Assembly: GCA_017935945.1 (NCBI GenBank)
Contig: JAGBGN010000119.1
Location: 1-52,309 of the forward strand
Direction: 5' to 3'
Length of the DNA: 52,309 bases
Source: Candidatus Methanomethylophilaceae archaeon
GTDB lineage: Archaea > Thermoplasmatota > Thermoplasmata > Methanomassiliicoccales > Methanomethylophilaceae
Translations under genes and position numbers: made by a program
Shown here: piece by piece, positions 1 to 52,309 of the stretch
Layout: the number at the start of each line of letters is the position of its first letter
Position numbering within the stretch: the stretch's first letter is position 1
The notes under the pieces: generated by a model
Databases searched by the model: none
What the model saw: the letters and a program-made list of their open reading frames with translations, nothing else
What the model was told of the DNA's origin: nothing

Positions 1-791
1 TACCTCTCGTACTCCTTCATCGCCCTCTCGATCTCCATGTTCTTCTTCTCGACGAACGCGGAGTAGTTCCCCTTGTACTCCCTGGATTTACCGTTCTCGA
101 TCTCCATTATCCTCTGGGAGATCCTGTCCAGGAAGTACCTGTCGTGGCTGATGACGACGACGGCACATCCTGCCGAGAGGATGCTCCTCTCCATCCATTC
201 GACCGTACTGATGTCAAGATGCGACGTGGGCTCGTCCATGATCAGGATGTCGCAGTCATCGGTCTGTACGGTGAGTCTCGCTATCATCACCTTGGACCTC
301 TCTCCCCCTGAGAGGGATGACATCTGACGGTCCATCATCCCGCGTGGGAAGCCGACCTGGTCGAGGATCTTGTTGATGTAGTCCTCCAACTCCAGATCGA
401 ACTTGGCCATCTGGGATTCGAGCATGGCGTTCTCCTCGGCAAGTGCGTTCCAATCTATGTCCCCGCCTGCGATCATGATCTCCTCGATCTCACGCATGCG
501 ACGGACGATCTCCTCGGTCATGCCGTAGGGCTTCCTGAGTACCTCACGGACCGTCATGTTCTCCGAGGCTTCGGCGAACTGTTCCATGTACCCAATCTTG
601 TTCGTCCTGCGGGTGATCTCCCCCGTGTCGGGGGCCTCCATGCCCATGAGAATCTTCAGGAACGTGCTCTTACCTGCTCCGTTGGCACCCACTATACCGA
701 TACGGTCTCCTTTGTTGATCTGGAGACTGACATCCTCCAGTACTTTCACGGGACCGAACGATTTGGAAACAGACTGTGCCTTCAGGAGCAT
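1..791 (-). CDS. ABC-F family ATPase, C-terminal part cut off by the window edge
   Basis: Soluble ABC-F protein; such proteins carry two ABC ATPase domains and no membrane segments, and many act on the ribosome. Translating the complement gives a protein starting MLLKAQSVSKSFGPVKV with a Walker A (GANGAGKST), the signature LSGGERSKV, a Walker B (DILIMDEPTSHLD) and the H-loop SHDRYFLD, followed by the start of the linker; the second ATPase domain lies outside the window. It is a close paralogue of the complete ABC-F gene at 4283, with nearly the same opening residues. An ATG at 803 would add four residues; 791 matches the paralogue. A TATA-like box on this strand at about 812-819 lies close upstream, suggesting a leaderless mRNA. 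Family is certain, cellular role unknown. Confidence 0.93.
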   Translation of the reverse strand, partial: MLLKAQSVSKSFGPVKVLEDVSLQINKGDRIGIVGANGAGKSTFLKILMGMEAPDTGEITRRTNKIGYMEQFAEASENMTVREVLRKPYGMTEEIVRRMREIEEIMIAGGDIDWNALAEENAMLESQMAKFDLELEDYINKILDQVGFPRGMMDRQMSSLSGGERSKVMIARLTVQTDDCDILIMDEPTSHLDISTVEWMERSILSAGCAVVVISHDRYFLDRISQRIMEIENGKSREYKGNYSAFVEKKNMEIERAMKEYER

Positions 792-912
792 GGATGCATC
801 CATGATGGATGCTTATAAAACGCTTGTGAATGGTTGGAATTCCAATTATTATCGTTTAGATACTGTTATCACATTGATAATATTATATAATTGAGATTAA
901 TACATGGTATTG

Positions 913-1467
913 ATGGAACTGGACTACAGCACAATTGTTCGTTCGTTCGACAATCCTGTCAAGGCCAAGATAATCGCAACACTCCACAACAACGGTCCGT
1001 TGACACCGAAGGGCCTCCTCGTTCATCTTAAGAACATGCCTCAGGCGACCCTGTACCGTCAGATTCGCGCGTTGGAGAGTGATGGTCTGTTGGAGATCGT
1101 CCGTGAGGAGAAGAAGAGGGCTGTTGTCGAGAGGACGTACGATTTGAGCAAGATCCTTCAGAAGATGACGGAATCCGTTACCTGCAGGAACGATGTCAAT
1201 GCATACATGGCCATCGTCCGTGAGACGTTCACCATACTGTCGGAGAAGTTCGATGGTTATTCCAGCAGGGAAGGTGCGGACATAATCGGGGATGGATCAC
1301 ATGTGAAGTATGTCCCTATCTACGCAACACGTGAGGAGATGGATGGATTGATCAAGGACATATTCGAATTGATCATCCCCTTCATGAAACCGAAATCGGT
1401 CGACCAGAGGAAGCATCTTGTCGGTTGCATCGTAACACCGTCTGAGGAGGTGGAATGGTATGAGTGA
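913..1467 (+). CDS. Winged helix-turn-helix (ArsR-like) transcriptional regulator
   Basis: 184-residue cytoplasmic DNA-binding protein. The first 80 residues form a winged HTH: a helix with NPVKAKIIATL, a turn at NNGPLTPKGLLVHL, a recognition helix with ATLYRQIRALESDGLLEIV and a basic wing (REEKKRAVVERTY). The remaining 100 residues are an effector or dimerisation part with no recognisable ligand motif. A TATA-like box (tattatataa, 881-890) lies upstream; its spacing favours the ATG at 913 over the one at 904. The stop overlaps the start of the next gene by 8 nt, so the two are probably cotranscribed. Target genes cannot be told from the sequence. Confidence 0.85.
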   Translation: MELDYSTIVRSFDNPVKAKIIATLHNNGPLTPKGLLVHLKNMPQATLYRQIRALESDGLLEIVREEKKRAVVERTYDLSKILQKMTESVTCRNDVNAYMAIVRETFTILSEKFDGYSSREGADIIGDGSHVKYVPIYATREEMDGLIKDIFELIIPFMKPKSVDQRKHLVGCIVTPSEEVEWYE

Positions 1468-1753
1468 ACAGGTTTGCTCCGACATCAAGGTGTCATTTGG
1501 AGCCATGAGGCTCTCCAGGAAGGTTCTGGAGGATGCCATATCGAACGGTAGGAAACATTCCATATCGGTTGCAGGTATACTGTGGGTGGATTCCAATGTC
1601 ACCCCCGATATAGCGGAGAACGGACTGGGGTATGTCATGGTCAACGGTATGATCTGCGGTCCTGCCGATACCAAGGCAGTCATCAGAGAGAAGGAGCATC
1701 GCAGTTCGATCAAGGGCGCTGTCTCCTCCAATAACCGTGCAGAGACCCGGTGA
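1460..1753 (+). CDS. Small protein of unknown function paired with the wHTH regulator
   Basis: 97 residues, overlapping the upstream regulator by 8 nt (translational coupling). No membrane segment or signal peptide. It has the pattern SISVAGILWVDSNVTPDIAE and later YVMVNGMICGPADTKAVI, two similar short beta-rich units, each a hydrophobic strand followed by an acidic or proline turn. Two cysteines (near residues 6 and 66) are not in a metal-binding arrangement. I do not recognise the family. Tight coupling suggests it works with the regulator, for example as a sensor or partner, but that is inference. Confidence 0.7.
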   Translation: MSEQVCSDIKVSFGAMRLSRKVLEDAISNGRKHSISVAGILWVDSNVTPDIAENGLGYVMVNGMICGPADTKAVIREKEHRSSIKGAVSSNNRAETR

Positions 1754-1901
1754 TCAGGTGGTGCACGGGCGTGCGCCTTCCATAGATCCTTTATGACGGT
1801 ATCTGCAATACCCCGAGTTTCCGAGTGTACTGAAGGTACCATTATATAGGGTGGACGTAACCGTTTTAACATATGCTCGCCATCGACACTTCGGTGTTAG
1901 A

Positions 1902-3401
1902 TTGGAAACAGGTGTGCTTATAGCATTCATCATCTACTTCCTGGTCGTTTTGGCGATCGGATTCCTGTTCTTCAAAAAGACGAACGGAATCTCCGATTAC
2001 TTCCTCGGCGGACGTCAGATGAACCCCTATGTCGCGGCACTCTCTGCGCAGGCATCGGATATGAGCAGTTGGTTGCTCATGGGTCTGCCCGGAGCCGTCA
2101 TGCTTCTGGGTCTCGGAGAGGCCTGGATCGGAATCGGTCTTGCAATCGGTTCCTATTGTGCATGGCTCTTCGCCGCTAAGAAACTCAGAAAACACTCCGT
2201 GGTGGCTGGAAACGCGCTCACCATGCCCGAGTTCTTCTCCAACCGTTTCAAGGATGAGAAGGGATACCTCAGGCTCATCAGTTCTATCGTTATCCTCTTC
2301 TTCTTCGTGATCTACGTCGCATCCGGATTCAAGGGATGCGGAGTCGTCCTTCAGACGATCTTCCCCGAGATCTCCCTTGTGATTGCAATGCTCATCGGAG
2401 CGATCATCATCATCGTCTACACATTCATGGGCGGTTTCAAGGCAGTCTGTTGGACCGATTTCATCCAGGGACTCCTCATGCTTGTTGCTGTCGTTGTCGT
2501 CCCCATGGCAGCCATGGGACACCTCGGCGGTTGGTCCGAGGTCAGTGCAGCCCTCGACAATGTCGGATTTGACAACTTCCTGAACATCTTCTATGATGGC
2601 GGAGAGGCTATGTCCTTCATCGCAATCGTCTCTCTCCTGGCCTGGGGTCTCGGATACTTCGGTATGCCCCACATCGTTGTCAGGTTCATGTCCATCAGGA
2701 ACCCCGAGGAGGTCAAGATCGCACGCAGGGTCTCCCTCATCTGGATCGTCATCGCACTCGCAGCAGCCATCATGATCGGAGTCATCGGAAGGGCATACTA
2801 CATGGAGACCTATGGTTCCATGGACGGTTTCGACCCCGAGCACATCTTCATCCTGATGGCCGGTGACATGTTCGTTCCCATCATCGCAGGATTCCTTTAT
2901 GCCGCAGTCATGGCAGCAATCATGTCCACTGCCGACTCCCAGCTTCTCGTGGCTTCCTCGTCCATCACAAACGATGTCCTTGGAAAGAGCAAGAGGTTCA
3001 ACTTCTCCGAGTCCCAGCTCATGTGGATCTCCAGGGGAGTTGTCGCGGTCATCGCAATCCTCGCACTCATCCTCGCACTGTACGGTGGAGACAACATCAT
3101 GGGTCTCGTGTCCTACGCATGGTCCGGATTCGGATCCGCGTTCGGTCCCCTCATGATCCTGTCCCTGTACTGGAAGAGGATGAACCTCCAGGGTGCCATC
3201 GCATCCATGATCACAGGATTCGCAATGGTCCTGTTCTGGGAGAACTTCATGGACTTCACCGGAATCTACTCCCTCCTGCCCGGATTCTTAGCTTCACTCA
3301 TAGTCGGAATCGTCGTCGCACTCGTGACCCCCGCTCCCTCCAAGGAGATCGAGGATGAGTTCGATGCCGCACAGGTCTATGAGGAGCCCATGGGCCAGTA
3401 A
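1902..3401 (+). CDS. Sodium:solute symporter family protein (PutP-like)
   Basis: About 500-residue integral membrane protein of the SSS family, importing a small solute with Na+. The N-terminus LIAFIIYFLVVLAIGFLFF is transmembrane segment 1, followed by SDYFLGGRQMNPYVAALSAQ, the family hallmark, and ASDMSSWLLMGLPGAV as in PutP proline transporters. About 13 hydrophobic segments follow; MAAIMSTADSQLLVASS is the conserved Na2-site region. The start is uncertain: TTG at 1902 gives METGVLIAF, matching the usual family start; GTG 1914 and GTG 1851 are alternatives. A TATA-like box lies at about 1841-1848, so 1851 is unlikely. Resemblance to PutP suggests proline or a related solute, but the substrate is not proven. 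Confidence 0.9.
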   Translation: METGVLIAFIIYFLVVLAIGFLFFKKTNGISDYFLGGRQMNPYVAALSAQASDMSSWLLMGLPGAVMLLGLGEAWIGIGLAIGSYCAWLFAAKKLRKHSVVAGNALTMPEFFSNRFKDEKGYLRLISSIVILFFFVIYVASGFKGCGVVLQTIFPEISLVIAMLIGAIIIIVYTFMGGFKAVCWTDFIQGLLMLVAVVVVPMAAMGHLGGWSEVSAALDNVGFDNFLNIFYDGGEAMSFIAIVSLLAWGLGYFGMPHIVVRFMSIRNPEEVKIARRVSLIWIVIALAAAIMIGVIGRAYYMETYGSMDGFDPEHIFILMAGDMFVPIIAGFLYAAVMAAIMSTADSQLLVASSSITNDVLGKSKRFNFSESQLMWISRGVVAVIAILALILALYGGDNIMGLVSYAWSGFGSAFGPLMILSLYWKRMNLQGAIASMITGFAMVLFWENFMDFTGIYSLLPGFLASLIVGIVVALVTPAPSKEIEDEFDAAQVYEEPMGQ

Positions 3402-3423
3402 ATACGATAAACCATCAAACACA

Positions 3424-3445
3424 GGGGTCGTCTCCGGACGGCCCC
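3424..3445 (+). terminator. GC-rich hairpin after the symporter gene
   Basis: A 9-bp stem (GGGGTCGTC with GACGGCCCC, one G-U pair) and a 4-nt loop lie 23 nt after the symporter stop, followed by a short T-rich stretch. A transcription terminator or mRNA 3' stabiliser is likely. Confidence 0.5.
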
Positions 3446-3510
3446 GACCCATTTCTTGGTAATCTGTCTTCTACTAAATACTATAAAACGGTGATCACTT
3501 CGGGTCATCG

Positions 3511-4137
3511 ATGGGAGACATAGAGGACTACGATACCGTCACCGGTGTATGCGAGGACGAGATGACCCTCAAGGGTTCACGTTTCATAGGGATAGTCATG
3601 CCCTGTCCGGATGAGGGGTGCATACAGCCCAATCTCGCATCGGTCGCCAAGAAGTATCCGAATGCCACCCACTACTGCTATGCCGCGGTCTTCAACGGTT
3701 CGGAGAGGCGTGAGAAGTCCAGCGACAACGGTGAGCCCTCTGGTACGGCGGGTAAACCCATACTCTTCACCATAAAGGGTTCTGAACTGTCCGATGTGAT
3801 GGTCATAGTGGTCAGGTACTTCGGAGGTACCCTTCTGGGAACCGGGGGACTTGTCCATGCGTACACGGAATCATCCAAACTCGCACTCCAGAAGGTCGTA
3901 CGTCATTCCCGCTGCGCTTGCTGTGTTTTCAAATTCACCTTGGATTACTCGTATTACAGTGCATTCGAGAACAAATGCCGCGACCTCATGGCGAAACGTC
4001 CTGAATGCGATTACTACGATCGGGTGGACGTGAAGGTGTGGGTACGCATGGAGAAGAAGGATGAATTCGTCCGTCGTATCACGGATATCACTGAAAGGCA
4101 TGCACGTCTGGTCGAGTATCCCCAGGAATACATCTGA
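3511..4137 (+). CDS. IMPACT/YigZ family (UPF0029) protein
   Basis: 208-residue soluble protein. The N-terminal domain (residues 10-125) carries the family signature: KGSRFIGIVMPC, ATHYCYAAVF, then SSDNGEPSGTAGKPIL and VVRYFGGTLLGTGGLVHAY, the most conserved stretch of the YigZ/IMPACT family. The C-terminal 70 residues form the ferredoxin-like domain often found in bacterial and archaeal members. Eukaryotic IMPACT regulates the Gcn2 pathway; the microbial role is not settled. A TATA-like box (tactataaaac, about 3479-3488) lies about 28 nt before the ATG, consistent with a leaderless transcript. Confidence 0.9.
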   Translation: MGDIEDYDTVTGVCEDEMTLKGSRFIGIVMPCPDEGCIQPNLASVAKKYPNATHYCYAAVFNGSERREKSSDNGEPSGTAGKPILFTIKGSELSDVMVIVVRYFGGTLLGTGGLVHAYTESSKLALQKVVRHSRCACCVFKFTLDYSYYSAFENKCRDLMAKRPECDYYDRVDVKVWVRMEKKDEFVRRITDITERHARLVEYPQEYI

Positions 4138-4282
4138 AGGTCATGTTGATCGATAGATGCGGTTCGGCATGTTGGAATCGATCCATCAGTCGCCACTGTT
4201 CTGGATCCGATTCGGTGGATGGTCGGGTGATCGCACCTGTCGAATGGATGGTAGTTATCAATGAGAAGTCCATCCTCTACCT

Positions 4283-6088
4283 ATGCTCCTCAAAGCCCAA
4301 TCCATAGCGAAGTCGTTCGGTCCCGTCAAAGTCCTAACGGATGTCAGTCTCCAGATCAACCGCGGGGACAGTATCGGACTGATCGGGGTCAATGGAGCGG
4401 GTAAGAGTACGTTCTTAAAGATCATCCTTGGAGAGCTGAAACCCGATACAGGTGAGCTCATCCGCAACACCGAGAGGATAGGATACCTGGAGCAGTTCGC
4501 AGAGGATTCCCCCGATGTCACGGTACGTGAGGTTTTGGGAAGACCCTATGGACACATAGAGAACATCAAGCGTCGTCTCAGGGAGATCGAGGAGCTCATG
4601 ATCGCCGGTGGGGACATCGATTGGAATGCTCTGGCCGAGGAGAATGCCATATTGGAGGGTCAGTTGGCCAAATCGGATATGGAGGATGAGGAGAACCTCA
4701 AGGCGGCACTGGAGAAGGTCGGACTCTCCTCCGACCTCATGGAGAGGACGATGGATTCCCTCTCGGGCGGCGAGAGGACGAAGGTCATGCTGTCCAGGAT
4801 CGTCGTCCAGGCGGATGACTGCGACCTGCTCGTGATGGATGAACCCACATCCCACCTGGACATCAACACGGTCGAATGGTTGGAGGATTACCTCTTGGAC
4901 ACCCATTGCTCCGTATTGGTCATCAGTCACGACAGGTACTTCCTGGACAAGATGGCGACCAGGATGCTGGAGATCGACCATGGTAAATCCAGGGAGTACA
5001 AGGGCAACTACTCCGATTTCATCATGAAGAAGATGCTGGACCTGGACCGTATGGAGAAGGAGTATCGCAAGTACGCAGCCCAGAAGAAGAAGCAGGAGGA
5101 GATCGCCGACAAGCTCCACCGCGACCAGTGGTACCTCACCACCCATAAGACCAGAGAGAAGCTCATATCCAAGATGGAGGAGAAGGAGAAGCCCGAGGAG
5201 AACAGGGAGATCACAGTCAGGATCCAATCCGCCCACAAATCGGGTAAGAACGTCCTCACATGCAAGGACCTCTCGGTTGACCTCGGTGGCAGGACCATCA
5301 TCAGCGGTGTGAACCTCGACATCCACAAGGGAGACAAGATCGGTATCTGCGGTTCCAATGGCGAGGGGAAGACCACGTTGGTAAAGGCGATACTCGGTCA
5401 GATCCCGTCGAAAGGGGAGTTATGGGTAGCTCCTGGTGCGAAGATAGGTTACTATTCCCAGCACCATGACAGGTTGGATATGAAGCTCACCGCAGAGGAG
5501 CAGCTCCTCCAGTTGATTGGGAAGGAGCGCAGAGGTGAGGCAAGGCAGTTGCTTGCCAGGTTCCTGCTGGTCGGTGAGGATGTGGAACGCCCCATATCGA
5601 CGCTTTCCGGTGGACAGAGGGCCAGGGTCGCCATGTGTCTGCTGCTCCTCGATGAGACGAATCTCCTGATCCTGGATGAGCCCACCAACTATCTCGATAT
5701 CCCGGCGAAGCATGCCGTCGAAGAGGCCCTGACCGAATATGACGGTACGATTCTCACAGTAACACACGACAGGTACTTCCTGGACACCACCTGTACCAAG
5801 ATGATCGAGGTCAAGGATGGTCATGTCCGCATGTTTACAGGCACTTATTCCGAGATGAAGGGCAGGCCGAACGTTAGGGAGGTTGTCATGGATGCGGACG
5901 AGTACCGCGTCCTGTCCGCATTCACCAACTGGGTCACCGGTAGGAAGTATGCCAAGGGTGACCGTGTATTGATCACTCCTGCTGAACAGAAGAGTTTCGA
6001 GTGGGCATTGGAACAGGGAAAACTCAAGAAGACAGGTGGACGTCAGAGGAAGAAGGTCAACGTCTCCAAGGATGAGAAGAAGCAGTGA
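4283..6088 (+). CDS. ABC-F family ATPase, complete, two ATPase domains
   Basis: 601-residue cytoplasmic protein. Domain 1 (about 1-240): Walker A GVNGAGKST, signature LSGGERTKV, Walker B LLVMDEPTSHLD. A charged linker (about 245-320, with RKYAAQKKKQEE) is the usual ABC-F interdomain arm. Domain 2 (about 325-530): Walker A GSNGEGKTT, signature LSGGQRARV, Walker B LLILDEPTNYLD, H-loop THDRYFLD. The C-terminus (540-601) has a short domain ending in a lysine-rich tail. No membrane segments, so translation-associated rather than transport. Paralogue of the partial gene at the left window edge. Its 3' end overlaps the convergent EamA gene by 32 nt. Confidence 0.95.
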   Translation: MLLKAQSIAKSFGPVKVLTDVSLQINRGDSIGLIGVNGAGKSTFLKIILGELKPDTGELIRNTERIGYLEQFAEDSPDVTVREVLGRPYGHIENIKRRLREIEELMIAGGDIDWNALAEENAILEGQLAKSDMEDEENLKAALEKVGLSSDLMERTMDSLSGGERTKVMLSRIVVQADDCDLLVMDEPTSHLDINTVEWLEDYLLDTHCSVLVISHDRYFLDKMATRMLEIDHGKSREYKGNYSDFIMKKMLDLDRMEKEYRKYAAQKKKQEEIADKLHRDQWYLTTHKTREKLISKMEEKEKPEENREITVRIQSAHKSGKNVLTCKDLSVDLGGRTIISGVNLDIHKGDKIGICGSNGEGKTTLVKAILGQIPSKGELWVAPGAKIGYYSQHHDRLDMKLTAEEQLLQLIGKERRGEARQLLARFLLVGEDVERPISTLSGGQRARVAMCLLLLDETNLLILDEPTNYLDIPAKHAVEEALTEYDGTILTVTHDRYFLDTTCTKMIEVKDGHVRMFTGTYSEMKGRPNVREVVMDADEYRVLSAFTNWVTGRKYAKGDRVLITPAEQKSFEWALEQGKLKKTGGRQRKKVNVSKDEKKQ

Positions 6089-7007
6089 TCCCGGGATCGT
6101 CCCCCTCCGGTCCGCTCATCATCGGATGGCATCCTTGGAATTGATCCGTGCCCTCCTGTCCAAGACCCGTCCCTATCGTTCCGAAGAGGATCAACACCAC
6201 CCCTGCAATCTGCACAACCAGGATCTGTTCGCCGAGGAACATCATTCCAGCAACAAGAGCGGACAGCGGTTCGAGGTAGCCCCATATCGATATCGTCTGT
6301 GCTTCCAGTTTCGGGATCGTAAGGAAATACATGAAGCATCCAATCCCTGTGTTCAGCACTCCTAGCACCAATATGGGTAACCAATCATCACCATTCACAT
6401 AAGTGGGGAGGTCGGATATCACGATGGAGTATACAAATACCATCAGGAATGCAACCGTCATCTGGATCGATGAGTTTTCGAGGCCACCGGTCACAGTCAC
6501 CTTCTTCCCGCATATCACCATGACTGCGTGTGCAATAGCTGAACCGATCGCATACACGTATCCCATGGGTTCCGATTCAGGTTCCAATGCTTCCATTCAG
6601 ATGAGGGAGGCACCGACCATGACCGTGGTCAATCCAACAATGCCCTTCACTGTCAATCTCTCATTGAAGATCAGTGGGGAGAGGAACATCACGAGGGCGG
6701 GACCACAATAATACAGGATGGAGGACATCCCAACACCGATCATAGTGTATGATTCGTAGAGGAGAATCCAGCTTATGCCCATGGATGCACCGGATGCGAT
6801 CGTGTAAGGTAACTGTCCGATGCACACTGTTGTCCCGCTCTTCCTAGTGATGATCAAGGTCACAATTAACAGGAATAGGCTTCCGACCGCTGTCCTGAAC
6901 AGGACAATCTGGTTGCTCGGAAGGGATATCATTTCCGCGATCACTCCGTTTGTACCGAACAGTATCAACGATGTCAGGAATATGATGAATATGAGCCTCT
7001 GATCCAT
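6057..7007 (-). pseudogene. EamA/DMT-family transporter interrupted by one in-frame TGA
   Basis: Inner-membrane permease of the drug/metabolite transporter superfamily, normally ten membrane helices in two EamA repeats. Here the first repeat (136 residues, ATG at 7007, MDQRLIFIIFL...) ends at a TGA at 6597-6599 just after VGLTTVMVGASLI. The next codon, in the same frame, is ATG and opens the second repeat (179 residues, MEALEPESEPMGYVYAIG...). The break falls exactly in the linker between repeats and both halves are otherwise intact. It may be a recent nonsense mutation or two five-helix proteins made by stop-start reinitiation. It is transcribed divergently from the LysR-type gene, a usual regulator-target pairing. 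A TATA-like box on this strand lies at about 7043-7050. Confidence 0.75.
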
Positions 7008-7089
7008 GTTGATTGGATGATAAAAACTGATGTATATCAAGGATTTTATATCAAAATGTGATGTAATTATGCTTTAAGCGGATGATAGC
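7008..7089. promoter_or_regulatory. Shared divergent promoter of the EamA and LysR genes
   Basis: 82 nt between two divergent starts. It has the dyad ATCA-N5-TGAT at 7050-7062, compatible with the T-N11-A core bound by LysR proteins. It also has two direct copies of TGATGTA (7028-7034 and 7059-7065) and two copies of TATATCAA (about 7033-7040 and 7047-7054). An AT-rich TATA-like stretch at 7043-7052 can serve either strand. Autoregulation plus control of the transporter by the LysR protein is the natural reading (inference). Confidence 0.5.
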
Positions 7090-7965
7090 ATGGAAACGAA
7101 TCTCATGAAGTACAAGGCCTTGTTGACGATTGCCGATGAGGGCAGTTTCACCAAGGCGGCTGAGAGTCTGTCTATGTCTCAATCCGGGATTAGCAGGATG
7201 ATTTCGGACCTGGAAGCGGAATGGGGGTTCAGATTATTCGATAGGGATAGGGGTGGTACCCTCCCCACATCGGAGTTGGTTTCCATCCTGCCGTATGTGA
7301 GATCGTTATGCAGGCAGTTCGATTCCGTCAGAGAGGTCGTGGATGAGATAAACGACCGCCGTCGTGGACACATAAGGGTGGGAGTTTTCTCCAGTGTGGC
7401 AACCTATTGGCTGCCCAGGATGATTAGCAGGTTCAGAGAGGACCATCCCGATACAACGTATGAACTGGTGTTGGGTGATTATTCCGAATTGGAGGAGTGG
7501 GTGAAGATGGGTTTCGTGGACTTCGCATTCTCGCACCCTCCCGAGGATGATTCTCTTGAGTGTATGTTCATCGAAGACGACCAGTACAAGGCAGTGGTTC
7601 CATCCGACGACCCCTCTGTGGGCGAGGGTGTTTTCCGTGCCGAGTATCTGAACGGACGCCCGTTTATCCTCTTGGAGAAGGGTGGTAGGTCCGAGGTTGG
7701 GAGGTACATAGACGAACATCGGTTATGTCCGGATGTCGTGTTCAAGACCTGGGACGACTACTCGATTATGAACATGGTTCAATGCGGTTTGGGAATAGGT
7801 ATACTGCCTGGTCTGATACTGGGGATGATGCCTGAGGGAACTAGGGCAGTTCCATTGGAACCGCCCTTGATAAGGAAGATATGCATAATAAGGAGAAAGG
7901 GGCGCATGCTGCCCCCTTCGTCCGAGTGTTTCCTGGAATACGTGAAGTACCGTAGTTCCGTTTAA
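7090..7965 (+). CDS. LysR-family transcriptional regulator
   Basis: 291 residues. The N-terminal winged HTH (residues 5-62) has the standard LysR pattern: LLTIADEGSFTKAAESLSMSQSGISRMISDLE followed by LFDRDRGG. Here the usual serine-rich recognition helix reads SQSGISRMI. Residues 90-285 form the periplasmic-binding-protein-like effector domain (HIRVGVFSSVATYWLPRMISRF, then DFAFSHPPEDD, then GLGIGILPGLIL). It sits back-to-back with the EamA transporter, whose expression it probably controls in response to a transported compound. LysR regulators are bacterial in origin but common in archaea. TAA stop, one of few here. Confidence 0.93.
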   Translation: METNLMKYKALLTIADEGSFTKAAESLSMSQSGISRMISDLEAEWGFRLFDRDRGGTLPTSELVSILPYVRSLCRQFDSVREVVDEINDRRRGHIRVGVFSSVATYWLPRMISRFREDHPDTTYELVLGDYSELEEWVKMGFVDFAFSHPPEDDSLECMFIEDDQYKAVVPSDDPSVGEGVFRAEYLNGRPFILLEKGGRSEVGRYIDEHRLCPDVVFKTWDDYSIMNMVQCGLGIGILPGLILGMMPEGTRAVPLEPPLIRKICIIRRKGRMLPPSSECFLEYVKYRSSV

Positions 7966-7977
7966 GGTCCATCGTTG

Positions 7978-9189
7978 TCAGGCTTCGCCCATGGATGCGG
8001 CGATCTCATCCGCCAGGTGAGCGAGTTTCTCACGGTCCTCGTCCTTGAGTGAGGATTTGAACACCACGGGTTCGCCGACCAAGGTCATGTCCTTCAGGGC
8101 CTCCGTGCGCTTGCACATGAACTCATGGGATCTGGGTGCCCAGGATCCGTTACCGATGATGGAGTACTTCCTGGCCCTGACGGTCATCGATTCCATGTTC
8201 TCGATGGCTGCAGACATGGCAGGGTGAAGCCCGTTGTTGTACGTGGGTGCGGCGAGGACGATGTTCGAGAATCTGAATGCATCTGATACGAGGTACGAGG
8301 AGTGCCTGCGGGACAAGTCGTGGACGACGACCTTCACACCTTTGGACCTGAGCATGGTCGCCAGGGTGTCGGCGGCATCGGCTGTGTTCCCGTACATCGA
8401 TGCGTATCCGATGACGACACCATCTTCTTCGGGTTCGTAACCGCTCCATTTGACATATTTCCCGACGAATTCTCCGAATCCTCCACGCCAGATGGGTCCG
8501 TGGAGGGGACAGATCATCTTGATCTCCACGGATCCGCTCTTGTCGAGGACTTTCCTGACCTGTGCACCGTATTTTCCGACGATGTTGGTGTAGTACCTGC
8601 GAGCCTCATCCATGTATTTTCCATCGAAGTCCAGCTGATCAGCGAAGACTGCTCCATCCAGGGCACCGAATGTTCCGAATGCATCCGCGGAGAAGAGGAT
8701 ACCGTCCTTGGATTCGTAGGACATCATGACCTCGGGCCAGTGTACCATGGATGCGGAGATGAACGTCAGACTGCGTTTTCCGAGTTCCAGGACGGTACCG
8801 TCCTCCACCACCAGGCGTTTCTCGGGATTTATTTCGAGGAAGTTGGCAAGCATCTCGAACGCCAATCCGCTGGCTACGACGGTGGCCTCGGGGTAGTTCC
8901 TGATGACATCGCCGATGGCCGCACCGTGGTCGGGTTCCATGTGACTTATGACGAAGTAGTCGAGATCACGACCGCTGAGAGCATCTTCGAGAGAGGACAT
9001 GTAGCCATGCGATACGGATTCGTCGCAGGTATCGAGCAGAACCGTCTTCTCATCGAGGATCACGTAGGAATTGTAGGATACGCCTTCGGGAATGGGGATC
9101 TCTCCCTCGAATATGGGGGATCTTCTGTCATCACCGCCCATGCGGATGATCCCTTCGGCAATCGATGTGTTGGTCCCTTTACAAATCAT
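7978..9189 (-). CDS. fprA: A-type flavoprotein (flavodiiron protein, FprA family)
   Basis: 403-residue soluble enzyme that reduces O2 to water (F420H2 oxidase in methanogens) or NO to N2O, protecting anaerobes. The N-terminal metallo-beta-lactamase-like domain (about 1-255) holds the diiron ligands: HMEPDHG (H-x-E-x-D-H), HWPEVMMSYE, SADAFGTFG and CPLHGPIW. The C-terminal flavodoxin domain (about 260-400) binds FMN at YASMYGNTADAAD, with APTYNNGLHPAM later. All expected ligands are visible, so it is probably active. F420H2 as donor is the usual case in methanogens but cannot be read from the sequence. Confidence 0.93.
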   Translation of the reverse strand: MICKGTNTSIAEGIIRMGGDDRRSPIFEGEIPIPEGVSYNSYVILDEKTVLLDTCDESVSHGYMSSLEDALSGRDLDYFVISHMEPDHGAAIGDVIRNYPEATVVASGLAFEMLANFLEINPEKRLVVEDGTVLELGKRSLTFISASMVHWPEVMMSYESKDGILFSADAFGTFGALDGAVFADQLDFDGKYMDEARRYYTNIVGKYGAQVRKVLDKSGSVEIKMICPLHGPIWRGGFGEFVGKYVKWSGYEPEEDGVVIGYASMYGNTADAADTLATMLRSKGVKVVVHDLSRRHSSYLVSDAFRFSNIVLAAPTYNNGLHPAMSAAIENMESMTVRARKYSIIGNGSWAPRSHEFMCKRTEALKDMTLVGEPVVFKSSLKDEDREKLAHLADEIAASMGEA

Positions 9190-9307
9190 ACTACCTGGAT
9201 GGTGTGAAGCATTATCAAAGTTCTCAGGGATGGTCCAATGGTATGAAAATGATTATTGTCCATCCAACATGAACAGTGTTTATAATCTGTGATGGTGTAA
9301 CATGATT

Positions 9308-9943
9308 ATGAGCGGTCAGAATCAGAATCCGAATAGCCAATACAGCAAGCCCATCGGATCTGATGGTGTGGATGTACTCCATGATATGAATGATCACCAT
9401 GCACCTCTTTGGGACTGGATAATATCCAATCTGCCCCGTGCGATGGATGGGTCCATTCTCGACATCGGTTGCGGTGGTGGAGGTTTCCTGAAGCGTCTGT
9501 CCGACCGTTATCCGTATGCCCTGTTCTTCGGTATCGACATCTCCGATGATGCACTCGATGTCACTGCGGAAGTCAATTACGATCTTATGGAAGAAGGTAG
9601 TTTGGAGCTGTTGAACGCATCCGTCAGCGACATACCGTTCGAGGAGGGTTCCTTCGACCTGGTGACTGCTGTTGAGACGTACTTCTTCTGGCCGGATCTG
9701 AAATCGGATATCGAGGAGGCATACCGCGTGACATCCGCAGGCGGGATGTTCGTGATCGGTTCCGAGATGCGTGTGACCGTCGATGATACAGAGTACATCG
9801 AATCATCGCTCAGGGATTACGGTGCGAGGTTGGTTCCCGACGAGGTCATCGTAGGACACATGGAATCTGCCGGTTTCGATGTCAAGGTGGAGACCGCCCC
9901 TGACAGCAGGTGGGTAATGTACATCGGAGTGAAGAGGATCTGA
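9308..9943 (+). CDS. Class I SAM-dependent methyltransferase
   Basis: 211 residues. A Rossmann methyltransferase fold with motif I ILDIGCGGGGFLKRL, motif II ACIDIS-type acidic residue in FFGIDISDDALDV, and motif III/IV LVTAVETYFFWPDL. Similar to ubiE-like small-molecule methyltransferases; substrate unknown. A TATA-like box (tttataatc, 9279-9287) lies about 25 nt before ATG 9308, so this start is preferred to the ATGs at 9302. Single gene between the divergent fprA and a pirin gene. Confidence 0.88.
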   Translation: MSGQNQNPNSQYSKPIGSDGVDVLHDMNDHHAPLWDWIISNLPRAMDGSILDIGCGGGGFLKRLSDRYPYALFFGIDISDDALDVTAEVNYDLMEEGSLELLNASVSDIPFEEGSFDLVTAVETYFFWPDLKSDIEEAYRVTSAGGMFVIGSEMRVTVDDTEYIESSLRDYGARLVPDEVIVGHMESAGFDVKVETAPDSRWVMYIGVKRI

Positions 9944-10012
9944 TGTATGTACATCCAATCAGACCGTTGCAACCTCCGACAGTTTTTTCAACTGTGATTG
10001 AGACTTTGGGCC

Positions 10013-11032
10013 ATGGCCCTATTCTCCAGGAAACCCAAAGGACCCTTCATCAGAACCGGATACATCGATATGCATTGGGATGTGGAGGATCCGTTCCTCT
10101 TCGTGTCACATCATGAGGATGACTATCCTGCCGGTAACAGGCAGCAGGCGCCTCCGCTCAAGGAGATATCCGGTAGGGATCTCGGCAGAGATTACCAGAA
10201 GTTCTTCGGTTTCAGGATGTACAATGGGAAGGTAGTGCCCGGATTCCCGATGCATGCTCATTGGGGATATGAGACCATAACGTTGGCCCAGGTCGGTTAT
10301 GTCGACCATTTCGATACGGAAGGTATCCAGGGAAGGTTCGGATTCGGGGATTACCAGTGGGTATGTGCTCCCAGCAAGTACCAGCACAACGAGATGTACC
10401 CGTTGGCCAATCAGGAGGATAGGAATCCCAACGATATCACGCAGATCTTCCTGAATCTGCCGATGTCGATGAAGGGTGGGGAGAACGCAGTCAACACCGT
10501 CTTCAAGGAGGAGGCGGCATTCGTAGAGTCCGAAGGGTCCCGTGTACTCGTGATGTGTGGTAAGTACGGTGGGCACGATGTCCGTTCACCCAGTCCGGTA
10601 TCTTGGTCCCATGGGGATAACCATGTGAGGATCTTACGTGTCGAGATGGCCCCTGGTGCAAGGTTCGTTCTGGATCCGACATCAGCTGAGGCGAAGAGGA
10701 ACCTGTACTACGTATCCGGTGGGGGACTCACCATATGCGACAGGAAGTTCGAGCAGGGTGCCAGGGCGACGATGGTCCCGACCGAGGAGGTCGTGGTCGT
10801 CAACGGGGAATCTGATTCGGTCCTCTGGGTACTGGAGGGCAAGCCCATAGGGGAGAAGGTCGTGGCATTCGGTCCCGTCTTCCTCGACAACCTGGACGAT
10901 GTCCGTGCGGCTTTGGACGAGATCCGCAAGGACCTCTATTCGGAATGGCCCTGGGATGTCATCGATAAGGCTCAACCGCTTGGAACCGGAAGATTCATAG
11001 AATACCCCGATGGGACAGTCAGGAAACCTTGA
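10013..11032 (+). CDS. Pirin family protein
   Basis: 339-residue bicupin. The N-terminal cupin holds the metal-binding motif HAHWGYETITL (pirin H-x-H...E) and, later, the second motif QHNEMYPL (H-x-E). The C-terminal cupin-like half (about 195-330) has GARFVLDP and YYVSGGGLTICD. Pirins are iron proteins; some are quercetinases, others have regulatory roles, so the function here is open. ATG 10013 (MALFSRKPKGP) is chosen over an upstream TTG at 9998 because a T-rich promoter-like stretch ends about 25 nt before it. Confidence 0.85.
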   Translation: MALFSRKPKGPFIRTGYIDMHWDVEDPFLFVSHHEDDYPAGNRQQAPPLKEISGRDLGRDYQKFFGFRMYNGKVVPGFPMHAHWGYETITLAQVGYVDHFDTEGIQGRFGFGDYQWVCAPSKYQHNEMYPLANQEDRNPNDITQIFLNLPMSMKGGENAVNTVFKEEAAFVESEGSRVLVMCGKYGGHDVRSPSPVSWSHGDNHVRILRVEMAPGARFVLDPTSAEAKRNLYYVSGGGLTICDRKFEQGARATMVPTEEVVVVNGESDSVLWVLEGKPIGEKVVAFGPVFLDNLDDVRAALDEIRKDLYSEWPWDVIDKAQPLGTGRFIEYPDGTVRKP

Positions 11033-11062
11033 CCCCACCGGGGTTTGAAATGTTTTAGGACT

Positions 11063-11692
11063 TCAATCCTTGAAGTACAGCATCGAGTTGCAGATCGTGG
11101 CTGCGATGTTGGATCCTCCCTTGCGTCCCTTGGGGACGATGAAGGGTACATCACATTCCATGATCAGCTCCTTGGACTCAACAACGTTCACGAATCCGAC
11201 GGGAGCACCGATGACGAGTGCGGGTTTGACCTCACCGTTCTTGATCAGCTCTGCAAGTCTGACGAGTGCAGTGGGTGCATTTCCGATTGCGAATATCACC
11301 GGATGATCCTTTGCAATCTCAGCTCCCTTCTCCATGCATATGGTGGCCCTCGTGCATCCGCGTTCCTTCGCAGCCTGTACGACGTCATCATCACTGATGA
11401 AGCAGTGGACCTCTCCTCCATAGGACAGGAGTTTCTTCTTGTTGATCCCGGAAGCTGCCATCTTGGTGTCGGTGACTATGTGTGCACCGTTTCTCAGGGC
11501 CTCCACACCGATTCTTGCAGCATCTTCGGAGAAGACCAGGTTGTCCGCATAATCGAAGTCGGCGGAGGTGTGGATGCACCTCTTCACGACTGAGAACTGC
11601 GGTTCCGGCCAGGTCCTTCCATTGAGCTCGGAGGTTATGATCTCCATGCTCCTCTTTTCAATCTCTTCTGGTTTCACTATCTCGAACACCAT
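11063..11692 (-). CDS. cbiC: Precorrin-8X / cobalt-precorrin-8 methylmutase CbiC
   Basis: 209 residues. Moves the C11 methyl group to C12 to give cobyrinic acid (Co-form in the anaerobic route). The catalytic histidine is seen in KRCIHTSADFDYADNL (about residue 41). Other conserved blocks are ALRNGAHIVTDTKMAASGI, FAIGNAPTALVRLAELI, GAPVGFVNVVESKE and GRKGGSNIAATICN. Length is normal. Last gene of the leftward arm, 10 nt after cbiH. Confidence 0.96.
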   Translation of the reverse strand: MVFEIVKPEEIEKRSMEIITSELNGRTWPEPQFSVVKRCIHTSADFDYADNLVFSEDAARIGVEALRNGAHIVTDTKMAASGINKKKLLSYGGEVHCFISDDDVVQAAKERGCTRATICMEKGAEIAKDHPVIFAIGNAPTALVRLAELIKNGEVKPALVIGAPVGFVNVVESKELIMECDVPFIVPKGRKGGSNIAATICNSMLYFKD

Positions 11693-11702
11693 TCACATCA
11701 CC

Positions 11703-12437
11703 TCAGATTCTGTATCCCCTCGGGGTGATGATACGTCCATTCGACACATAGGTCTGAGAATTACCTATGATCACGATGCTGAACATATCCACGTCCGCTT
11801 TGTCCAGTTCACCTAATGTGGTGATCTGTTTGCTTTCATCATCCCTGCCGGCGTTGCGGACTACACCGACCGGTGTCTCAGGGTTCCTGTACTTCAGGAG
11901 GATCTTCTGAGCGTCATTGAGGTACTCTGTCCTGGTCTTGCTCTTCGGGTTGTAGAGACATACGATCATGTCTCCGATACCTGCGCAGTCGACACGCTTC
12001 ATGATCAGGTCCAGAGGCGTCATCAGGTCAGAAAGGCTGATGATCGCAAGGTCATGCATGAGGGGAGCACCCAGAACGGATGCGGCAGTGGATGCCGCGG
12101 TCATTCCTGGAACGGTGTCGATCTCTATGTCGGCACCCATCTCCTCTGCGAGCTGGTAGATGATTCCGGCCATTCCGTAGATTCCGGAATCTCCGGATGA
12201 TATCATGGCGACGTCGAGTCCTGACATGGCATCCTCGATCGCCATCCTGCAGCGTTCCACTTCCTTCATCATCCCGGTGGCTTTGTACGTCTTGTCCGGG
12301 AAGATGGGTTTCATCATGTTGACATAGGCCGTGTACCCGGTGACGACATCCGCGTTCTGGATCACCTCGGCTGCTTTGAACGTCATGTGTTCCTTGCCAC
12401 CGGGTCCGAATCCGACGACATGGAGTTTTCCGGTCAT
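11703..12437 (-). CDS. cbiH: Cobalt-precorrin-3 C17-methyltransferase CbiH
   Basis: 244 residues of the tetrapyrrole methylase (CobA/CbiF) fold. Ring-contracting C17 methylation of the corrin precursor using SAM. Visible motifs are GFGPGGKEHMTFKAAEVI at the N-terminus, the SAM-binding SSGDSGIYGMAG and VPGMTAASTAAS, and LYNPKSKTRTEYL. This matches CbiH/CobJ rather than the other methylases. Start overlaps the cbiF stop by 4 nt (ATGA), so the two are translationally coupled. Confidence 0.94.
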   Translation of the reverse strand: MTGKLHVVGFGPGGKEHMTFKAAEVIQNADVVTGYTAYVNMMKPIFPDKTYKATGMMKEVERCRMAIEDAMSGLDVAMISSGDSGIYGMAGIIYQLAEEMGADIEIDTVPGMTAASTAASVLGAPLMHDLAIISLSDLMTPLDLIMKRVDCAGIGDMIVCLYNPKSKTRTEYLNDAQKILLKYRNPETPVGVVRNAGRDDESKQITTLGELDKADVDMFSIVIIGNSQTYVSNGRIITPRGYRI

Positions 12438-13198
12438 TCTTCACGCTCCTTTCCCTGGCGGAACTCGGTTGTGAAGTACTTGTCATAGAGTTTGGAGAGT
12501 TCGTACTCATCACCGAGGAAATCACCGACGACTGTGAGTGCTGTCTTCCTGATTCCGGCTTCCTTGACCTTGGCAGCGATGTCGGAAAGCGTTCCTATGA
12601 CGATCTTCTGGTCGGGCCATGTGGCTTTGTAAACCACTGCGACGGGTGTGGTGGGTTCGTATCCTCCCTCCATGAGCTGCTGGGTCATCTCGTCCATGAA
12701 TCCGATGGAGAGGAAGATGACCATGCTGGCATGGTGTTTGGCAAGGTCTACGAGCTTCTCTCCCTCAGGCATGGGGGTCCTACCCTCCATCCTTGTGAGG
12801 ATGACCGTCTGGCTCTTTCCGGGCATCGTGTACTCCTTGTTGAGGACGGCTGCGGTACCGAGGAAAGAGCTGACTCCAGGGATGACCTCGTAGGTTATGC
12901 CCAGTTTGTCGAGTCTGTCCATCTGCTCCCTGTGTGCACCGTAGATGGCAGGGTCGCCTGTGTGGACACGGACGCATTTCTTGCCTTCCTTCTCCGCCTT
13001 CTCCATGATGTCTATGACCTCATCCAGGTCCATCATGGCACTGTTGTAGATGACCGCACCTTCCTTGTGTCCGGACAGTACGTCGGGGTTGACCAGTGAT
13101 CCCGCGTAGATGATCACGTCAGCATCATCGATCAATCTTTTACCTTTGAGTGTGAGGAGTTCGGGGTCTCCGGGACCTGCACCTATAAACGATATCAT
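12434..13198 (-). CDS. cbiF: Cobalt-precorrin-4 C11-methyltransferase CbiF
   Basis: 254 residues, SAM-dependent tetrapyrrole methylase acting at C11. Diagnostic motifs are FIGAGPGDPELLTLKGKRLI, DVIIYAGSLVNPDVL (CbiF/CobM-specific), VRVHTGDPAIYGAHREQMD and VIPGVSSFLGTAAVLN. The C-terminal tail after DFLGDEYE is normal. Second gene of the leftward arm, 7 nt after cbiL and overlapping cbiH by 4 nt. Confidence 0.95.
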   Translation of the reverse strand: MISFIGAGPGDPELLTLKGKRLIDDADVIIYAGSLVNPDVLSGHKEGAVIYNSAMMDLDEVIDIMEKAEKEGKKCVRVHTGDPAIYGAHREQMDRLDKLGITYEVIPGVSSFLGTAAVLNKEYTMPGKSQTVILTRMEGRTPMPEGEKLVDLAKHHASMVIFLSIGFMDEMTQQLMEGGYEPTTPVAVVYKATWPDQKIVIGTLSDIAAKVKEAGIRKTALTVVGDFLGDEYELSKLYDKYFTTEFRQGKEREE

Positions 13199-13205
13199 CT
13201 TGGAA

Positions 13206-13904
13206 TCACCTCTTCTTTATGAGCACTGTTGTGAAGTATCCGTATTCGCGAGTCAGGTCCATGGGTCCGACATATTCTCCCGGCATACCCACATTGCTGA
13301 TGACAGTGGCCTTGGAACGGTCTATGCCCCTCTCATCCATCATCTTCGCGATCATCGGTATGGATTTGAAGGCCTTCATCACCACGATGTTGTCGAAGTT
13401 GTCCAGGGAGTTACCGAGCAACTGGGAATTCTCCTTCGCCACAGGCACGATGGCAAGCCCCTCGTTACCTATCATCAGAGGCAGTCCTGCAACGGATGCC
13501 CCGTGACAGAAGGATGGGATCCCAGGGACGATGTCCGTCTCGTATCCCCTTTCGCGTATCTCCTGGTCGATGTACATGTAGGTGCTGTAGACACCGACAT
13601 CCCCTAGTGTGACCATGGCGATATCGTTCCCTTGGTCCAATAGGGCGCACATCCTGTCGATAGCTTTCGACCTGCAGTTCATACGTACAGAATCATCGGG
13701 ATCCATGCTGAAGACGAATTCCTCGATGCGCTTCCCTTCCATGTCCACGATGGGACGGACGATATCGAAGGCCACGCTCCCCTCTCCGGGAACCTTGACC
13801 GGATAGGCGATGATGTCGCAACGGTCCAAGATCCTCCTGGCTTTCAGGGTCACGAGTCCTGAGTCTCCAGGACCGACTCCGATTCCATACAGTTTTCCTG
13901 CCAT
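13206..13904 (-). CDS. cbiL: Cobalt-factor II C20-methyltransferase CbiL
   Basis: 232 residues, tetrapyrrole methylase fold, first methylase of the corrin-specific route (C20). Motifs: LYGIGVGPGDSGLVTLKA at the N-terminus, VTLGDVGVYSTYMYI, VPGIPSFCHGASVAGLPL. ATG 13904 is preferred to the upstream GTG at 13913 because it gives the usual MxGKLYGIGVGPG start. It heads the leftward operon; its TATA-like element lies inside the dyad at 13943-13975. Confidence 0.94.
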   Translation of the reverse strand: MAGKLYGIGVGPGDSGLVTLKARRILDRCDIIAYPVKVPGEGSVAFDIVRPIVDMEGKRIEEFVFSMDPDDSVRMNCRSKAIDRMCALLDQGNDIAMVTLGDVGVYSTYMYIDQEIRERGYETDIVPGIPSFCHGASVAGLPLMIGNEGLAIVPVAKENSQLLGNSLDNFDNIVVMKAFKSIPMIAKMMDERGIDRSKATVISNVGMPGEYVGPMDLTREYGYFTTVLIKKR

Positions 13905-13942
13905 TAAGTTCACAACCTGCTGTTTTCACAGAGTGGTTTTGG

Positions 13943-13975
13943 AATCAGATACCAACTATTTTAAGTTGGCTGATT
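13943..13975. promoter_or_regulatory. Extended dyad in the divergent cbiL-cbiD promoter
   Basis: Left arm AATCAG (13943-13948) plus CCAACT (13952-13957); right arm AGTTGG (13964-13969) plus CTGATT (13970-13975). The arms match perfectly except for a 3-nt ATA insert on the left. The AT-rich centre also reads as a TATA box for cbiL on the minus strand. The cbiD TATA-like box (AAATATAC, about 14000-14007) lies just beyond. A repressor here could shut both arms, making this a candidate cobalamin-responsive operator; the protein is unknown. Confidence 0.5.
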
Positions 13976-14024
13976 CATCCAGCACACATTATCCAATGTA
14001 AATATACTGGAGAGTGAATTCAAG

Positions 14025-15179
14025 ATGGCAGATAGTGCCGATGGATTGTACGTGTTTGTCAACAACAAGAAGCTGAGGTGTGGTCATACCACAGGGACAT
14101 GCGCTGCAGCTGCAAGCAAAGCTGCCGCTGAGATGCTTCTGACAGGGAAAGAGGTGGGGTCTGTCAGGATAACCACCCCGAAGGGGATTACCTTGGATCT
14201 GCCTGTAGAGGACATCGAGATGGGTGATGGTTGGACCAGCTGTGCCGTCAGGAAGGATGGCGGGGATGACATCGATGTGACCCATGGATCGATGGTCTAT
14301 TCCAAGGTGAGCAGCAACGATTCGGGTTCCATCATCATCGATGGCGGGGTCGGTGTCGGAAGGGTCACCCGCAAAGGTCTGGATCAACCGCCGGGTAACG
14401 CGGCCATAAACAAGGTCCCCCGCAGCATGATCATGGAAGCCGTCGAGGACGTCAGGTCAAGTACAGGTTACACAGGGGGCCTCAACGTCGTCATATCGAT
14501 CCCCGATGGTGTGGAGTTGGCCTCAAAGACCTTCAACCCCCGTTTGGGAATCGAGGGTGGGATCTCCGTTCTGGGGACCAGTGGGATAGTCGAGCCCATG
14601 AGCGAGACCGCACTGGTCAACACGATACGTACCGAGATGAACATGCGTGTCGCCAACGGTCACAATGTCCTCCTGGTCGTTCCTGGGAACTACGGTAAGG
14701 ATTTCACAGATGGCATCCCCGGAGTGGATCCGGAATCCGCAGTCAAGTGCAGCAACTTCGTCGGGGAGATGTTGGATTACGCATGCGAGTTGAAGAAGGA
14801 CATAATCCTTGTTGGAAACCTGGGCAAGCTGGTGAAGCTGGCCGGTGGAATCATGAACACCCATTCACGCAATGCGGATTGCAGGATGGAGATCCTGGCA
14901 TCCAATGCAGCCATGGTGGGGGCGAGCATGGATGCGGTGAAGCGCGTCATGGATTGCATCTCCACCGATGATGCCCTGGATGTCATCGCAGAGGAGGGGT
15001 TGATCGCCCCGTTGTCCGATAGGCTGATCGAGAGGATCGAGTTCTACATGAACCACCGCACCAGAGGTGCGATCAGGGTGGGCGCCGTCCTCTTCTCATC
15101 GGTCTATGGTGTCCTTGGCAGGACCAGTCTGGCGGACGATCTTCTGGATGAGGTCAGGGGGTGTGATGTTGAGGATTGA
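14025..15179 (+). CDS. cbiD: Cobalt-precorrin-5B C1-methyltransferase CbiD
   Basis: 384 residues. Methylates C1 in the anaerobic pathway; structurally unrelated to the other methylases. Diagnostic N-terminus: KLRCGHTTGTCAAAASKAAA. Further conserved blocks are ITTPKGITLDLPVED, DGGVGVGRVTRKGLDQPPGN, INKVPRSMI, GGISVLGTSGIVEPMSE, LVVPGNYGKDF and GNLGKLVKLAGGIMNTHSR. It opens the rightward arm, with a TATA-like box about 25 nt upstream. Its end overlaps cbiG by 14 nt. Confidence 0.96.
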   Translation: MADSADGLYVFVNNKKLRCGHTTGTCAAAASKAAAEMLLTGKEVGSVRITTPKGITLDLPVEDIEMGDGWTSCAVRKDGGDDIDVTHGSMVYSKVSSNDSGSIIIDGGVGVGRVTRKGLDQPPGNAAINKVPRSMIMEAVEDVRSSTGYTGGLNVVISIPDGVELASKTFNPRLGIEGGISVLGTSGIVEPMSETALVNTIRTEMNMRVANGHNVLLVVPGNYGKDFTDGIPGVDPESAVKCSNFVGEMLDYACELKKDIILVGNLGKLVKLAGGIMNTHSRNADCRMEILASNAAMVGASMDAVKRVMDCISTDDALDVIAEEGLIAPLSDRLIERIEFYMNHRTRGAIRVGAVLFSSVYGVLGRTSLADDLLDEVRGCDVED

Positions 15180-16200
15180 TGTCTTCGCGTTCTCCACCAA
15201 CGGGTGCAGGACAGCATTGAGGTTGAAGGATGCACTCGAGGGCGATGATGTCAGATTGTACTGTAAGACGACCTCAGACACATTGGGCATTTCCAAGGTG
15301 GAGGGTAGGACCATAGAGAAGGTCGGTGAATCGTTCAAAGAATGCGATGCGATAGTTTTCGTCGGTGCAATAGGTATTGCTGTCAGGTACATCGCACCCT
15401 ACATCAAGAGCAAGGATGTGGATCCCGCTGTGGTATGCCTCGATGAGCATGCGTATTACACGGTCGGTCTACTTTCCGGACACATCGGAGGGGGAAACAA
15501 CCTCACTGCTCGTATCGCCTCACTGCTCGGATCGGAACCTGTCATCACAACTGCCACAGATATCAACGGCAAGTTCTCGGTGGACAGTTTCGCCGTGGCA
15601 AACGGGTTGAGGATAATGGGGTTGAAGATCGCCAAGGATGTTTCTGCAAGGGTTCTCGATGGACGCTTCGTGGGATTCTGCAGCGATTACATCGTTGAAG
15701 GTGATTTCCCGGTAGGTCTGATTCCTTCTGCTTCGGGTGAGTTCGGAGTCAGCATATCGGCAGATGTTTCGAAAAAACCATTCGGTACGACCATGCGTCT
15801 TGTCCCGATGGACATCGATGTGGGTGTGGGATGCAGGCGTGATACGGATCCGGGAGTCTTGGAGGAGTTCGTCTTCCGTAAACTGGAGGAGCAGGGGATA
15901 GCACCCGAACGTGTCGGCAGTGTGGTGAGCATCGACCTGAAGAAGGATGAGGAAGCGGTCCTGTCACTGGCAAGGAGATTGAAGGCTCCTGTCAGATTCC
16001 ATACAGCCTCTGAGCTCATGTCCGTACCAGGTGAGTTCTCATCGTCTGCATTCGTGAAAGGCGTGACAAGCGTCGATTGTGTATGCGAGCGTTCTGCCGT
16101 CATTGCCGGTGGTGGTGAGTTGATCATGCGCAAGGTCTCCGAGAACGGGATGACATTGGCCCTTGCCAAGAGGGAAGTAAAACTGAGGTTTCTGAGATGA
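15166..16200 (+). CDS. cbiG: Cobalt-precorrin-5A hydrolase CbiG
   Basis: 344 residues. Opens the delta-lactone ring and releases acetaldehyde. The N-terminal domain has FVGAIGIAVRYIAPYIKSK and VVCLDEHAYYTVGLLSGHIGGGN, the CbiG hallmark; the middle domain follows (FCSDYIVEGDFP), and the C-terminal domain starts at LVPMDIDVGVGCRRDT. The true start is ATG 15166 (MLRIDVFAFSTNGC); the longer open frame upstream lies inside cbiD. The stop overlaps the next start by 4 nt. Confidence 0.95.
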   Translation: MLRIDVFAFSTNGCRTALRLKDALEGDDVRLYCKTTSDTLGISKVEGRTIEKVGESFKECDAIVFVGAIGIAVRYIAPYIKSKDVDPAVVCLDEHAYYTVGLLSGHIGGGNNLTARIASLLGSEPVITTATDINGKFSVDSFAVANGLRIMGLKIAKDVSARVLDGRFVGFCSDYIVEGDFPVGLIPSASGEFGVSISADVSKKPFGTTMRLVPMDIDVGVGCRRDTDPGVLEEFVFRKLEEQGIAPERVGSVVSIDLKKDEEAVLSLARRLKAPVRFHTASELMSVPGEFSSSAFVKGVTSVDCVCERSAVIAGGGELIMRKVSENGMTLALAKREVKLRFLR

Positions 16201-18191
16201 AGGATGTTTTCATTTTTTCCGGTACGACGGAGGGACGCTCCCTGGCCAGATACCTGGCTTCCAGGGGGGTCCCCGTCCATGTGAGTGTGGCCACCGAGTA
16301 CGGTGCGGATGTGATGGAATCCGATGGCGACATCGATGTGAGGGTTGGTTCCTGCGGGGGAACGGAAGGTATAGCGAACCTGATCTCCGAGAAAGGGTAC
16401 GGCATCGTGGTGGATGCCACGCACCCTTATGCGACCCGTATCTCCAAGCACATCCGCGAGGCGTGCGGATGCACCGGTGCCAGGTACGTAAGGGTCAGGA
16501 GGGATGATTCCTCCATGGCATGCGATGACGACCTCATCGAGGTGGGGAGCCTTGAGGAGGCCATGGATTACCTGTCGAACAAGGATGGAAGGGTTTTCGC
16601 CACCACCGGTTCCAACGACATTAACCTGTATACGAGACTCGACGGGTACAGGGAGAGGGTGGTTGCCAGGGTGCTGTCCACAGTGTCATCCGTGGAGCGG
16701 TGTGCGGCATTCGGATTCAGTGGACCGAACCTCATATGCGGTCAGGGTCCTTTCTCCGAGGAGTCCACCTATGCTGCGTTGAAGGATTGCGGTGCCAAGT
16801 ACATGGTGACCAAGGATTCCGGGGACATCGGTGGATTCAATGACAAAGTAAGGGCAGCACGCAGGGCAGGGGTCACCACGATCGTGGTGAAGAAACCGGA
16901 GGATCCGGGGATACAGTACTCCGAGGCTGTGAGTCTGTTGGAGGAACTCCTGGGATTGGAGCATGTCGAACCGACGGCTGTCCCCATCGAGCGTCGTATC
17001 GTCACGCTCATCGGAATCGGTGTCGGTAGGGACTGCATGACAGTACGTGCATCGGATGCTGTTGCAAGGGCGGACGTTCTCATCGGTGCCCGCAGGATGT
17101 TGGAATCCGTCGAAGTACGTGGCAGACCGACACTGGAGGAGTACAGGTCTTCCGAGGTCGTGTCGTTCCTGGATTCCAATCCGGAATACGGGTCGGCTGT
17201 CATCCTGATGTCAGGGGATGTCGGATTCTACAGCGGCGCGAAGAAGCTGCTCCAGGCACTGGACCGTTCACGTTACGATGTCCGTGTAGAGTGCGGGATA
17301 TCATCATTGGTATACCTCGCCTCCAAGATGGAGACATCCTGGCAGGATGCACATCTGGTGAGTGCCCATGGAAGGGAGGCTAACCTCGTTGGTCTCAGCA
17401 GGATGCACCGTAAGCTGTTCACTCTTCTCTCCGGGGAGGAATCTGTGTACAGCATGTGCAGGGAATTCATCGAGTATGGGATGGATGTCCGTGTGACTGT
17501 CGGGCAGGATCTCGGATATCCCACCGAGAAACTCGTGTCGGGAACCCCGGGGGAGATCCTCGAGGAGAGGTTCGGGGATCTGTGTGTGGCAATAATCGAG
17601 AATCCCGATGCGGACCGCAGGAATCCTATTAGCATTCCCGATGAGGAATTCGTCCGCGGAGATGCCCCGATGACCAAGAGCGAGGTCAGGGCATTGTCCG
17701 TGGCGAAGCTGAAGCTCGATGATGATTCGGTCGTCTACGATGTGGGAGCAGGTACCGGTTCAGTATCCGTGGAGATAGCATTATGTGCTGTCAACGGCAA
17801 GGTGTATGCCATCGAGAGGGAGGATGTGGCGGCGGACCTCATTGAGGTTAACAAACTCAAGTTCAAGGTTCCCAACCTGGAGGTTGTCAGGGGATTGGCC
17901 CCGGAGGCTATGGCCGATCTCCCGAAACCGACACATGCCTTCATCGGAGGTTCCGCAGGTAACCTGAAAGATATCATCCGTTGCCTGTTGGACAAGAATC
18001 CCGATGTGAGGATAGTCATTAACTCCGTGACACTCGAGACGCTGGCGGAGACGACCGAGGCCATATCGGAATTGGGACTCATCGAGGAGGAGATTGTGAA
18101 CCTCAACGTATCGAAGGCGAGGAAGCTCGGGAAGTACCACCTGATGACCGCTCAGAACCCCATCTACATCGCGGTGGTGAGGGGAAGATGA
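16197..18191 (+). CDS. cbiJET: CbiJ-CbiE-CbiT triple fusion (precorrin-6 reductase and C5/C15 methyltransferase-decarboxylase)
   Basis: 664 residues combining three enzymes. CbiJ (about 1-255): precorrin-6A reductase, FSGTTEGRSLARYLASRG and VVDATHPYATRISKHI. CbiE (about 265-470): tetrapyrrole methylase, VTLIGIGVGRDCMTV, LMSGDVGFYSGAKKLLQAL, ECGISSLVYLASKM. CbiT (about 485-664): Rossmann methyltransferase/decarboxylase, RGDAPMTKSEVRALSVAKL and VVYDVGAGTGSVSVEIAL. CbiE-CbiT fusion is common (as CobL); joining CbiJ in front is less common and puts the C5/C15 methylation, C12 decarboxylation and ring reduction on one polypeptide. Overlaps both neighbours by 4 nt. Confidence 0.94.
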   Translation: MKDVFIFSGTTEGRSLARYLASRGVPVHVSVATEYGADVMESDGDIDVRVGSCGGTEGIANLISEKGYGIVVDATHPYATRISKHIREACGCTGARYVRVRRDDSSMACDDDLIEVGSLEEAMDYLSNKDGRVFATTGSNDINLYTRLDGYRERVVARVLSTVSSVERCAAFGFSGPNLICGQGPFSEESTYAALKDCGAKYMVTKDSGDIGGFNDKVRAARRAGVTTIVVKKPEDPGIQYSEAVSLLEELLGLEHVEPTAVPIERRIVTLIGIGVGRDCMTVRASDAVARADVLIGARRMLESVEVRGRPTLEEYRSSEVVSFLDSNPEYGSAVILMSGDVGFYSGAKKLLQALDRSRYDVRVECGISSLVYLASKMETSWQDAHLVSAHGREANLVGLSRMHRKLFTLLSGEESVYSMCREFIEYGMDVRVTVGQDLGYPTEKLVSGTPGEILEERFGDLCVAIIENPDADRRNPISIPDEEFVRGDAPMTKSEVRALSVAKLKLDDDSVVYDVGAGTGSVSVEIALCAVNGKVYAIEREDVAADLIEVNKLKFKVPNLEVVRGLAPEAMADLPKPTHAFIGGSAGNLKDIIRCLLDKNPDVRIVINSVTLETLAETTEAISELGLIEEEIVNLNVSKARKLGKYHLMTAQNPIYIAVVRGR

Positions 18192-19534
18192 TATCGAGGT
18201 TCATGATAGCCGCACCCTCCAGTGGGAGCGGGAAGACCCTGGTCACATGCGGTATACTTCAGGCACTGGTCAACAGGGGATTGAAGGTAGCATCGTTCAA
18301 ATGCGGTCCGGATTACATCGATCCGATGTTCCACAGCAGGGTCATTGGTACCAGGTCGAAGAACCTGGATGCCTATTTCGTCGGTGACGACACGCTACGC
18401 TACCTGTTCTCCAGGACAGCCGAGGAGAACGATATCTCGGTCATAGAGGGGGTCATGGGATACTACGATGGCATCAGTGTCGCGAGCACCGAGGCGAGTT
18501 CCTGTGATGTCGCCACCAGACTCCAGGCACCCACGGTCCTCCTGGTCAACAGCAGGGGCGCAAGCATATCCGCATTGGCGACCCTCAAGGGATTCCTGGA
18601 TTTCAGGCCGAACACCATCCGCGGGGTCATATTCAACCAGATGTCGCCGAAGGTCTATGCCATGCTGAAACCGGAGGTGGAGGCGATGGGTCTGATCCCG
18701 ATAGGTTATGTTCCCAAGGTGAGTCATCTCGTTCTGGAGAGCAGGCACCTCGGACTGGTGCTACCGTCGGAGATAGACGAGCTGAAGTCCAAACTGAACC
18801 AGTTGGCGGATGTCCTGGAGGAGACGTTGGATCTGGATGCACTGATGGATCTGGCATCATCCGCATCCGAACTCGATTATAAGGTTCCGGAGGTGAAGAC
18901 CATCGAGGGCAATGTCCGCATCGGTGTGGCTGCAGACGATACGTTCTGTTTCACATACGAGGACAACATCGAGATCCTCAGGAGATGCGGTGCGGAGATC
19001 GTCGAGTTCTCCCCGATGTATGATGAAAGGCTGCCGGATGTGGATGGGATCATCCTCTCCGGAGGTTATCCTGAACTCCATGCGGTCGACCTCGAGTCCA
19101 ACAGGTCAATGATGGATGACATACGCGAGAAAGTATCGGCCGGGATGCCGTGTGTAGCCGAATGCGGCGGATTCATGTACCTCCATGAGAGGATGGAGGA
19201 TTCGGACGGGAAGATGCGCAACATGTGCGGTGTGATCCCGGGAGAGGTCCGCAACACCGGAAAGTTGGCCAGGTTCGGTTACATCACCCTGTCTCCTACA
19301 TCCGATGGTACGATCCCCTCCGGCACCGTCATCAAGGGACACGAGTTCCATTATTGGGACAGTGACAACTGTGGTTCCGACTGGGAGGCTGTCAAGACGA
19401 ACGGCACCCGTTACAACTGCATCCATGACAACGGGTCCATGGTCGCGGGATATCCCCATCTGTACTACTATTCCAACCCCGAGGTCCCATTCCAGTTCCT
19501 GAGACGTTGTCAGGAGTATTCATCCAAAAGATGA
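18188..19534 (+). CDS. cbiA: Cobyrinate a,c-diamide synthase CbiA
   Basis: 448 residues. ATP- and glutamine-dependent amidation of the a and c acetates of cobyrinic acid. The N-terminal dethiobiotin-synthetase-like domain has the P-loop PSSGSGKTLVTCGIL, FKCGPDYIDPMFH and EGVMGYYDG. The C-terminal class I-like amidotransferase has the catalytic cysteine in VAECGGFMYLHERM (about residue 320) and GYPELHAV before it. The homologous CfbB amidates Ni-sirohydrochlorin for F430, but the cbi context makes CbiA the better call. Last gene of the rightward arm. Confidence 0.93.
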   Translation: MISRFMIAAPSSGSGKTLVTCGILQALVNRGLKVASFKCGPDYIDPMFHSRVIGTRSKNLDAYFVGDDTLRYLFSRTAEENDISVIEGVMGYYDGISVASTEASSCDVATRLQAPTVLLVNSRGASISALATLKGFLDFRPNTIRGVIFNQMSPKVYAMLKPEVEAMGLIPIGYVPKVSHLVLESRHLGLVLPSEIDELKSKLNQLADVLEETLDLDALMDLASSASELDYKVPEVKTIEGNVRIGVAADDTFCFTYEDNIEILRRCGAEIVEFSPMYDERLPDVDGIILSGGYPELHAVDLESNRSMMDDIREKVSAGMPCVAECGGFMYLHERMEDSDGKMRNMCGVIPGEVRNTGKLARFGYITLSPTSDGTIPSGTVIKGHEFHYWDSDNCGSDWEAVKTNGTRYNCIHDNGSMVAGYPHLYYYSNPEVPFQFLRRCQEYSSKR

Positions 19535-19588
19535 CCAACCTCATCCGTTCTAACAACGGTTAAGAAACCCTTTACCAATACACTCCCA

Positions 19589-19930
19589 ATGAATGGGATG
19601 AACAAGGCGATAGTCGGTGTCGTCTTCGGAATAGCACTCTTGACATCACTTCTGGTGATGATCCTCTCGCTCATCGGGCTGTTCAGCACCGGTGATGTGA
19701 CCATCTCCTACGAGTTGGATGGCCCGCTGGGAGCCGTCGTAGGTGTGGTCAACAGCGTACTCGCTGTGTACGACAACATCCTCTCGGTGATCACCGACTC
19801 CCTGGGGATGGATGCCAAGGTCTCCGAGTACATGAAGCTCGCATTCGTGGCCATCGGATTCGTGGTCACGGTCCTCGGCATGGTATCCAAGCCGTCCCTG
19901 GATGTCCAGGGCAGGGACAATCCCGCATAG
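19589..19930 (+). CDS. Membrane protein segment ending at an in-frame TAG (possible N-terminal part of the GTPase protein)
   Basis: 113 residues from ATG 19589, with two hydrophobic segments (about 7-32 and 84-102) and a short extracellular or cytoplasmic loop between. It ends at TAG 19928-19930. The same frame stays open after the TAG, without any ATG, GTG or TTG codon for 114 nt, and runs straight into the zinc-ribbon GTPase. I do not recognise the family of this part alone. If TAG is read as pyrrolysine, the two parts form one 501-residue membrane GTPase. Confidence 0.65.
   Translation: MNGMNKAIVGVVFGIALLTSLLVMILSLIGLFSTGDVTISYELDGPLGAVVGVVNSVLAVYDNILSVITDSLGMDAKVSEYMKLAFVAIGFVVTVLGMVSKPSLDVQGRDNPA
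19928..19930 (+). other. In-frame amber (TAG) codon, candidate pyrrolysine position
   Basis: Reading ...DNPA-TAG-YLWTHRPKALVRALSAPFG... . Codons on both sides have the strong G/C third-position bias of genes here (about three quarters of the 40 codons after the TAG), so the downstream stretch looks translated. It is the only TAG among about 48 visible gene ends. Pyrrolysine insertion is known in Methanomassiliicoccales; no pyl genes are in this window. Confidence 0.45.
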
Positions 19931-20044
19931 TACCTTTGGACCCACAGGCCCAAGGCACTTGTCAGGGCGCTCTCCGCTCCGTTCGGACTGATCCCGGCAT
20001 GCTACGCCAAGAGCAAGGCGCTCGTAATCATACCGGTCGTCCTG

Positions 20045-21094
20045 TTGGTCTTCTCATGGCCCTGGGCGCTGGCGGCCGTCATAGGCATGGTCGTCCCACT
20101 GGTCCTCATCAAGGCGGTAGTGGGAATGAGGATATCCTCGGCATCCAAGAAGGAGAGCAGGGAGTACACATCCACCACGCAGTATGCCGTGTGTCCCAAA
20201 TGCAAGAGGAACTTCCTCAGGCCCAACGTCAGGTGCTCCTGCGGTCTCAACCTGGAGTATCCCGTCCCCAACATCTACGGGATAAAGTACCATACATGCA
20301 ACAAGGGTCACAACATCCCCTGTATGAGCGGGAAGAGGTCCGACCTCAGGACAGTATGCCCTTACTGTGAGTCCGATATCGAGACCCGTGAGGCCATGCC
20401 GATCTCCATCTCGATGGTCGGTGCGGTGGGTTCCGGGAAGACCACTCTCATGCTCGGTGCGGTCAAGTCGATCACCCAGGCTGCGAGGACCAGGGACATC
20501 AGTGTTGAGACCATCACATCCGGATTGTCCAAGGATGCGATCGTTGCGAAGGATGTGGCGCCCAAGACCGCTCCCGGTGAGCTGGATTCCGAGTGCATGT
20601 TCATCAGGTCCAGGACCGTCAGAGACAGGGAGATCATCTTCCATGACATATCCGGGCAGGAGTTCGAACCCAAAGAGGGTAAGATCCTCTTCGAGGAGTA
20701 CTTCACATACACCGATGGAATCGTGTTCGCATTCGATCCCATGGCATTGACCAGGGAGAGGAAGGGTTCCACGCCGATGGATGTGTTCGAGTCCTTCCAC
20801 TACATGTTCACACAGATCAACGGTACCAGTCCGAACAAGGTCTCCAATGTTCCATTGGCGATCGTCGCCACCAGGGCCGACCTCGGAGACGGTCTGTCCG
20901 ATGGCAAGGTCAGGGAGTTCCTCGTCAGGAACGGCCAGGAGGGATTCGTCAAGGTCGCGGAGTCGTTGTTCAGCAATGTCCGCTACTTCTCCGTCTCCTC
21001 CACCGGTGAGGACTGCATGTCCGCAGCCAGGCCCATATGGTGGATCGTGTCGGAATCCGACCCTGAATTGGCATCCGCCGTCCCCATCAACTGA
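20045..21094 (+). CDS. Membrane-anchored zinc-ribbon P-loop GTPase-like protein
   Basis: The open frame really starts at 19931; TTG 20045 is the first possible start after the TAG. It encodes one or two membrane helices (ALVIIPVVLLVFSWPWALAA, then IGMVVPLVLIKAVVGM). Next come zinc-ribbon cysteines (CPKC...CSCG, then CNKGHNIPC...CPYC). A P-loop domain follows with Walker A MVGAVGSGKTT, a switch II-like HDISGQEF and a guanine-specificity-like ATRADLGD. The layout resembles zinc-ribbon TRAFAC-type GTPases of unclear role, some linked to biological conflict. A good hairpin terminator follows. Function unknown. Confidence 0.75.
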   Translation: MVFSWPWALAAVIGMVVPLVLIKAVVGMRISSASKKESREYTSTTQYAVCPKCKRNFLRPNVRCSCGLNLEYPVPNIYGIKYHTCNKGHNIPCMSGKRSDLRTVCPYCESDIETREAMPISISMVGAVGSGKTTLMLGAVKSITQAARTRDISVETITSGLSKDAIVAKDVAPKTAPGELDSECMFIRSRTVRDREIIFHDISGQEFEPKEGKILFEEYFTYTDGIVFAFDPMALTRERKGSTPMDVFESFHYMFTQINGTSPNKVSNVPLAIVATRADLGDGLSDGKVREFLVRNGQEGFVKVAESLFSNVRYFSVSSTGEDCMSAARPIWWIVSESDPELASAVPIN

Positions 21095-21105
21095 TCATCG
21101 AAACA

Positions 21106-21130
21106 TCCCGCGGGAACCCAACCCGCGGGA
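21106..21130 (+). terminator. Hairpin terminator after the GTPase gene
   Basis: Perfect 9-bp stem TCCCGCGGG / CCCGCGGGA with a 7-nt loop, 11 nt after the stop, followed by a T-rich run (cttccttttt). Confidence 0.7.
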
Positions 21131-21169
21131 CATCTTCCTTTTTATCTCCGACGGACCGTTATCCGGACC

Positions 21170-21571
21170 ATGAGTGGTTACAGCACCATCGAGGTAGACA
21201 CCGGTCGCATGTGCATGACAGACATAACGTCCCAGGTCCGCCGTATCGTCAAGGACAGCGGTGTGACGGATGGGATATGCGTGGTATTCAGCAAGCATAC
21301 CACTGCAGGGATAACCATCAACGAGAATGCCGATCCAGACGTCCAGACGGATATGCTCCATGGTCTCGACATGGCATTTCCGGACCGTCCCGAGTTCCGC
21401 CACATGGAGGGCAACTCGTACGCCCACCTCCGTACATCATGTGTCGGACCATCCACCTCTGTAATTGTGTCCGATGGTGACCTGGTCCTCGGGACATGGC
21501 AGGGGATATACCTGTGCGAGTTCGATGGTCCGAGACACAGGAAAGTACTGGTGAAGGTCGTCGAAGGATGA
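21170..21571 (+). CDS. YjbQ/UPF0047 family protein (secondary thiamine-phosphate synthase type)
   Basis: 133 residues, a single small domain of normal length. Family motifs: CVVFSKHTTAGITINENADPDV, NSYAHLRTSCVGPSTSVIV, LVLGTWQGIYLCEFDGPRHRKV. The conserved histidines and acidic residues are kept. Members can replace thiamine-phosphate synthase weakly in E. coli; the true function is unsettled. A TATA-like box (tttttatctc, 21139-21148) is 22-31 nt before the ATG, with no room for a leader. Confidence 0.92.
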   Translation: MSGYSTIEVDTGRMCMTDITSQVRRIVKDSGVTDGICVVFSKHTTAGITINENADPDVQTDMLHGLDMAFPDRPEFRHMEGNSYAHLRTSCVGPSTSVIVSDGDLVLGTWQGIYLCEFDGPRHRKVLVKVVEG

Positions 21572-21730
21572 TCCGGTCTAAAACTGTGTGATGTTCTGAA
21601 CGTTGTCAACGGTGTGGGCCGTCTCTATCAATGGATTCCATATGGGGACGATCGAATTCACAAGTACAATGCTTGGAACCAATACCAATATAACCGATCA
21701 TCCAAAAATCAAGGTAAGAGGAATCAATTC

Positions 21731-22381
21731 ATGAAGATAGTAGCCATCAACGCAAGTCCTCGCAGGAAATGGAATACTGCCACATTGGTCGGTGAGGCAG
21801 CAGAAGGTGCCAAGTCCGAGGGAGCAGAGGTCGTAACATTCAACCTCTATGATCTGGGTGTATACTCCGGTTGCGTGTCCTGTTTCGGATGTAAAATAGG
21901 TAACAACAAGGGAAAGTGCGTCCACAAGGACGGATTGTCTAAGGTACTGGATGAGATCCGCACAGCAGATGGATTGATCATGGGATCCCCCAACTACCTT
22001 GGAGACGTCACTGCCGCATTCCGTGCATTGTATGAGAGGTTGGTATTCCAATACATCACCTACAGCAACGATCCTTGGAGCTATAATGAACGTCACATCC
22101 CTGTGTTGATGATAATGACCAGCAACATCTCCGAGGAAAGGTATCCCGAGGTGGGTTATGACGTTGTTCTGGAGAAGTACAAGCAGACGCTGAGTGCCCA
22201 CATCGGACCCACTGACATCATGATCAGTGGAGATACGTTACAGGTGAATGATTACAGCAAGTACGACTGGGGATATTTCGATCCAGAAAAGAAGAAGATA
22301 CGTCACGAGACCGAGTTCCCTGCCGAGAGGAAGAAGGTATTCGAACTTGGGGCGGAGATGGTTAGAAGACTATCGAAGTGA
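21731..22381 (+). CDS. Iron-sulfur flavoprotein (NADPH-dependent FMN reductase family)
   Basis: 216 residues. Flavodoxin-like fold with FMN phosphate loop INASPRRKWNTATLVGEA and GSPNYLGDVTAAFRALYERL. A compact cysteine cluster GCVSCFGCKIGNNKGKC (C-x2-C-x2-C-x7-C) can bind a [4Fe-4S] cluster, as in archaeal iron-sulfur flavoproteins. ATG 21731 (MKIVAINASPRRK) is the family start. It lies upstream of the nitrogenase-like operon on the same strand, so it could supply electrons, but a candidate RNA and terminator separate them. Confidence 0.9.
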   Translation: MKIVAINASPRRKWNTATLVGEAAEGAKSEGAEVVTFNLYDLGVYSGCVSCFGCKIGNNKGKCVHKDGLSKVLDEIRTADGLIMGSPNYLGDVTAAFRALYERLVFQYITYSNDPWSYNERHIPVLMIMTSNISEERYPEVGYDVVLEKYKQTLSAHIGPTDIMISGDTLQVNDYSKYDWGYFDPEKKKIRHETEFPAERKKVFELGAEMVRRLSK

Positions 22382-22460
22382 CCAATCTTCCATTGTTTCA
22401 TAGAGTAAACAGTTACTGCAACAATCAACTTTAAAAACTGATGGAAGACATGAATACAAT

Positions 22461-22646
22461 TGTCGAGCAGGGAATAATCTGGTGCACCAGATTGTCCCTG
22501 TCGACACATCGGGTATCGCCTTGGCGGGAGATGTATGTCGCAATGTCTTCATCATTCCGTAAAAAAGGTTATCATCCTAACGGGTGTGGGAATGATCCAC
22601 CATGAACGGATCCGGTCCCTTGGGGACCGTTACTATTTGTTTTTTT
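22461..22646 (+). ncRNA. Candidate small RNA: long 5' hairpin and 3' terminator
   Basis: A TATA-like box (CTTTAAAAAC, 22429-22438) predicts a start near 22460. There begins a 46-nt dyad (22461-22506): outer TGTCGA/TCGACA, then CAGGGA/TCCCTG, then AATCTGG/CCAGATT around TGCA, with one bulged G and a small internal loop. A second small stem CGCC/GGCG lies at 22517-22526. The 3' end is a classic terminator: CGGTCCC/GGGACCG (22613-22629) and a T run (22640-22646). No convincing protein is encoded. The predicted transcript is about 185 nt. It could be an sRNA, or a leader element of the downstream operon. Confidence 0.4.
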
Positions 22647-22732
22647 GAAAATAATTCATTTCTGATAATATGTGATATAAACTACGATTTTTCATGAATT
22701 GTTGGAATCACTGTAAGCATATGTAAACAGTA

Positions 22733-22751
22733 ATTGGATTATATATCCAAT
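22733..22751. promoter_or_regulatory. Palindrome enclosing the TATA box of the nitrogenase-like operon
   Basis: ATTGGAT-TATAT-ATCCAAT: perfect 7-bp arms with the TATA-like box in the centre, 21 nt before the ATG at 22772, which implies a leaderless mRNA. A protein bound here would block TBP, so it is a strong candidate repressor operator. A further symmetrical element, CTGT-N3-CATATG-N3-ACAG, lies at 22711-22730. Confidence 0.55.
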
Positions 22752-22771
22752 ACAATCCCATCCTGATTTCG

Positions 22772-24862
22772 ATGTTCAAGGTATCGGTTTACGGAAAGGG
22801 TGGGATAGGGAAGTCCACGATATCCGCCAATCTATCGTATGGTCTATCCAGAACGGGAAAACGCATACTGCATGTAGGATGCGATCCAAAACATGATTCC
22901 ACTCGTTTGTTGGTGGGTGGTGAACCGATACCGACCTATGCTGAAAAACCGACCGACCCTATCATCGATGCCGGTAATGGGATATCATGTCTGGAATGCG
23001 GGGGAGCAGAGTGTGGTACCGGTTGTGCAGGCAAGGGTATGGGTCTGATGTTCGACAGCATATCGGATATCGAGGCTGATTATAGGATCTGTGATGTTCT
23101 GGGGGATGTGGTGTGCGGCGGATTTTCCATACCACTTAGAAAGGGAAATGTCGACGCGGTGATCCTCGTGACATCGGGTGAGTTCATGTCATTATATGCA
23201 CTCAACAATCTTCTGAGAGGTATCCGCAACATCAACGATACCGCGTGCATCCTGGGGATAGTGTTCAATCGCAGAGGCGATGAAGGGGAGGAAGTACCGG
23301 TCAGGAGGTTCTCAGAGGCAGTCGGACTTCCGATTCTTTGTGATATACCACGCAGCAACCTCTTCAAGGAGGCAGAAGGTTCTGGAAGGACGTTGTTGGA
23401 GTCATATCCGGATTCCGATGAGGCCGTGGAGATACGCAGGATTATCGATGCGATAGAATCCAGATCGGAACTCCATCATGCATCACCCTTGCCTGAACGT
23501 TCAATGATGGATCTGGCAGCAGGCAGGCCCATCGTGGATAGAGATGACAGTAGGAGAGAGGGTAGATGCACATTCGAGATGGTTGATTATGAGAGGAACA
23601 TGACATACACCGGAAATCAGGTTATGCCTTCATGCTCCTCCCATGGAGGTGTGGACGCCGCTCTGAGGATAACGGATGCCGCCACCGTCATTCATGGTCC
23701 ATTGAACTGTGCATACCTGATGGAGTTCGCCTTCAGACGTAGGATGATGCAGAGTTCTGCAACCAGGGGAGGATTGTTGCCACCGTGCAATATCTACAGC
23801 ACGGCATTGGATGGGAACACCGCGTTCTCCGGAGATGTTGCCCTGGTGGAGGATGCCGTCCGCAGGGCGGTATCCGATGGTTTCAGACACGTGTTCATCG
23901 TGCCGACATGCTCATCCGAGATAATAGCCACGGATCTGGTCGGCGTGGCTTCTAGACTGTCATCCGAGATGGGGGCGGACATCGTTGCTGTGCCCGGAGA
24001 TGAGAACTTCCTCGGAAGTAAGTTCGGTGAGATAAACGGGGTGATGGACATCCTGATAGGGAGGATGGAACCCTGTATGAGTAGACGGGAGGGTGCCGTG
24101 AACCTGGTCAGCAGGATGTTCTACTCATTGGGTAGAGATGACAACATGAGGGAGTTCCGTATGATACTCGGGTCCATGGGCCTGGAGGTCAACAAAGTCT
24201 TCCTGGATATCTGTACGATGGATGACGTCATCCAGTACCCTGAAGCCGAATTCGGCATTCAACTGGGAAGATCCAAGTTCAACAGGGAGGTCTGCAGGAA
24301 GATAACCGAGCGGACTGGTATGATGCATGTGGAGGTGGACATCCCCATAGGTCTCGCAGAATCGTTGGAATGGGTAGATGTCATATGCGACAGTACTGGC
24401 AGATCCCACATGAAGGCGGATGCAAAGATGGCCCTCAGGGAACGGTACCGGTCCTTCATGGAACCTATACGTCGGAGGACTGAGGGGAAGAGGGTGATGA
24501 TCTACTATTTCTCACACTCCGATTTGGATTGGCACCTGGAGACATTGTCTGCCATCGGTGTGGAAGTGGTTCACGTGACATTCGTGAAGGGGAATGTGAT
24601 AGATCACAACGAGAAGGTCACTGATTGTGGAGACATTCCGGTGACACGGGATGGAACATTCTGCGGATTCAAGGAAGAGGTCGAGAGGTTGAAACCAGAC
24701 CTCATAATAACCAACGACCACAACAGGGTATCGAGTATCGGTGTACCCTGGTGCGGAATGAATGCATGGACAATGGGGATAGGTGGTGCCGTCGAATGGG
24801 CGCGGAAGGTCGCAGATTCCTTCGATCTGCCTACGGGCAGGGGATGGGAGGGAGGATTATGA
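22772..24862 (+). CDS. Nitrogenase-like reductase: NifH-type Fe protein fused to a NifD-type subunit
   Basis: 696 residues. Part 1 (about 1-255) is a complete Fe protein: P-loop VYGKGGIGKSTISANL, GCDPKHDSTRL, the [4Fe-4S] cysteines C85 (ECGTGCAGKGM) and C115 (DVLGDVVCGGFSIPLR). Part 2 (about 270-696) is NifD/CfbD-like: C288 (MPSCSSHGG), C313 (HGPLNCAYLM) and C380 (VPTCSSEI) have spacings 25 and 67, almost those of the NifD P-cluster cysteines (26 and 66). GKRVMIYYF and LKPDLIITND are typical of the second Rossmann unit. At the place of the cofactor-binding Cys275 it has a QLGRSKF stretch and no Cys. Fe-protein fusion to a D subunit is unusual. The substrate is unknown. Its stop overlaps the next start by 4 nt. 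Confidence 0.85.
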   Translation: MFKVSVYGKGGIGKSTISANLSYGLSRTGKRILHVGCDPKHDSTRLLVGGEPIPTYAEKPTDPIIDAGNGISCLECGGAECGTGCAGKGMGLMFDSISDIEADYRICDVLGDVVCGGFSIPLRKGNVDAVILVTSGEFMSLYALNNLLRGIRNINDTACILGIVFNRRGDEGEEVPVRRFSEAVGLPILCDIPRSNLFKEAEGSGRTLLESYPDSDEAVEIRRIIDAIESRSELHHASPLPERSMMDLAAGRPIVDRDDSRREGRCTFEMVDYERNMTYTGNQVMPSCSSHGGVDAALRITDAATVIHGPLNCAYLMEFAFRRRMMQSSATRGGLLPPCNIYSTALDGNTAFSGDVALVEDAVRRAVSDGFRHVFIVPTCSSEIIATDLVGVASRLSSEMGADIVAVPGDENFLGSKFGEINGVMDILIGRMEPCMSRREGAVNLVSRMFYSLGRDDNMREFRMILGSMGLEVNKVFLDICTMDDVIQYPEAEFGIQLGRSKFNREVCRKITERTGMMHVEVDIPIGLAESLEWVDVICDSTGRSHMKADAKMALRERYRSFMEPIRRRTEGKRVMIYYFSHSDLDWHLETLSAIGVEVVHVTFVKGNVIDHNEKVTDCGDIPVTRDGTFCGFKEEVERLKPDLIITNDHNRVSSIGVPWCGMNAWTMGIGGAVEWARKVADSFDLPTGRGWEGGL

Positions 24863-26151
24863 TCCTGAGGCCGGATGGAACACTGGGTGCGGTGCTGGCA
24901 TCGGAATCGCTCGGTCTCACCGACACACTGGTCAACGGTGCCGGTGGATGCAGGTCCAGGACGCAGATCATGTTGCGCGATCTCATGTCGACTTACAAGG
25001 AGGAGGACACGAGATGCTGCGGGTCCAGATTCTTCAGCAGGCAGTCACGTCTTCCGTGCACGTACATCAACGGTGACGACATCGTATTCGGAACGGGATG
25101 CAAGGTTTCTGAGGGGATATCATCGGTATCCGGTATCACTGGGAAGCCGACATCAGTCGTGGAGACTTTAGGTGCATCATTGGTATGCACCGATTACGCA
25201 CAGATATCCGGAAACGGTGTGGAAGTCATCCCCCTGGATGCAGACCTGTCCTCGATGTCATTCGAGGAAGGGTATGATTTCGCCATGGAGCGGATACTCA
25301 GTCACCTGCTACCGGATGATAGGGAGAGGACATCCGAACCATCCGTCAATCTGCTTGGATATGGCATCCACGATCTTGGTTGGGAATTCGGTCTAGATGA
25401 TCTGAAGGCCCTTCTTTCCAACATGGGTGTGAAGGTATTGGCCGCCATCGGCTGCATGCCGTCCGAGGACGAGGTCATCGCATCCACCGGTGCATGGTTG
25501 AACATAATGGTCCATCCTGAGTCATGCACAGAGACAGCGAGGATGTACGAGAGGAATCATGACATTCCATTTCTGCGTCCGAAGGACGGTGCACCGGTCG
25601 GATACGATTCGATACGTTCCATGTTGAAACAGGTCGGAGAGGCATTGGGTATCGATCCCACTCCTGCATTGTGCGCAGTGGATTCGGAGGCATCCAAGGT
25701 ACTTGGCATGTTGAGGAACTACAATAAAGGGGTAAACATGCTCCGTGGAAGGATGTACTCCATAGAGGCATCATCATCGGAACTGTATCCGCTGATGGTG
25801 TGGATGCATGATGTCTTCGCCATGGTCCCTGACTCCATCATCCCGTTGGATCCCGAGTATCTGTCTGAGATAGCGACGTATCTGGAATCCATAGGCAAGG
25901 CCGATTCGTTGATGTCCCCCAGACATGGAGTCGATGACATCGTGTTCACAGATGGTGTGGACTGTGCATACGGTAAGGCGGAAGGAGGGGTGACATCGTA
26001 TGTCGAGGTCCGTCCACCCAACATGCGTGGATTGAACCTCGTTGGCAGATGTACTGTCGGGACAGGCGGATGCAGATATCTGATCGATGAGATGCTCAAC
26101 GGTATCAACAGGTTCAGGTGCGGACAACCGTCCAGCATAGATATGAGATGA
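24859..26151 (+). CDS. Nitrogenase-like reductase, second (NifK/NifD-type) subunit
   Basis: 430 residues. The N-terminal cysteines C31 (GAGGCRSRTQ), C53-C54 (TRCCGSRFF) and C110 (GASLVCTDYAQ) have the spacing of the NifK P-cluster set; C67 and C81 are extra. Later parts (VNLLGYGIHDLGWEFGLDDLKALLSNMGVKV and IGKADSLMSPRHGVDDIVF) follow the nitrogenase component 1 fold of Rossmann units. Start ATG 24859 overlaps the fusion gene (ATGA), so it is coupled and probably an obligate partner in an alpha-beta complex fed by the fused Fe protein. It ends with a strong terminator. No nifE, nifN, nifB or nifI is nearby, so dinitrogen fixation is unlikely. Confidence 0.82.
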   Translation: MILRPDGTLGAVLASESLGLTDTLVNGAGGCRSRTQIMLRDLMSTYKEEDTRCCGSRFFSRQSRLPCTYINGDDIVFGTGCKVSEGISSVSGITGKPTSVVETLGASLVCTDYAQISGNGVEVIPLDADLSSMSFEEGYDFAMERILSHLLPDDRERTSEPSVNLLGYGIHDLGWEFGLDDLKALLSNMGVKVLAAIGCMPSEDEVIASTGAWLNIMVHPESCTETARMYERNHDIPFLRPKDGAPVGYDSIRSMLKQVGEALGIDPTPALCAVDSEASKVLGMLRNYNKGVNMLRGRMYSIEASSSELYPLMVWMHDVFAMVPDSIIPLDPEYLSEIATYLESIGKADSLMSPRHGVDDIVFTDGVDCAYGKAEGGVTSYVEVRPPNMRGLNLVGRCTVGTGGCRYLIDEMLNGINRFRCGQPSSIDMR

Positions 26152-26160
26152 AATAGCTGG

Positions 26161-26180
26161 GGAGGGGCATTTGCCCCTCC
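26161..26180. terminator. Terminator between the nitrogenase-like operon and the convergent DUF308-like gene
   Basis: Perfect 9-bp stem GGAGGGGCA / TGCCCCTCC with a 2-nt centre. It lies between two convergent gene ends and can serve both strands. Confidence 0.7.
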
Positions 26181-26194
26181 GAAAACTCGGGGTT

Positions 26195-26695
26195 TCAGCG
26201 GACCGCGGTCCATATGCTGAGAGAGGACATGACGACCAGGACGAGTCCTATGAGCATCATCGCCAGGTCGGCGGTGGCACCGGGTACGACTATGAGCACC
26301 AATGCGATCGCAATCAGGGCGAGTCCGATCAGGAGGTTGGTTCCTCTCTTCTTCTTGGATTTGGTGTCATCCAATATCTTGATGACACCGAACACGGCCA
26401 TGAACGCTGCAAGCACGTAGATCATCAGGACCAGGAACACGCCCGATGCAAGGACCAGAAGAAGTCCGAGTATGCATGCAAGGGTGCCCAGTACCTTCTC
26501 GCTACCGTTGTCACCACGGATCCCTCTACTCAGGGTGTTGGATCCATAGACCATCATTATGGCCCCTATGAAGATGATGACCATGGAGATGGCACCCGAC
26601 CTCATTACGATCAGGATTATTCCCAGCATGAACAGCAGTATCGAACTCGCCAGGGAATCCTTCCAGGGTGCCAGTCTGGATATGTCGGCTTTCAT
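26195..26695 (-). CDS. DUF308-like membrane protein (paralogue 1)
   Basis: 166 residues with six hydrophobic helices and almost no other features. The motif pattern of repeated GIILIVMRSGAISMVIIFIG and LIGLALIAIALVLIV resembles the HdeD/DUF308 family of small six-helix membrane proteins. The ATG at 26695 (MKADISRLAPWKDSL) is chosen because the paralogue at 27637 also starts with a short polar stretch ending in PWKDS. Function unknown; acid resistance is known only for E. coli HdeD. Confidence 0.8.
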   Translation of the reverse strand: MKADISRLAPWKDSLASSILLFMLGIILIVMRSGAISMVIIFIGAIMMVYGSNTLSRGIRGDNGSEKVLGTLACILGLLLVLASGVFLVLMIYVLAAFMAVFGVIKILDDTKSKKKRGTNLLIGLALIAIALVLIVVPGATADLAMMLIGLVLVVMSSLSIWTAVR

Positions 26696-26779
26696 GAGCA
26701 TGCATCGCATGGTTGGTTATAATCGATTGCCATGACATCATCCCGAAACGATTATATCGGGCTATTCATCCGCCCACTC

Positions 26780-27061
26780 ATGGTCAAATCAGTAAGCGCA
26801 TCCCACATCCTCGTGTCCAGTGCAAGGGACGCAGAGGGAATCATGATCCGCCTCTCCAAGGGAGAGGAGTTCGCAGCCCTGGCCAAGAGGTTCTCCAAGT
26901 GCCCCTCCAAGAGCAAGGGCGGAAACCTCGGATGGTTCGGAAAGGGAGACATGGTCCCCGAGTTCGAGAAGGCCTGCTTCGAGGGAAAGGTCGGGGAGGT
27001 CGTAGGACCTGTCAAGACCGAGTTCGGATACCATATCATCCTCATCAACGGTCAGAAGTGA
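26780..27061 (+). CDS. Parvulin-type peptidyl-prolyl isomerase
   Basis: 93 residues, a bare parvulin domain: SASHILVSSARDAEGIM, FSKCPSKSKGGNLGWFGKGDMVPEFE (typical FS.CPS...GGDLG.f), GPVKTEFGYHIILI. Cytosolic, accelerates cis-trans proline isomerisation; no signal peptide. TATA-like box (gattatatcgg, 26750-26760) about 25 nt before ATG 26780, which rules out the longer upstream start. It lies between the two DUF308-like genes. Confidence 0.95.
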   Translation: MVKSVSASHILVSSARDAEGIMIRLSKGEEFAALAKRFSKCPSKSKGGNLGWFGKGDMVPEFEKACFEGKVGEVVGPVKTEFGYHIILINGQK

Positions 27062-27074
27062 GACCGGATGGGTC

Positions 27075-27095
27075 GCCCCCGGTGATTCCGGGGGC
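27075..27095. terminator. Terminator after the parvulin gene
   Basis: Perfect 8-bp stem GCCCCCGG / CCGGGGGC with a 5-nt loop, 13 nt after the parvulin stop and facing the convergent DUF308-like gene. Confidence 0.65.
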
Positions 27096-27106
27096 ATGAA
27101 ACGATT

Positions 27107-27637
27107 TCAATATGCGTTCTTCACTCTGTACGCGTTGTAGATCGTCATCGCTCCGGCGAATGCCACGACTACACCGATGACGATCATGACTATGTCGGCG
27201 GTTCCATCAAGGTCCATGAGTGCCAGGAGACCCATGGCGATGAGGAGCAGTCCGATCAGCAGGGAGATGATCCTGTTGCTGGTGGATGCGGTGAATCCCG
27301 AGTTTATGTTCAGGACGGCCACGATTCCCATGATGATCAGGCCGAGTGCCAGGAGGATCATGAGGAGGTCGCTGAACAGGTTGGGCATGATGGCGAGGAC
27401 GAGTCCTATGACCAGTTTCACGGCTCCGATTATGTTCATAACTCCGGCTTTGTTCCTCACTCCCTCGTAGATGGATAGGAGTCCGCTGACTGCGATGAGT
27501 ATTCCGATGATCATCAGGATGATCTCGAGTGAATCCTCTCCGCCAACGGCCAGGAGGAGACCGACCACCAGGAGGACGATACCCATGATCATGGAGTCCT
27601 TCCAGGGGTTGTACTTCTTCTCGACGGTTACTTCCAT
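27107..27637 (-). CDS. DUF308-like membrane protein (paralogue 2)
   Basis: 176 residues. After a polar start (MEVTVEKKYNPWKDSM) there are six helices rich in Gly, Leu, Ile and Met (IVLLVVGLLLAVGGEDS, LLIGLLLIAMGLLALMDLDG, IVMIVIGVVVAFAGAM). Clear similarity to the gene at 26195 in length, in the PWKDS motif and in the order of helices. The pair flanks the parvulin gene. Function unknown. Confidence 0.82.
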   Translation of the reverse strand: MEVTVEKKYNPWKDSMIMGIVLLVVGLLLAVGGEDSLEIILMIIGILIAVSGLLSIYEGVRNKAGVMNIIGAVKLVIGLVLAIMPNLFSDLLMILLALGLIIMGIVAVLNINSGFTASTSNRIISLLIGLLLIAMGLLALMDLDGTADIVMIVIGVVVAFAGAMTIYNAYRVKNAY

Positions 27638-27711
27638 ATGTTTAACCCGGATGCATATCCTCCACTTCAGTTAATAACGCTTATCGGTGGATATGCGACC
27701 GCAGTGGTTTC

Positions 27712-28047
27712 TCATCTACGGAATCTGACTACTGCAGGTACCTGATGGCACAGGTCCTGACCGAAGATGATGTCCAAGGACGGATCCGATTCCAACAGGT
27801 GGTTAGCAATCTCATCCATCCCCTGCCAGTGGCGGAACACCACGATGTCCGAATCCGGTTCGATTTCCGGATAGATGGAGATGATAATGCCGAGGCCCCT
27901 CCCGATATCCACGACCATGTCCACGGTGTCGTCGCGACTGACGCGTCTCACTCCTGTGACCGCGTCGTTGTCGCGATCGGTGAGGAAACGTATGACCTTC
28001 TCCTCCAGATCCACAGGTTGTGATGGTCCGATGCAGGAAGCCTTCAT
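27712..28047 (-). CDS. Hypothetical protein, 111 residues
   Basis: Acidic soluble protein with no recognised domain. It has a regular alternation of strands and helices (DTVDMVVDIGRGLGIIISIYPEIE, DIVVFRHWQGMDEIANHLLE) and ends RFRR. Chosen over the overlapping plus-strand frame because its amino acid composition is natural and its start faces away from the next gene across a short AT-rich divergent spacer. Function unknown. Confidence 0.6.
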   Translation of the reverse strand: MKASCIGPSQPVDLEEKVIRFLTDRDNDAVTGVRRVSRDDTVDMVVDIGRGLGIIISIYPEIEPDSDIVVFRHWQGMDEIANHLLESDPSLDIIFGQDLCHQVPAVVRFRR

Positions 28048-28104
28048 GCAAACCTGTACGATGTTTCGGATAATCGTTTTTACCCTTAGGTCTATTTACC
28101 ATCC

Positions 28105-28503
28105 ATGGTGAATGTTTGTCCTTCGGAATCAGATCCCCGCGAGCATGTGGAGGCCTTCGTGTCCGATCCCCAGGTTAAGACCCTGGCCGGACTCCGCGAG
28201 GAGGGTGTGTGGAAGATGATGGATGTCGTCGAGGCTGAGGTCAGGAAACAAGAACCCGGTTCGGAGATTATCATCCTGGACCGCGACTCACTCTGTGAGG
28301 AGAGGATCGATCTTCCCCGTGAGCTCAGTGACTTCCTACTGAGGAAGGCTGATTGTGGAAAGAAGGTCAATGTGCTCGTCCGCGATGACCTTCCCATAAT
28401 AGGTTGGCAGCAGGCACTGGATGTTCTACGCGGAAAGGATGCGCAGGTGTATGTCGCACTCTATGCATGCCGCAACGTGCCCGTCTGCACAAAATTGTTC
28501 TGA
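28105..28503 (+). CDS. Hypothetical protein, 132 residues
   Basis: Soluble protein without recognised domain. It has cysteines at residues 5, about 64, about 84 and two near the C-terminus (ACRNVPVCTKLF), a possible but unproven metal or redox site. The middle (EIIILDRDSLCEERIDLP) looks like a Rossmann-type strand-turn. Divergent from the gene at 27712, with a short spacer that has a T-rich promoter-like stretch. Codon use is normal for the window. Confidence 0.65.
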   Translation: MVNVCPSESDPREHVEAFVSDPQVKTLAGLREEGVWKMMDVVEAEVRKQEPGSEIIILDRDSLCEERIDLPRELSDFLLRKADCGKKVNVLVRDDLPIIGWQQALDVLRGKDAQVYVALYACRNVPVCTKLF

Positions 28504-28514
28504 TAACGATGGGG

Positions 28515-29312
28515 TCAGATGACCCTATCCCTTTTCCCTGTCAGATACTCCGATATCCCCAGCAACTCATCCATGACGTAGTCGCATTGCAGGTACTCGT
28601 CGGCATCCCTTCTCTCATCGCAGATGAACGACGTGCATCTGATGTGCACGAACATGTCCTCCAGGACCGCACCTGCAGCCAAGGGGGATGACCTCCCATG
28701 ACCGGTGAGCTTCAGGATCCCCAGTTCCGCCTCCACTTCGATGCGCGTCGGCATGTGGTTCAATCCGGACAGCTTCCTCCTGGCTTCCGCATCGTCCTTC
28801 CTGCAGAGGAAGCACAGGCATCCTTGACCGGGAACCGGTAGGAAAGTGTCCGGATCAAGAACGGAGTGTTTGCGTTCGGGCGACAGGAGAATGAGGTCAG
28901 CTTCAGGGATGATCCACGCATCCGCGTCATCGTCGAGGCAATCGTCAGCCGAGACGTGTACCGATACGACGTCGAGGTCGGGATACAGGGATCCGATGTA
29001 GCGTTTCATGACCTCCCCACAGACGGACACCTTGGACCCCGGTGGAAGTTCACCGGGATGTACGGGGACTGACACCCATCCGGAAGTGGATCTGGGTACC
29101 ATGACGGCGATGGACGTCTCCCTCTCTATCATGGGTGGGATGGCATCGACAGGATAGAGTACGGCATCCACGCCTTCGGGCACAGGGTCGAACAGGGGGT
29201 CGTAGTCCTCGAGGACCACGGATGAATGTGGGCCGATGCGTTCAGCAAGGGATTCGAGGCGACGTGATGCGAGCTCCCCTCTGGTGATTCCGATGACGGG
29301 TCCTTCAGACAT
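28515..29312 (-). CDS. Degenerate hydroxymethylbilane synthase (HemC)-like protein
   Basis: 265 residues, shorter than HemC (about 300). The N-terminus IGITRGELASRRLESLAERI resembles the HemC start IGTRGSKLALAQ. The block FLPVPGQGCLCFLCRKDD matches the HemC PAPGQGAL signature, and LSGLNHMPTRIEVEAELGIL matches the helix before the cofactor loop. But the loop that normally carries the cysteine holding the dipyrromethane cofactor (GGCQVPIG) reads TGHGRSSPLAAG, with no Cys, and HSLKD is replaced by YPVDA. A true synthase is therefore unlikely; a regulatory or tetrapyrrole-binding role is possible. The start lies 9 nt from metY on the same strand. Confidence 0.65.
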   Translation of the reverse strand: MSEGPVIGITRGELASRRLESLAERIGPHSSVVLEDYDPLFDPVPEGVDAVLYPVDAIPPMIERETSIAVMVPRSTSGWVSVPVHPGELPPGSKVSVCGEVMKRYIGSLYPDLDVVSVHVSADDCLDDDADAWIIPEADLILLSPERKHSVLDPDTFLPVPGQGCLCFLCRKDDAEARRKLSGLNHMPTRIEVEAELGILKLTGHGRSSPLAAGAVLEDMFVHIRCTSFICDERRDADEYLQCDYVMDELLGISEYLTGKRDRVI

Positions 29313-29321
29313 CCGGACACC

Positions 29322-30602
29322 TCAGATCCTGTCGAGGGCCTGTTCCAGGTCCGCGATGATGTCATCGATGTGCTCGCATCCGATGGAGAGTCTTATGGTG
29401 GAGGGTCCGATGCCAGATGCCCTTAGTTCATCCTCCGTCATCTGGGAATGGGTGGTACTGGCAGGGTGGATGACCAACGACTTCATGTCGGCCACGTTGG
29501 CCAGCAGCGAGAAAAGCTCCACTCCGTCGGCGAACCTCTTCGCCCCCTCGCGGCCACCTTTGGATTCGAATGTGAAGATGGAACCCGCACCGTTGGGGAA
29601 GTACCTCTCATACAGTGCATGGTCCGGATGGTCAGGGAGCATGGGGTGGTTGACCTTCTCCACCTTCGGGTGTTTGGATAGGAACTCCACAACCTTCTGG
29701 GTGTTGTAGACGTGTCTCTCCACCCTCAGGGACAGGGTCTCCAGTCCCTGGATGAATGCGAAAGAATGGACAGGGGACAGGCAGGCACCCATGTCACGCA
29801 GGATGATCGCCCTGACCCTTGTACAGAACGGGGAATCGGCACAATCCCTCACGAAGCTCACACCGTGGTAACTGGGATCGGGGTCGACGAGATGGGGGAA
29901 CCTACCGGAACCCTCCCAGTCGAACTTCCCGTTCTCGACGATGAGTCCTCCCAACACCAATCCATGACCGCCGATGAACTTGGTGGCGGATTCCACCACG
30001 ATGTCCGCACCGTGCTCCAGGGGACGGAAAAGGTAAGGCGTTGCGAACGTGTTGTCTACGACGAGCGGGACACCATGGCGGTGACACATCTCTGCTAGAG
30101 CATCGATGTCGACGAGGTTGGCGTTGGGATTGCCGATGGTCTCAATGAACACGGCCTTGGTGTTCTCCCTGATGCATGATTCGAAGGATGATACGGGATC
30201 GATACCGGTGGGATCCACGAACGTGCAGTCGACACCGTAGGATTTCAGGGTGTGGGCGAAGTAGTTGTAGGTTCCACCGTAGATGGTGGTGGATGATACG
30301 ATGTGGTCTCCCGAGAAGGCCAGGTTGTTGATCGTGTAGGCGATGGCCGCAGCACCGGATGCGACGGCCAGTGCCGCAGTGCCCCCTTCCAGGGCGGCCA
30401 CCCTCCTTTCGAACACATTCGTGGTGGTGTTGGTCAACCTGGAGTAGATATTCCCCTGCGTTTTCAGAGCGAACCTGTCGGCCGCATCATCGCAGTTGTC
30501 GAAGACATAGGATGTCGTCAGGTAGATCGGGGTGGCCCTCGCATCAGAGGCGGGGTCAGGTTCCTCCTGCCCCACGTGCAGCATCAGCGTCTCGAACTTC
30601 AT
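29322..30602 (-). CDS. metY: O-acetylhomoserine sulfhydrylase / aminocarboxypropyltransferase MetY
   Basis: 426 residues. PLP enzyme of the Cys/Met metabolism family making homocysteine from O-acetylhomoserine and sulfide, or methionine from methanethiol. Motifs: KFETLMLHVGQEEPDP, the PLP phosphate region YSRLTNTTTNVFERRVAALEGG, PLVVDNTFATPYLFRPLEHGAD and the lysine motif ESATKFIGGHG. ATG 30602 gives the usual family start; an ATG at 30659 would add 19 residues. Same strand as the HemC-like gene, 9 nt apart, so probably an operon. Confidence 0.93.
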   Translation of the reverse strand: MKFETLMLHVGQEEPDPASDARATPIYLTTSYVFDNCDDAADRFALKTQGNIYSRLTNTTTNVFERRVAALEGGTAALAVASGAAAIAYTINNLAFSGDHIVSSTTIYGGTYNYFAHTLKSYGVDCTFVDPTGIDPVSSFESCIRENTKAVFIETIGNPNANLVDIDALAEMCHRHGVPLVVDNTFATPYLFRPLEHGADIVVESATKFIGGHGLVLGGLIVENGKFDWEGSGRFPHLVDPDPSYHGVSFVRDCADSPFCTRVRAIILRDMGACLSPVHSFAFIQGLETLSLRVERHVYNTQKVVEFLSKHPKVEKVNHPMLPDHPDHALYERYFPNGAGSIFTFESKGGREGAKRFADGVELFSLLANVADMKSLVIHPASTTHSQMTEDELRASGIGPSTIRLSIGCEHIDDIIADLEQALDRI

Positions 30603-30749
30603 GCCCTTCTGGTTACCCGGTCCACTTGGGACGTTCCTGTCACTGGAGAATGTCATCACATCAAATCCTGGATACGGTGTCGGGGGTACCTTCGTGCGGA
30701 ACCCCCTGTTCGTCGTATGTGTGATGTTTATTTACCGTTTTTCGGATGG

Positions 30750-31538
30750 TCATCCAGAGATGTAGTCTGTGGGTTGGCCACCTAGCTTCCTCATGTGGAA
30801 GTCGGGATGGTTGTATCTAGCCCTTCCCGTTGTGTGTTCACCGTACTCTATCGCCGTCTTGGGGCACAGGTTCAGGCAGCACATGCACATGGTGCACTTC
30901 TCCTCATCCCAGACCGGTTTGCGGTGGTACACCTTGATGATCTGCTCCGGACATACCTCTTCGCATATCCTGCATTCCACACATCTGTCGTTCAGATGGA
31001 AGTTCTCCGTCACCCTGTGCTCATCGTAGAGCTTGTAAAGTTCTCTGCTGCCCTCCTGTCCCGCACATGTGCGGAAGTCCCCGGTGATCCCGTTGGCGAT
31101 CCTTCCGGCAATGGCATCAATGGAGGCATCCGTACCTTCCAGGAGTTTCACGTTGTCTTCGGGGGATGCCATCTCATAGGGCGCGAATATGGCGTTGTCG
31201 GGCATCACTATGTCGTGATAGGAATCAATCGTCAGTCTCCCTTCGAGGATCTCCGAGAGGATCTCGCATGCGACCCCGGATTCCCCGCCACAGGTCGTGA
31301 CGCAGAACGTCTTCCCGGGATTCCTCACCTTCACGGATGAAACGAATCTGCGGACCATATCTGGGAGTCCCATGTAGTAGACGGGGAACACGAATCCCAC
31401 GGGTTCTCCCTTGGCGTCGTATTCGTAGCGTCCGTAGCGTTCCGCCGGTGCCATGTCCACATAGTCGGTATCCAGTGCGACGCATAGTCTCTGAGCCACA
31501 TGGTACGAGTTCCCTGTTCCTGAGAATGAAAATATCAT
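30750..31538 (-). CDS. EFR1-type flavodoxin-ferredoxin fusion protein
   Basis: 262 residues. N-terminal flavodoxin-like domain (about 1-160): FSFSGTGNSYHVAQRL (FMN phosphate loop), GFVFPVYYMGLPDMVRRFV. C-terminal 2x[4Fe-4S] ferredoxin domain (about 185-240): CVECRICEEVCPEQI and CTMCMCCLNLCPKTAIEYG. Soluble electron carrier or oxidoreductase. ATG 31538 is preferred because a TATA-like box on this strand (CTTTATATTC, 31561-31570) lies about 27 nt upstream, so the mRNA is leaderless. Common in anaerobic archaea and bacteria; partner unknown. Confidence 0.92.
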   Translation of the reverse strand: MIFSFSGTGNSYHVAQRLCVALDTDYVDMAPAERYGRYEYDAKGEPVGFVFPVYYMGLPDMVRRFVSSVKVRNPGKTFCVTTCGGESGVACEILSEILEGRLTIDSYHDIVMPDNAIFAPYEMASPEDNVKLLEGTDASIDAIAGRIANGITGDFRTCAGQEGSRELYKLYDEHRVTENFHLNDRCVECRICEEVCPEQIIKVYHRKPVWDEEKCTMCMCCLNLCPKTAIEYGEHTTGRARYNHPDFHMRKLGGQPTDYISG

Positions 31539-31655
31539 CGCTGTTAAGTTGTTGTTACTGGAATATAAAGGGGATGGTTGAATTGTCGATTGTTTAAGTG
31601 ACCTTGAGACCGTCGTAACGGCCCCTGTTATAACGGATGGGAGCAATGAGGTCCC

Positions 31656-32738
31656 ATGCACATCTACGATCGCATGACCTCGGGAGAGGTCATACGGGCA
31701 ACGGATCCTGATTACGAACTGGTCGAGGAAGGGTACCGGAGGGCGGCCATGGTGACCATGGAGATGAACTCACACTACAGGTCGCCGGAGGAGGTCCTTT
31801 CCTACCTAAGGTCCCTGTCCGTCAGGGGGATCGATGATTCCGCATTCGTAGTACTGCCGTTCCACACCGATTTCGGTAGAAACATCTCGATGGGGAGGAA
31901 CGTGTTCATCAATTCCGGTTGCACCTTCCTGGACCAGGGTGGCATAATCGTGGATGATGACGTCCTGTTGGGGCCGAACGTGACGCTTGTGACATCCAAC
32001 CACCCCATAGATCCCAGTGACCGCAGGGCAGTGGTCTCCACACCGATCCACCTGTGCAGGAACTGCTGGATAGGTGCGGGTGCGATCATCCTTCCGGGTG
32101 TGACTGTGGGGGAGAACTCGGTGGTGGGAGCGGGTTCGGTCGTCACACATGATGTGCCCCCGAATACCGTTGTGGCAGGAAATCCAGCCAGGATCATGAA
32201 AGGGGTATCGGCCCGGGAAGTTTCGTCCTGTCCGATGGATGGAGGGTCACGGTTTTATACTCCGGGACGGCCTGACACGTGCATGAACAACTTCGACATG
32301 CTCTGTGAGATCTTCGAGAAACTGGATCCCGAGACCTACAATCAGATTTTAGAGGAGAAGTCGCTCTCCATCCTGGAGGGACTGTCCAATGTGGTCGACG
32401 ACGATACAGACCCCCTGGAGATACTTCTGGATTTCATTCTGTGTGCCGTAGCTGCTGATGGTGTGTTGTCAGAGGGGGAGTTTGTGGCCATGAGGGGTTC
32501 CCTGGAGGCCTTGTTGGGTAGGGAGCTGACCTTCGAGGAGATGGACAAGGTCTTCCACGCCGCAGGATTGGACAACCCCGATGGATACAAGGATATGATG
32601 GACCAGTTGGTCGATTTGATCGGTCTGGTCGATCCCGGACTCAAGGACGATCTCGTACTCGTGTGCCTGATGGTCTGTGCGGTCGATGGAGAGGTCACCG
32701 AGTCCGAGAAGGATTGGCTGAAGAAGCTCATCGAATGA
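31656..32738 (+). CDS. Maltose-O-acetyltransferase-like protein fused to a TerB-like domain
   Basis: 360 residues. Residues 1-190 form a left-handed beta-helix acetyltransferase of the MAA/NodL type: the N-terminal helix region, FINSGCTFLDQGGIIVDDDVLLGPNVTL, the catalytic His in TSNHPIDP, and WIGAGAIILPGVTVGENSVVGAGSVVT. Residues about 205-360 are helical and TerB-like, with two acidic repeats (AVAADGVLSEGEFVAM, CAVDGEVTESEKDWL). The combination of a CoA-dependent acetyltransferase with a TerB domain is unusual. TATA-like box (tgttataacgg) about 27 nt before the ATG. Substrate unknown. Confidence 0.85.
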   Translation: MHIYDRMTSGEVIRATDPDYELVEEGYRRAAMVTMEMNSHYRSPEEVLSYLRSLSVRGIDDSAFVVLPFHTDFGRNISMGRNVFINSGCTFLDQGGIIVDDDVLLGPNVTLVTSNHPIDPSDRRAVVSTPIHLCRNCWIGAGAIILPGVTVGENSVVGAGSVVTHDVPPNTVVAGNPARIMKGVSAREVSSCPMDGGSRFYTPGRPDTCMNNFDMLCEIFEKLDPETYNQILEEKSLSILEGLSNVVDDDTDPLEILLDFILCAVAADGVLSEGEFVAMRGSLEALLGRELTFEEMDKVFHAAGLDNPDGYKDMMDQLVDLIGLVDPGLKDDLVLVCLMVCAVDGEVTESEKDWLKKLIE

Positions 32739-33326
32739 TCAAAGGCGGGGCACGTCCCCGTCAGATCCCCTTTCCGAAAGGCGACCGGAATCATCCCAGT
32801 TCCCGTACATCCTGTTCTCATGTGATTCCCTGATCAGCTTCTCCAACCTTCTATCGAAGTCAGGTGTGCCCTTCCTACGTTGGACGTTGTCTATGCGTAT
32901 CCTCCGGTATGGTTCTGGGAACGAGGAGAAGTTCTCCCATGCGATTCTATCCGATTTCAGTGCAGATAGGATATCCTCATCGACCACGAACGGTTCCTTG
33001 GGGATGACCGATCTTCCGGCATCGGTCATCAGGCCCAGCCTCTCCAATCTGCGGCAACGTTCTATGTTGAGTTGGGTCCAGGATGAACCCCTTCTGCGCG
33101 GACTGAATCTCTGGACCGTACGGCCGTCTTCCAGCTTCTTCACAGTACTGTCGATCCATCCGAAGCAAAGGGCCTCTTCAACGGCATCGAGGTATGCAAG
33201 GTTTACATAATCCGGGGTACCGCGTTTGACAACCACCCAGCATTCAGATGCAGATTCGTGGTTGGATACGAACCATTCATGGAGACCATTGCGGTCGGGG
33301 AATTCAAGGGGAATTATCGGACCCAT
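32739..33326 (-). CDS. YdeI/OmpD-associated family protein
   Basis: 195 residues. Family pattern: ECWVVVKRGTPDYVNLAYLDAVEEALCFGWIDSTVKKL, FSPRRRGSSWTQLNIERCRRLERLGLM, then a C-terminal arginine-rich helix (YRRIRIDNVQRRKG). In bacteria such proteins are linked to peptide and bacteriocin resistance; the mechanism is unknown. Start ATG 33326 (MGPIIPLEFP) fits the family. Convergent with, and immediately adjacent to, the acetyltransferase-TerB gene. Confidence 0.85.
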   Translation of the reverse strand: MGPIIPLEFPDRNGLHEWFVSNHESASECWVVVKRGTPDYVNLAYLDAVEEALCFGWIDSTVKKLEDGRTVQRFSPRRRGSSWTQLNIERCRRLERLGLMTDAGRSVIPKEPFVVDEDILSALKSDRIAWENFSSFPEPYRRIRIDNVQRRKGTPDFDRRLEKLIRESHENRMYGNWDDSGRLSERGSDGDVPRL

Positions 33327-33490
33327 CGGCGGTTGATGTTTTCGATAGTAGTAACAGGTTGCGTTCACGATCGGATGATGTTTTCCGATTCTCGATTTGT
33401 GTTTTCCTCAGCGATGTTTTCTGAATAGATGTGTAATATTAACAATTATTAATAGAAATCTATAAATAATTTACAGATATCCCATGTTTC

Positions 33491-33614
33491 GGTATGACGG
33501 CCATAGCGGCGGGGTCACACCCGGTCCCATTCCGAACCCGGCAGTAAAGTCCGCCCGCGTATCTGTCTGTACTGTATTGCGCAAGCGTACGGGAACACAG
33601 GTACGCTGTCAACC
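33491..33614 (+). rRNA. rrf: 5S ribosomal RNA, stand-alone
   Basis: The signature GGTCCCATTCCGAACCCGGC (33522-33542 region) and AGTAAAGTCCGCC are typical of 5S rRNA. The ends pair as helix I: GGT-A-TGACGG at 33491-33500 with CTGTCAACC at 33606-33614 (9 bp, one bulged A). Total about 124 nt. A TATA-like box (tctataaataatt, about 33459-33471) lies about 25 nt upstream, so it has its own promoter. No 16S, 23S or tRNA is next to it, as in Thermoplasmata whose rRNA genes are unlinked. Confidence 0.93.
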
Positions 33615-33933
33615 ACTTATTCCTTTGAACAGTGATTTATCAGCCTTATTCCCATTGTGTTTTACTTGGATTTTGGCTCTTATGGAATTAAATCAGTTGG
33701 ATCTGTCCATTTAAGTCCCAGTTTGCCGGGATGGGTGAGGTATAAAACATTTTACTTCTGGAATCGAGTTTTGTAATAAACTGAAGATATCATGGAAACA
33801 AAACCTAACAAATGGTGACCGAAGTGGTGCCATAATCCTCCATTTTCCAATTAGGATGGTGGAATCCACGCATCCAAGCGGTTCTGGTGTACAATAGAAT
33901 AAATATAGGGATCATAGGATTCGCAGGATTTAC
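33615..33933. other. Intergenic region between 5S rRNA and the Na/Pi transporter gene
   Basis: About 319 nt, AT-rich with no convincing ORF or tRNA. The last 40 nt contain a TATA-like stretch (aatagaataaatata, about 33893-33907) that serves the transporter. The short direct frame overlapping the 5S gene is an artefact. Confidence 0.5.
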
Positions 33934-35616
33934 ATGGACGCGACCGTTGCAATTCTCACGTTGATGGCCGGCATCGGAGTATTCCTGATTGCGTGCACTA
34001 TGCTCAGCAACAATCTGGAATCGATATGCAGCGTCAGATTGAGGAATCTGTTCGCCAAGGCTTCTGATAAGAAACTCGTCGGTGTCGGTGTAGGAACGGT
34101 TGCCACCGCAGCCATCCAAAGTTCCGGAGCCACCACCGTTCTGGTCATAGGATTCGTAAACGCAGGTATAATGTCGTTGACACTGGCAGCGGCTGTCATC
34201 TATGGTGCCAACATCGGAACCACGATTACGGCACAGATAGTCGCTTTGGGTCTGATGGGTGGGGGAACGATATCCATAACCTTGATTTTCTCCGCGCTCG
34301 CAGGTGTCGGTGCGTTCATGAACGCATATGCCAAGAAGGACAAGACCAAGAAGATCGGAGCGATCATCACCGCTTTCGGTCTTCTGTTCATCGGTTTGAA
34401 CATGATGAGCGATGCAATGTCCGGATTCGCGGAGATGGAGCCTGTCAAGGAGTTCCTTGCAAGCATCCACAACCTGATCCTCCTGGTGATTATCGGGGCA
34501 TTGTTGACCGCCATCGTCCAGAGCTCTTCTGTGGTGACGTCGATTGTCATCACCATGCTGTTCACCGGTCTGATTGATCTCCAGCAGGGTATCTACTTGA
34601 CGATGGGATCGAACATCGGATCCTGTGTCGTGGCGATGATGGCCGGATTCAGCAGTGGTACGAACGCAAAGCGTACCGCGTTGATCCACCTTCTGTTCAA
34701 CATCACGGGTGTGACGATTTTCGTCATCGCTGGATACATAATGGGATTCGTATCTGGTGGTTCACTCACCTATGCATCGCTGTTCTCCTCTGCGTTCCCG
34801 CTTCCGGAGACACAGCTTGCTATGTTCCACACTATATTCAACGTCATCACCGTCATCATCATGTTGCCGTTGACCGAACGTCTGATCAAGGTGGTCATGC
34901 GCTTGATTCCTGACAAGGAGGTCCCTCCTGAGAAGGCAGAAGCACCCAAGCTGTTCTATGTGGATGACCACATGCTCAAGACTCCCGCCATCGCTGTTGG
35001 AGAGGTGAAGAACGAGATCATGAACATGGGAAGGATCGCGATAGGCAATTTCAACCGTTCATGCAAGATGATCCTCAACCTGGACCTGTCCGAGAAGGAG
35101 GATTTCATCAGGGTGGAGAAGCAGTTGAACTACACCAACAAGCAACTCACCCGTTTCCTTGCTAAGTTGACGAAATGCGAACTTAGTTCCGAGGATGTGG
35201 CATACGTCACCACAGCGTTCCGTACAGTGAATGATATCGAGAGGATCGGTGATTATGCGGAGAACATCGTCGGATATGCCGAGAAGCTTGAGACATCTGG
35301 AGGCTCGTTCTCCCATGATGCTCATGTGGACATCGAGGATGCGTGTGCCCGTATCAACACCCTTTTCGAGAAGTCCTTGGAGGCGTACGCCGAATCCAGT
35401 CGTGACATGGTCAAGGAGGCGCATGCCATCGAGCAGGAGATCGACATCATCACGACAACCATGGCTGAGAAGCACATCGAGAGGCTCAACATGGGCATAT
35501 GTACCGCAGAGGTAGGTGCCGAGTACCTTGCTCTCGCTTCGGATATGGAGAGGATTGCGGACCATATATACAATGTCGCCAAGTCCGTGAAGTCCTCTGA
35601 TAAACCGGTAGTCTAA
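33934..35616 (+). CDS. Na/Pi cotransporter family protein with C-terminal PhoU-like domain
   Basis: 560 residues. The membrane part (about 1-320) has two inverted repeats with the family QSS motifs: AAIQSSGATTVLVIGFVNAG and AIVQSSSVVTSIVITML, plus YGANIGTTITAQI and GSNIGSCVVAMMAG. This is the NptA/PiT-II type sodium-dependent phosphate transporter. A PhoU-like helical domain follows (about 345-555: YTNKQLTRFLAKL, RTVNDIERIGDYAENI, ASDMERIADHIYNVAKSV), probably controlling transport. The TATA-like box about 30 nt upstream implies a leaderless mRNA. TAA stop. Confidence 0.95.
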   Translation: MDATVAILTLMAGIGVFLIACTMLSNNLESICSVRLRNLFAKASDKKLVGVGVGTVATAAIQSSGATTVLVIGFVNAGIMSLTLAAAVIYGANIGTTITAQIVALGLMGGGTISITLIFSALAGVGAFMNAYAKKDKTKKIGAIITAFGLLFIGLNMMSDAMSGFAEMEPVKEFLASIHNLILLVIIGALLTAIVQSSSVVTSIVITMLFTGLIDLQQGIYLTMGSNIGSCVVAMMAGFSSGTNAKRTALIHLLFNITGVTIFVIAGYIMGFVSGGSLTYASLFSSAFPLPETQLAMFHTIFNVITVIIMLPLTERLIKVVMRLIPDKEVPPEKAEAPKLFYVDDHMLKTPAIAVGEVKNEIMNMGRIAIGNFNRSCKMILNLDLSEKEDFIRVEKQLNYTNKQLTRFLAKLTKCELSSEDVAYVTTAFRTVNDIERIGDYAENIVGYAEKLETSGGSFSHDAHVDIEDACARINTLFEKSLEAYAESSRDMVKEAHAIEQEIDIITTTMAEKHIERLNMGICTAEVGAEYLALASDMERIADHIYNVAKSVKSSDKPVV

Positions 35617-35624
35617 TCGTCATT

Positions 35625-35645
35625 CCGGGATGGGTTCCATCCCGG
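35625..35645 (+). terminator. Terminator after the Na/Pi transporter gene
   Basis: Perfect 9-bp stem CCGGGATGG / CCATCCCGG with a 3-nt loop, 8 nt after the stop, followed by a T-rich stretch. The rest of the 189-nt gap to the next gene holds nothing I can support. Confidence 0.7.
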
Positions 35646-35805
35646 GTGACATTTCATTTCAAACGATTTCCATCCAGACGGTCTTTTCTTGTTCGGAGTT
35701 GTGGCATTATCGATTGCGGGTGCAGTATGGATTGTCATCCGGTTCGATAAACCATCGTTCCCGATAGGTGGCGGGTAGAACAAATACGGGGCGTAGATGC
35801 CGGAG

Positions 35806-36264
35806 TCACATCTTCATGAGGTCGACCATGGCCACGTTCTCCAGTGCCTGATCCACCGGTGGCAGGAAGCAGCTCCTCAATCCGAGCTTCTCGCATTTCC
35901 ATTCGGTGGGTTCGTAGAGGGAGTCGTCCCTGACCATGCCTATCTCATCCAGATGCGGGTCGTCGACATCGATGAGCAATGCCACGTACTCGTCTCTCCC
36001 CTCCTTCGGCTTCATTTTGGAGAGTGCTTTCCCGATCTGCCTCTCCCATGCGCAGTACAGGAGTATCTCCGTAAGGATGGTTTTGGACCTGTTGGTACCG
36101 TTGGAGAACGCCCTCTCGGCATGCATGACTGCGGACATAACATGTTCCCTTCCGCATACCATGTCGGGATCCATCAGGACCACATCCCCTCCTAGGGAGG
36201 TGAAGTGTGCGACAAGGTCCTCGAATGGTACGGGCCCGCGAATGCCGATGAGTTCGGTGTCCAT
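35806..36264 (-). CDS. cgi121: KEOPS complex subunit Cgi121
   Basis: 152 residues. Binds tRNA for the KEOPS machinery that makes t6A at position 37 of ANN-decoding tRNAs. Core family block: REHVMSAVMHAERAFSNGTNRSKTILTEILLYCAWERQIGKALSKM, with the conserved arginine-rich helix and DPHLDEIG near the end. Length is normal. Divergent from thrB with a 75-nt spacer. KEOPS genes are archaeal/eukaryotic markers. Confidence 0.88.
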   Translation of the reverse strand: MDTELIGIRGPVPFEDLVAHFTSLGGDVVLMDPDMVCGREHVMSAVMHAERAFSNGTNRSKTILTEILLYCAWERQIGKALSKMKPKEGRDEYVALLIDVDDPHLDEIGMVRDDSLYEPTEWKCEKLGLRSCFLPPVDQALENVAMVDLMKM

Positions 36265-36339
36265 GTCAGTGAATCGAACGCGTGTCTAAAAACCTTTATG
36301 AGTGGGTGGGGGGTTAGCCCGTCCGGAACACGTGAGCCT

Positions 36340-37272
36340 ATGAGCGACGAATGGATCAGTATCGCAGCACCTGCCACGACATCTAACATCGGGGCGGGTT
36401 TCGACATCTTCGGACTTGCATTGAAGGAGCCCTACGACATAATCGAGGGTCGCAGGATAGAATCCGGCATCATCATCTCTGAAATATCCGGACCCGGTTC
36501 CGAGGGAATCCCCACGGATCCCGAGAAGAACTCCGTCAGTATCGCAGCAGCTGAGGTTCTCAGGAGATGCGAGGCTGATTTCGGTATCGAGATTAAGATC
36601 AAGAAGGGCATCAGGCCCTGCAGCGGTATCGGTTCCTCTGGAGCATCTGCAGCTGGTGGAGCATACCTCGCACACATACTCTGTGGAGAGAAGCTCAGTC
36701 CCACCGAGGTCGTACTCTGTGCGGCACATGCAGAGAATGTGACTTCTGGAGGATTCCATGCCGACAACGTCGCACCCTGTGTGCTTGGCGGTTTCACAAT
36801 GATAAGGTCCTACGAGCCCTTCGAGGTCATAACCATCACACCTCCCGAGGAACTCGGAGTTGTGGTCGCCATGCCCGATGTGCTTGTCGCCACGAAGGAG
36901 TCCAGAGCGGTGCTCCCCCAGGAGGTCTCTGTCAGGGATCTCGTGTTCCATGTCGGGAACGCATCCTGTCTTGTGTATGCCATGATGACTGGTGACCTCG
37001 GACTCATCGGAAGGTCCGTTAAGGATGCGATCTTCGAGCCTGCAAGGGCCAAGCTCGTACCCTACCTCAAGGAGGCGGAGGCCGTGGCAATGTCCCATGG
37101 CGCACTCGTATCCTTCCTGGGCGGGTCCGGACCCTGTATCATTTCATTCTACGATAAGAGCTCCCATAACGGTGAGGCCATTGCGGACAGCATAAAGGCC
37201 CTCTACGCCGAGAACGATATGGGATGCGAGACTTGGATCACCGAGTGCGGAACCGGTTGCAAGAGGATTTAA
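36340..37272 (+). CDS. thrB: Homoserine kinase ThrB
   Basis: 310 residues, GHMP kinase phosphorylating homoserine. Motif 1 ISIAAPATTSNIGAGFDIFG, ATP-binding motif 2 IRPCSGIGSSGASAAGGAYL, motif 3 ALVSFLGGSGPCIISFY. ATG 36340 is chosen as the family start. A TATA-like stretch (tctaaaaacctt, about 36286-36297) lies upstream. 1 nt separates its TAA from thrC, so the two form an operon for the last two steps to threonine. Confidence 0.95.
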   Translation: MSDEWISIAAPATTSNIGAGFDIFGLALKEPYDIIEGRRIESGIIISEISGPGSEGIPTDPEKNSVSIAAAEVLRRCEADFGIEIKIKKGIRPCSGIGSSGASAAGGAYLAHILCGEKLSPTEVVLCAAHAENVTSGGFHADNVAPCVLGGFTMIRSYEPFEVITITPPEELGVVVAMPDVLVATKESRAVLPQEVSVRDLVFHVGNASCLVYAMMTGDLGLIGRSVKDAIFEPARAKLVPYLKEAEAVAMSHGALVSFLGGSGPCIISFYDKSSHNGEAIADSIKALYAENDMGCETWITECGTGCKRI

Positions 37273-37273
37273 A

Positions 37274-38491
37274 ATGGCAGCACACAGAGTTGTTTGTTGG
37301 GATTGCGGGGTCGAGGTCAACGACCCCTATGTGAACACCTGCCCCAGGTGTGGCGGTCTCCTGACCGTCAAGATGGAGCTTGAGAAGGTCAAGGAGATGA
37401 AACCCGAGGATCTCCGCTCCACGCCCATCGGTGTATGGAGATACGCACCTTTCATGCCCGTCGATGCGGCCAACAAGGTATCCATACAGGAGGGTGGAAC
37501 CCCGTTGTACCCCACCAAGGCACTCGGTGCCGAGATCGGTGTCGAGAACACATTCGTCAAGTTCGAGGGACTCAACCCCACCGGTTCCTTCAAGGACAGG
37601 GGAATGACGATGGGTGTGTCCCATGCCAAGGAACTGGGTGCAAAGGTCGTTGGATGCGCATCCACAGGTAACACATCCGCATCCCTCGCAGCATATGCCG
37701 CCAAAGCCGGTATGAAATGCGCTGTCTTCCTCCCCTCAGGAAAGGTGGCCATGGGTAAGCTTGCACAGGCACTGTTCTTCGGAGCAAAGGTCCTGTCCGT
37801 CGACGGTAACTTCGACGATGCACTCGCACTCGCCAGGAAGATGGCTGATGAGAGGAAGCTCTACCTCCTCAACTCCATCAACCCCTACCGTCCCGAGGGT
37901 CAGAAGTCGGTCCTCTTCGAGATCATGGACCAGCTCAACTACAACGTCCCCGACAGGATCATCCTCCCCGTCGGAAATGCGGCCAACATCTGGGCTGTCT
38001 ACAAGGCACTCACCGAGCTCGAGGAGGTCGGTTGGATCGACAAGGTTCCCATGCTGACCGGAATCCAGGCAGAGGGCGCGGCACCTGTAGCATCCGCGTT
38101 CAAGGCACACACCGACGACTTCATCGCAGAGCGGAACCCCGAGACCGTCGCAACCGCGATCAGGATCGGAAACCCCGTCTCAGGAAGGAAGGCACTCAAG
38201 GCTATCTACTCCACGGGCGGATACTGCACCACCGTCACCGACGACGAGATCATCGCAGCACAGCAGCTCCTCGGAAGGAGGGAGGGTGTCTGCGTCGAGC
38301 CCGCATCCGCGGCATCCGTCGCCGGACTCAAGAAGCTCCGTGAGATGGGAGTCGTCGACAAGAGCGAGCGCGTCGTCTGCATTTGTACCGGAAACGGTCT
38401 GAAGGACCCCGATACAATCATCGACAACTGCGCACCCCCCGTCCCCTGCGGAAACTCCGTGGAGGATGTGGAGAGGATCCTCTCCCAGTGA
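37274..38491 (+). CDS. thrC: Threonine synthase ThrC
   Basis: 405 residues. PLP enzyme converting O-phosphohomoserine to threonine. A zinc-ribbon-like start (CWDCGVEV...CPRCGGLL) is typical of archaeal ThrC. PLP lysine in GLNPTGSFKDRGMTMGVSHA, phosphate loop ASTGNTSASLAAYAAKAG, and ILPVGNAANIWAVYKAL. All expected motifs are present. Cotranscribed with thrB. Confidence 0.96.
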   Translation: MAAHRVVCWDCGVEVNDPYVNTCPRCGGLLTVKMELEKVKEMKPEDLRSTPIGVWRYAPFMPVDAANKVSIQEGGTPLYPTKALGAEIGVENTFVKFEGLNPTGSFKDRGMTMGVSHAKELGAKVVGCASTGNTSASLAAYAAKAGMKCAVFLPSGKVAMGKLAQALFFGAKVLSVDGNFDDALALARKMADERKLYLLNSINPYRPEGQKSVLFEIMDQLNYNVPDRIILPVGNAANIWAVYKALTELEEVGWIDKVPMLTGIQAEGAAPVASAFKAHTDDFIAERNPETVATAIRIGNPVSGRKALKAIYSTGGYCTTVTDDEIIAAQQLLGRREGVCVEPASAASVAGLKKLREMGVVDKSERVVCICTGNGLKDPDTIIDNCAPPVPCGNSVEDVERILSQ

Positions 38492-38492
38492 T

Positions 38493-40805
38493 TCAGAAAT
38501 CGAAGAGGCTGGCCTGTCTGGGGCCGGTCTCTTCACCTTTCACCTTCTTACCCTTCTTTCCCGTGGAGTCCTGTCCGACCGGACCATCTGTGACGGGCAT
38601 CTCCACCGATTCCCCGTATTCCGCGGCCATGGCATCGAGCATCGCCTCCTCATCCTCATCGGACCATTCGGTAACGGGTGCGGGCATGCTGGTCCCACCA
38701 CCGCATTGATCGTACATGCTCTTCGCCAGCACCTTGCCGATTCCGGGCACGGCGGACAACCTGTCCACATCCATCGTGGCTATGTCCTCCTTCGTGCGGA
38801 TACCCATGTCGAACAGGGTCCTGGCCCTTGTACGTCCGACTCCGCGGAGGGATACAAGTTCAGACAGTTCCGCCTTGACACCGTACCTTATGCGGATGGT
38901 CAGCGGCCTTATCTCACGGACAGCATCCGGGTTGAAGATGTAGGCGATCTCGCTCATGGAGTAGATGATCCAATCCATCATGTCCACCTTGGACCTGATG
39001 TCGCCCGGACCGATGCCCATGGTGGATGTCATGACATCCTCAGGTACCTCCTCGATCCAGTCATTGACCACCATCGCTGATTTCAGGTCGCTCTTGAAGA
39101 AATCATAGATGTAATCGTCTATATCGTCCGGATCCACTAGGAGTTCGTCCTCATAGCGATCCATGAGGAGCTTTATGCGCTCTTCATCGCCCTTGCGGGG
39201 GTACATTCCAAGGACATCCGGAGTCATAGCAGCTGCGATGAGTATCAGCATCGGATCTGTATCGTCCCTTATCCTCATCACGGCATCCCTGAGTATGGAT
39301 GCGGATACGGGGTCTATGTAGAGGTCGGATACCCTCTTTCCGAACGGCTGTATGGAGATGGTGTCCCCGACTACGGACACCATGTCCTCATCGGCCAGGA
39401 ACTGGACGACGTTACTCACGACACTCTCCACGCCGAGGAGTTGCGAGACGGTACCGAAGAACGTATCCCTCAGGAAATCGACGATGGACTCCTCTGAATC
39501 CGCATCCCCTGTGGCGATGAGTCCGAGTATGTGGCTACGCAGGACCCTGTCGTTGAACAGCTTGGATGTCAGCCTTTCCGTGTCGTGATGGATGTAGTCT
39601 TCGAACAGATGGTCCATGAACTCCTCCGACTTGGCGATGAGGACCGCCTCGCCGTATGGGTCGTATCCAGGTCTCCCGGCACGTCCGCACATCTGTTTGA
39701 TCTCCATGACCGGTAGCGGCGTGTTCCCGGAATTGGCCTCGAACCTCGCGGTATCCCTTATGATAACACGTCTGGCCGGGAGGTTGATGCCAGCAGCCAG
39801 TGTGGGTGTGGCGATGATGCACTTGATCGTACCGGCACGGAACCCCTCCTCCACGAACTTCCTCTGCCTGTAAGTGAGTCCAGCGTTGTGGAAGGCCACA
39901 CCGCCTGAGATGCAGTCAGCGAGCTTCTTGCCGGTGGATGTCGATTCGGCGTCACCTTCCAGTATCTTCCTCTCAGCAGTGGTGAGTTCCCTTCCGGATA
40001 TCTTCGCCATCTTCTTGGAGAAGTCCACGGCGAGGGATTCGGTTGAACGACGGGCATTGACGAAAACGAGGCTCTGCCCCCCATCCTCGACGGCTTGCTT
40101 GACCAAGTGCCAGATGTCGGGTTTGGGATCGGGTATGTCCCTGGTGCTCCCGTCATCGAAGCGGATGGAACCGTCGAAGTACACACCTTCTTTCAGGGGG
40201 ATGGGGCGCCATGTACTGGTTACCAACTCTGCATTCAACCATTCGGCAAGGTCCTGTGCGTTGGATATGGTCGCCGACAGTGCTATGACCTGGAGTGAGC
40301 TGTTGCGTCTCATCAGTTTGGTGATGGCGACCTCCAGGGTGGGCCCCCTACCCGGGTCGTGGATCATGTGGATCTCATCGGCTATCACCAGACCGACGTC
40401 GTCCATCCAGCGGCTCCCATGTCTGATCATGGAATCCGCCTTCTCGGATGTGGCCACGACCACGTTGGCGTTCTCCAGTCCACGGTCCTCGGAATCAAGG
40501 TCGCCCGTGCTCAGATGTGCCCTGACACCGAGGTCGGAGAACCTGTCGAAATCATCCTTCTTCTCGGATGCTAGGGCCTTGAGTGGAACTATGTAGAGGA
40601 CCTTCCGGCCCTGTTCCACGGTTTTGAGAGCCGGTACGTATCCGATTAGTGATTTCCCACTGGCAGTGGGTATGGCGGCCACGAGGTTGCGACCGGTAAG
40701 GGCAATCGGGATGGCTTCGGCTTGCGGGGGATGGAGGACCTCGAATCCTACGGATTGCAGTGCCCCCGCTATCCTCTCCGATACATCCAGTTCATCGATC
40801 CTCAT
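38493..40805 (-). CDS. hel308: Ski2-like DNA helicase, Hel308 type
   Basis: 770 residues, superfamily 2 helicase unwinding stalled forks. RecA-like domain 1: motif I AIPTASGKSLIGYVPAL, IVPLKALASEK, DEIH in IADEIHMIHDPGRG, motif III ALSATISN. Domain 2: FVNARRSTESLAVDF, TPTLAAGINLPARRVII, QMCGRAGRPGYDPYGEA. Then the winged helix, ratchet and a C-terminal HhH domain (VSLRGVGRTRARTLFDMG, LSAVPGIGKVLAKSMYDQ). It ends with QASLFDF, a PIP-like peptide of the type that binds PCNA. Convergent with thrC. Confidence 0.93.
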   Translation of the reverse strand: MRIDELDVSERIAGALQSVGFEVLHPPQAEAIPIALTGRNLVAAIPTASGKSLIGYVPALKTVEQGRKVLYIVPLKALASEKKDDFDRFSDLGVRAHLSTGDLDSEDRGLENANVVVATSEKADSMIRHGSRWMDDVGLVIADEIHMIHDPGRGPTLEVAITKLMRRNSSLQVIALSATISNAQDLAEWLNAELVTSTWRPIPLKEGVYFDGSIRFDDGSTRDIPDPKPDIWHLVKQAVEDGGQSLVFVNARRSTESLAVDFSKKMAKISGRELTTAERKILEGDAESTSTGKKLADCISGGVAFHNAGLTYRQRKFVEEGFRAGTIKCIIATPTLAAGINLPARRVIIRDTARFEANSGNTPLPVMEIKQMCGRAGRPGYDPYGEAVLIAKSEEFMDHLFEDYIHHDTERLTSKLFNDRVLRSHILGLIATGDADSEESIVDFLRDTFFGTVSQLLGVESVVSNVVQFLADEDMVSVVGDTISIQPFGKRVSDLYIDPVSASILRDAVMRIRDDTDPMLILIAAAMTPDVLGMYPRKGDEERIKLLMDRYEDELLVDPDDIDDYIYDFFKSDLKSAMVVNDWIEEVPEDVMTSTMGIGPGDIRSKVDMMDWIIYSMSEIAYIFNPDAVREIRPLTIRIRYGVKAELSELVSLRGVGRTRARTLFDMGIRTKEDIATMDVDRLSAVPGIGKVLAKSMYDQCGGGTSMPAPVTEWSDEDEEAMLDAMAAEYGESVEMPVTDGPVGQDSTGKKGKKVKGEETGPRQASLFDF

Positions 40806-40891
40806 GCTTGTCGGCCCCCGTAGAACAATCCTATGTCCAGTTGGTTTAAAGCATCCTCACATTTATAAAGAGCCTTCTTATCAGGACGCGT

Positions 40892-41968
40892 ATGCGGTCC
40901 AAACTTATGTCATGTCTGGCACTGGCTTCCGCACTGACGGTCCTGTTGGCTCCCGTGGTGGCGGATGGCTCCGATGCCGTGGAAGGCAGTTTCTACATCG
41001 ATCAGTTGGATTCCAACGGTCTCTGTGTGTACAACGAGTTGGACTGTCTGATTTCCAACTACGAATCCAATGTCACCATGAGCGTCAAGTTCGAACACCC
41101 CGTACTCTTCGAGACGGAGGACGCCGCCAGGGAATATGCTCAATCCACTGTGAGTGATGCGCTGGTAGCCAAGTATCTCAGCAGCCCAATGATCGTCCAC
41201 CTCTGGGATCTGCCCGTCACGGATGTCATCATCACCGAGACGCTGTCCAAGTCACAGGTTTCCGGAGGGGTGACCGGGACATACTGGTCCATCACCCAGG
41301 TGGCATTTGATCTGAGCATGCCCGCAGACATAACCGACGATCCCAACACATCGCAGAACGAGGTCGCCGAGATACTCGGTGACATCAAGGATGAGTGCAG
41401 GTCCATGACCGTGGCTGGAGAGGGTGCCGAAAAGGCAAGGAACATCGCATCCAAACTCTCATTCGTCAAGGTCGTGTCAGATGAGGAGGGTGTCATCAGC
41501 AACATCTACGATGCAGTCTGTCTCGGAAAGTCCTCTCCCGCTGGAATCGCCGCCGCCTACACCTACCTCTGCCAGATCAACGGACTCGATGCCGTATCCG
41601 TCGCCGGGGATGTGTACGAAGGTAGCAAGGATGGAACTGTCGGATACTGGAACGTGGTCAATGTCGATGGATGGTATGCAGTGGACGTATCATGTACGAA
41701 CAAGGGTTACGATGGAGCGGTCATGGCCGGTTCCGCAGGAGAGGTCACCAAGGACAAGACCTCTGCAGTCTACGGCATCATGCATTATGCCAACCTCGAC
41801 ATCATCATGGAGAACGACCTGTTGGCACCCAGCATCGTCAGGGAATCGTACGATTTCGAGGAAGAGGAGTCATTCCTCGACAAGTACGGATTGTACATAT
41901 TCGCTACAGCTATAACGCTGATAATCGCAGTCACTTTGTATCATGGTGTGAGAACCGGGGAACTGTGA
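40892..41968 (+). CDS. Secreted, membrane-anchored transglutaminase-like protein lacking catalytic residues
   Basis: 358 residues. Signal peptide (residues 1-25, MRSKLMSCLALASALTVLLA) and a C-terminal membrane helix (about 328-350), so a large extracytoplasmic domain. Residues about 205-275 follow the transglutaminase-like (Kyphosis/CYK3 type) pattern: GIAAAYTYLCQINGLDAVSVAG, then GYWNVVNVDGWYAVDVSC. In active relatives the first block begins with a catalytic Cys (G-x-C-x-G-Y-A) and the second with His (HAWN). Here they read SSPAGIA and GYWN; only Asp (VDVS) remains. Probably a non-catalytic binding domain. TATA-like box 40861-40870, leaderless. Confidence 0.78.
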   Translation: MRSKLMSCLALASALTVLLAPVVADGSDAVEGSFYIDQLDSNGLCVYNELDCLISNYESNVTMSVKFEHPVLFETEDAAREYAQSTVSDALVAKYLSSPMIVHLWDLPVTDVIITETLSKSQVSGGVTGTYWSITQVAFDLSMPADITDDPNTSQNEVAEILGDIKDECRSMTVAGEGAEKARNIASKLSFVKVVSDEEGVISNIYDAVCLGKSSPAGIAAAYTYLCQINGLDAVSVAGDVYEGSKDGTVGYWNVVNVDGWYAVDVSCTNKGYDGAVMAGSAGEVTKDKTSAVYGIMHYANLDIIMENDLLAPSIVRESYDFEEEESFLDKYGLYIFATAITLIIAVTLYHGVRTGEL

Positions 41969-42033
41969 TTTGAAAGAAATCATAGAAGCCTTTTTATAAA
42001 AGAACAAAACTAGTATAAACAAATGGGGTAGAA

Positions 42034-44115
42034 ATGACAGAAAAAGAGAACGTAAGGAGGTCGGCAACAACCGTTGAGGAGTGGGCGGATTTGCAGACCT
42101 TCGAGTCCACTGCCGACATCGATATACCTGACCTCATGGCAGACCGTGTCATCGGCCAGGAAGAGGCGGTCGAGGTCATGAAGAAGGCCGCTTCCCAGAA
42201 GAGGCATGTCATGCTTATCGGTGAGCCCGGTACTGGAAAATCGATGCTTGCCAATTCAATGGTGGAATACCTCCCCAAGGAGGAGATGCAGGATATCGTG
42301 GCCTATCACAATCCTGAGGACTTCAACGAACCCCGCATCAGGACATTCCCTGCAGGAAAGGGGAAGGCCATCGTTGCCGAGCAGAAAGCGGCTGCAGCCG
42401 CCCAGAAGAATCAGAAGAACTCGCTGTGGGTCTATGCGATAATCGGAATCGTGATGATCGGACTCCTTTCAGCGATAATGTTCAACAATTTCACGATCGC
42501 ACTCATGGCCATCATGGGAGCATTCCTCATAATCATGCTCTTCAGGAATCCGATGCAGCAGAGGAACGAGGTAGCAATCGTTCCCAAGGTCATCGTCGGT
42601 CATGATCCGAACGACATGCCACCGTTCGTGGATGCCACCGGTACCCATGCAGGAGCACTCCTGGGAGACGTCAGGCACGACCCCTTCCAGTCCGGAGGTC
42701 TCGAGACCCCGTCTCACGACAGGATCGAGGCAGGTTGTATCCACAAGGCCAACAAGGGAGTCCTCTACATCGACGAGATGAACATGCTGAGGATGGAATC
42801 CCAGCAGGCACTCCTCACAGCCATGCAGGAGAAGAAGATGTCCATCACAGGACAGTCTGAGCGCTCCTCCGGTGCACTCGTCAAGTCCGAACCTGTCCCC
42901 TGCGACTTCATCCTCGTTTGTGCAGGTAACCTGGATGCACTCCAGGGAATGCATCCCGCACTCAGGTCCAGGATCAGGGGATACGGATACGAGGTCTACA
43001 TGAAGAGCACCATGCCCGACACCGATGAGAACCGTGACAGGATCACAAGGTTCGTTGCCCAGGAGGTCAGGAAGGACGGTAAGATCCCCCACTTCGACAA
43101 GTACGCAGTCGGTGAGATCCTCAGGGAGGCCCAGCGCCGTTCCGGCAAGAAGGGCGAGATCACCCTCAGGATGAGGGAGCTCGGTGGACTCATACGCATC
43201 TCCGGTGACATCGCCGTTCAGAGGGGAGCAGCCCTCGTCAGTGCACAGGATGTCATGACCGCAAGGTACACCGCCCGCAGTCTCGAGCAGCAGATCTCCG
43301 ATGAGCACATCGTCGGTCTCAAGAGATACGAGATGTTCAGGAACGAGGGTGAGGCGGTCGGTCTCATCAACGGACTTGCAGTTCTCTCCAACAGCAACAA
43401 CATGTCCGAGATGTCCGGAATGGTGATGCCGCTTGCAGCAGAGGTCACCCCCGCACAGAGTGAGAAGGGCGGACGCATAATCGCAACCGGTCAGCTGGGA
43501 ACGATCGCCAAGGAGGCCGTCGACAACATCTCCGCAGTGATCAAGAAGTATGCAGCCACGAACCTGTCCGAGCGTGACATACACCTCCAGTACGTTGGTG
43601 CATACAACGGGGTCGATGGAGACAGTGCATCCATCACGATGTCCACCGTCATCGTCTCCGCGCTCGAGGAGATACCGATCCGCCAGGACCTTGCTATGAC
43701 CGGATCCCTGAGTGTCAGGGGAAAGGTCATGCCCATCGGTGGTGCGACCGCCAAACTGGAGGCAGCTGCCGAGTCCGGTATCAAGATCGCACTCATTCCC
43801 AAGGACAATGCAAAGGATGTCATGATCGACAGGAAGTACTACGACATGATGGAGATCTACACAGTGGAGACCCTCCGTGATGTGTTCGAGTACGCATTCG
43901 TCGATTGTCCCAAGAAGCAGCAGTATATGGACCTGCTCCTGCCCCTCAACGAGGGCGGTGTGTCCACTGCCAAGAAGATCGAGCCTCCGAAGGATTTCAT
44001 TCCTCCGGAGAAGCCCGCACAGGTTGAGCCTGAACCCGAGCCCGAGATCGTGGCCTTCGAGGAACCCAAGGAAGAGAGGGTCGTCGAGGTCGAGGTCGAA
44101 GTGGAAGGTTACTGA
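42034..44115 (+). CDS. lonB: Archaeal membrane-anchored Lon protease LonB
   Basis: 693 residues. AAA+ domain: Walker A LIGEPGTGKSMLANSMVEYL, two membrane helices inserted after it (about 130-172, WVYAIIGIVMIGLLSAIMF), Walker B GVLYIDEMNML, sensor region. C-terminal protease domain with the Ser-Lys dyad S531 (VDGDSASITMS) and K574 (PIGGATAKLEA), 43 residues apart as in Lon. The extra tail (655-693) is acidic and proline-rich (EKPAQVEPEPEPE). ATP-dependent degradation of membrane and soluble proteins. TATA-like box 41991-42000; a short leader. Confidence 0.97.
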   Translation: MTEKENVRRSATTVEEWADLQTFESTADIDIPDLMADRVIGQEEAVEVMKKAASQKRHVMLIGEPGTGKSMLANSMVEYLPKEEMQDIVAYHNPEDFNEPRIRTFPAGKGKAIVAEQKAAAAAQKNQKNSLWVYAIIGIVMIGLLSAIMFNNFTIALMAIMGAFLIIMLFRNPMQQRNEVAIVPKVIVGHDPNDMPPFVDATGTHAGALLGDVRHDPFQSGGLETPSHDRIEAGCIHKANKGVLYIDEMNMLRMESQQALLTAMQEKKMSITGQSERSSGALVKSEPVPCDFILVCAGNLDALQGMHPALRSRIRGYGYEVYMKSTMPDTDENRDRITRFVAQEVRKDGKIPHFDKYAVGEILREAQRRSGKKGEITLRMRELGGLIRISGDIAVQRGAALVSAQDVMTARYTARSLEQQISDEHIVGLKRYEMFRNEGEAVGLINGLAVLSNSNNMSEMSGMVMPLAAEVTPAQSEKGGRIIATGQLGTIAKEAVDNISAVIKKYAATNLSERDIHLQYVGAYNGVDGDSASITMSTVIVSALEEIPIRQDLAMTGSLSVRGKVMPIGGATAKLEAAAESGIKIALIPKDNAKDVMIDRKYYDMMEIYTVETLRDVFEYAFVDCPKKQQYMDLLLPLNEGGVSTAKKIEPPKDFIPPEKPAQVEPEPEPEIVAFEEPKEERVVEVEVEVEGY

Positions 44116-44126
44116 TAACCATCAAT

Positions 44127-44155
44127 GGATGGGCGCCTACCCCATGCGCCCATCC
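44127..44155 (+). terminator. Terminator after lonB
   Basis: Perfect 10-bp stem GGATGGGCGC / GCGCCCATCC with a 9-nt loop, 12 nt after the stop, followed by a T run (ctttttcc, 44169-44176). It marks the left border of the AT-rich AbiE island. Confidence 0.75.
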
Positions 44156-44355
44156 TAGAAATCCATCATCTTTTTCCATTCAATGTTTTTATGATCATCA
44201 TGGTTTGAATTTAAACACATGTTTCAAGAAGTACTAGTTTAGAAATAATCTGGTTGTTAACAACAGATTGAGCAGTAGATGAGTAAATGCCCTTTTACAC
44301 ACGTACCACTAAAGAGCCATTTTTAATCGTTTATTTGTAAAGTTGTTTCTGACAC

Positions 44356-44397
44356 TATACTGTTATGGATTTCTATGTGACAGTATACGTTTACTGT
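44356..44397. promoter_or_regulatory. Repeated TACTGT operator-like sites before the AbiE pair
   Basis: Inverted repeat TATACTGT (44356-44363) - 16 nt - ACAGTATA (44380-44387), and a third TACTGT at 44392-44397. AbiEi antitoxins are known to bind inverted repeats in their own promoter, so autoregulation is plausible. A ribosome binding site (aggtgg, about 44437-44442) precedes ATG 44447, unusual among the leaderless genes here. The whole gap 44116-44446 is AT-rich and otherwise empty. Confidence 0.5.
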
Positions 44398-44446
44398 ACG
44401 GAGAAGATTGAAATAGACGATATTATCTGGAGATAATTTAGGTGGT

Positions 44447-45031
44447 ATGATAATTTGCACAAGCGAATCCTTGTTGAGTGAGTTGAGTGACTATTCAAAC
44501 CCTCATATGAAGATCAAGAGGATGGTCCGTGATGGTGAGTTGATTCACATCAAGAGGGGATTGTATGAAACTAATCCGGATGTAGAGTCAGAGTATCTAG
44601 CATATGCAATATATGGTCCATCATACCTCTCATTTGATTATGCGCTTTCATATCATGGTATAATCCCTGAGAGTGTAAGAGTATGTACTTCTGCAACCAC
44701 TGGCAAGTTTAGAAGAAAGACATTCGAAACGCCTTTTGGTTATTATTCATATCGTGATGTGCCTCAGCAAGTATTCGAGATGGGGGTACTATCTTTTGAT
44801 CAAGATGATTATAGGTTGAGGATAGCATCAGCTGAGAAGGCAGTTTGTGATAAGATATACACAATGCATCCGGTGGATAATGTAATCGAGATGGGAGAAT
44901 TGATGTTTGAAGATCTTAGATTTGACGAATCTATGATAGAGGAGTTAGATAAGAATATTATTGAACAATTGGTGGATGGTTACCATTCAAAGAATGTTAA
45001 GTTATTATCTAAGGTTTTGGAGGATTATTGA
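44447..45031 (+). CDS. AbiEi-type antitoxin, winged-helix regulator
   Basis: 194 residues. The N-terminal winged HTH (LLSELSDYSNPHMKIKRMVRDGELIHIKRGLYETNP) is the usual AbiEi antitoxin start. The middle domain has YGPSYLSFDYALSYHGIIPES, VCTSATTGKFRRKTFETPFG, and ASAEKAVCDKIYT, all typical. Low G+C and A/T-ending codons contrast with neighbours, a sign of transfer. The stop overlaps the next start by 1 nt (TGATG). Confidence 0.9.
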   Translation: MIICTSESLLSELSDYSNPHMKIKRMVRDGELIHIKRGLYETNPDVESEYLAYAIYGPSYLSFDYALSYHGIIPESVRVCTSATTGKFRRKTFETPFGYYSYRDVPQQVFEMGVLSFDQDDYRLRIASAEKAVCDKIYTMHPVDNVIEMGELMFEDLRFDESMIEELDKNIIEQLVDGYHSKNVKLLSKVLEDY

Positions 45032-45858
45032 TGGATAATGGAACCTTGGTTGTCAAGGATCACCTTAGAGAGGAAATGCAAAAGATTTTTTTGAAAACGA
45101 TATCAAGAACTGATTTTTTCGATAATGCAGCATTCTATGGAGGAACAGCTCTGAGACTATTCCACGGATTAGACCGTTTCTCAGAAGATTTAGATTTTTC
45201 ATTATTGAAACCATTTCCTGAGTTTAATTTGGAGTCCTATCATGAAGTTATTGTAGATGGTTTTTTAGAATATGGTATTGAAGTTACAGTAAAGAAAATC
45301 AACAAGAGAACGATGACCACTGTTCAGACTTCTAATGTTGTGGCTAAATATCAATCTCTATCACATTTTTGTGATGATGTTGGAATGAAAGGTAATTTTC
45401 ATCGTGATGAATTGTTGAAGATTAAGTTTGAGATCGATACCATGCCTCCATCATTTGCTGGGTATGAGTGGGTTGAGTTGGATTCATCACGTATAAGGTT
45501 GTATGATTTCGGATCATTGTTTGCTGGAAAAGTGAGTGCGGTATTGACTCGTGGGTGGAACAATCGCGTCAAAGGGCGTGATTTTTATGATTTCATATAT
45601 TACATCAACAATGGTATTGAATTAAACATGTGCTACTTACAGTCTAGTTTGAAGAAGATGAATAATTTGGAAGGTAGCCTCACTGATGAAAAGTTAAGAA
45701 GAAAGTTGGAGGAACGGTTTAGGGCCGTTGATTATGAATCTGCAAAGGAAGATATTGTTAACTTCATAAGAGATGGTAAAGTATTGGATTGTTGGGATTC
45801 TGATTACTTTATTAGTTTGCTTGACAATTTAAAAACATCTTATAAGGGGTTGTGTTAA
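45031..45858 (+). CDS. AbiEii-type nucleotidyltransferase toxin
   Basis: 275 residues. DNA polymerase beta-like nucleotidyltransferase toxin of the AbiEii/MenA group, which can modify tRNA and stop growth. Motif: FYGGTALRLFHGLDRFSEDLDFSLL (GG...DxD), then KIKFEIDT, and RLYDFGSLFAGKVSAVLTRGWNNRVKGRDFYDFIYYI, the conserved K-x3-R-x-KxRDxxD block. The pattern looks complete, so it is probably active. Low G+C, TAA stop, RBS-like GGAGG just upstream. Forms a two-gene type IV toxin-antitoxin system with the preceding gene. Confidence 0.9.
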   Translation: MDNGTLVVKDHLREEMQKIFLKTISRTDFFDNAAFYGGTALRLFHGLDRFSEDLDFSLLKPFPEFNLESYHEVIVDGFLEYGIEVTVKKINKRTMTTVQTSNVVAKYQSLSHFCDDVGMKGNFHRDELLKIKFEIDTMPPSFAGYEWVELDSSRIRLYDFGSLFAGKVSAVLTRGWNNRVKGRDFYDFIYYINNGIELNMCYLQSSLKKMNNLEGSLTDEKLRRKLEERFRAVDYESAKEDIVNFIRDGKVLDCWDSDYFISLLDNLKTSYKGLC

Positions 45859-45861
45859 AAA

Positions 45862-45894
45862 TGAGTTAGGTACTCGTTTTGAGTACCCAACTCA
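45862..45894. terminator. Bidirectional terminator between the AbiE toxin and fttA
   Basis: Stem TGAGTT-A-GGTACTC with GAGTACC-C-AACTCA (one A.C mismatch) and a 5-nt loop, with A/T-rich flanks on both sides, between two convergent gene ends. It marks the right border of the AT-rich island. Confidence 0.75.
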
Positions 45895-45896
45895 AT

Positions 45897-47801
45897 TCAT
45901 TTCAACCTGATTGTCTCGAGGTTGAGTGGGGCTTTGGTCTCGATACCGAACTTCTTGTAGATCGAGGATGCGAGATCGGTACATTTCCTGTCCTCTCCGT
46001 GTCCAATGATGATCTTGTCAGGTCTGGGTTCGAGTGAACCGATGTAACGCATCAGCTGTTTGCGGTCGGAGTGACCAGAGAATCCGTCAACGGTCTCCCT
46101 CTGCATCCTGATGTTGAGGTGGATCGGCTTTCCCTTCATGTTCATGGTGATCTCGGTCCTTCCTCTCTGGATGGTCCTACCGATACTTCCCTCGGACTGA
46201 TATCCGACGAAGAGGAGCCAGTTCTTGGGGTCGTCTGCCCACTCCCTGAAGTACTCCATGACGGGACCTCCGGACATCATACCGCTTGTAGCAAGGACGA
46301 TGCAGGGATCGGGCGAGTGGCAGATCTCCTCCCTCATCGCGGCTGTCTCGACCCTCTTGAAGATCGGGGACAGGAACGGGTTCTCGTTCTGCTGGAAGAT
46401 CTGTGTCCTGAGCTGGCTGTTGAGGTACTCGGGATATGCGGTATGGATGGCGGTTGCCTCCCATATCATTCCATCGAGGTAGACGGGGCATGTGGGGATG
46501 CGACCGGTGCGCATGAGCTCCTCGATGACCAACATGACCTCCTGTGACCTTCCTACTGCGAATACGGGAATCAGAACTTTTCCGCCGTGCTCAGTGGCCT
46601 GCTGGAGGAGTTCGGCCATGCTCTCGGATGCATCCGCCCTTGAGGGCTGGACATCGTTGTGACCACCGTAGGTGGACTCGATGACGAGGGTCTCGAGCCT
46701 CGGGAAGCGGTTGGTCGCCGCATTGAAGAGCCATGTCTTCTCGTATTTCGTATCACCGGAGAATGCCACGTTGTGGAGTCCGTCACCGATGTGGAAGTGT
46801 GCGATTGCGGAACCAAGGATGTGTCCGGCGTTGTGGAACGTGAGCCTGACATCGGGTGCGATGTCCGTGGTCTCGTTGTACTTGAGGGGGATCGTGTGGA
46901 GGATCTCCTGCCTGACATGCTGTGCCTCGTAGGGTGTCTTCTTGTTCTCCCCGAAACCGAGTTTGATGTTGTCGAGCTGGAGCAACGCCATCAGGTCCCT
47001 GGTGGGGGGAGTGCAGTAGACAGGTCCCTTGTATCCGTACTTGAACAGTGCGGGGAGGGTTCCGCAGTGGTCGAGGTGAGCGTGGGTGATGACGACAGCA
47101 TCGATGTCATCCAGAGGCTGGATCTCCGGGATGGTGAAGTAGGGTGTGTTGTCGGAGCTGGGGTCCAGTCCGCAGTCGATGAGGATCTTGCTCTCCCTGG
47201 TGGTGAGCAGGGATGCGGACCTTCCGACCTGCCTGAATCCGCCCATGGCGGTGACTCTGACCCATTGCTCGCTGCCGAGGGTGGGTCTGGCGAGCCTCCT
47301 GGCCACGCGGGTGAGCATGGCCTGACGGTCATCGTGGTTGGCCCTGAGGTATCCCCTGACATCGGAGACGGTCTTGGATGGGATCGGAGGGGCCCTCATG
47401 ACCTTGACGTTCCATCCGGATTCCTTCCTGAGGTCTGCAAGGAGCTGACCCTCCTTACCGACGACCTCGCTGGGGTTGATGGCTTCCACGATGGCCTCAC
47501 CAGTCTCGTCGACGAAGTTGATGTCGAAGATCTCGGCTGATTCGGGAACCATGGCGCGGATCTTCTCAGCGACCCTGTCCGGATCCTCGAGGGTTGACGG
47601 ATCGGGTCTGATATCCACTCTGCGGTGGATGTTCTGTGCGATCATACGGGGTAACGAGTCGTTCGTGGAGAACTTATCGTAGTCACTGGTGTAGATTACG
47701 ACGAGAGGTCCCTCGAATTTGATTGAGGTTATCGTCATGTCTGACGGAACCAGTCTCCTGACCTCTTCGGTCAGGTTATCGAACAATCTGTCGACATTCA
47801 T
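45897..47801 (-). CDS. fttA: Archaeal transcription termination factor aCPSF1/FttA
   Basis: 634 residues. Two N-terminal KH-type domains (about 1-150; GEAIVEAINPSEVVGKEGQLLADL) bind RNA. Metallo-beta-lactamase domain: VVITHAHLDHCGTLPALF, FHNAGHILGSAIAHF, FSGDTKYEKTWLF. Beta-CASP domain: VLIPVFAVGRSQEVMLVIEEL, VLATSGMMSGGP, SGHSDRKQLM. An endonuclease/5' exonuclease that ends transcription in archaea. Length and motifs are normal. Transcribed leftward, separated from psmB by 70 nt, so possibly cotranscribed. Confidence 0.97.
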   Translation of the reverse strand: MNVDRLFDNLTEEVRRLVPSDMTITSIKFEGPLVVIYTSDYDKFSTNDSLPRMIAQNIHRRVDIRPDPSTLEDPDRVAEKIRAMVPESAEIFDINFVDETGEAIVEAINPSEVVGKEGQLLADLRKESGWNVKVMRAPPIPSKTVSDVRGYLRANHDDRQAMLTRVARRLARPTLGSEQWVRVTAMGGFRQVGRSASLLTTRESKILIDCGLDPSSDNTPYFTIPEIQPLDDIDAVVITHAHLDHCGTLPALFKYGYKGPVYCTPPTRDLMALLQLDNIKLGFGENKKTPYEAQHVRQEILHTIPLKYNETTDIAPDVRLTFHNAGHILGSAIAHFHIGDGLHNVAFSGDTKYEKTWLFNAATNRFPRLETLVIESTYGGHNDVQPSRADASESMAELLQQATEHGGKVLIPVFAVGRSQEVMLVIEELMRTGRIPTCPVYLDGMIWEATAIHTAYPEYLNSQLRTQIFQQNENPFLSPIFKRVETAAMREEICHSPDPCIVLATSGMMSGGPVMEYFREWADDPKNWLLFVGYQSEGSIGRTIQRGRTEITMNMKGKPIHLNIRMQRETVDGFSGHSDRKQLMRYIGSLEPRPDKIIIGHGEDRKCTDLASSIYKKFGIETKAPLNLETIRLK

Positions 47802-47871
47802 ATGAAATCCAGCTTAGTTGTTGAAACGTTGGAAGAAGGTTAGAAGTGAAGGGGTTTGGGATACTCGGTTA

Positions 47872-48507
47872 TCAGTTGGGGTACCTGTATCCGAGTTTCT
47901 CGATACGTGAAACGATTTCCTCCCTGGGGATGGCCTCGTACCCGTTGGGTCCGATGTAGGTGACGAGGAATCCATCACCTGTGCAGTTGTCCCTCCTCCT
48001 GGCGGAGTTGAGTGCGGTAATCGCTGCATCGATACCCTCGTCCTTGGTCATGTCCTCCTTGAAGACGGCCTCGAGTGCACCGAGCGCGAAGACGGAACCG
48101 GAACCGACAGAGCAGTAGTTGTCCTCGATGTATCCACCTGCACCGTCGATGCTGAACACGTGACCTCCGGTCTTGTCGTATCCACCGACGATGAGTCCGA
48201 GGTAGAATCCCTGGCGGATGACGCTGGCAACGAGGGTTGCGGCAGCGGTGACGGACATGGCTGAACCCTTCTTCATGGAGTAGATGGCGATCTCACTCTG
48301 CATGAAGCGGACCATGAGCTGGGCATCGCCCACGACTCCGGCGATGGTCATTCCGATGTTGTCGGACAACTGGTGGACTTTCTGGACCTGTGTGTGGGCG
48401 ATGAGGTTGCCCATTGTGGCCCTCTGGTCGGAGGCGAGTATAACTCCGTCCTTGAGTTTGATTCCGATTGTCGTAGTACCGGTTTTAAGAGTCTCCTCAG
48501 TCGTCAT
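47872..48507 (-). CDS. psmB: Proteasome beta subunit
   Basis: 211 residues. Short propeptide (MTTEETLKTG, 10 residues), then the mature N-terminal Thr (TTTIGIKLKDG). Counting from it, Asp17 and Lys33 are in place (SDQRATMGNL...QVQK), so it is an active subunit. Later blocks: TIAGVVGDAQLMVRFMQSE, GGHVFSIDGAGGYIEDNY, GSGSVFALGALE. ATG 48507 is chosen because the longer start adds ten unusual residues. A TATA-like box (ctatataaac read on this strand, 48581-48590) lies upstream; the leader is about 50 nt. Confidence 0.96.
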   Translation of the reverse strand: MTTEETLKTGTTTIGIKLKDGVILASDQRATMGNLIAHTQVQKVHQLSDNIGMTIAGVVGDAQLMVRFMQSEIAIYSMKKGSAMSVTAAATLVASVIRQGFYLGLIVGGYDKTGGHVFSIDGAGGYIEDNYCSVGSGSVFALGALEAVFKEDMTKDEGIDAAITALNSARRRDNCTGDGFLVTYIGPNGYEAIPREEIVSRIEKLGYRYPN

Positions 48508-48767
48508 TGTTAATCTCCTAGATGTGAGAAAACGCACATGTTCGTAGGACTGTGCTATGAATCCTCCTAATGGGTGGGTCCTATATAAACTAATCTTATG
48601 TTACTTTATAATAGGTGTTGGGGCCCACTGGTGTCCAGAGGCCGTTACAGAAATGGCATTCTGTTATCCACCTCAGCATGTCATCTAGACGATTTCCGAC
48701 GTTTCTCCGTCCGAGGCACTTCGGTGTGATGGGTATCTGTTTTAAACCGGATGGAGGTCGGGTATCC
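48508..48767. other. Divergent intergenic region between psmB and the alcohol dehydrogenase
   Basis: 260 nt without a gene. It holds the psmB promoter (48581-48590), a rightward TATA-like ctttataata (about 48604-48611), and two adjacent hairpins: GGCC-CTGG / CCAG-GGCC (48622-48643) and ACAGAA / TTCTGT (about 48647-48664). The dehydrogenase has its own TATA-like box (tttaaacc, about 48740-48747). The hairpins may be operator DNA or part of an unassigned RNA. Confidence 0.45.
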
Positions 48768-49808
48768 ATGAGATCCGTCGTCAACCATGGAGATGGAACG
48801 TTTGGTATCGAGGAAAGGGAGCGCCCCACGGTCGTCCGTTCCACGGATGCCGTTGTCAGGGTGACATTGGCATCGATATGCAGCAGTGACCTCCACATAC
48901 GTGCAGGTACCGTGCCCCGTGCCGTCCCGGGAACGATAGTCGGACACGAGTTCGTCGGTGTGGTGGAGGAGGTCGGTGACGATGTGATCGGATTCCACCC
49001 AGGTGATCGTGTAGCCGTGAACGTCGAGACGTTCTGCGGGGAGTGCTTCTACTGCAGACGCGGTCATGTGAACAACTGCACCGACCCGTTCGGTGGATGG
49101 GCCATAGGATGCAGGATAGATGGCTCACAGGCCAGCCATGTCCGTGTACCTTATGCGTCCAACTGTCTCACCCACATCCCGGACCATGTAAGCGATGAGA
49201 AGGCACTGTTTACGGGAGACATCCTCGCCACTGGCTACTGGGCCGCTGACATCTCCGAAATCCAGGAGGGTGACACCATCGTCATCATAGGTGCCGGCCC
49301 AACGGGCCTCTGCTGTGCGATGTGTGCCCGTCTCAAAGGTCCGTCCAGGATAATCATGGTGGAAACCGTCGGGTACCGCAGGGAGTTCGCACTCTCCAAC
49401 GGTTTCGCGGACTATGTGCTGGATCCCACGGAGGTCAATGTGTGCTCATACGTCCGTGATATGACCGAGGGCAGGGGTGCCGATGTCGTAATGGAAGTGG
49501 CTGGGGGCCCAGATACCTTTGAAATGGCATGGAGGGTAGCCAGGCCGAACGCCATCGTGACAGTCGTCGCCATGTACCCTGTTCCACAGGTCCTCCCGCT
49601 TCCCGACATGTATGGTAAGAACCTCACGTTCAAGACCGGGGGTGTGGATGCATCCAAATGCGACGAGATAATGGATATGATATCATCAGGTTCCATCGAT
49701 TCCTCCGTCCTCATAACCCATACATTCCCATTCGATAGGATAATGGAGGCTTACGATCTTTTCGAATCCCATTCGGATGGTGTGGTGAAGGTTGCTATAA
49801 AGATGTGA
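48768..49808 (+). CDS. Zinc-dependent alcohol dehydrogenase family protein
   Basis: 346 residues of the medium-chain dehydrogenase family. Catalytic zinc motif [12 protein letters not shown] and [15 protein letters not shown]; structural zinc cysteines [18 protein letters not shown](P)-binding [15 protein letters not shown]; substrate domain to VKVAIKM. Resembles archaeal/bacterial dehydrogenases acting on alcohols or polyols; substrate unknown. ATG 48768 is chosen because the open upstream frame runs into the promoter and a TATA-like box is 20-27 nt away. Confidence 0.92.
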
Positions 49809-49827
49809 TGTACTAATTTATACATCA
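49806..49827. promoter_or_regulatory. Dyad around the trpB promoter
   Basis: TGATGTA (49806-49812) - 8 nt (CTAATTTA) - TACATCA (49821-49827). It overlaps the dehydrogenase stop and encloses a TATA-like box (taatttata). Transcription should begin about 49843-49850, before ATG 49876. TGATGTA also occurs twice in the LysR promoter region at 7 kb. Candidate operator; the regulator is unknown. Confidence 0.45.
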
Positions 49828-49875
49828 ATGTTCAATAACTTGAAATACTGTCATCGTATATCCATCGATGATAAC

Positions 49876-51066
49876 ATGGATATGGAGAACGGAAGGTTCG
49901 GGGAGTTCGGAGGGCAGTACGTGCCCGAAGCACTCATGAACGCGGTTCTGGAGCTTCAGGAGGCATACGGCAAGTACATTAACGACCCCGAGTTCCTCAA
50001 CGATCTTCAGGAGATGAACAGGAAATACACTGGTAGGCCCTCGCCCCTCTACTTTGCGGAGAGGATGACCGAGGATCTCGGAGGAGCCAAGATCTACCTC
50101 AAGAGGGAGGATCTCAACCACACAGGTTCCCACAAGATCAACAACGTCATAGGTCAGTGCCTCCTCGCCAAGAGGATGGGTAAGAAGAGGGTCATCGCCG
50201 AGACCGGTGCCGGACAGCACGGTGTGGCAACCGCCACCCTCGCAGCCTACCTCGGACTCGAATGCGAGGTGTTCATGGGTGCGGAGGATGTCAGCAGGCA
50301 GGCCCTGAACGTGTACAGGATGGAGCTCCTGGGTGCCACAGTCCACCCCGTCACCTCCGGTTCCGCCGTCCTCAAGGATGCCGTCAACGAGACCCTCCGC
50401 GAGTGGTCCGAGAGGATATCCGATACTCATTACGTCATCGGTTCCGTCGTGGGACCCCACCCGTTCCCCCAGATGGTCTGCGATTTCCAGTCCGTCATCG
50501 GCAGGGAGGTCCGCCAGCAGATGATGGAGGCTGAGGGACGTCTCCCCGACTGCCTCGTGGCATGTGTTGGAGGAGGTTCCAACGCAATGGGTCTTTTCCA
50601 CGATTTCGTCGACGATACCGGTGTACGTCTTGTCGGATGCGAGGCTGCGGGAAGGGGAATCGAGACCGGTGAGCACGCAGCCACGATGGCTGCAGGGAGC
50701 ACCGGGGTCTTCCATGGAATGAAGTCCGTGTTCTGTCAGGACAAATACGGTCAGATCGCACCCGTGTACTCCATATCCGCGGGTCTCGACTATCCCGGTA
50801 TCGGACCCCAGCACACCTACCTCAAGGCGATCGACCGTGCGGAGTACGCGCCCATCACCGATGATGAGGCTGTGGACGCCTTCGAGTATCTCTCCAGGAT
50901 GGAGGGTATAATCCCTGCCATCGAGAGTTCACATGCAGTCGCATACGCCAGGAAGGTCGCACCCACGATGGACAAGGACCAGATAATGGTCGTGAACCTC
51001 TCCGGACGTGGTGACAAGGATGTCGCCGCAATCGCACGTTACAGGGGGCGTGAACTCCATGACTGA
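49876..51066 (+). CDS. trpB: Tryptophan synthase beta subunit TrpB
   Basis: 396 residues. PLP enzyme joining indole and serine. N-terminus [19 protein letters not shown]; the PLP lysine is in [22 protein letters not shown]; phosphate loop [28 protein letters not shown] near the end. It belongs to the TrpB1 (TrpA-partner) type by length and motifs. ATG 49876 ([13 protein letters not shown]) is preferred because the promoter puts transcription start after GTT/ATG 49828. Its stop overlaps trpA by 8 nt. Confidence 0.96.
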
Positions 51067-51811
51067 TTCCGACAGGGTATTCTCACGCAAGGCGTTGATA
51101 TCACACATCATCGCGGGGTATCCCGATATTGATACCACCAACCGTCTGGTCCATGCCATGGCGGATGCGGGTGTGGATATGGTCATCATCGAGATTCCGT
51201 TCTCCGATCCCATCGCAGGAGGCCCCGAGATCAAAGGGGTGCATGCAACGGCACTTTCCGCGGGTGTGACCACGGATCTGATCTTCGACAGTCTCGTGGA
51301 GTTGAGGTCCACATGCGATGTACCCATCGCCATCATGACCTACTTCAATCCGATATTCGTCTACGGAACGGAATCGTTCGTATCCCGTTGTGTGGACGCC
51401 GGTGTCGGTTACGTCATCGTCCCCGACCTCCCGTTCGAGGAGAGGGGTGAACTCAAACCCATCTGCGATGAGAAGGGTGTTCACATGGTTCCCATGGTGG
51501 CACCCACGTACAAGGACAGGATGGAATCCATCATCGCCGATTCCAAGGATTTCATCTACATCATCAGATCCGAGGACATGGCCGGGTTCCCCGATGGATT
51601 CATCCATGAACTCGGTGACATGGCGGACCTCGTCCATGCGGCCGGACTCAAGTGCATCGCCGATTCCGGTCAGGGTGAGGCGGGATCCGTTCTGGAGCAT
51701 GTCGATGGTGCTGTGGATGGTACCGACGTCATGACCCTCGTGCTCAGGCACGGAAGGGACTGTGTCCAGTTCGTCGCGGATTATGCCCGTGGCGTCAGGA
51801 CGAGGATCTGA
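51059..51811 (+). CDS. trpA: Tryptophan synthase alpha subunit-like protein, catalytic Asp60 replaced
   Basis: 250 residues, (beta/alpha)8 barrel cleaving indole-3-glycerol phosphate in the normal enzyme. The catalytic Glu49 is kept in [14 protein letters not shown], but Asp60 of the usual FSDPLADGP is Gly here (FSDPIAGGP). Other blocks ([55 protein letters not shown]) are conserved in outline, while the phosphate-binding end differs from the usual GSAIVK type. It may be inactive for cleavage yet still activate TrpB. ATG 51059 overlaps trpB by 8 nt. Confidence 0.88.
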
Positions 51812-51840
51812 AGTTTTCTATAGTCGGATAAGCTGTTTTC

Positions 51841-51858
51841 AGGAGGGGAAACCCTCCT
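51841..51858 (+). terminator. GNRA-loop hairpin after trpA
   Basis: Perfect 7-bp stem AGGAGGG / CCCTCCT closed by a GAAA tetraloop, 29 nt after the trpA stop. A very stable RNA hairpin; the T tract is weak. Confidence 0.6.
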
Positions 51859-51959
51859 ACTTCTCCAATGTGTTTCCCAATTTCGAATCCCGCTCGGTCT
51901 GTATCCTTTTGCCCCTGTGAATCTGATTAAGTGAAAGTCCAATGAGATAACCTGTTTTC

Positions 51960-52009
51960 GATTTCGGGGAAATGTGGTAATCGAACAGTTTTGATTTTGG
52001 GGAAATGCG
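51960..52009. repeat. Two 17-nt direct repeats, each with an internal dyad
   Basis: Copy 1 (51960-51976) is GATTTCGGGGAAATGTG, containing ATTTC-GGG-GAAAT. Copy 2 (51993-52009) is GATTTTGGGGAAATGCG. They are 15/17 identical and 33 nt apart, three turns of DNA. They lie in a gene-free region and look like tandem protein-binding sites. Confidence 0.5.
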
Positions 52010-52056
52010 TTGCAATCAAGTTTTTTTGAAAGATATGGGAAAAACAATGACCATTT

Positions 52057-52168
52057 ATTCATCGAACTAACAGATTCGATGAATCAGTACAATCAGTAAA
52101 GTTCACTCACGAGTCTTCGGGAAGGTGGATCATCTTCCACATTCGTGGAAAAAACGCTCTCGTTTTCC
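52057..52168. other. Cluster of inverted repeats before the next gene
   Basis: ATTCATCGAA - 8 nt - TTCGATGAAT (52057-52084, perfect 10-bp arms). Then three partly overlapping stems: GGAAG/CTTCC (52120-52138), CCAC/GTGG (52137-52148) and GGAAAA..CG/CGTTTTCC (52147-52168). The stems share bases, so they may switch. No gene lies between 51812 and 52303; the frame in the minus strand there has no family or codon support. Confidence 0.45.
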
Positions 52169-52303
52169 AAGCATTATCCAGTACAGTTATATGTATATGG
52201 ATTATCCATCCATCCAATTACGCGAAACTTTAAAACGAACATCCCGATGGTGGTTTTTGCCGTCGGAAGATGTGTGAAACATATTAATTTGGGGAGATTT
52301 GAC

Positions 52304-52309
52304 ATGGAA
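52304..52309 (+). CDS. Start of an unidentified gene cut off by the window edge
   Basis: ATG GAA at the very end, preceded by a ribosome binding site-like GGGGAG (52291-52296) and, further up, a TATA-like ctttaaaac (52229-52237). Too little sequence to identify. Confidence 0.3.

Follow-up and report, generated by a model that had tools for sequence, protein, structure and literature searches.

Results

The HD-K gene pair

The window, that is, the whole 52,309-nucleotide stretch analysed, contains two overlapping genes on the forward strand, referred to here as HD and K (together HDK). HD is a single open reading frame (22772-24862, 696 aa), with residues 3–249 matching Fer4_NifH (PF00142, E = 1.8e-59) and residues 288–681 matching Oxidored_nitro (PF00148, E = 1.4e-44) in Pfam, confirming an earlier reading of the locus as an Fe protein running in frame into a NifD-type subunit. 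K (24859-26151, 430 aa) also matches Oxidored_nitro (E = 8e-22), and its start shares 4 nt (ATGA) with the HD stop codon, so that the overlap claimed in the earlier note is borne out by the ORF coordinates. The features of the locus are as follows.

22735..22771, + strand: TATA-like element, ~25–33 nt 5' of the HD start codon (read by eye)
22772..24862, + strand: HD, NifH-like Fe protein fused to a NifD-type subunit (single ORF, Pfam, AF2)
22778..23518, + strand: Fe-protein domain of HD (PF00142; P-loop GKGGIGKST)
23024-23026, + strand: HD C85, Fe-protein [4Fe-4S] Cys (invariant in alignments)
23114-23116, + strand: HD C115, Fe-protein [4Fe-4S] Cys (invariant in alignments)
23633..24814, + strand: NifD-type domain of HD, with C288, C313, and C380 (PF00148; alignments)
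24662..24664, + strand: HD C631, confined to the window clade (8/8 vs 0/11 paralogues)
24859..26151, + strand: K, NifK-type partner (ORF, Pfam, fold match to DPOR subunit B)
24949..24951, + strand: K C31, sole conserved P-cluster-type ligand of K (alignments)
25015..25059, + strand: K C53 and C54 (insert) and C67 (PCTY), clade-specific Cys (alignment)
25453..25455, + strand: K C199, confined to the window clade (8/8 vs 0/11 paralogues; invariant in A1)
26119..26121, + strand: K C421, C-terminal CGQP, confined to the window clade (8/8 vs 0/11; invariant in A1)
26160..26181, + strand: GC-rich hairpin 3' of the K stop codon (fold computation)

The P-loop, C85, and C115 of a complete Fe protein are all present, and the H domain of the HD AF2 model (mean pLDDT 81) matches Fe proteins with a TM(target) of ~0.84. 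Modelled likewise as a single chain, K has DPOR subunit B as its closest fold (E = 9e-14, TM ~0.5), with the K profile also finding BchB at 1e-12. With a NifH-type P-loop ATPase, two [4Fe-4S] Cys, and a component-1 fold, the domains, fusion, and fold matches support a reductase of the nitrogenase superfamily with a built-in Fe protein. Three paralogous loci of this genome show the fusion too, as do dozens of other genomes, and a frameshift artefact joining two separate genes is rejected on these grounds.

The pair is preceded by a 390-nt AT-rich gap containing the TATA-like element, possibly a leaderless archaeal promoter judging by eye, and is followed by the hairpin, a possible transcript end (the fold of 26150-26200 has an energy of -22.9 kcal/mol and a z of -3.0). 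Given this gap and element before the pair and the strong hairpin after it, HD and K are probably not co-transcribed with the neighbouring cobalamin genes and metY.

Distribution and phylogeny

Of 120 genomes from the methanogenic order Methanomassiliicoccales, ~70 carry the HD-K two-gene unit, and the gut methanogen studied here has four copies of it, whilst a phylum-wide search of sampled genomes found no family member beyond this order. In the phylogeny called for by the earlier note, all fused D domains form one clade and all partners another (100/100 each), both apart from CfbD (100/100), placing HD and K outside CfbCD. Both clades are also separate from the Bch rows, which are long branches, and the BchB model scores HDK at 50 bits against a cut-off of 490. 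A scan of named genome contigs returned a single close relative, from sheep colon. A fused nifH/nifE was annotated next to an origin-recognition box of Candidatus Methanomassiliicoccus intestinalis in 2014, with neither analysis nor function given in the main text (Borrel et al. 2014, PMC4153887), and very probably belongs to the same fused family, being of the same order and architecture.

Cluster ligands of the D domain and K

Six P-cluster Cys are found in Mo, V, and Fe nitrogenases, three in D and three in K. In HD, C288, C313, and C380 occupy the columns of the three NifD P-cluster Cys, as the earlier note had it, and do so in every fused D domain compared (19/19). The equivalent claim for K is not confirmed. 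When K is aligned with real NifK, C31 alone matches a ligand position, that of NifK Cys 2, with the column of NifK Cys 1 occupied by Asp and that of Cys 3 by Leu or Pro in 19/19 partners; C53/C54 sit within a clade-specific insert away from the ligand columns, and C110 is both off these columns and not conserved. All 19 pairs thus retain three of three P-cluster Cys in D and one of three in K, ruling out a complete P-cluster across the two subunits. Around C31, a low-confidence stretch of the K model, pLDDT falls to <50.

The FeMo-cofactor ligands of NifD are Cys275 and His442. The Cys column holds Cys in 0/19 fused D domains (Gly in the window chain), upholding the earlier observation of its absence, and the His column carries Pro in the window chain and Arg in the C122 paralogue, leaving no M-cluster site. 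On these alignments, the predicted ligand layout is three Cys from D and one from K, as in the [4Fe-4S] cluster of DPOR (BchLNB) and COR (BchXYZ), in which three Cys come from the D/N/Y-type and one ligand from the K/B/Z-type subunit, and not as in nitrogenase (NifHDK). The column of K C31 is occupied by Cys in BchZ of COR and by Asp in BchB of DPOR; both systems also lack M-cluster ligands. In contrast to DPOR and COR, the Fe protein of HDK is fused to the catalytic subunit, identity is ~20–29%, matches remain below the equivalog cut-offs in a separate clade, and the host is a non-phototroph with other gene neighbours.

Genomic context

Across the 120 genomes, HDK and CobN-type chelatases occur together in 64, HDK only in 6, CobN only in 4, and neither in 46 (Fisher p ~1e-21, uncorrected for phylogeny). 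Paralogue loci lie within 20 kb of CobN in 27/96 cases, vs ~6% expected, and adjoin CobN, ChlI/D, CbiZ, and BtuCD-type importers; operon-like runs with CbiZ, ChlI/D, CobN, and BtuF/FecCD are found at L030, L038, L039, L042, L044, and L045. The genome studied here carries 5 CobN, 3 CbiZ, and 18 FecCD genes alongside its HDK copies. Window-clade loci lie near CobN in 1/17 cases, with a CbiK or CfbA-like chelatase within 10 kb in 5/17 (~0.5 expected) and within 4 kb in 4 (~0.2 expected). The proximity of this clade to FecCD genes was dropped as evidence, being barely above chance, because these genes are very abundant (16–31 per genome in most genomes).

No chelatase or importer is adjacent to the HD-K pair within the window, and its cobalamin genes, metY, and flavodoxin-like gene are not recurrent around the orthologues examined. 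As the pair also looks separately transcribed, these neighbours were not used to assign a substrate. The earlier suggestion, drawn from the cobalamin genes and metY, of a tetrapyrrole or a sulfur compound is supported as regards a tetrapyrrole link, whilst the sulfur compound is without support given the lack of M-cluster ligands and the pair's appearance as its own transcription unit.

Discussion

Proposed function

The reading we favour, at about even odds, is that HDK uses ATP and its own Fe protein to reduce a tetrapyrrole, a member of the class of vitamin B12, F430, heme, and chlorophyll, that has been salvaged or modified. The iron-sulfur ligands, the relatives, and the genomic context of the pair suggest this; its substrate, its product, and reduction of the ring as opposed to the metal are what we infer for the family. 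HD and K would form a nitrogenase-like (HD)2K2-type complex, with the Fe protein covalently part of the catalytic chain. The H domains would dimerise and receive electrons from ferredoxin or flavodoxin, with ATP hydrolysis passing these one by one to a single [4Fe-4S] cluster held by D C288, C313, and C380 and K C31, and from there to a tetrapyrrole in the D/K cleft, a site occupied by FeMo-co in nitrogenase and by the substrate in DPOR and CfbD. The substrate would most likely be a corrinoid, a sirohydrochlorin-type or another tetrapyrrole that the cell imports, demetallates or remetallates, or edits in its side chains, since CobN-type and CbiK/CfbA-type chelatases, CbiZ, and BtuCD/FecCD-type importers accompany the family.

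A different role, which we regard as doubtful, would also fit the way HDK co-occurs and clusters with CobN-type chelatases, CbiZ, and importers. Here HDK would be an ATP-driven reductase of low potential that reduces the metal centre, not the ring, of a metallo-tetrapyrrole taken up by the cell, such as a corrinoid or heme, after which CobN-like or CbiK-like enzymes could remove the low-valent metal or a cofactor could be reactivated. HmuS of Bacteroides, a CobN-family de-chelatase, needs reduction of the heme iron, and the role of its archaeal CobN/HmuS homologues was called unclear in a 2025 study (PMC12583661). However, the characterised DPOR, COR, and CfbCD reduce the macrocycle and not the metal (PMC7242693), and the scarcity of CobN near window-clade loci also argues against this role.

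Relationship to CfbCD

HDK resembles CfbCD in being a nitrogenase-like system of methanogens in a tetrapyrrole context, with the H domain 39–50% identical to CfbC, its top NCBIfam match (221 bits vs a cut-off of 402). A second CfbCD, working in F430 biosynthesis, using an F430 variant, or standing in for CfbCD in this organism, nevertheless appears unlikely. The draft genome contains no cfbC or cfbD, and a CfbA-like chelatase lies directly 3' of K in one relative (L033). The earlier note had counted the lack of any other cfbC/cfbD in the genome against its own reading; this lack is literally found in the draft, but it extends to cfbA and cfbE, and relatives have cfbA, C, D, and E side by side as a single contiguous cluster. 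As the genes are missing together and all 15 other genomes tested have cfbD, an assembly gap with a missing contig is the probable cause, and HDK is not favoured as the CfbCD of this organism. Of the 16 genomes tested, 15 have canonical cfbD, among them all the other HDK carriers in the test, so that HDK is seen alongside cfbC/cfbD in relatives, and HDK-free methanogens also have canonical CfbD. Furthermore, CfbD groups with neither of the two HDK clades and is a homodimer, in contrast to the heteromeric D and K of HDK with its fused Fe protein, and TIGR03282 (CfbD) gives no match above cut-off in the HD and K proteins of this genome.

It is highly improbable that HDK is a methylthio-alkane reductase (MAR) or a nitrogenase-like enzyme whose complex metalloclusters act on a sulfur or nitrogen compound. 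HDK does belong to the same superfamily, the top PDB match of the K profile is MAR subunit K (MarK, 1.7e-15), and metY lies 3.2 kb from the pair; but metY is on the opposite strand, and HDK lacks the full ligand set for the P-cluster and [Fe8S9C] cluster of MAR (PMC12552129), with two of three P-cluster Cys missing from K and the cofactor Cys from D in all 19 pairs.

Divergence of the window clade and wider implications

Among the proposed tetrapyrrole reductases, the window clade branches off separately and has Cys found nowhere else in the family, and for this reason probably acts on a different substrate or binds an additional metal. In addition to HD C631 and K C199 and C421, C53 of K is present in 8/8 members vs 0/11 paralogues and C54 in 7/8 vs 0/11; C67 of the PCTY motif is found in 8/8 members and 8/11 paralogues.

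Tentatively, the radiating, self-contained fused reductases of Methanomassiliicoccales, several to a genome, may join with CobN-type (de)chelatases, CbiZ, and importers in an unrecognised tetrapyrrole salvage system, with the window clade making a novel tetrapyrrole. If true, this system would import, demetallate, reduce, and rebuild gut tetrapyrroles (corrinoids, F430, heme or chlorophyll derivatives), and the window clade, with its private Cys in both HD and K, would be an enzyme for a tetrapyrrole not yet known. The nitrogenase superfamily gains a branch of multiple paralogues whose Fe protein stays permanently joined to the catalytic subunit; in nitrogenase and DPOR, a cycle of Fe-protein docking and release is thought central to the action of the enzyme. 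The CobN/HmuS homologues found in methanogenic archaea (PMC12583661) gain a candidate partner in HDK, which also makes tetrapyrrole salvage and remodelling by gut methanogens a testable question.

According to citing papers (PMC9391474, PMC11257099), a tetrapyrrole role has also been proposed for the uncharacterised nitrogenase paralogues of group VI (Meheust et al. 2020), possible kin of HDK. In plasmid searches, the K of a paralogue gave no match and the D domain from the window found distant Nif/Bch relatives only. The plasmid pSPTER of the bacterium Sporomusa termitida (L057) encodes nitrogenase-like H, D, and K as nflHDK, which differs from HDK in consisting of three separate genes, falls outside both archaeal clades on a long branch, and has His, not Cys, at the K C31 column; nflHDK lies directly downstream of a FecCD importer, in an operon-like run with this BtuCD/FecCD-type system.

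Organisation and distribution of HDK

The window encodes a NifH-like Fe protein fused to a NifD-type subunit (HD) and a separate NifK-type partner (K), together forming the two-gene unit HDK:

22772-24862, plus strand: HD, a single ORF encoding one chain of 696 aa
24859-26151, plus strand: K, a NifK-type partner of 430 aa (PF00148, E 8e-22)

Residues 3-249 of HD constitute the Fe protein (H domain; PF00142, E 1.8e-59) and residues 288-681 the NifD-type domain (D; PF00148, E 1.4e-44), with the start of K overlapping the end of HD via ATGA. The fusion described in the earlier note is genuine rather than a frameshift artefact, with four HD and K pairs present in the window's genome (contigs C38, which is the window, C45, C61 and C122), and Fe-protein matches within ORFs of ~700 aa common in genomes of the order, alongside free-standing ones of ~260-290 aa. 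The K-type partner is found in 70 of 120 genomes of Methanomassiliicoccales, the genomes surveyed being mostly drafts or MAGs, and no HDK turned up among genomes sampled from the rest of the phylum.

The branch holding the window's HDK (window clade) comprises 17 loci with 38-75% identity in K, whose members, where included in trees of H, D and K, group with support of 100/99 or 100/100; one orthologue, of 75% identity, comes from a sheep-colon MAG of Candidatus Methanomethylophilaceae (L018). Another window-clade orthologue (L026:9333-12802, minus strand, genome G098) carries one in-frame TAG in HD and one in K, both genes being full-length and well conserved once TAG is read as pyrrolysine. 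As Methanomassiliicoccales are known to use pyrrolysine, these may be Pyl-containing proteins rather than pseudogenes. A nifHDKEN-like run is present in a member of the same methanogen family (L047:8427-16198, G036), thus a genome with fused HDK also has a true nitrogenase gene set.

An AT-rich gap of 390 nt precedes the window's pair and holds a TATA-like element, identified by eye, 25-33 nt ahead of the start codon; a strong hairpin (z -3.0) follows the pair. HDK thus appears to be transcribed separately, as a unit of its own, and the genes on either side (cobalamin genes upstream, metY 3 kb downstream on the opposite strand) say little about it. An NADPH-dependent FMN reductase/flavodoxin-like gene (21731-22378) lies just 5' of HD, with similar genes (cluster c12) near some paralogous HDK loci (L015, L036, L048, L049); these could be electron donors. 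Elsewhere in the window, an AbiEi/AbiEii-type toxin-antitoxin (anti-phage) pair (44447-45858; PADLOC E 1e-66 and 7e-78) sits in an AT-rich island (38% GC vs about 54%) and looks horizontally acquired.

Phylogeny and relation to CfbCD

All fused D domains fall in one clade and all K partners in another (100/100 each), and CfbD, of the F430 pathway reductase CfbCD, branches separately from both (100/100); the Bch and Sporomusa sequences sit on long branches whose exact placement in this tree is untrustworthy. In the H-domain tree, fused H domains likewise group together, apart from CfbC and NifH (96/100), with the long BchL branch falling among them. Canonical CfbC-CfbA-CfbE-CfbD-CfbB clusters occur in HDK-carrying relatives (L046, L053), bearing out for these the view that HDK is additional to cfbC and cfbD. 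Of 16 genomes tested, some carrying HDK and some not, 15 have a match to TIGR03282 (CfbD) above cut-off, the one exception being the window's draft genome, where CfbA, CfbC and CfbE are also undetectable. Since this genome encodes MCR (mcrA is present), the simplest reading is an assembly gap over one cluster.

Cluster ligands and structure models

Nineteen HDK pairs were aligned with true NifD, NifK, NifE, NifN, BchN, BchB, BchY, BchZ and CfbD. All three P-cluster-type cysteines of the D domain (C288, C313, C380) are kept in all 19 fused chains, whilst C31 is the sole such ligand kept in K, with NifK Cys 1 replaced by Asp and Cys 3 by Leu or Pro (19/19). The C31 column is Cys in BchZ and Asp in BchB. 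C53/C54 and C110 of K, previously counted as P-cluster ligands, were mis-assigned, with C110 lost beyond close relatives and C53/C54 lying in a clade-specific insert. The FeMo-co Cys column holds Cys in 0/19 fused chains, and at the FeMo-co His column the window chain has Pro, the one paralogue shown Arg. This 3+1 (D + K) layout fits a single [4Fe-4S] cluster of the type in DPOR (BchLNB) and COR (BchXYZ), and from the alignment we infer one such cluster in HDK. Cysteines private to the window clade are HD C631 and K C53, C54, C199 and C421 (7-8/8 vs 0/11 in paralogues), with HD C76 a further one on inspection of the alignment.

In the AlphaFold2 model of HD (mean pLDDT 81), the H domain matches Fe proteins and the D part NifD/NifE chains. 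The K model (mean pLDDT 70) has a cluster region of low confidence, and DPOR subunit B gives its best matches in the PDB (E 9e-14, TM about 0.5). Profile comparison places the K clade at roughly equal distance from BchB and from MarK, the K subunit of methylthio-alkane reductase; fold alone therefore does not decide function.

Proposed function and genomic context

We give even chances to HDK being an ATP-driven reductase in which electrons would pass from the covalently attached Fe protein, through the single [4Fe-4S] relay cluster, to a tetrapyrrole in the D/K cleft. 'Fused nifH/nifE' in Methanomassiliicoccales was mentioned by Borrel et al. 2014 (PMC4153887), and the literature includes 'Group VI' nitrogenase paralogues for which a tetrapyrrole role is proposed (PMC9391474, PMC11257099), with a 2025 study leaving tetrapyrrole reductases out of its Nif tree and group VI open (PMC12176620). 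An incomplete literature survey found no earlier description of the fused family, of the 3+1 ligands or of the association with chelatases.

The main alternative, which we consider rather unlikely, is that HDK reduces the metal, not the ring, of the same substrate class, feeding CobN-like (de)chelation. HmuS, a CobN-family de-chelatase, needs heme reduction, with the role of its archaeal homologues called unclear in the same study (PMC12583661).

Among 120 genomes, 64 hold both a CobN-type chelatase and HDK, 6 only HDK, 4 only CobN and 46 neither, and CobN occurs within 20 kb of HDK at 27/96 paralogous loci vs about 6% expected, these statistics being rough and treating genomes as unrelated. 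Among neighbourhoods of this kind is L042, where the gene order is BtuF - FecC - FecE - CbiZ - ChlI - ChlD - HD - K ... CobN. The window clade is near CobN in just 1/17 loci; a CbiK or CfbA-like chelatase lies within 10 kb of its HDK in 5/17, 4 of these within 4 kb, with about 0.5 and 0.2 respectively expected under a rough Poisson null.

FecCD importers are very abundant, and so carry no weight as evidence for the window clade. The Sporomusa termitida plasmid pSPTER (L057:631-12273) carries siderophore-receptor and FecCD importer genes with unfused nitrogenase-like H, D and K genes immediately downstream, and this K lacks the cluster Cys, with His at that column. As many as 5-6 CobN-type chelatase genes occur in single genomes of gut methanogens of the order, and some of them adjoin FecCD importers and a divergent second CbiZ (contigs C40, C46, C55 and C136 of the window's genome, G000). 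Additionally, SAM-dependent methyltransferases are repeatedly encoded beside dockerin-like substrate-binding proteins and FecCD importers near window-clade HDK (L026, L028, L029, L034); at least one of these methyltransferases ends in an ArsR-type helix-turn-helix.
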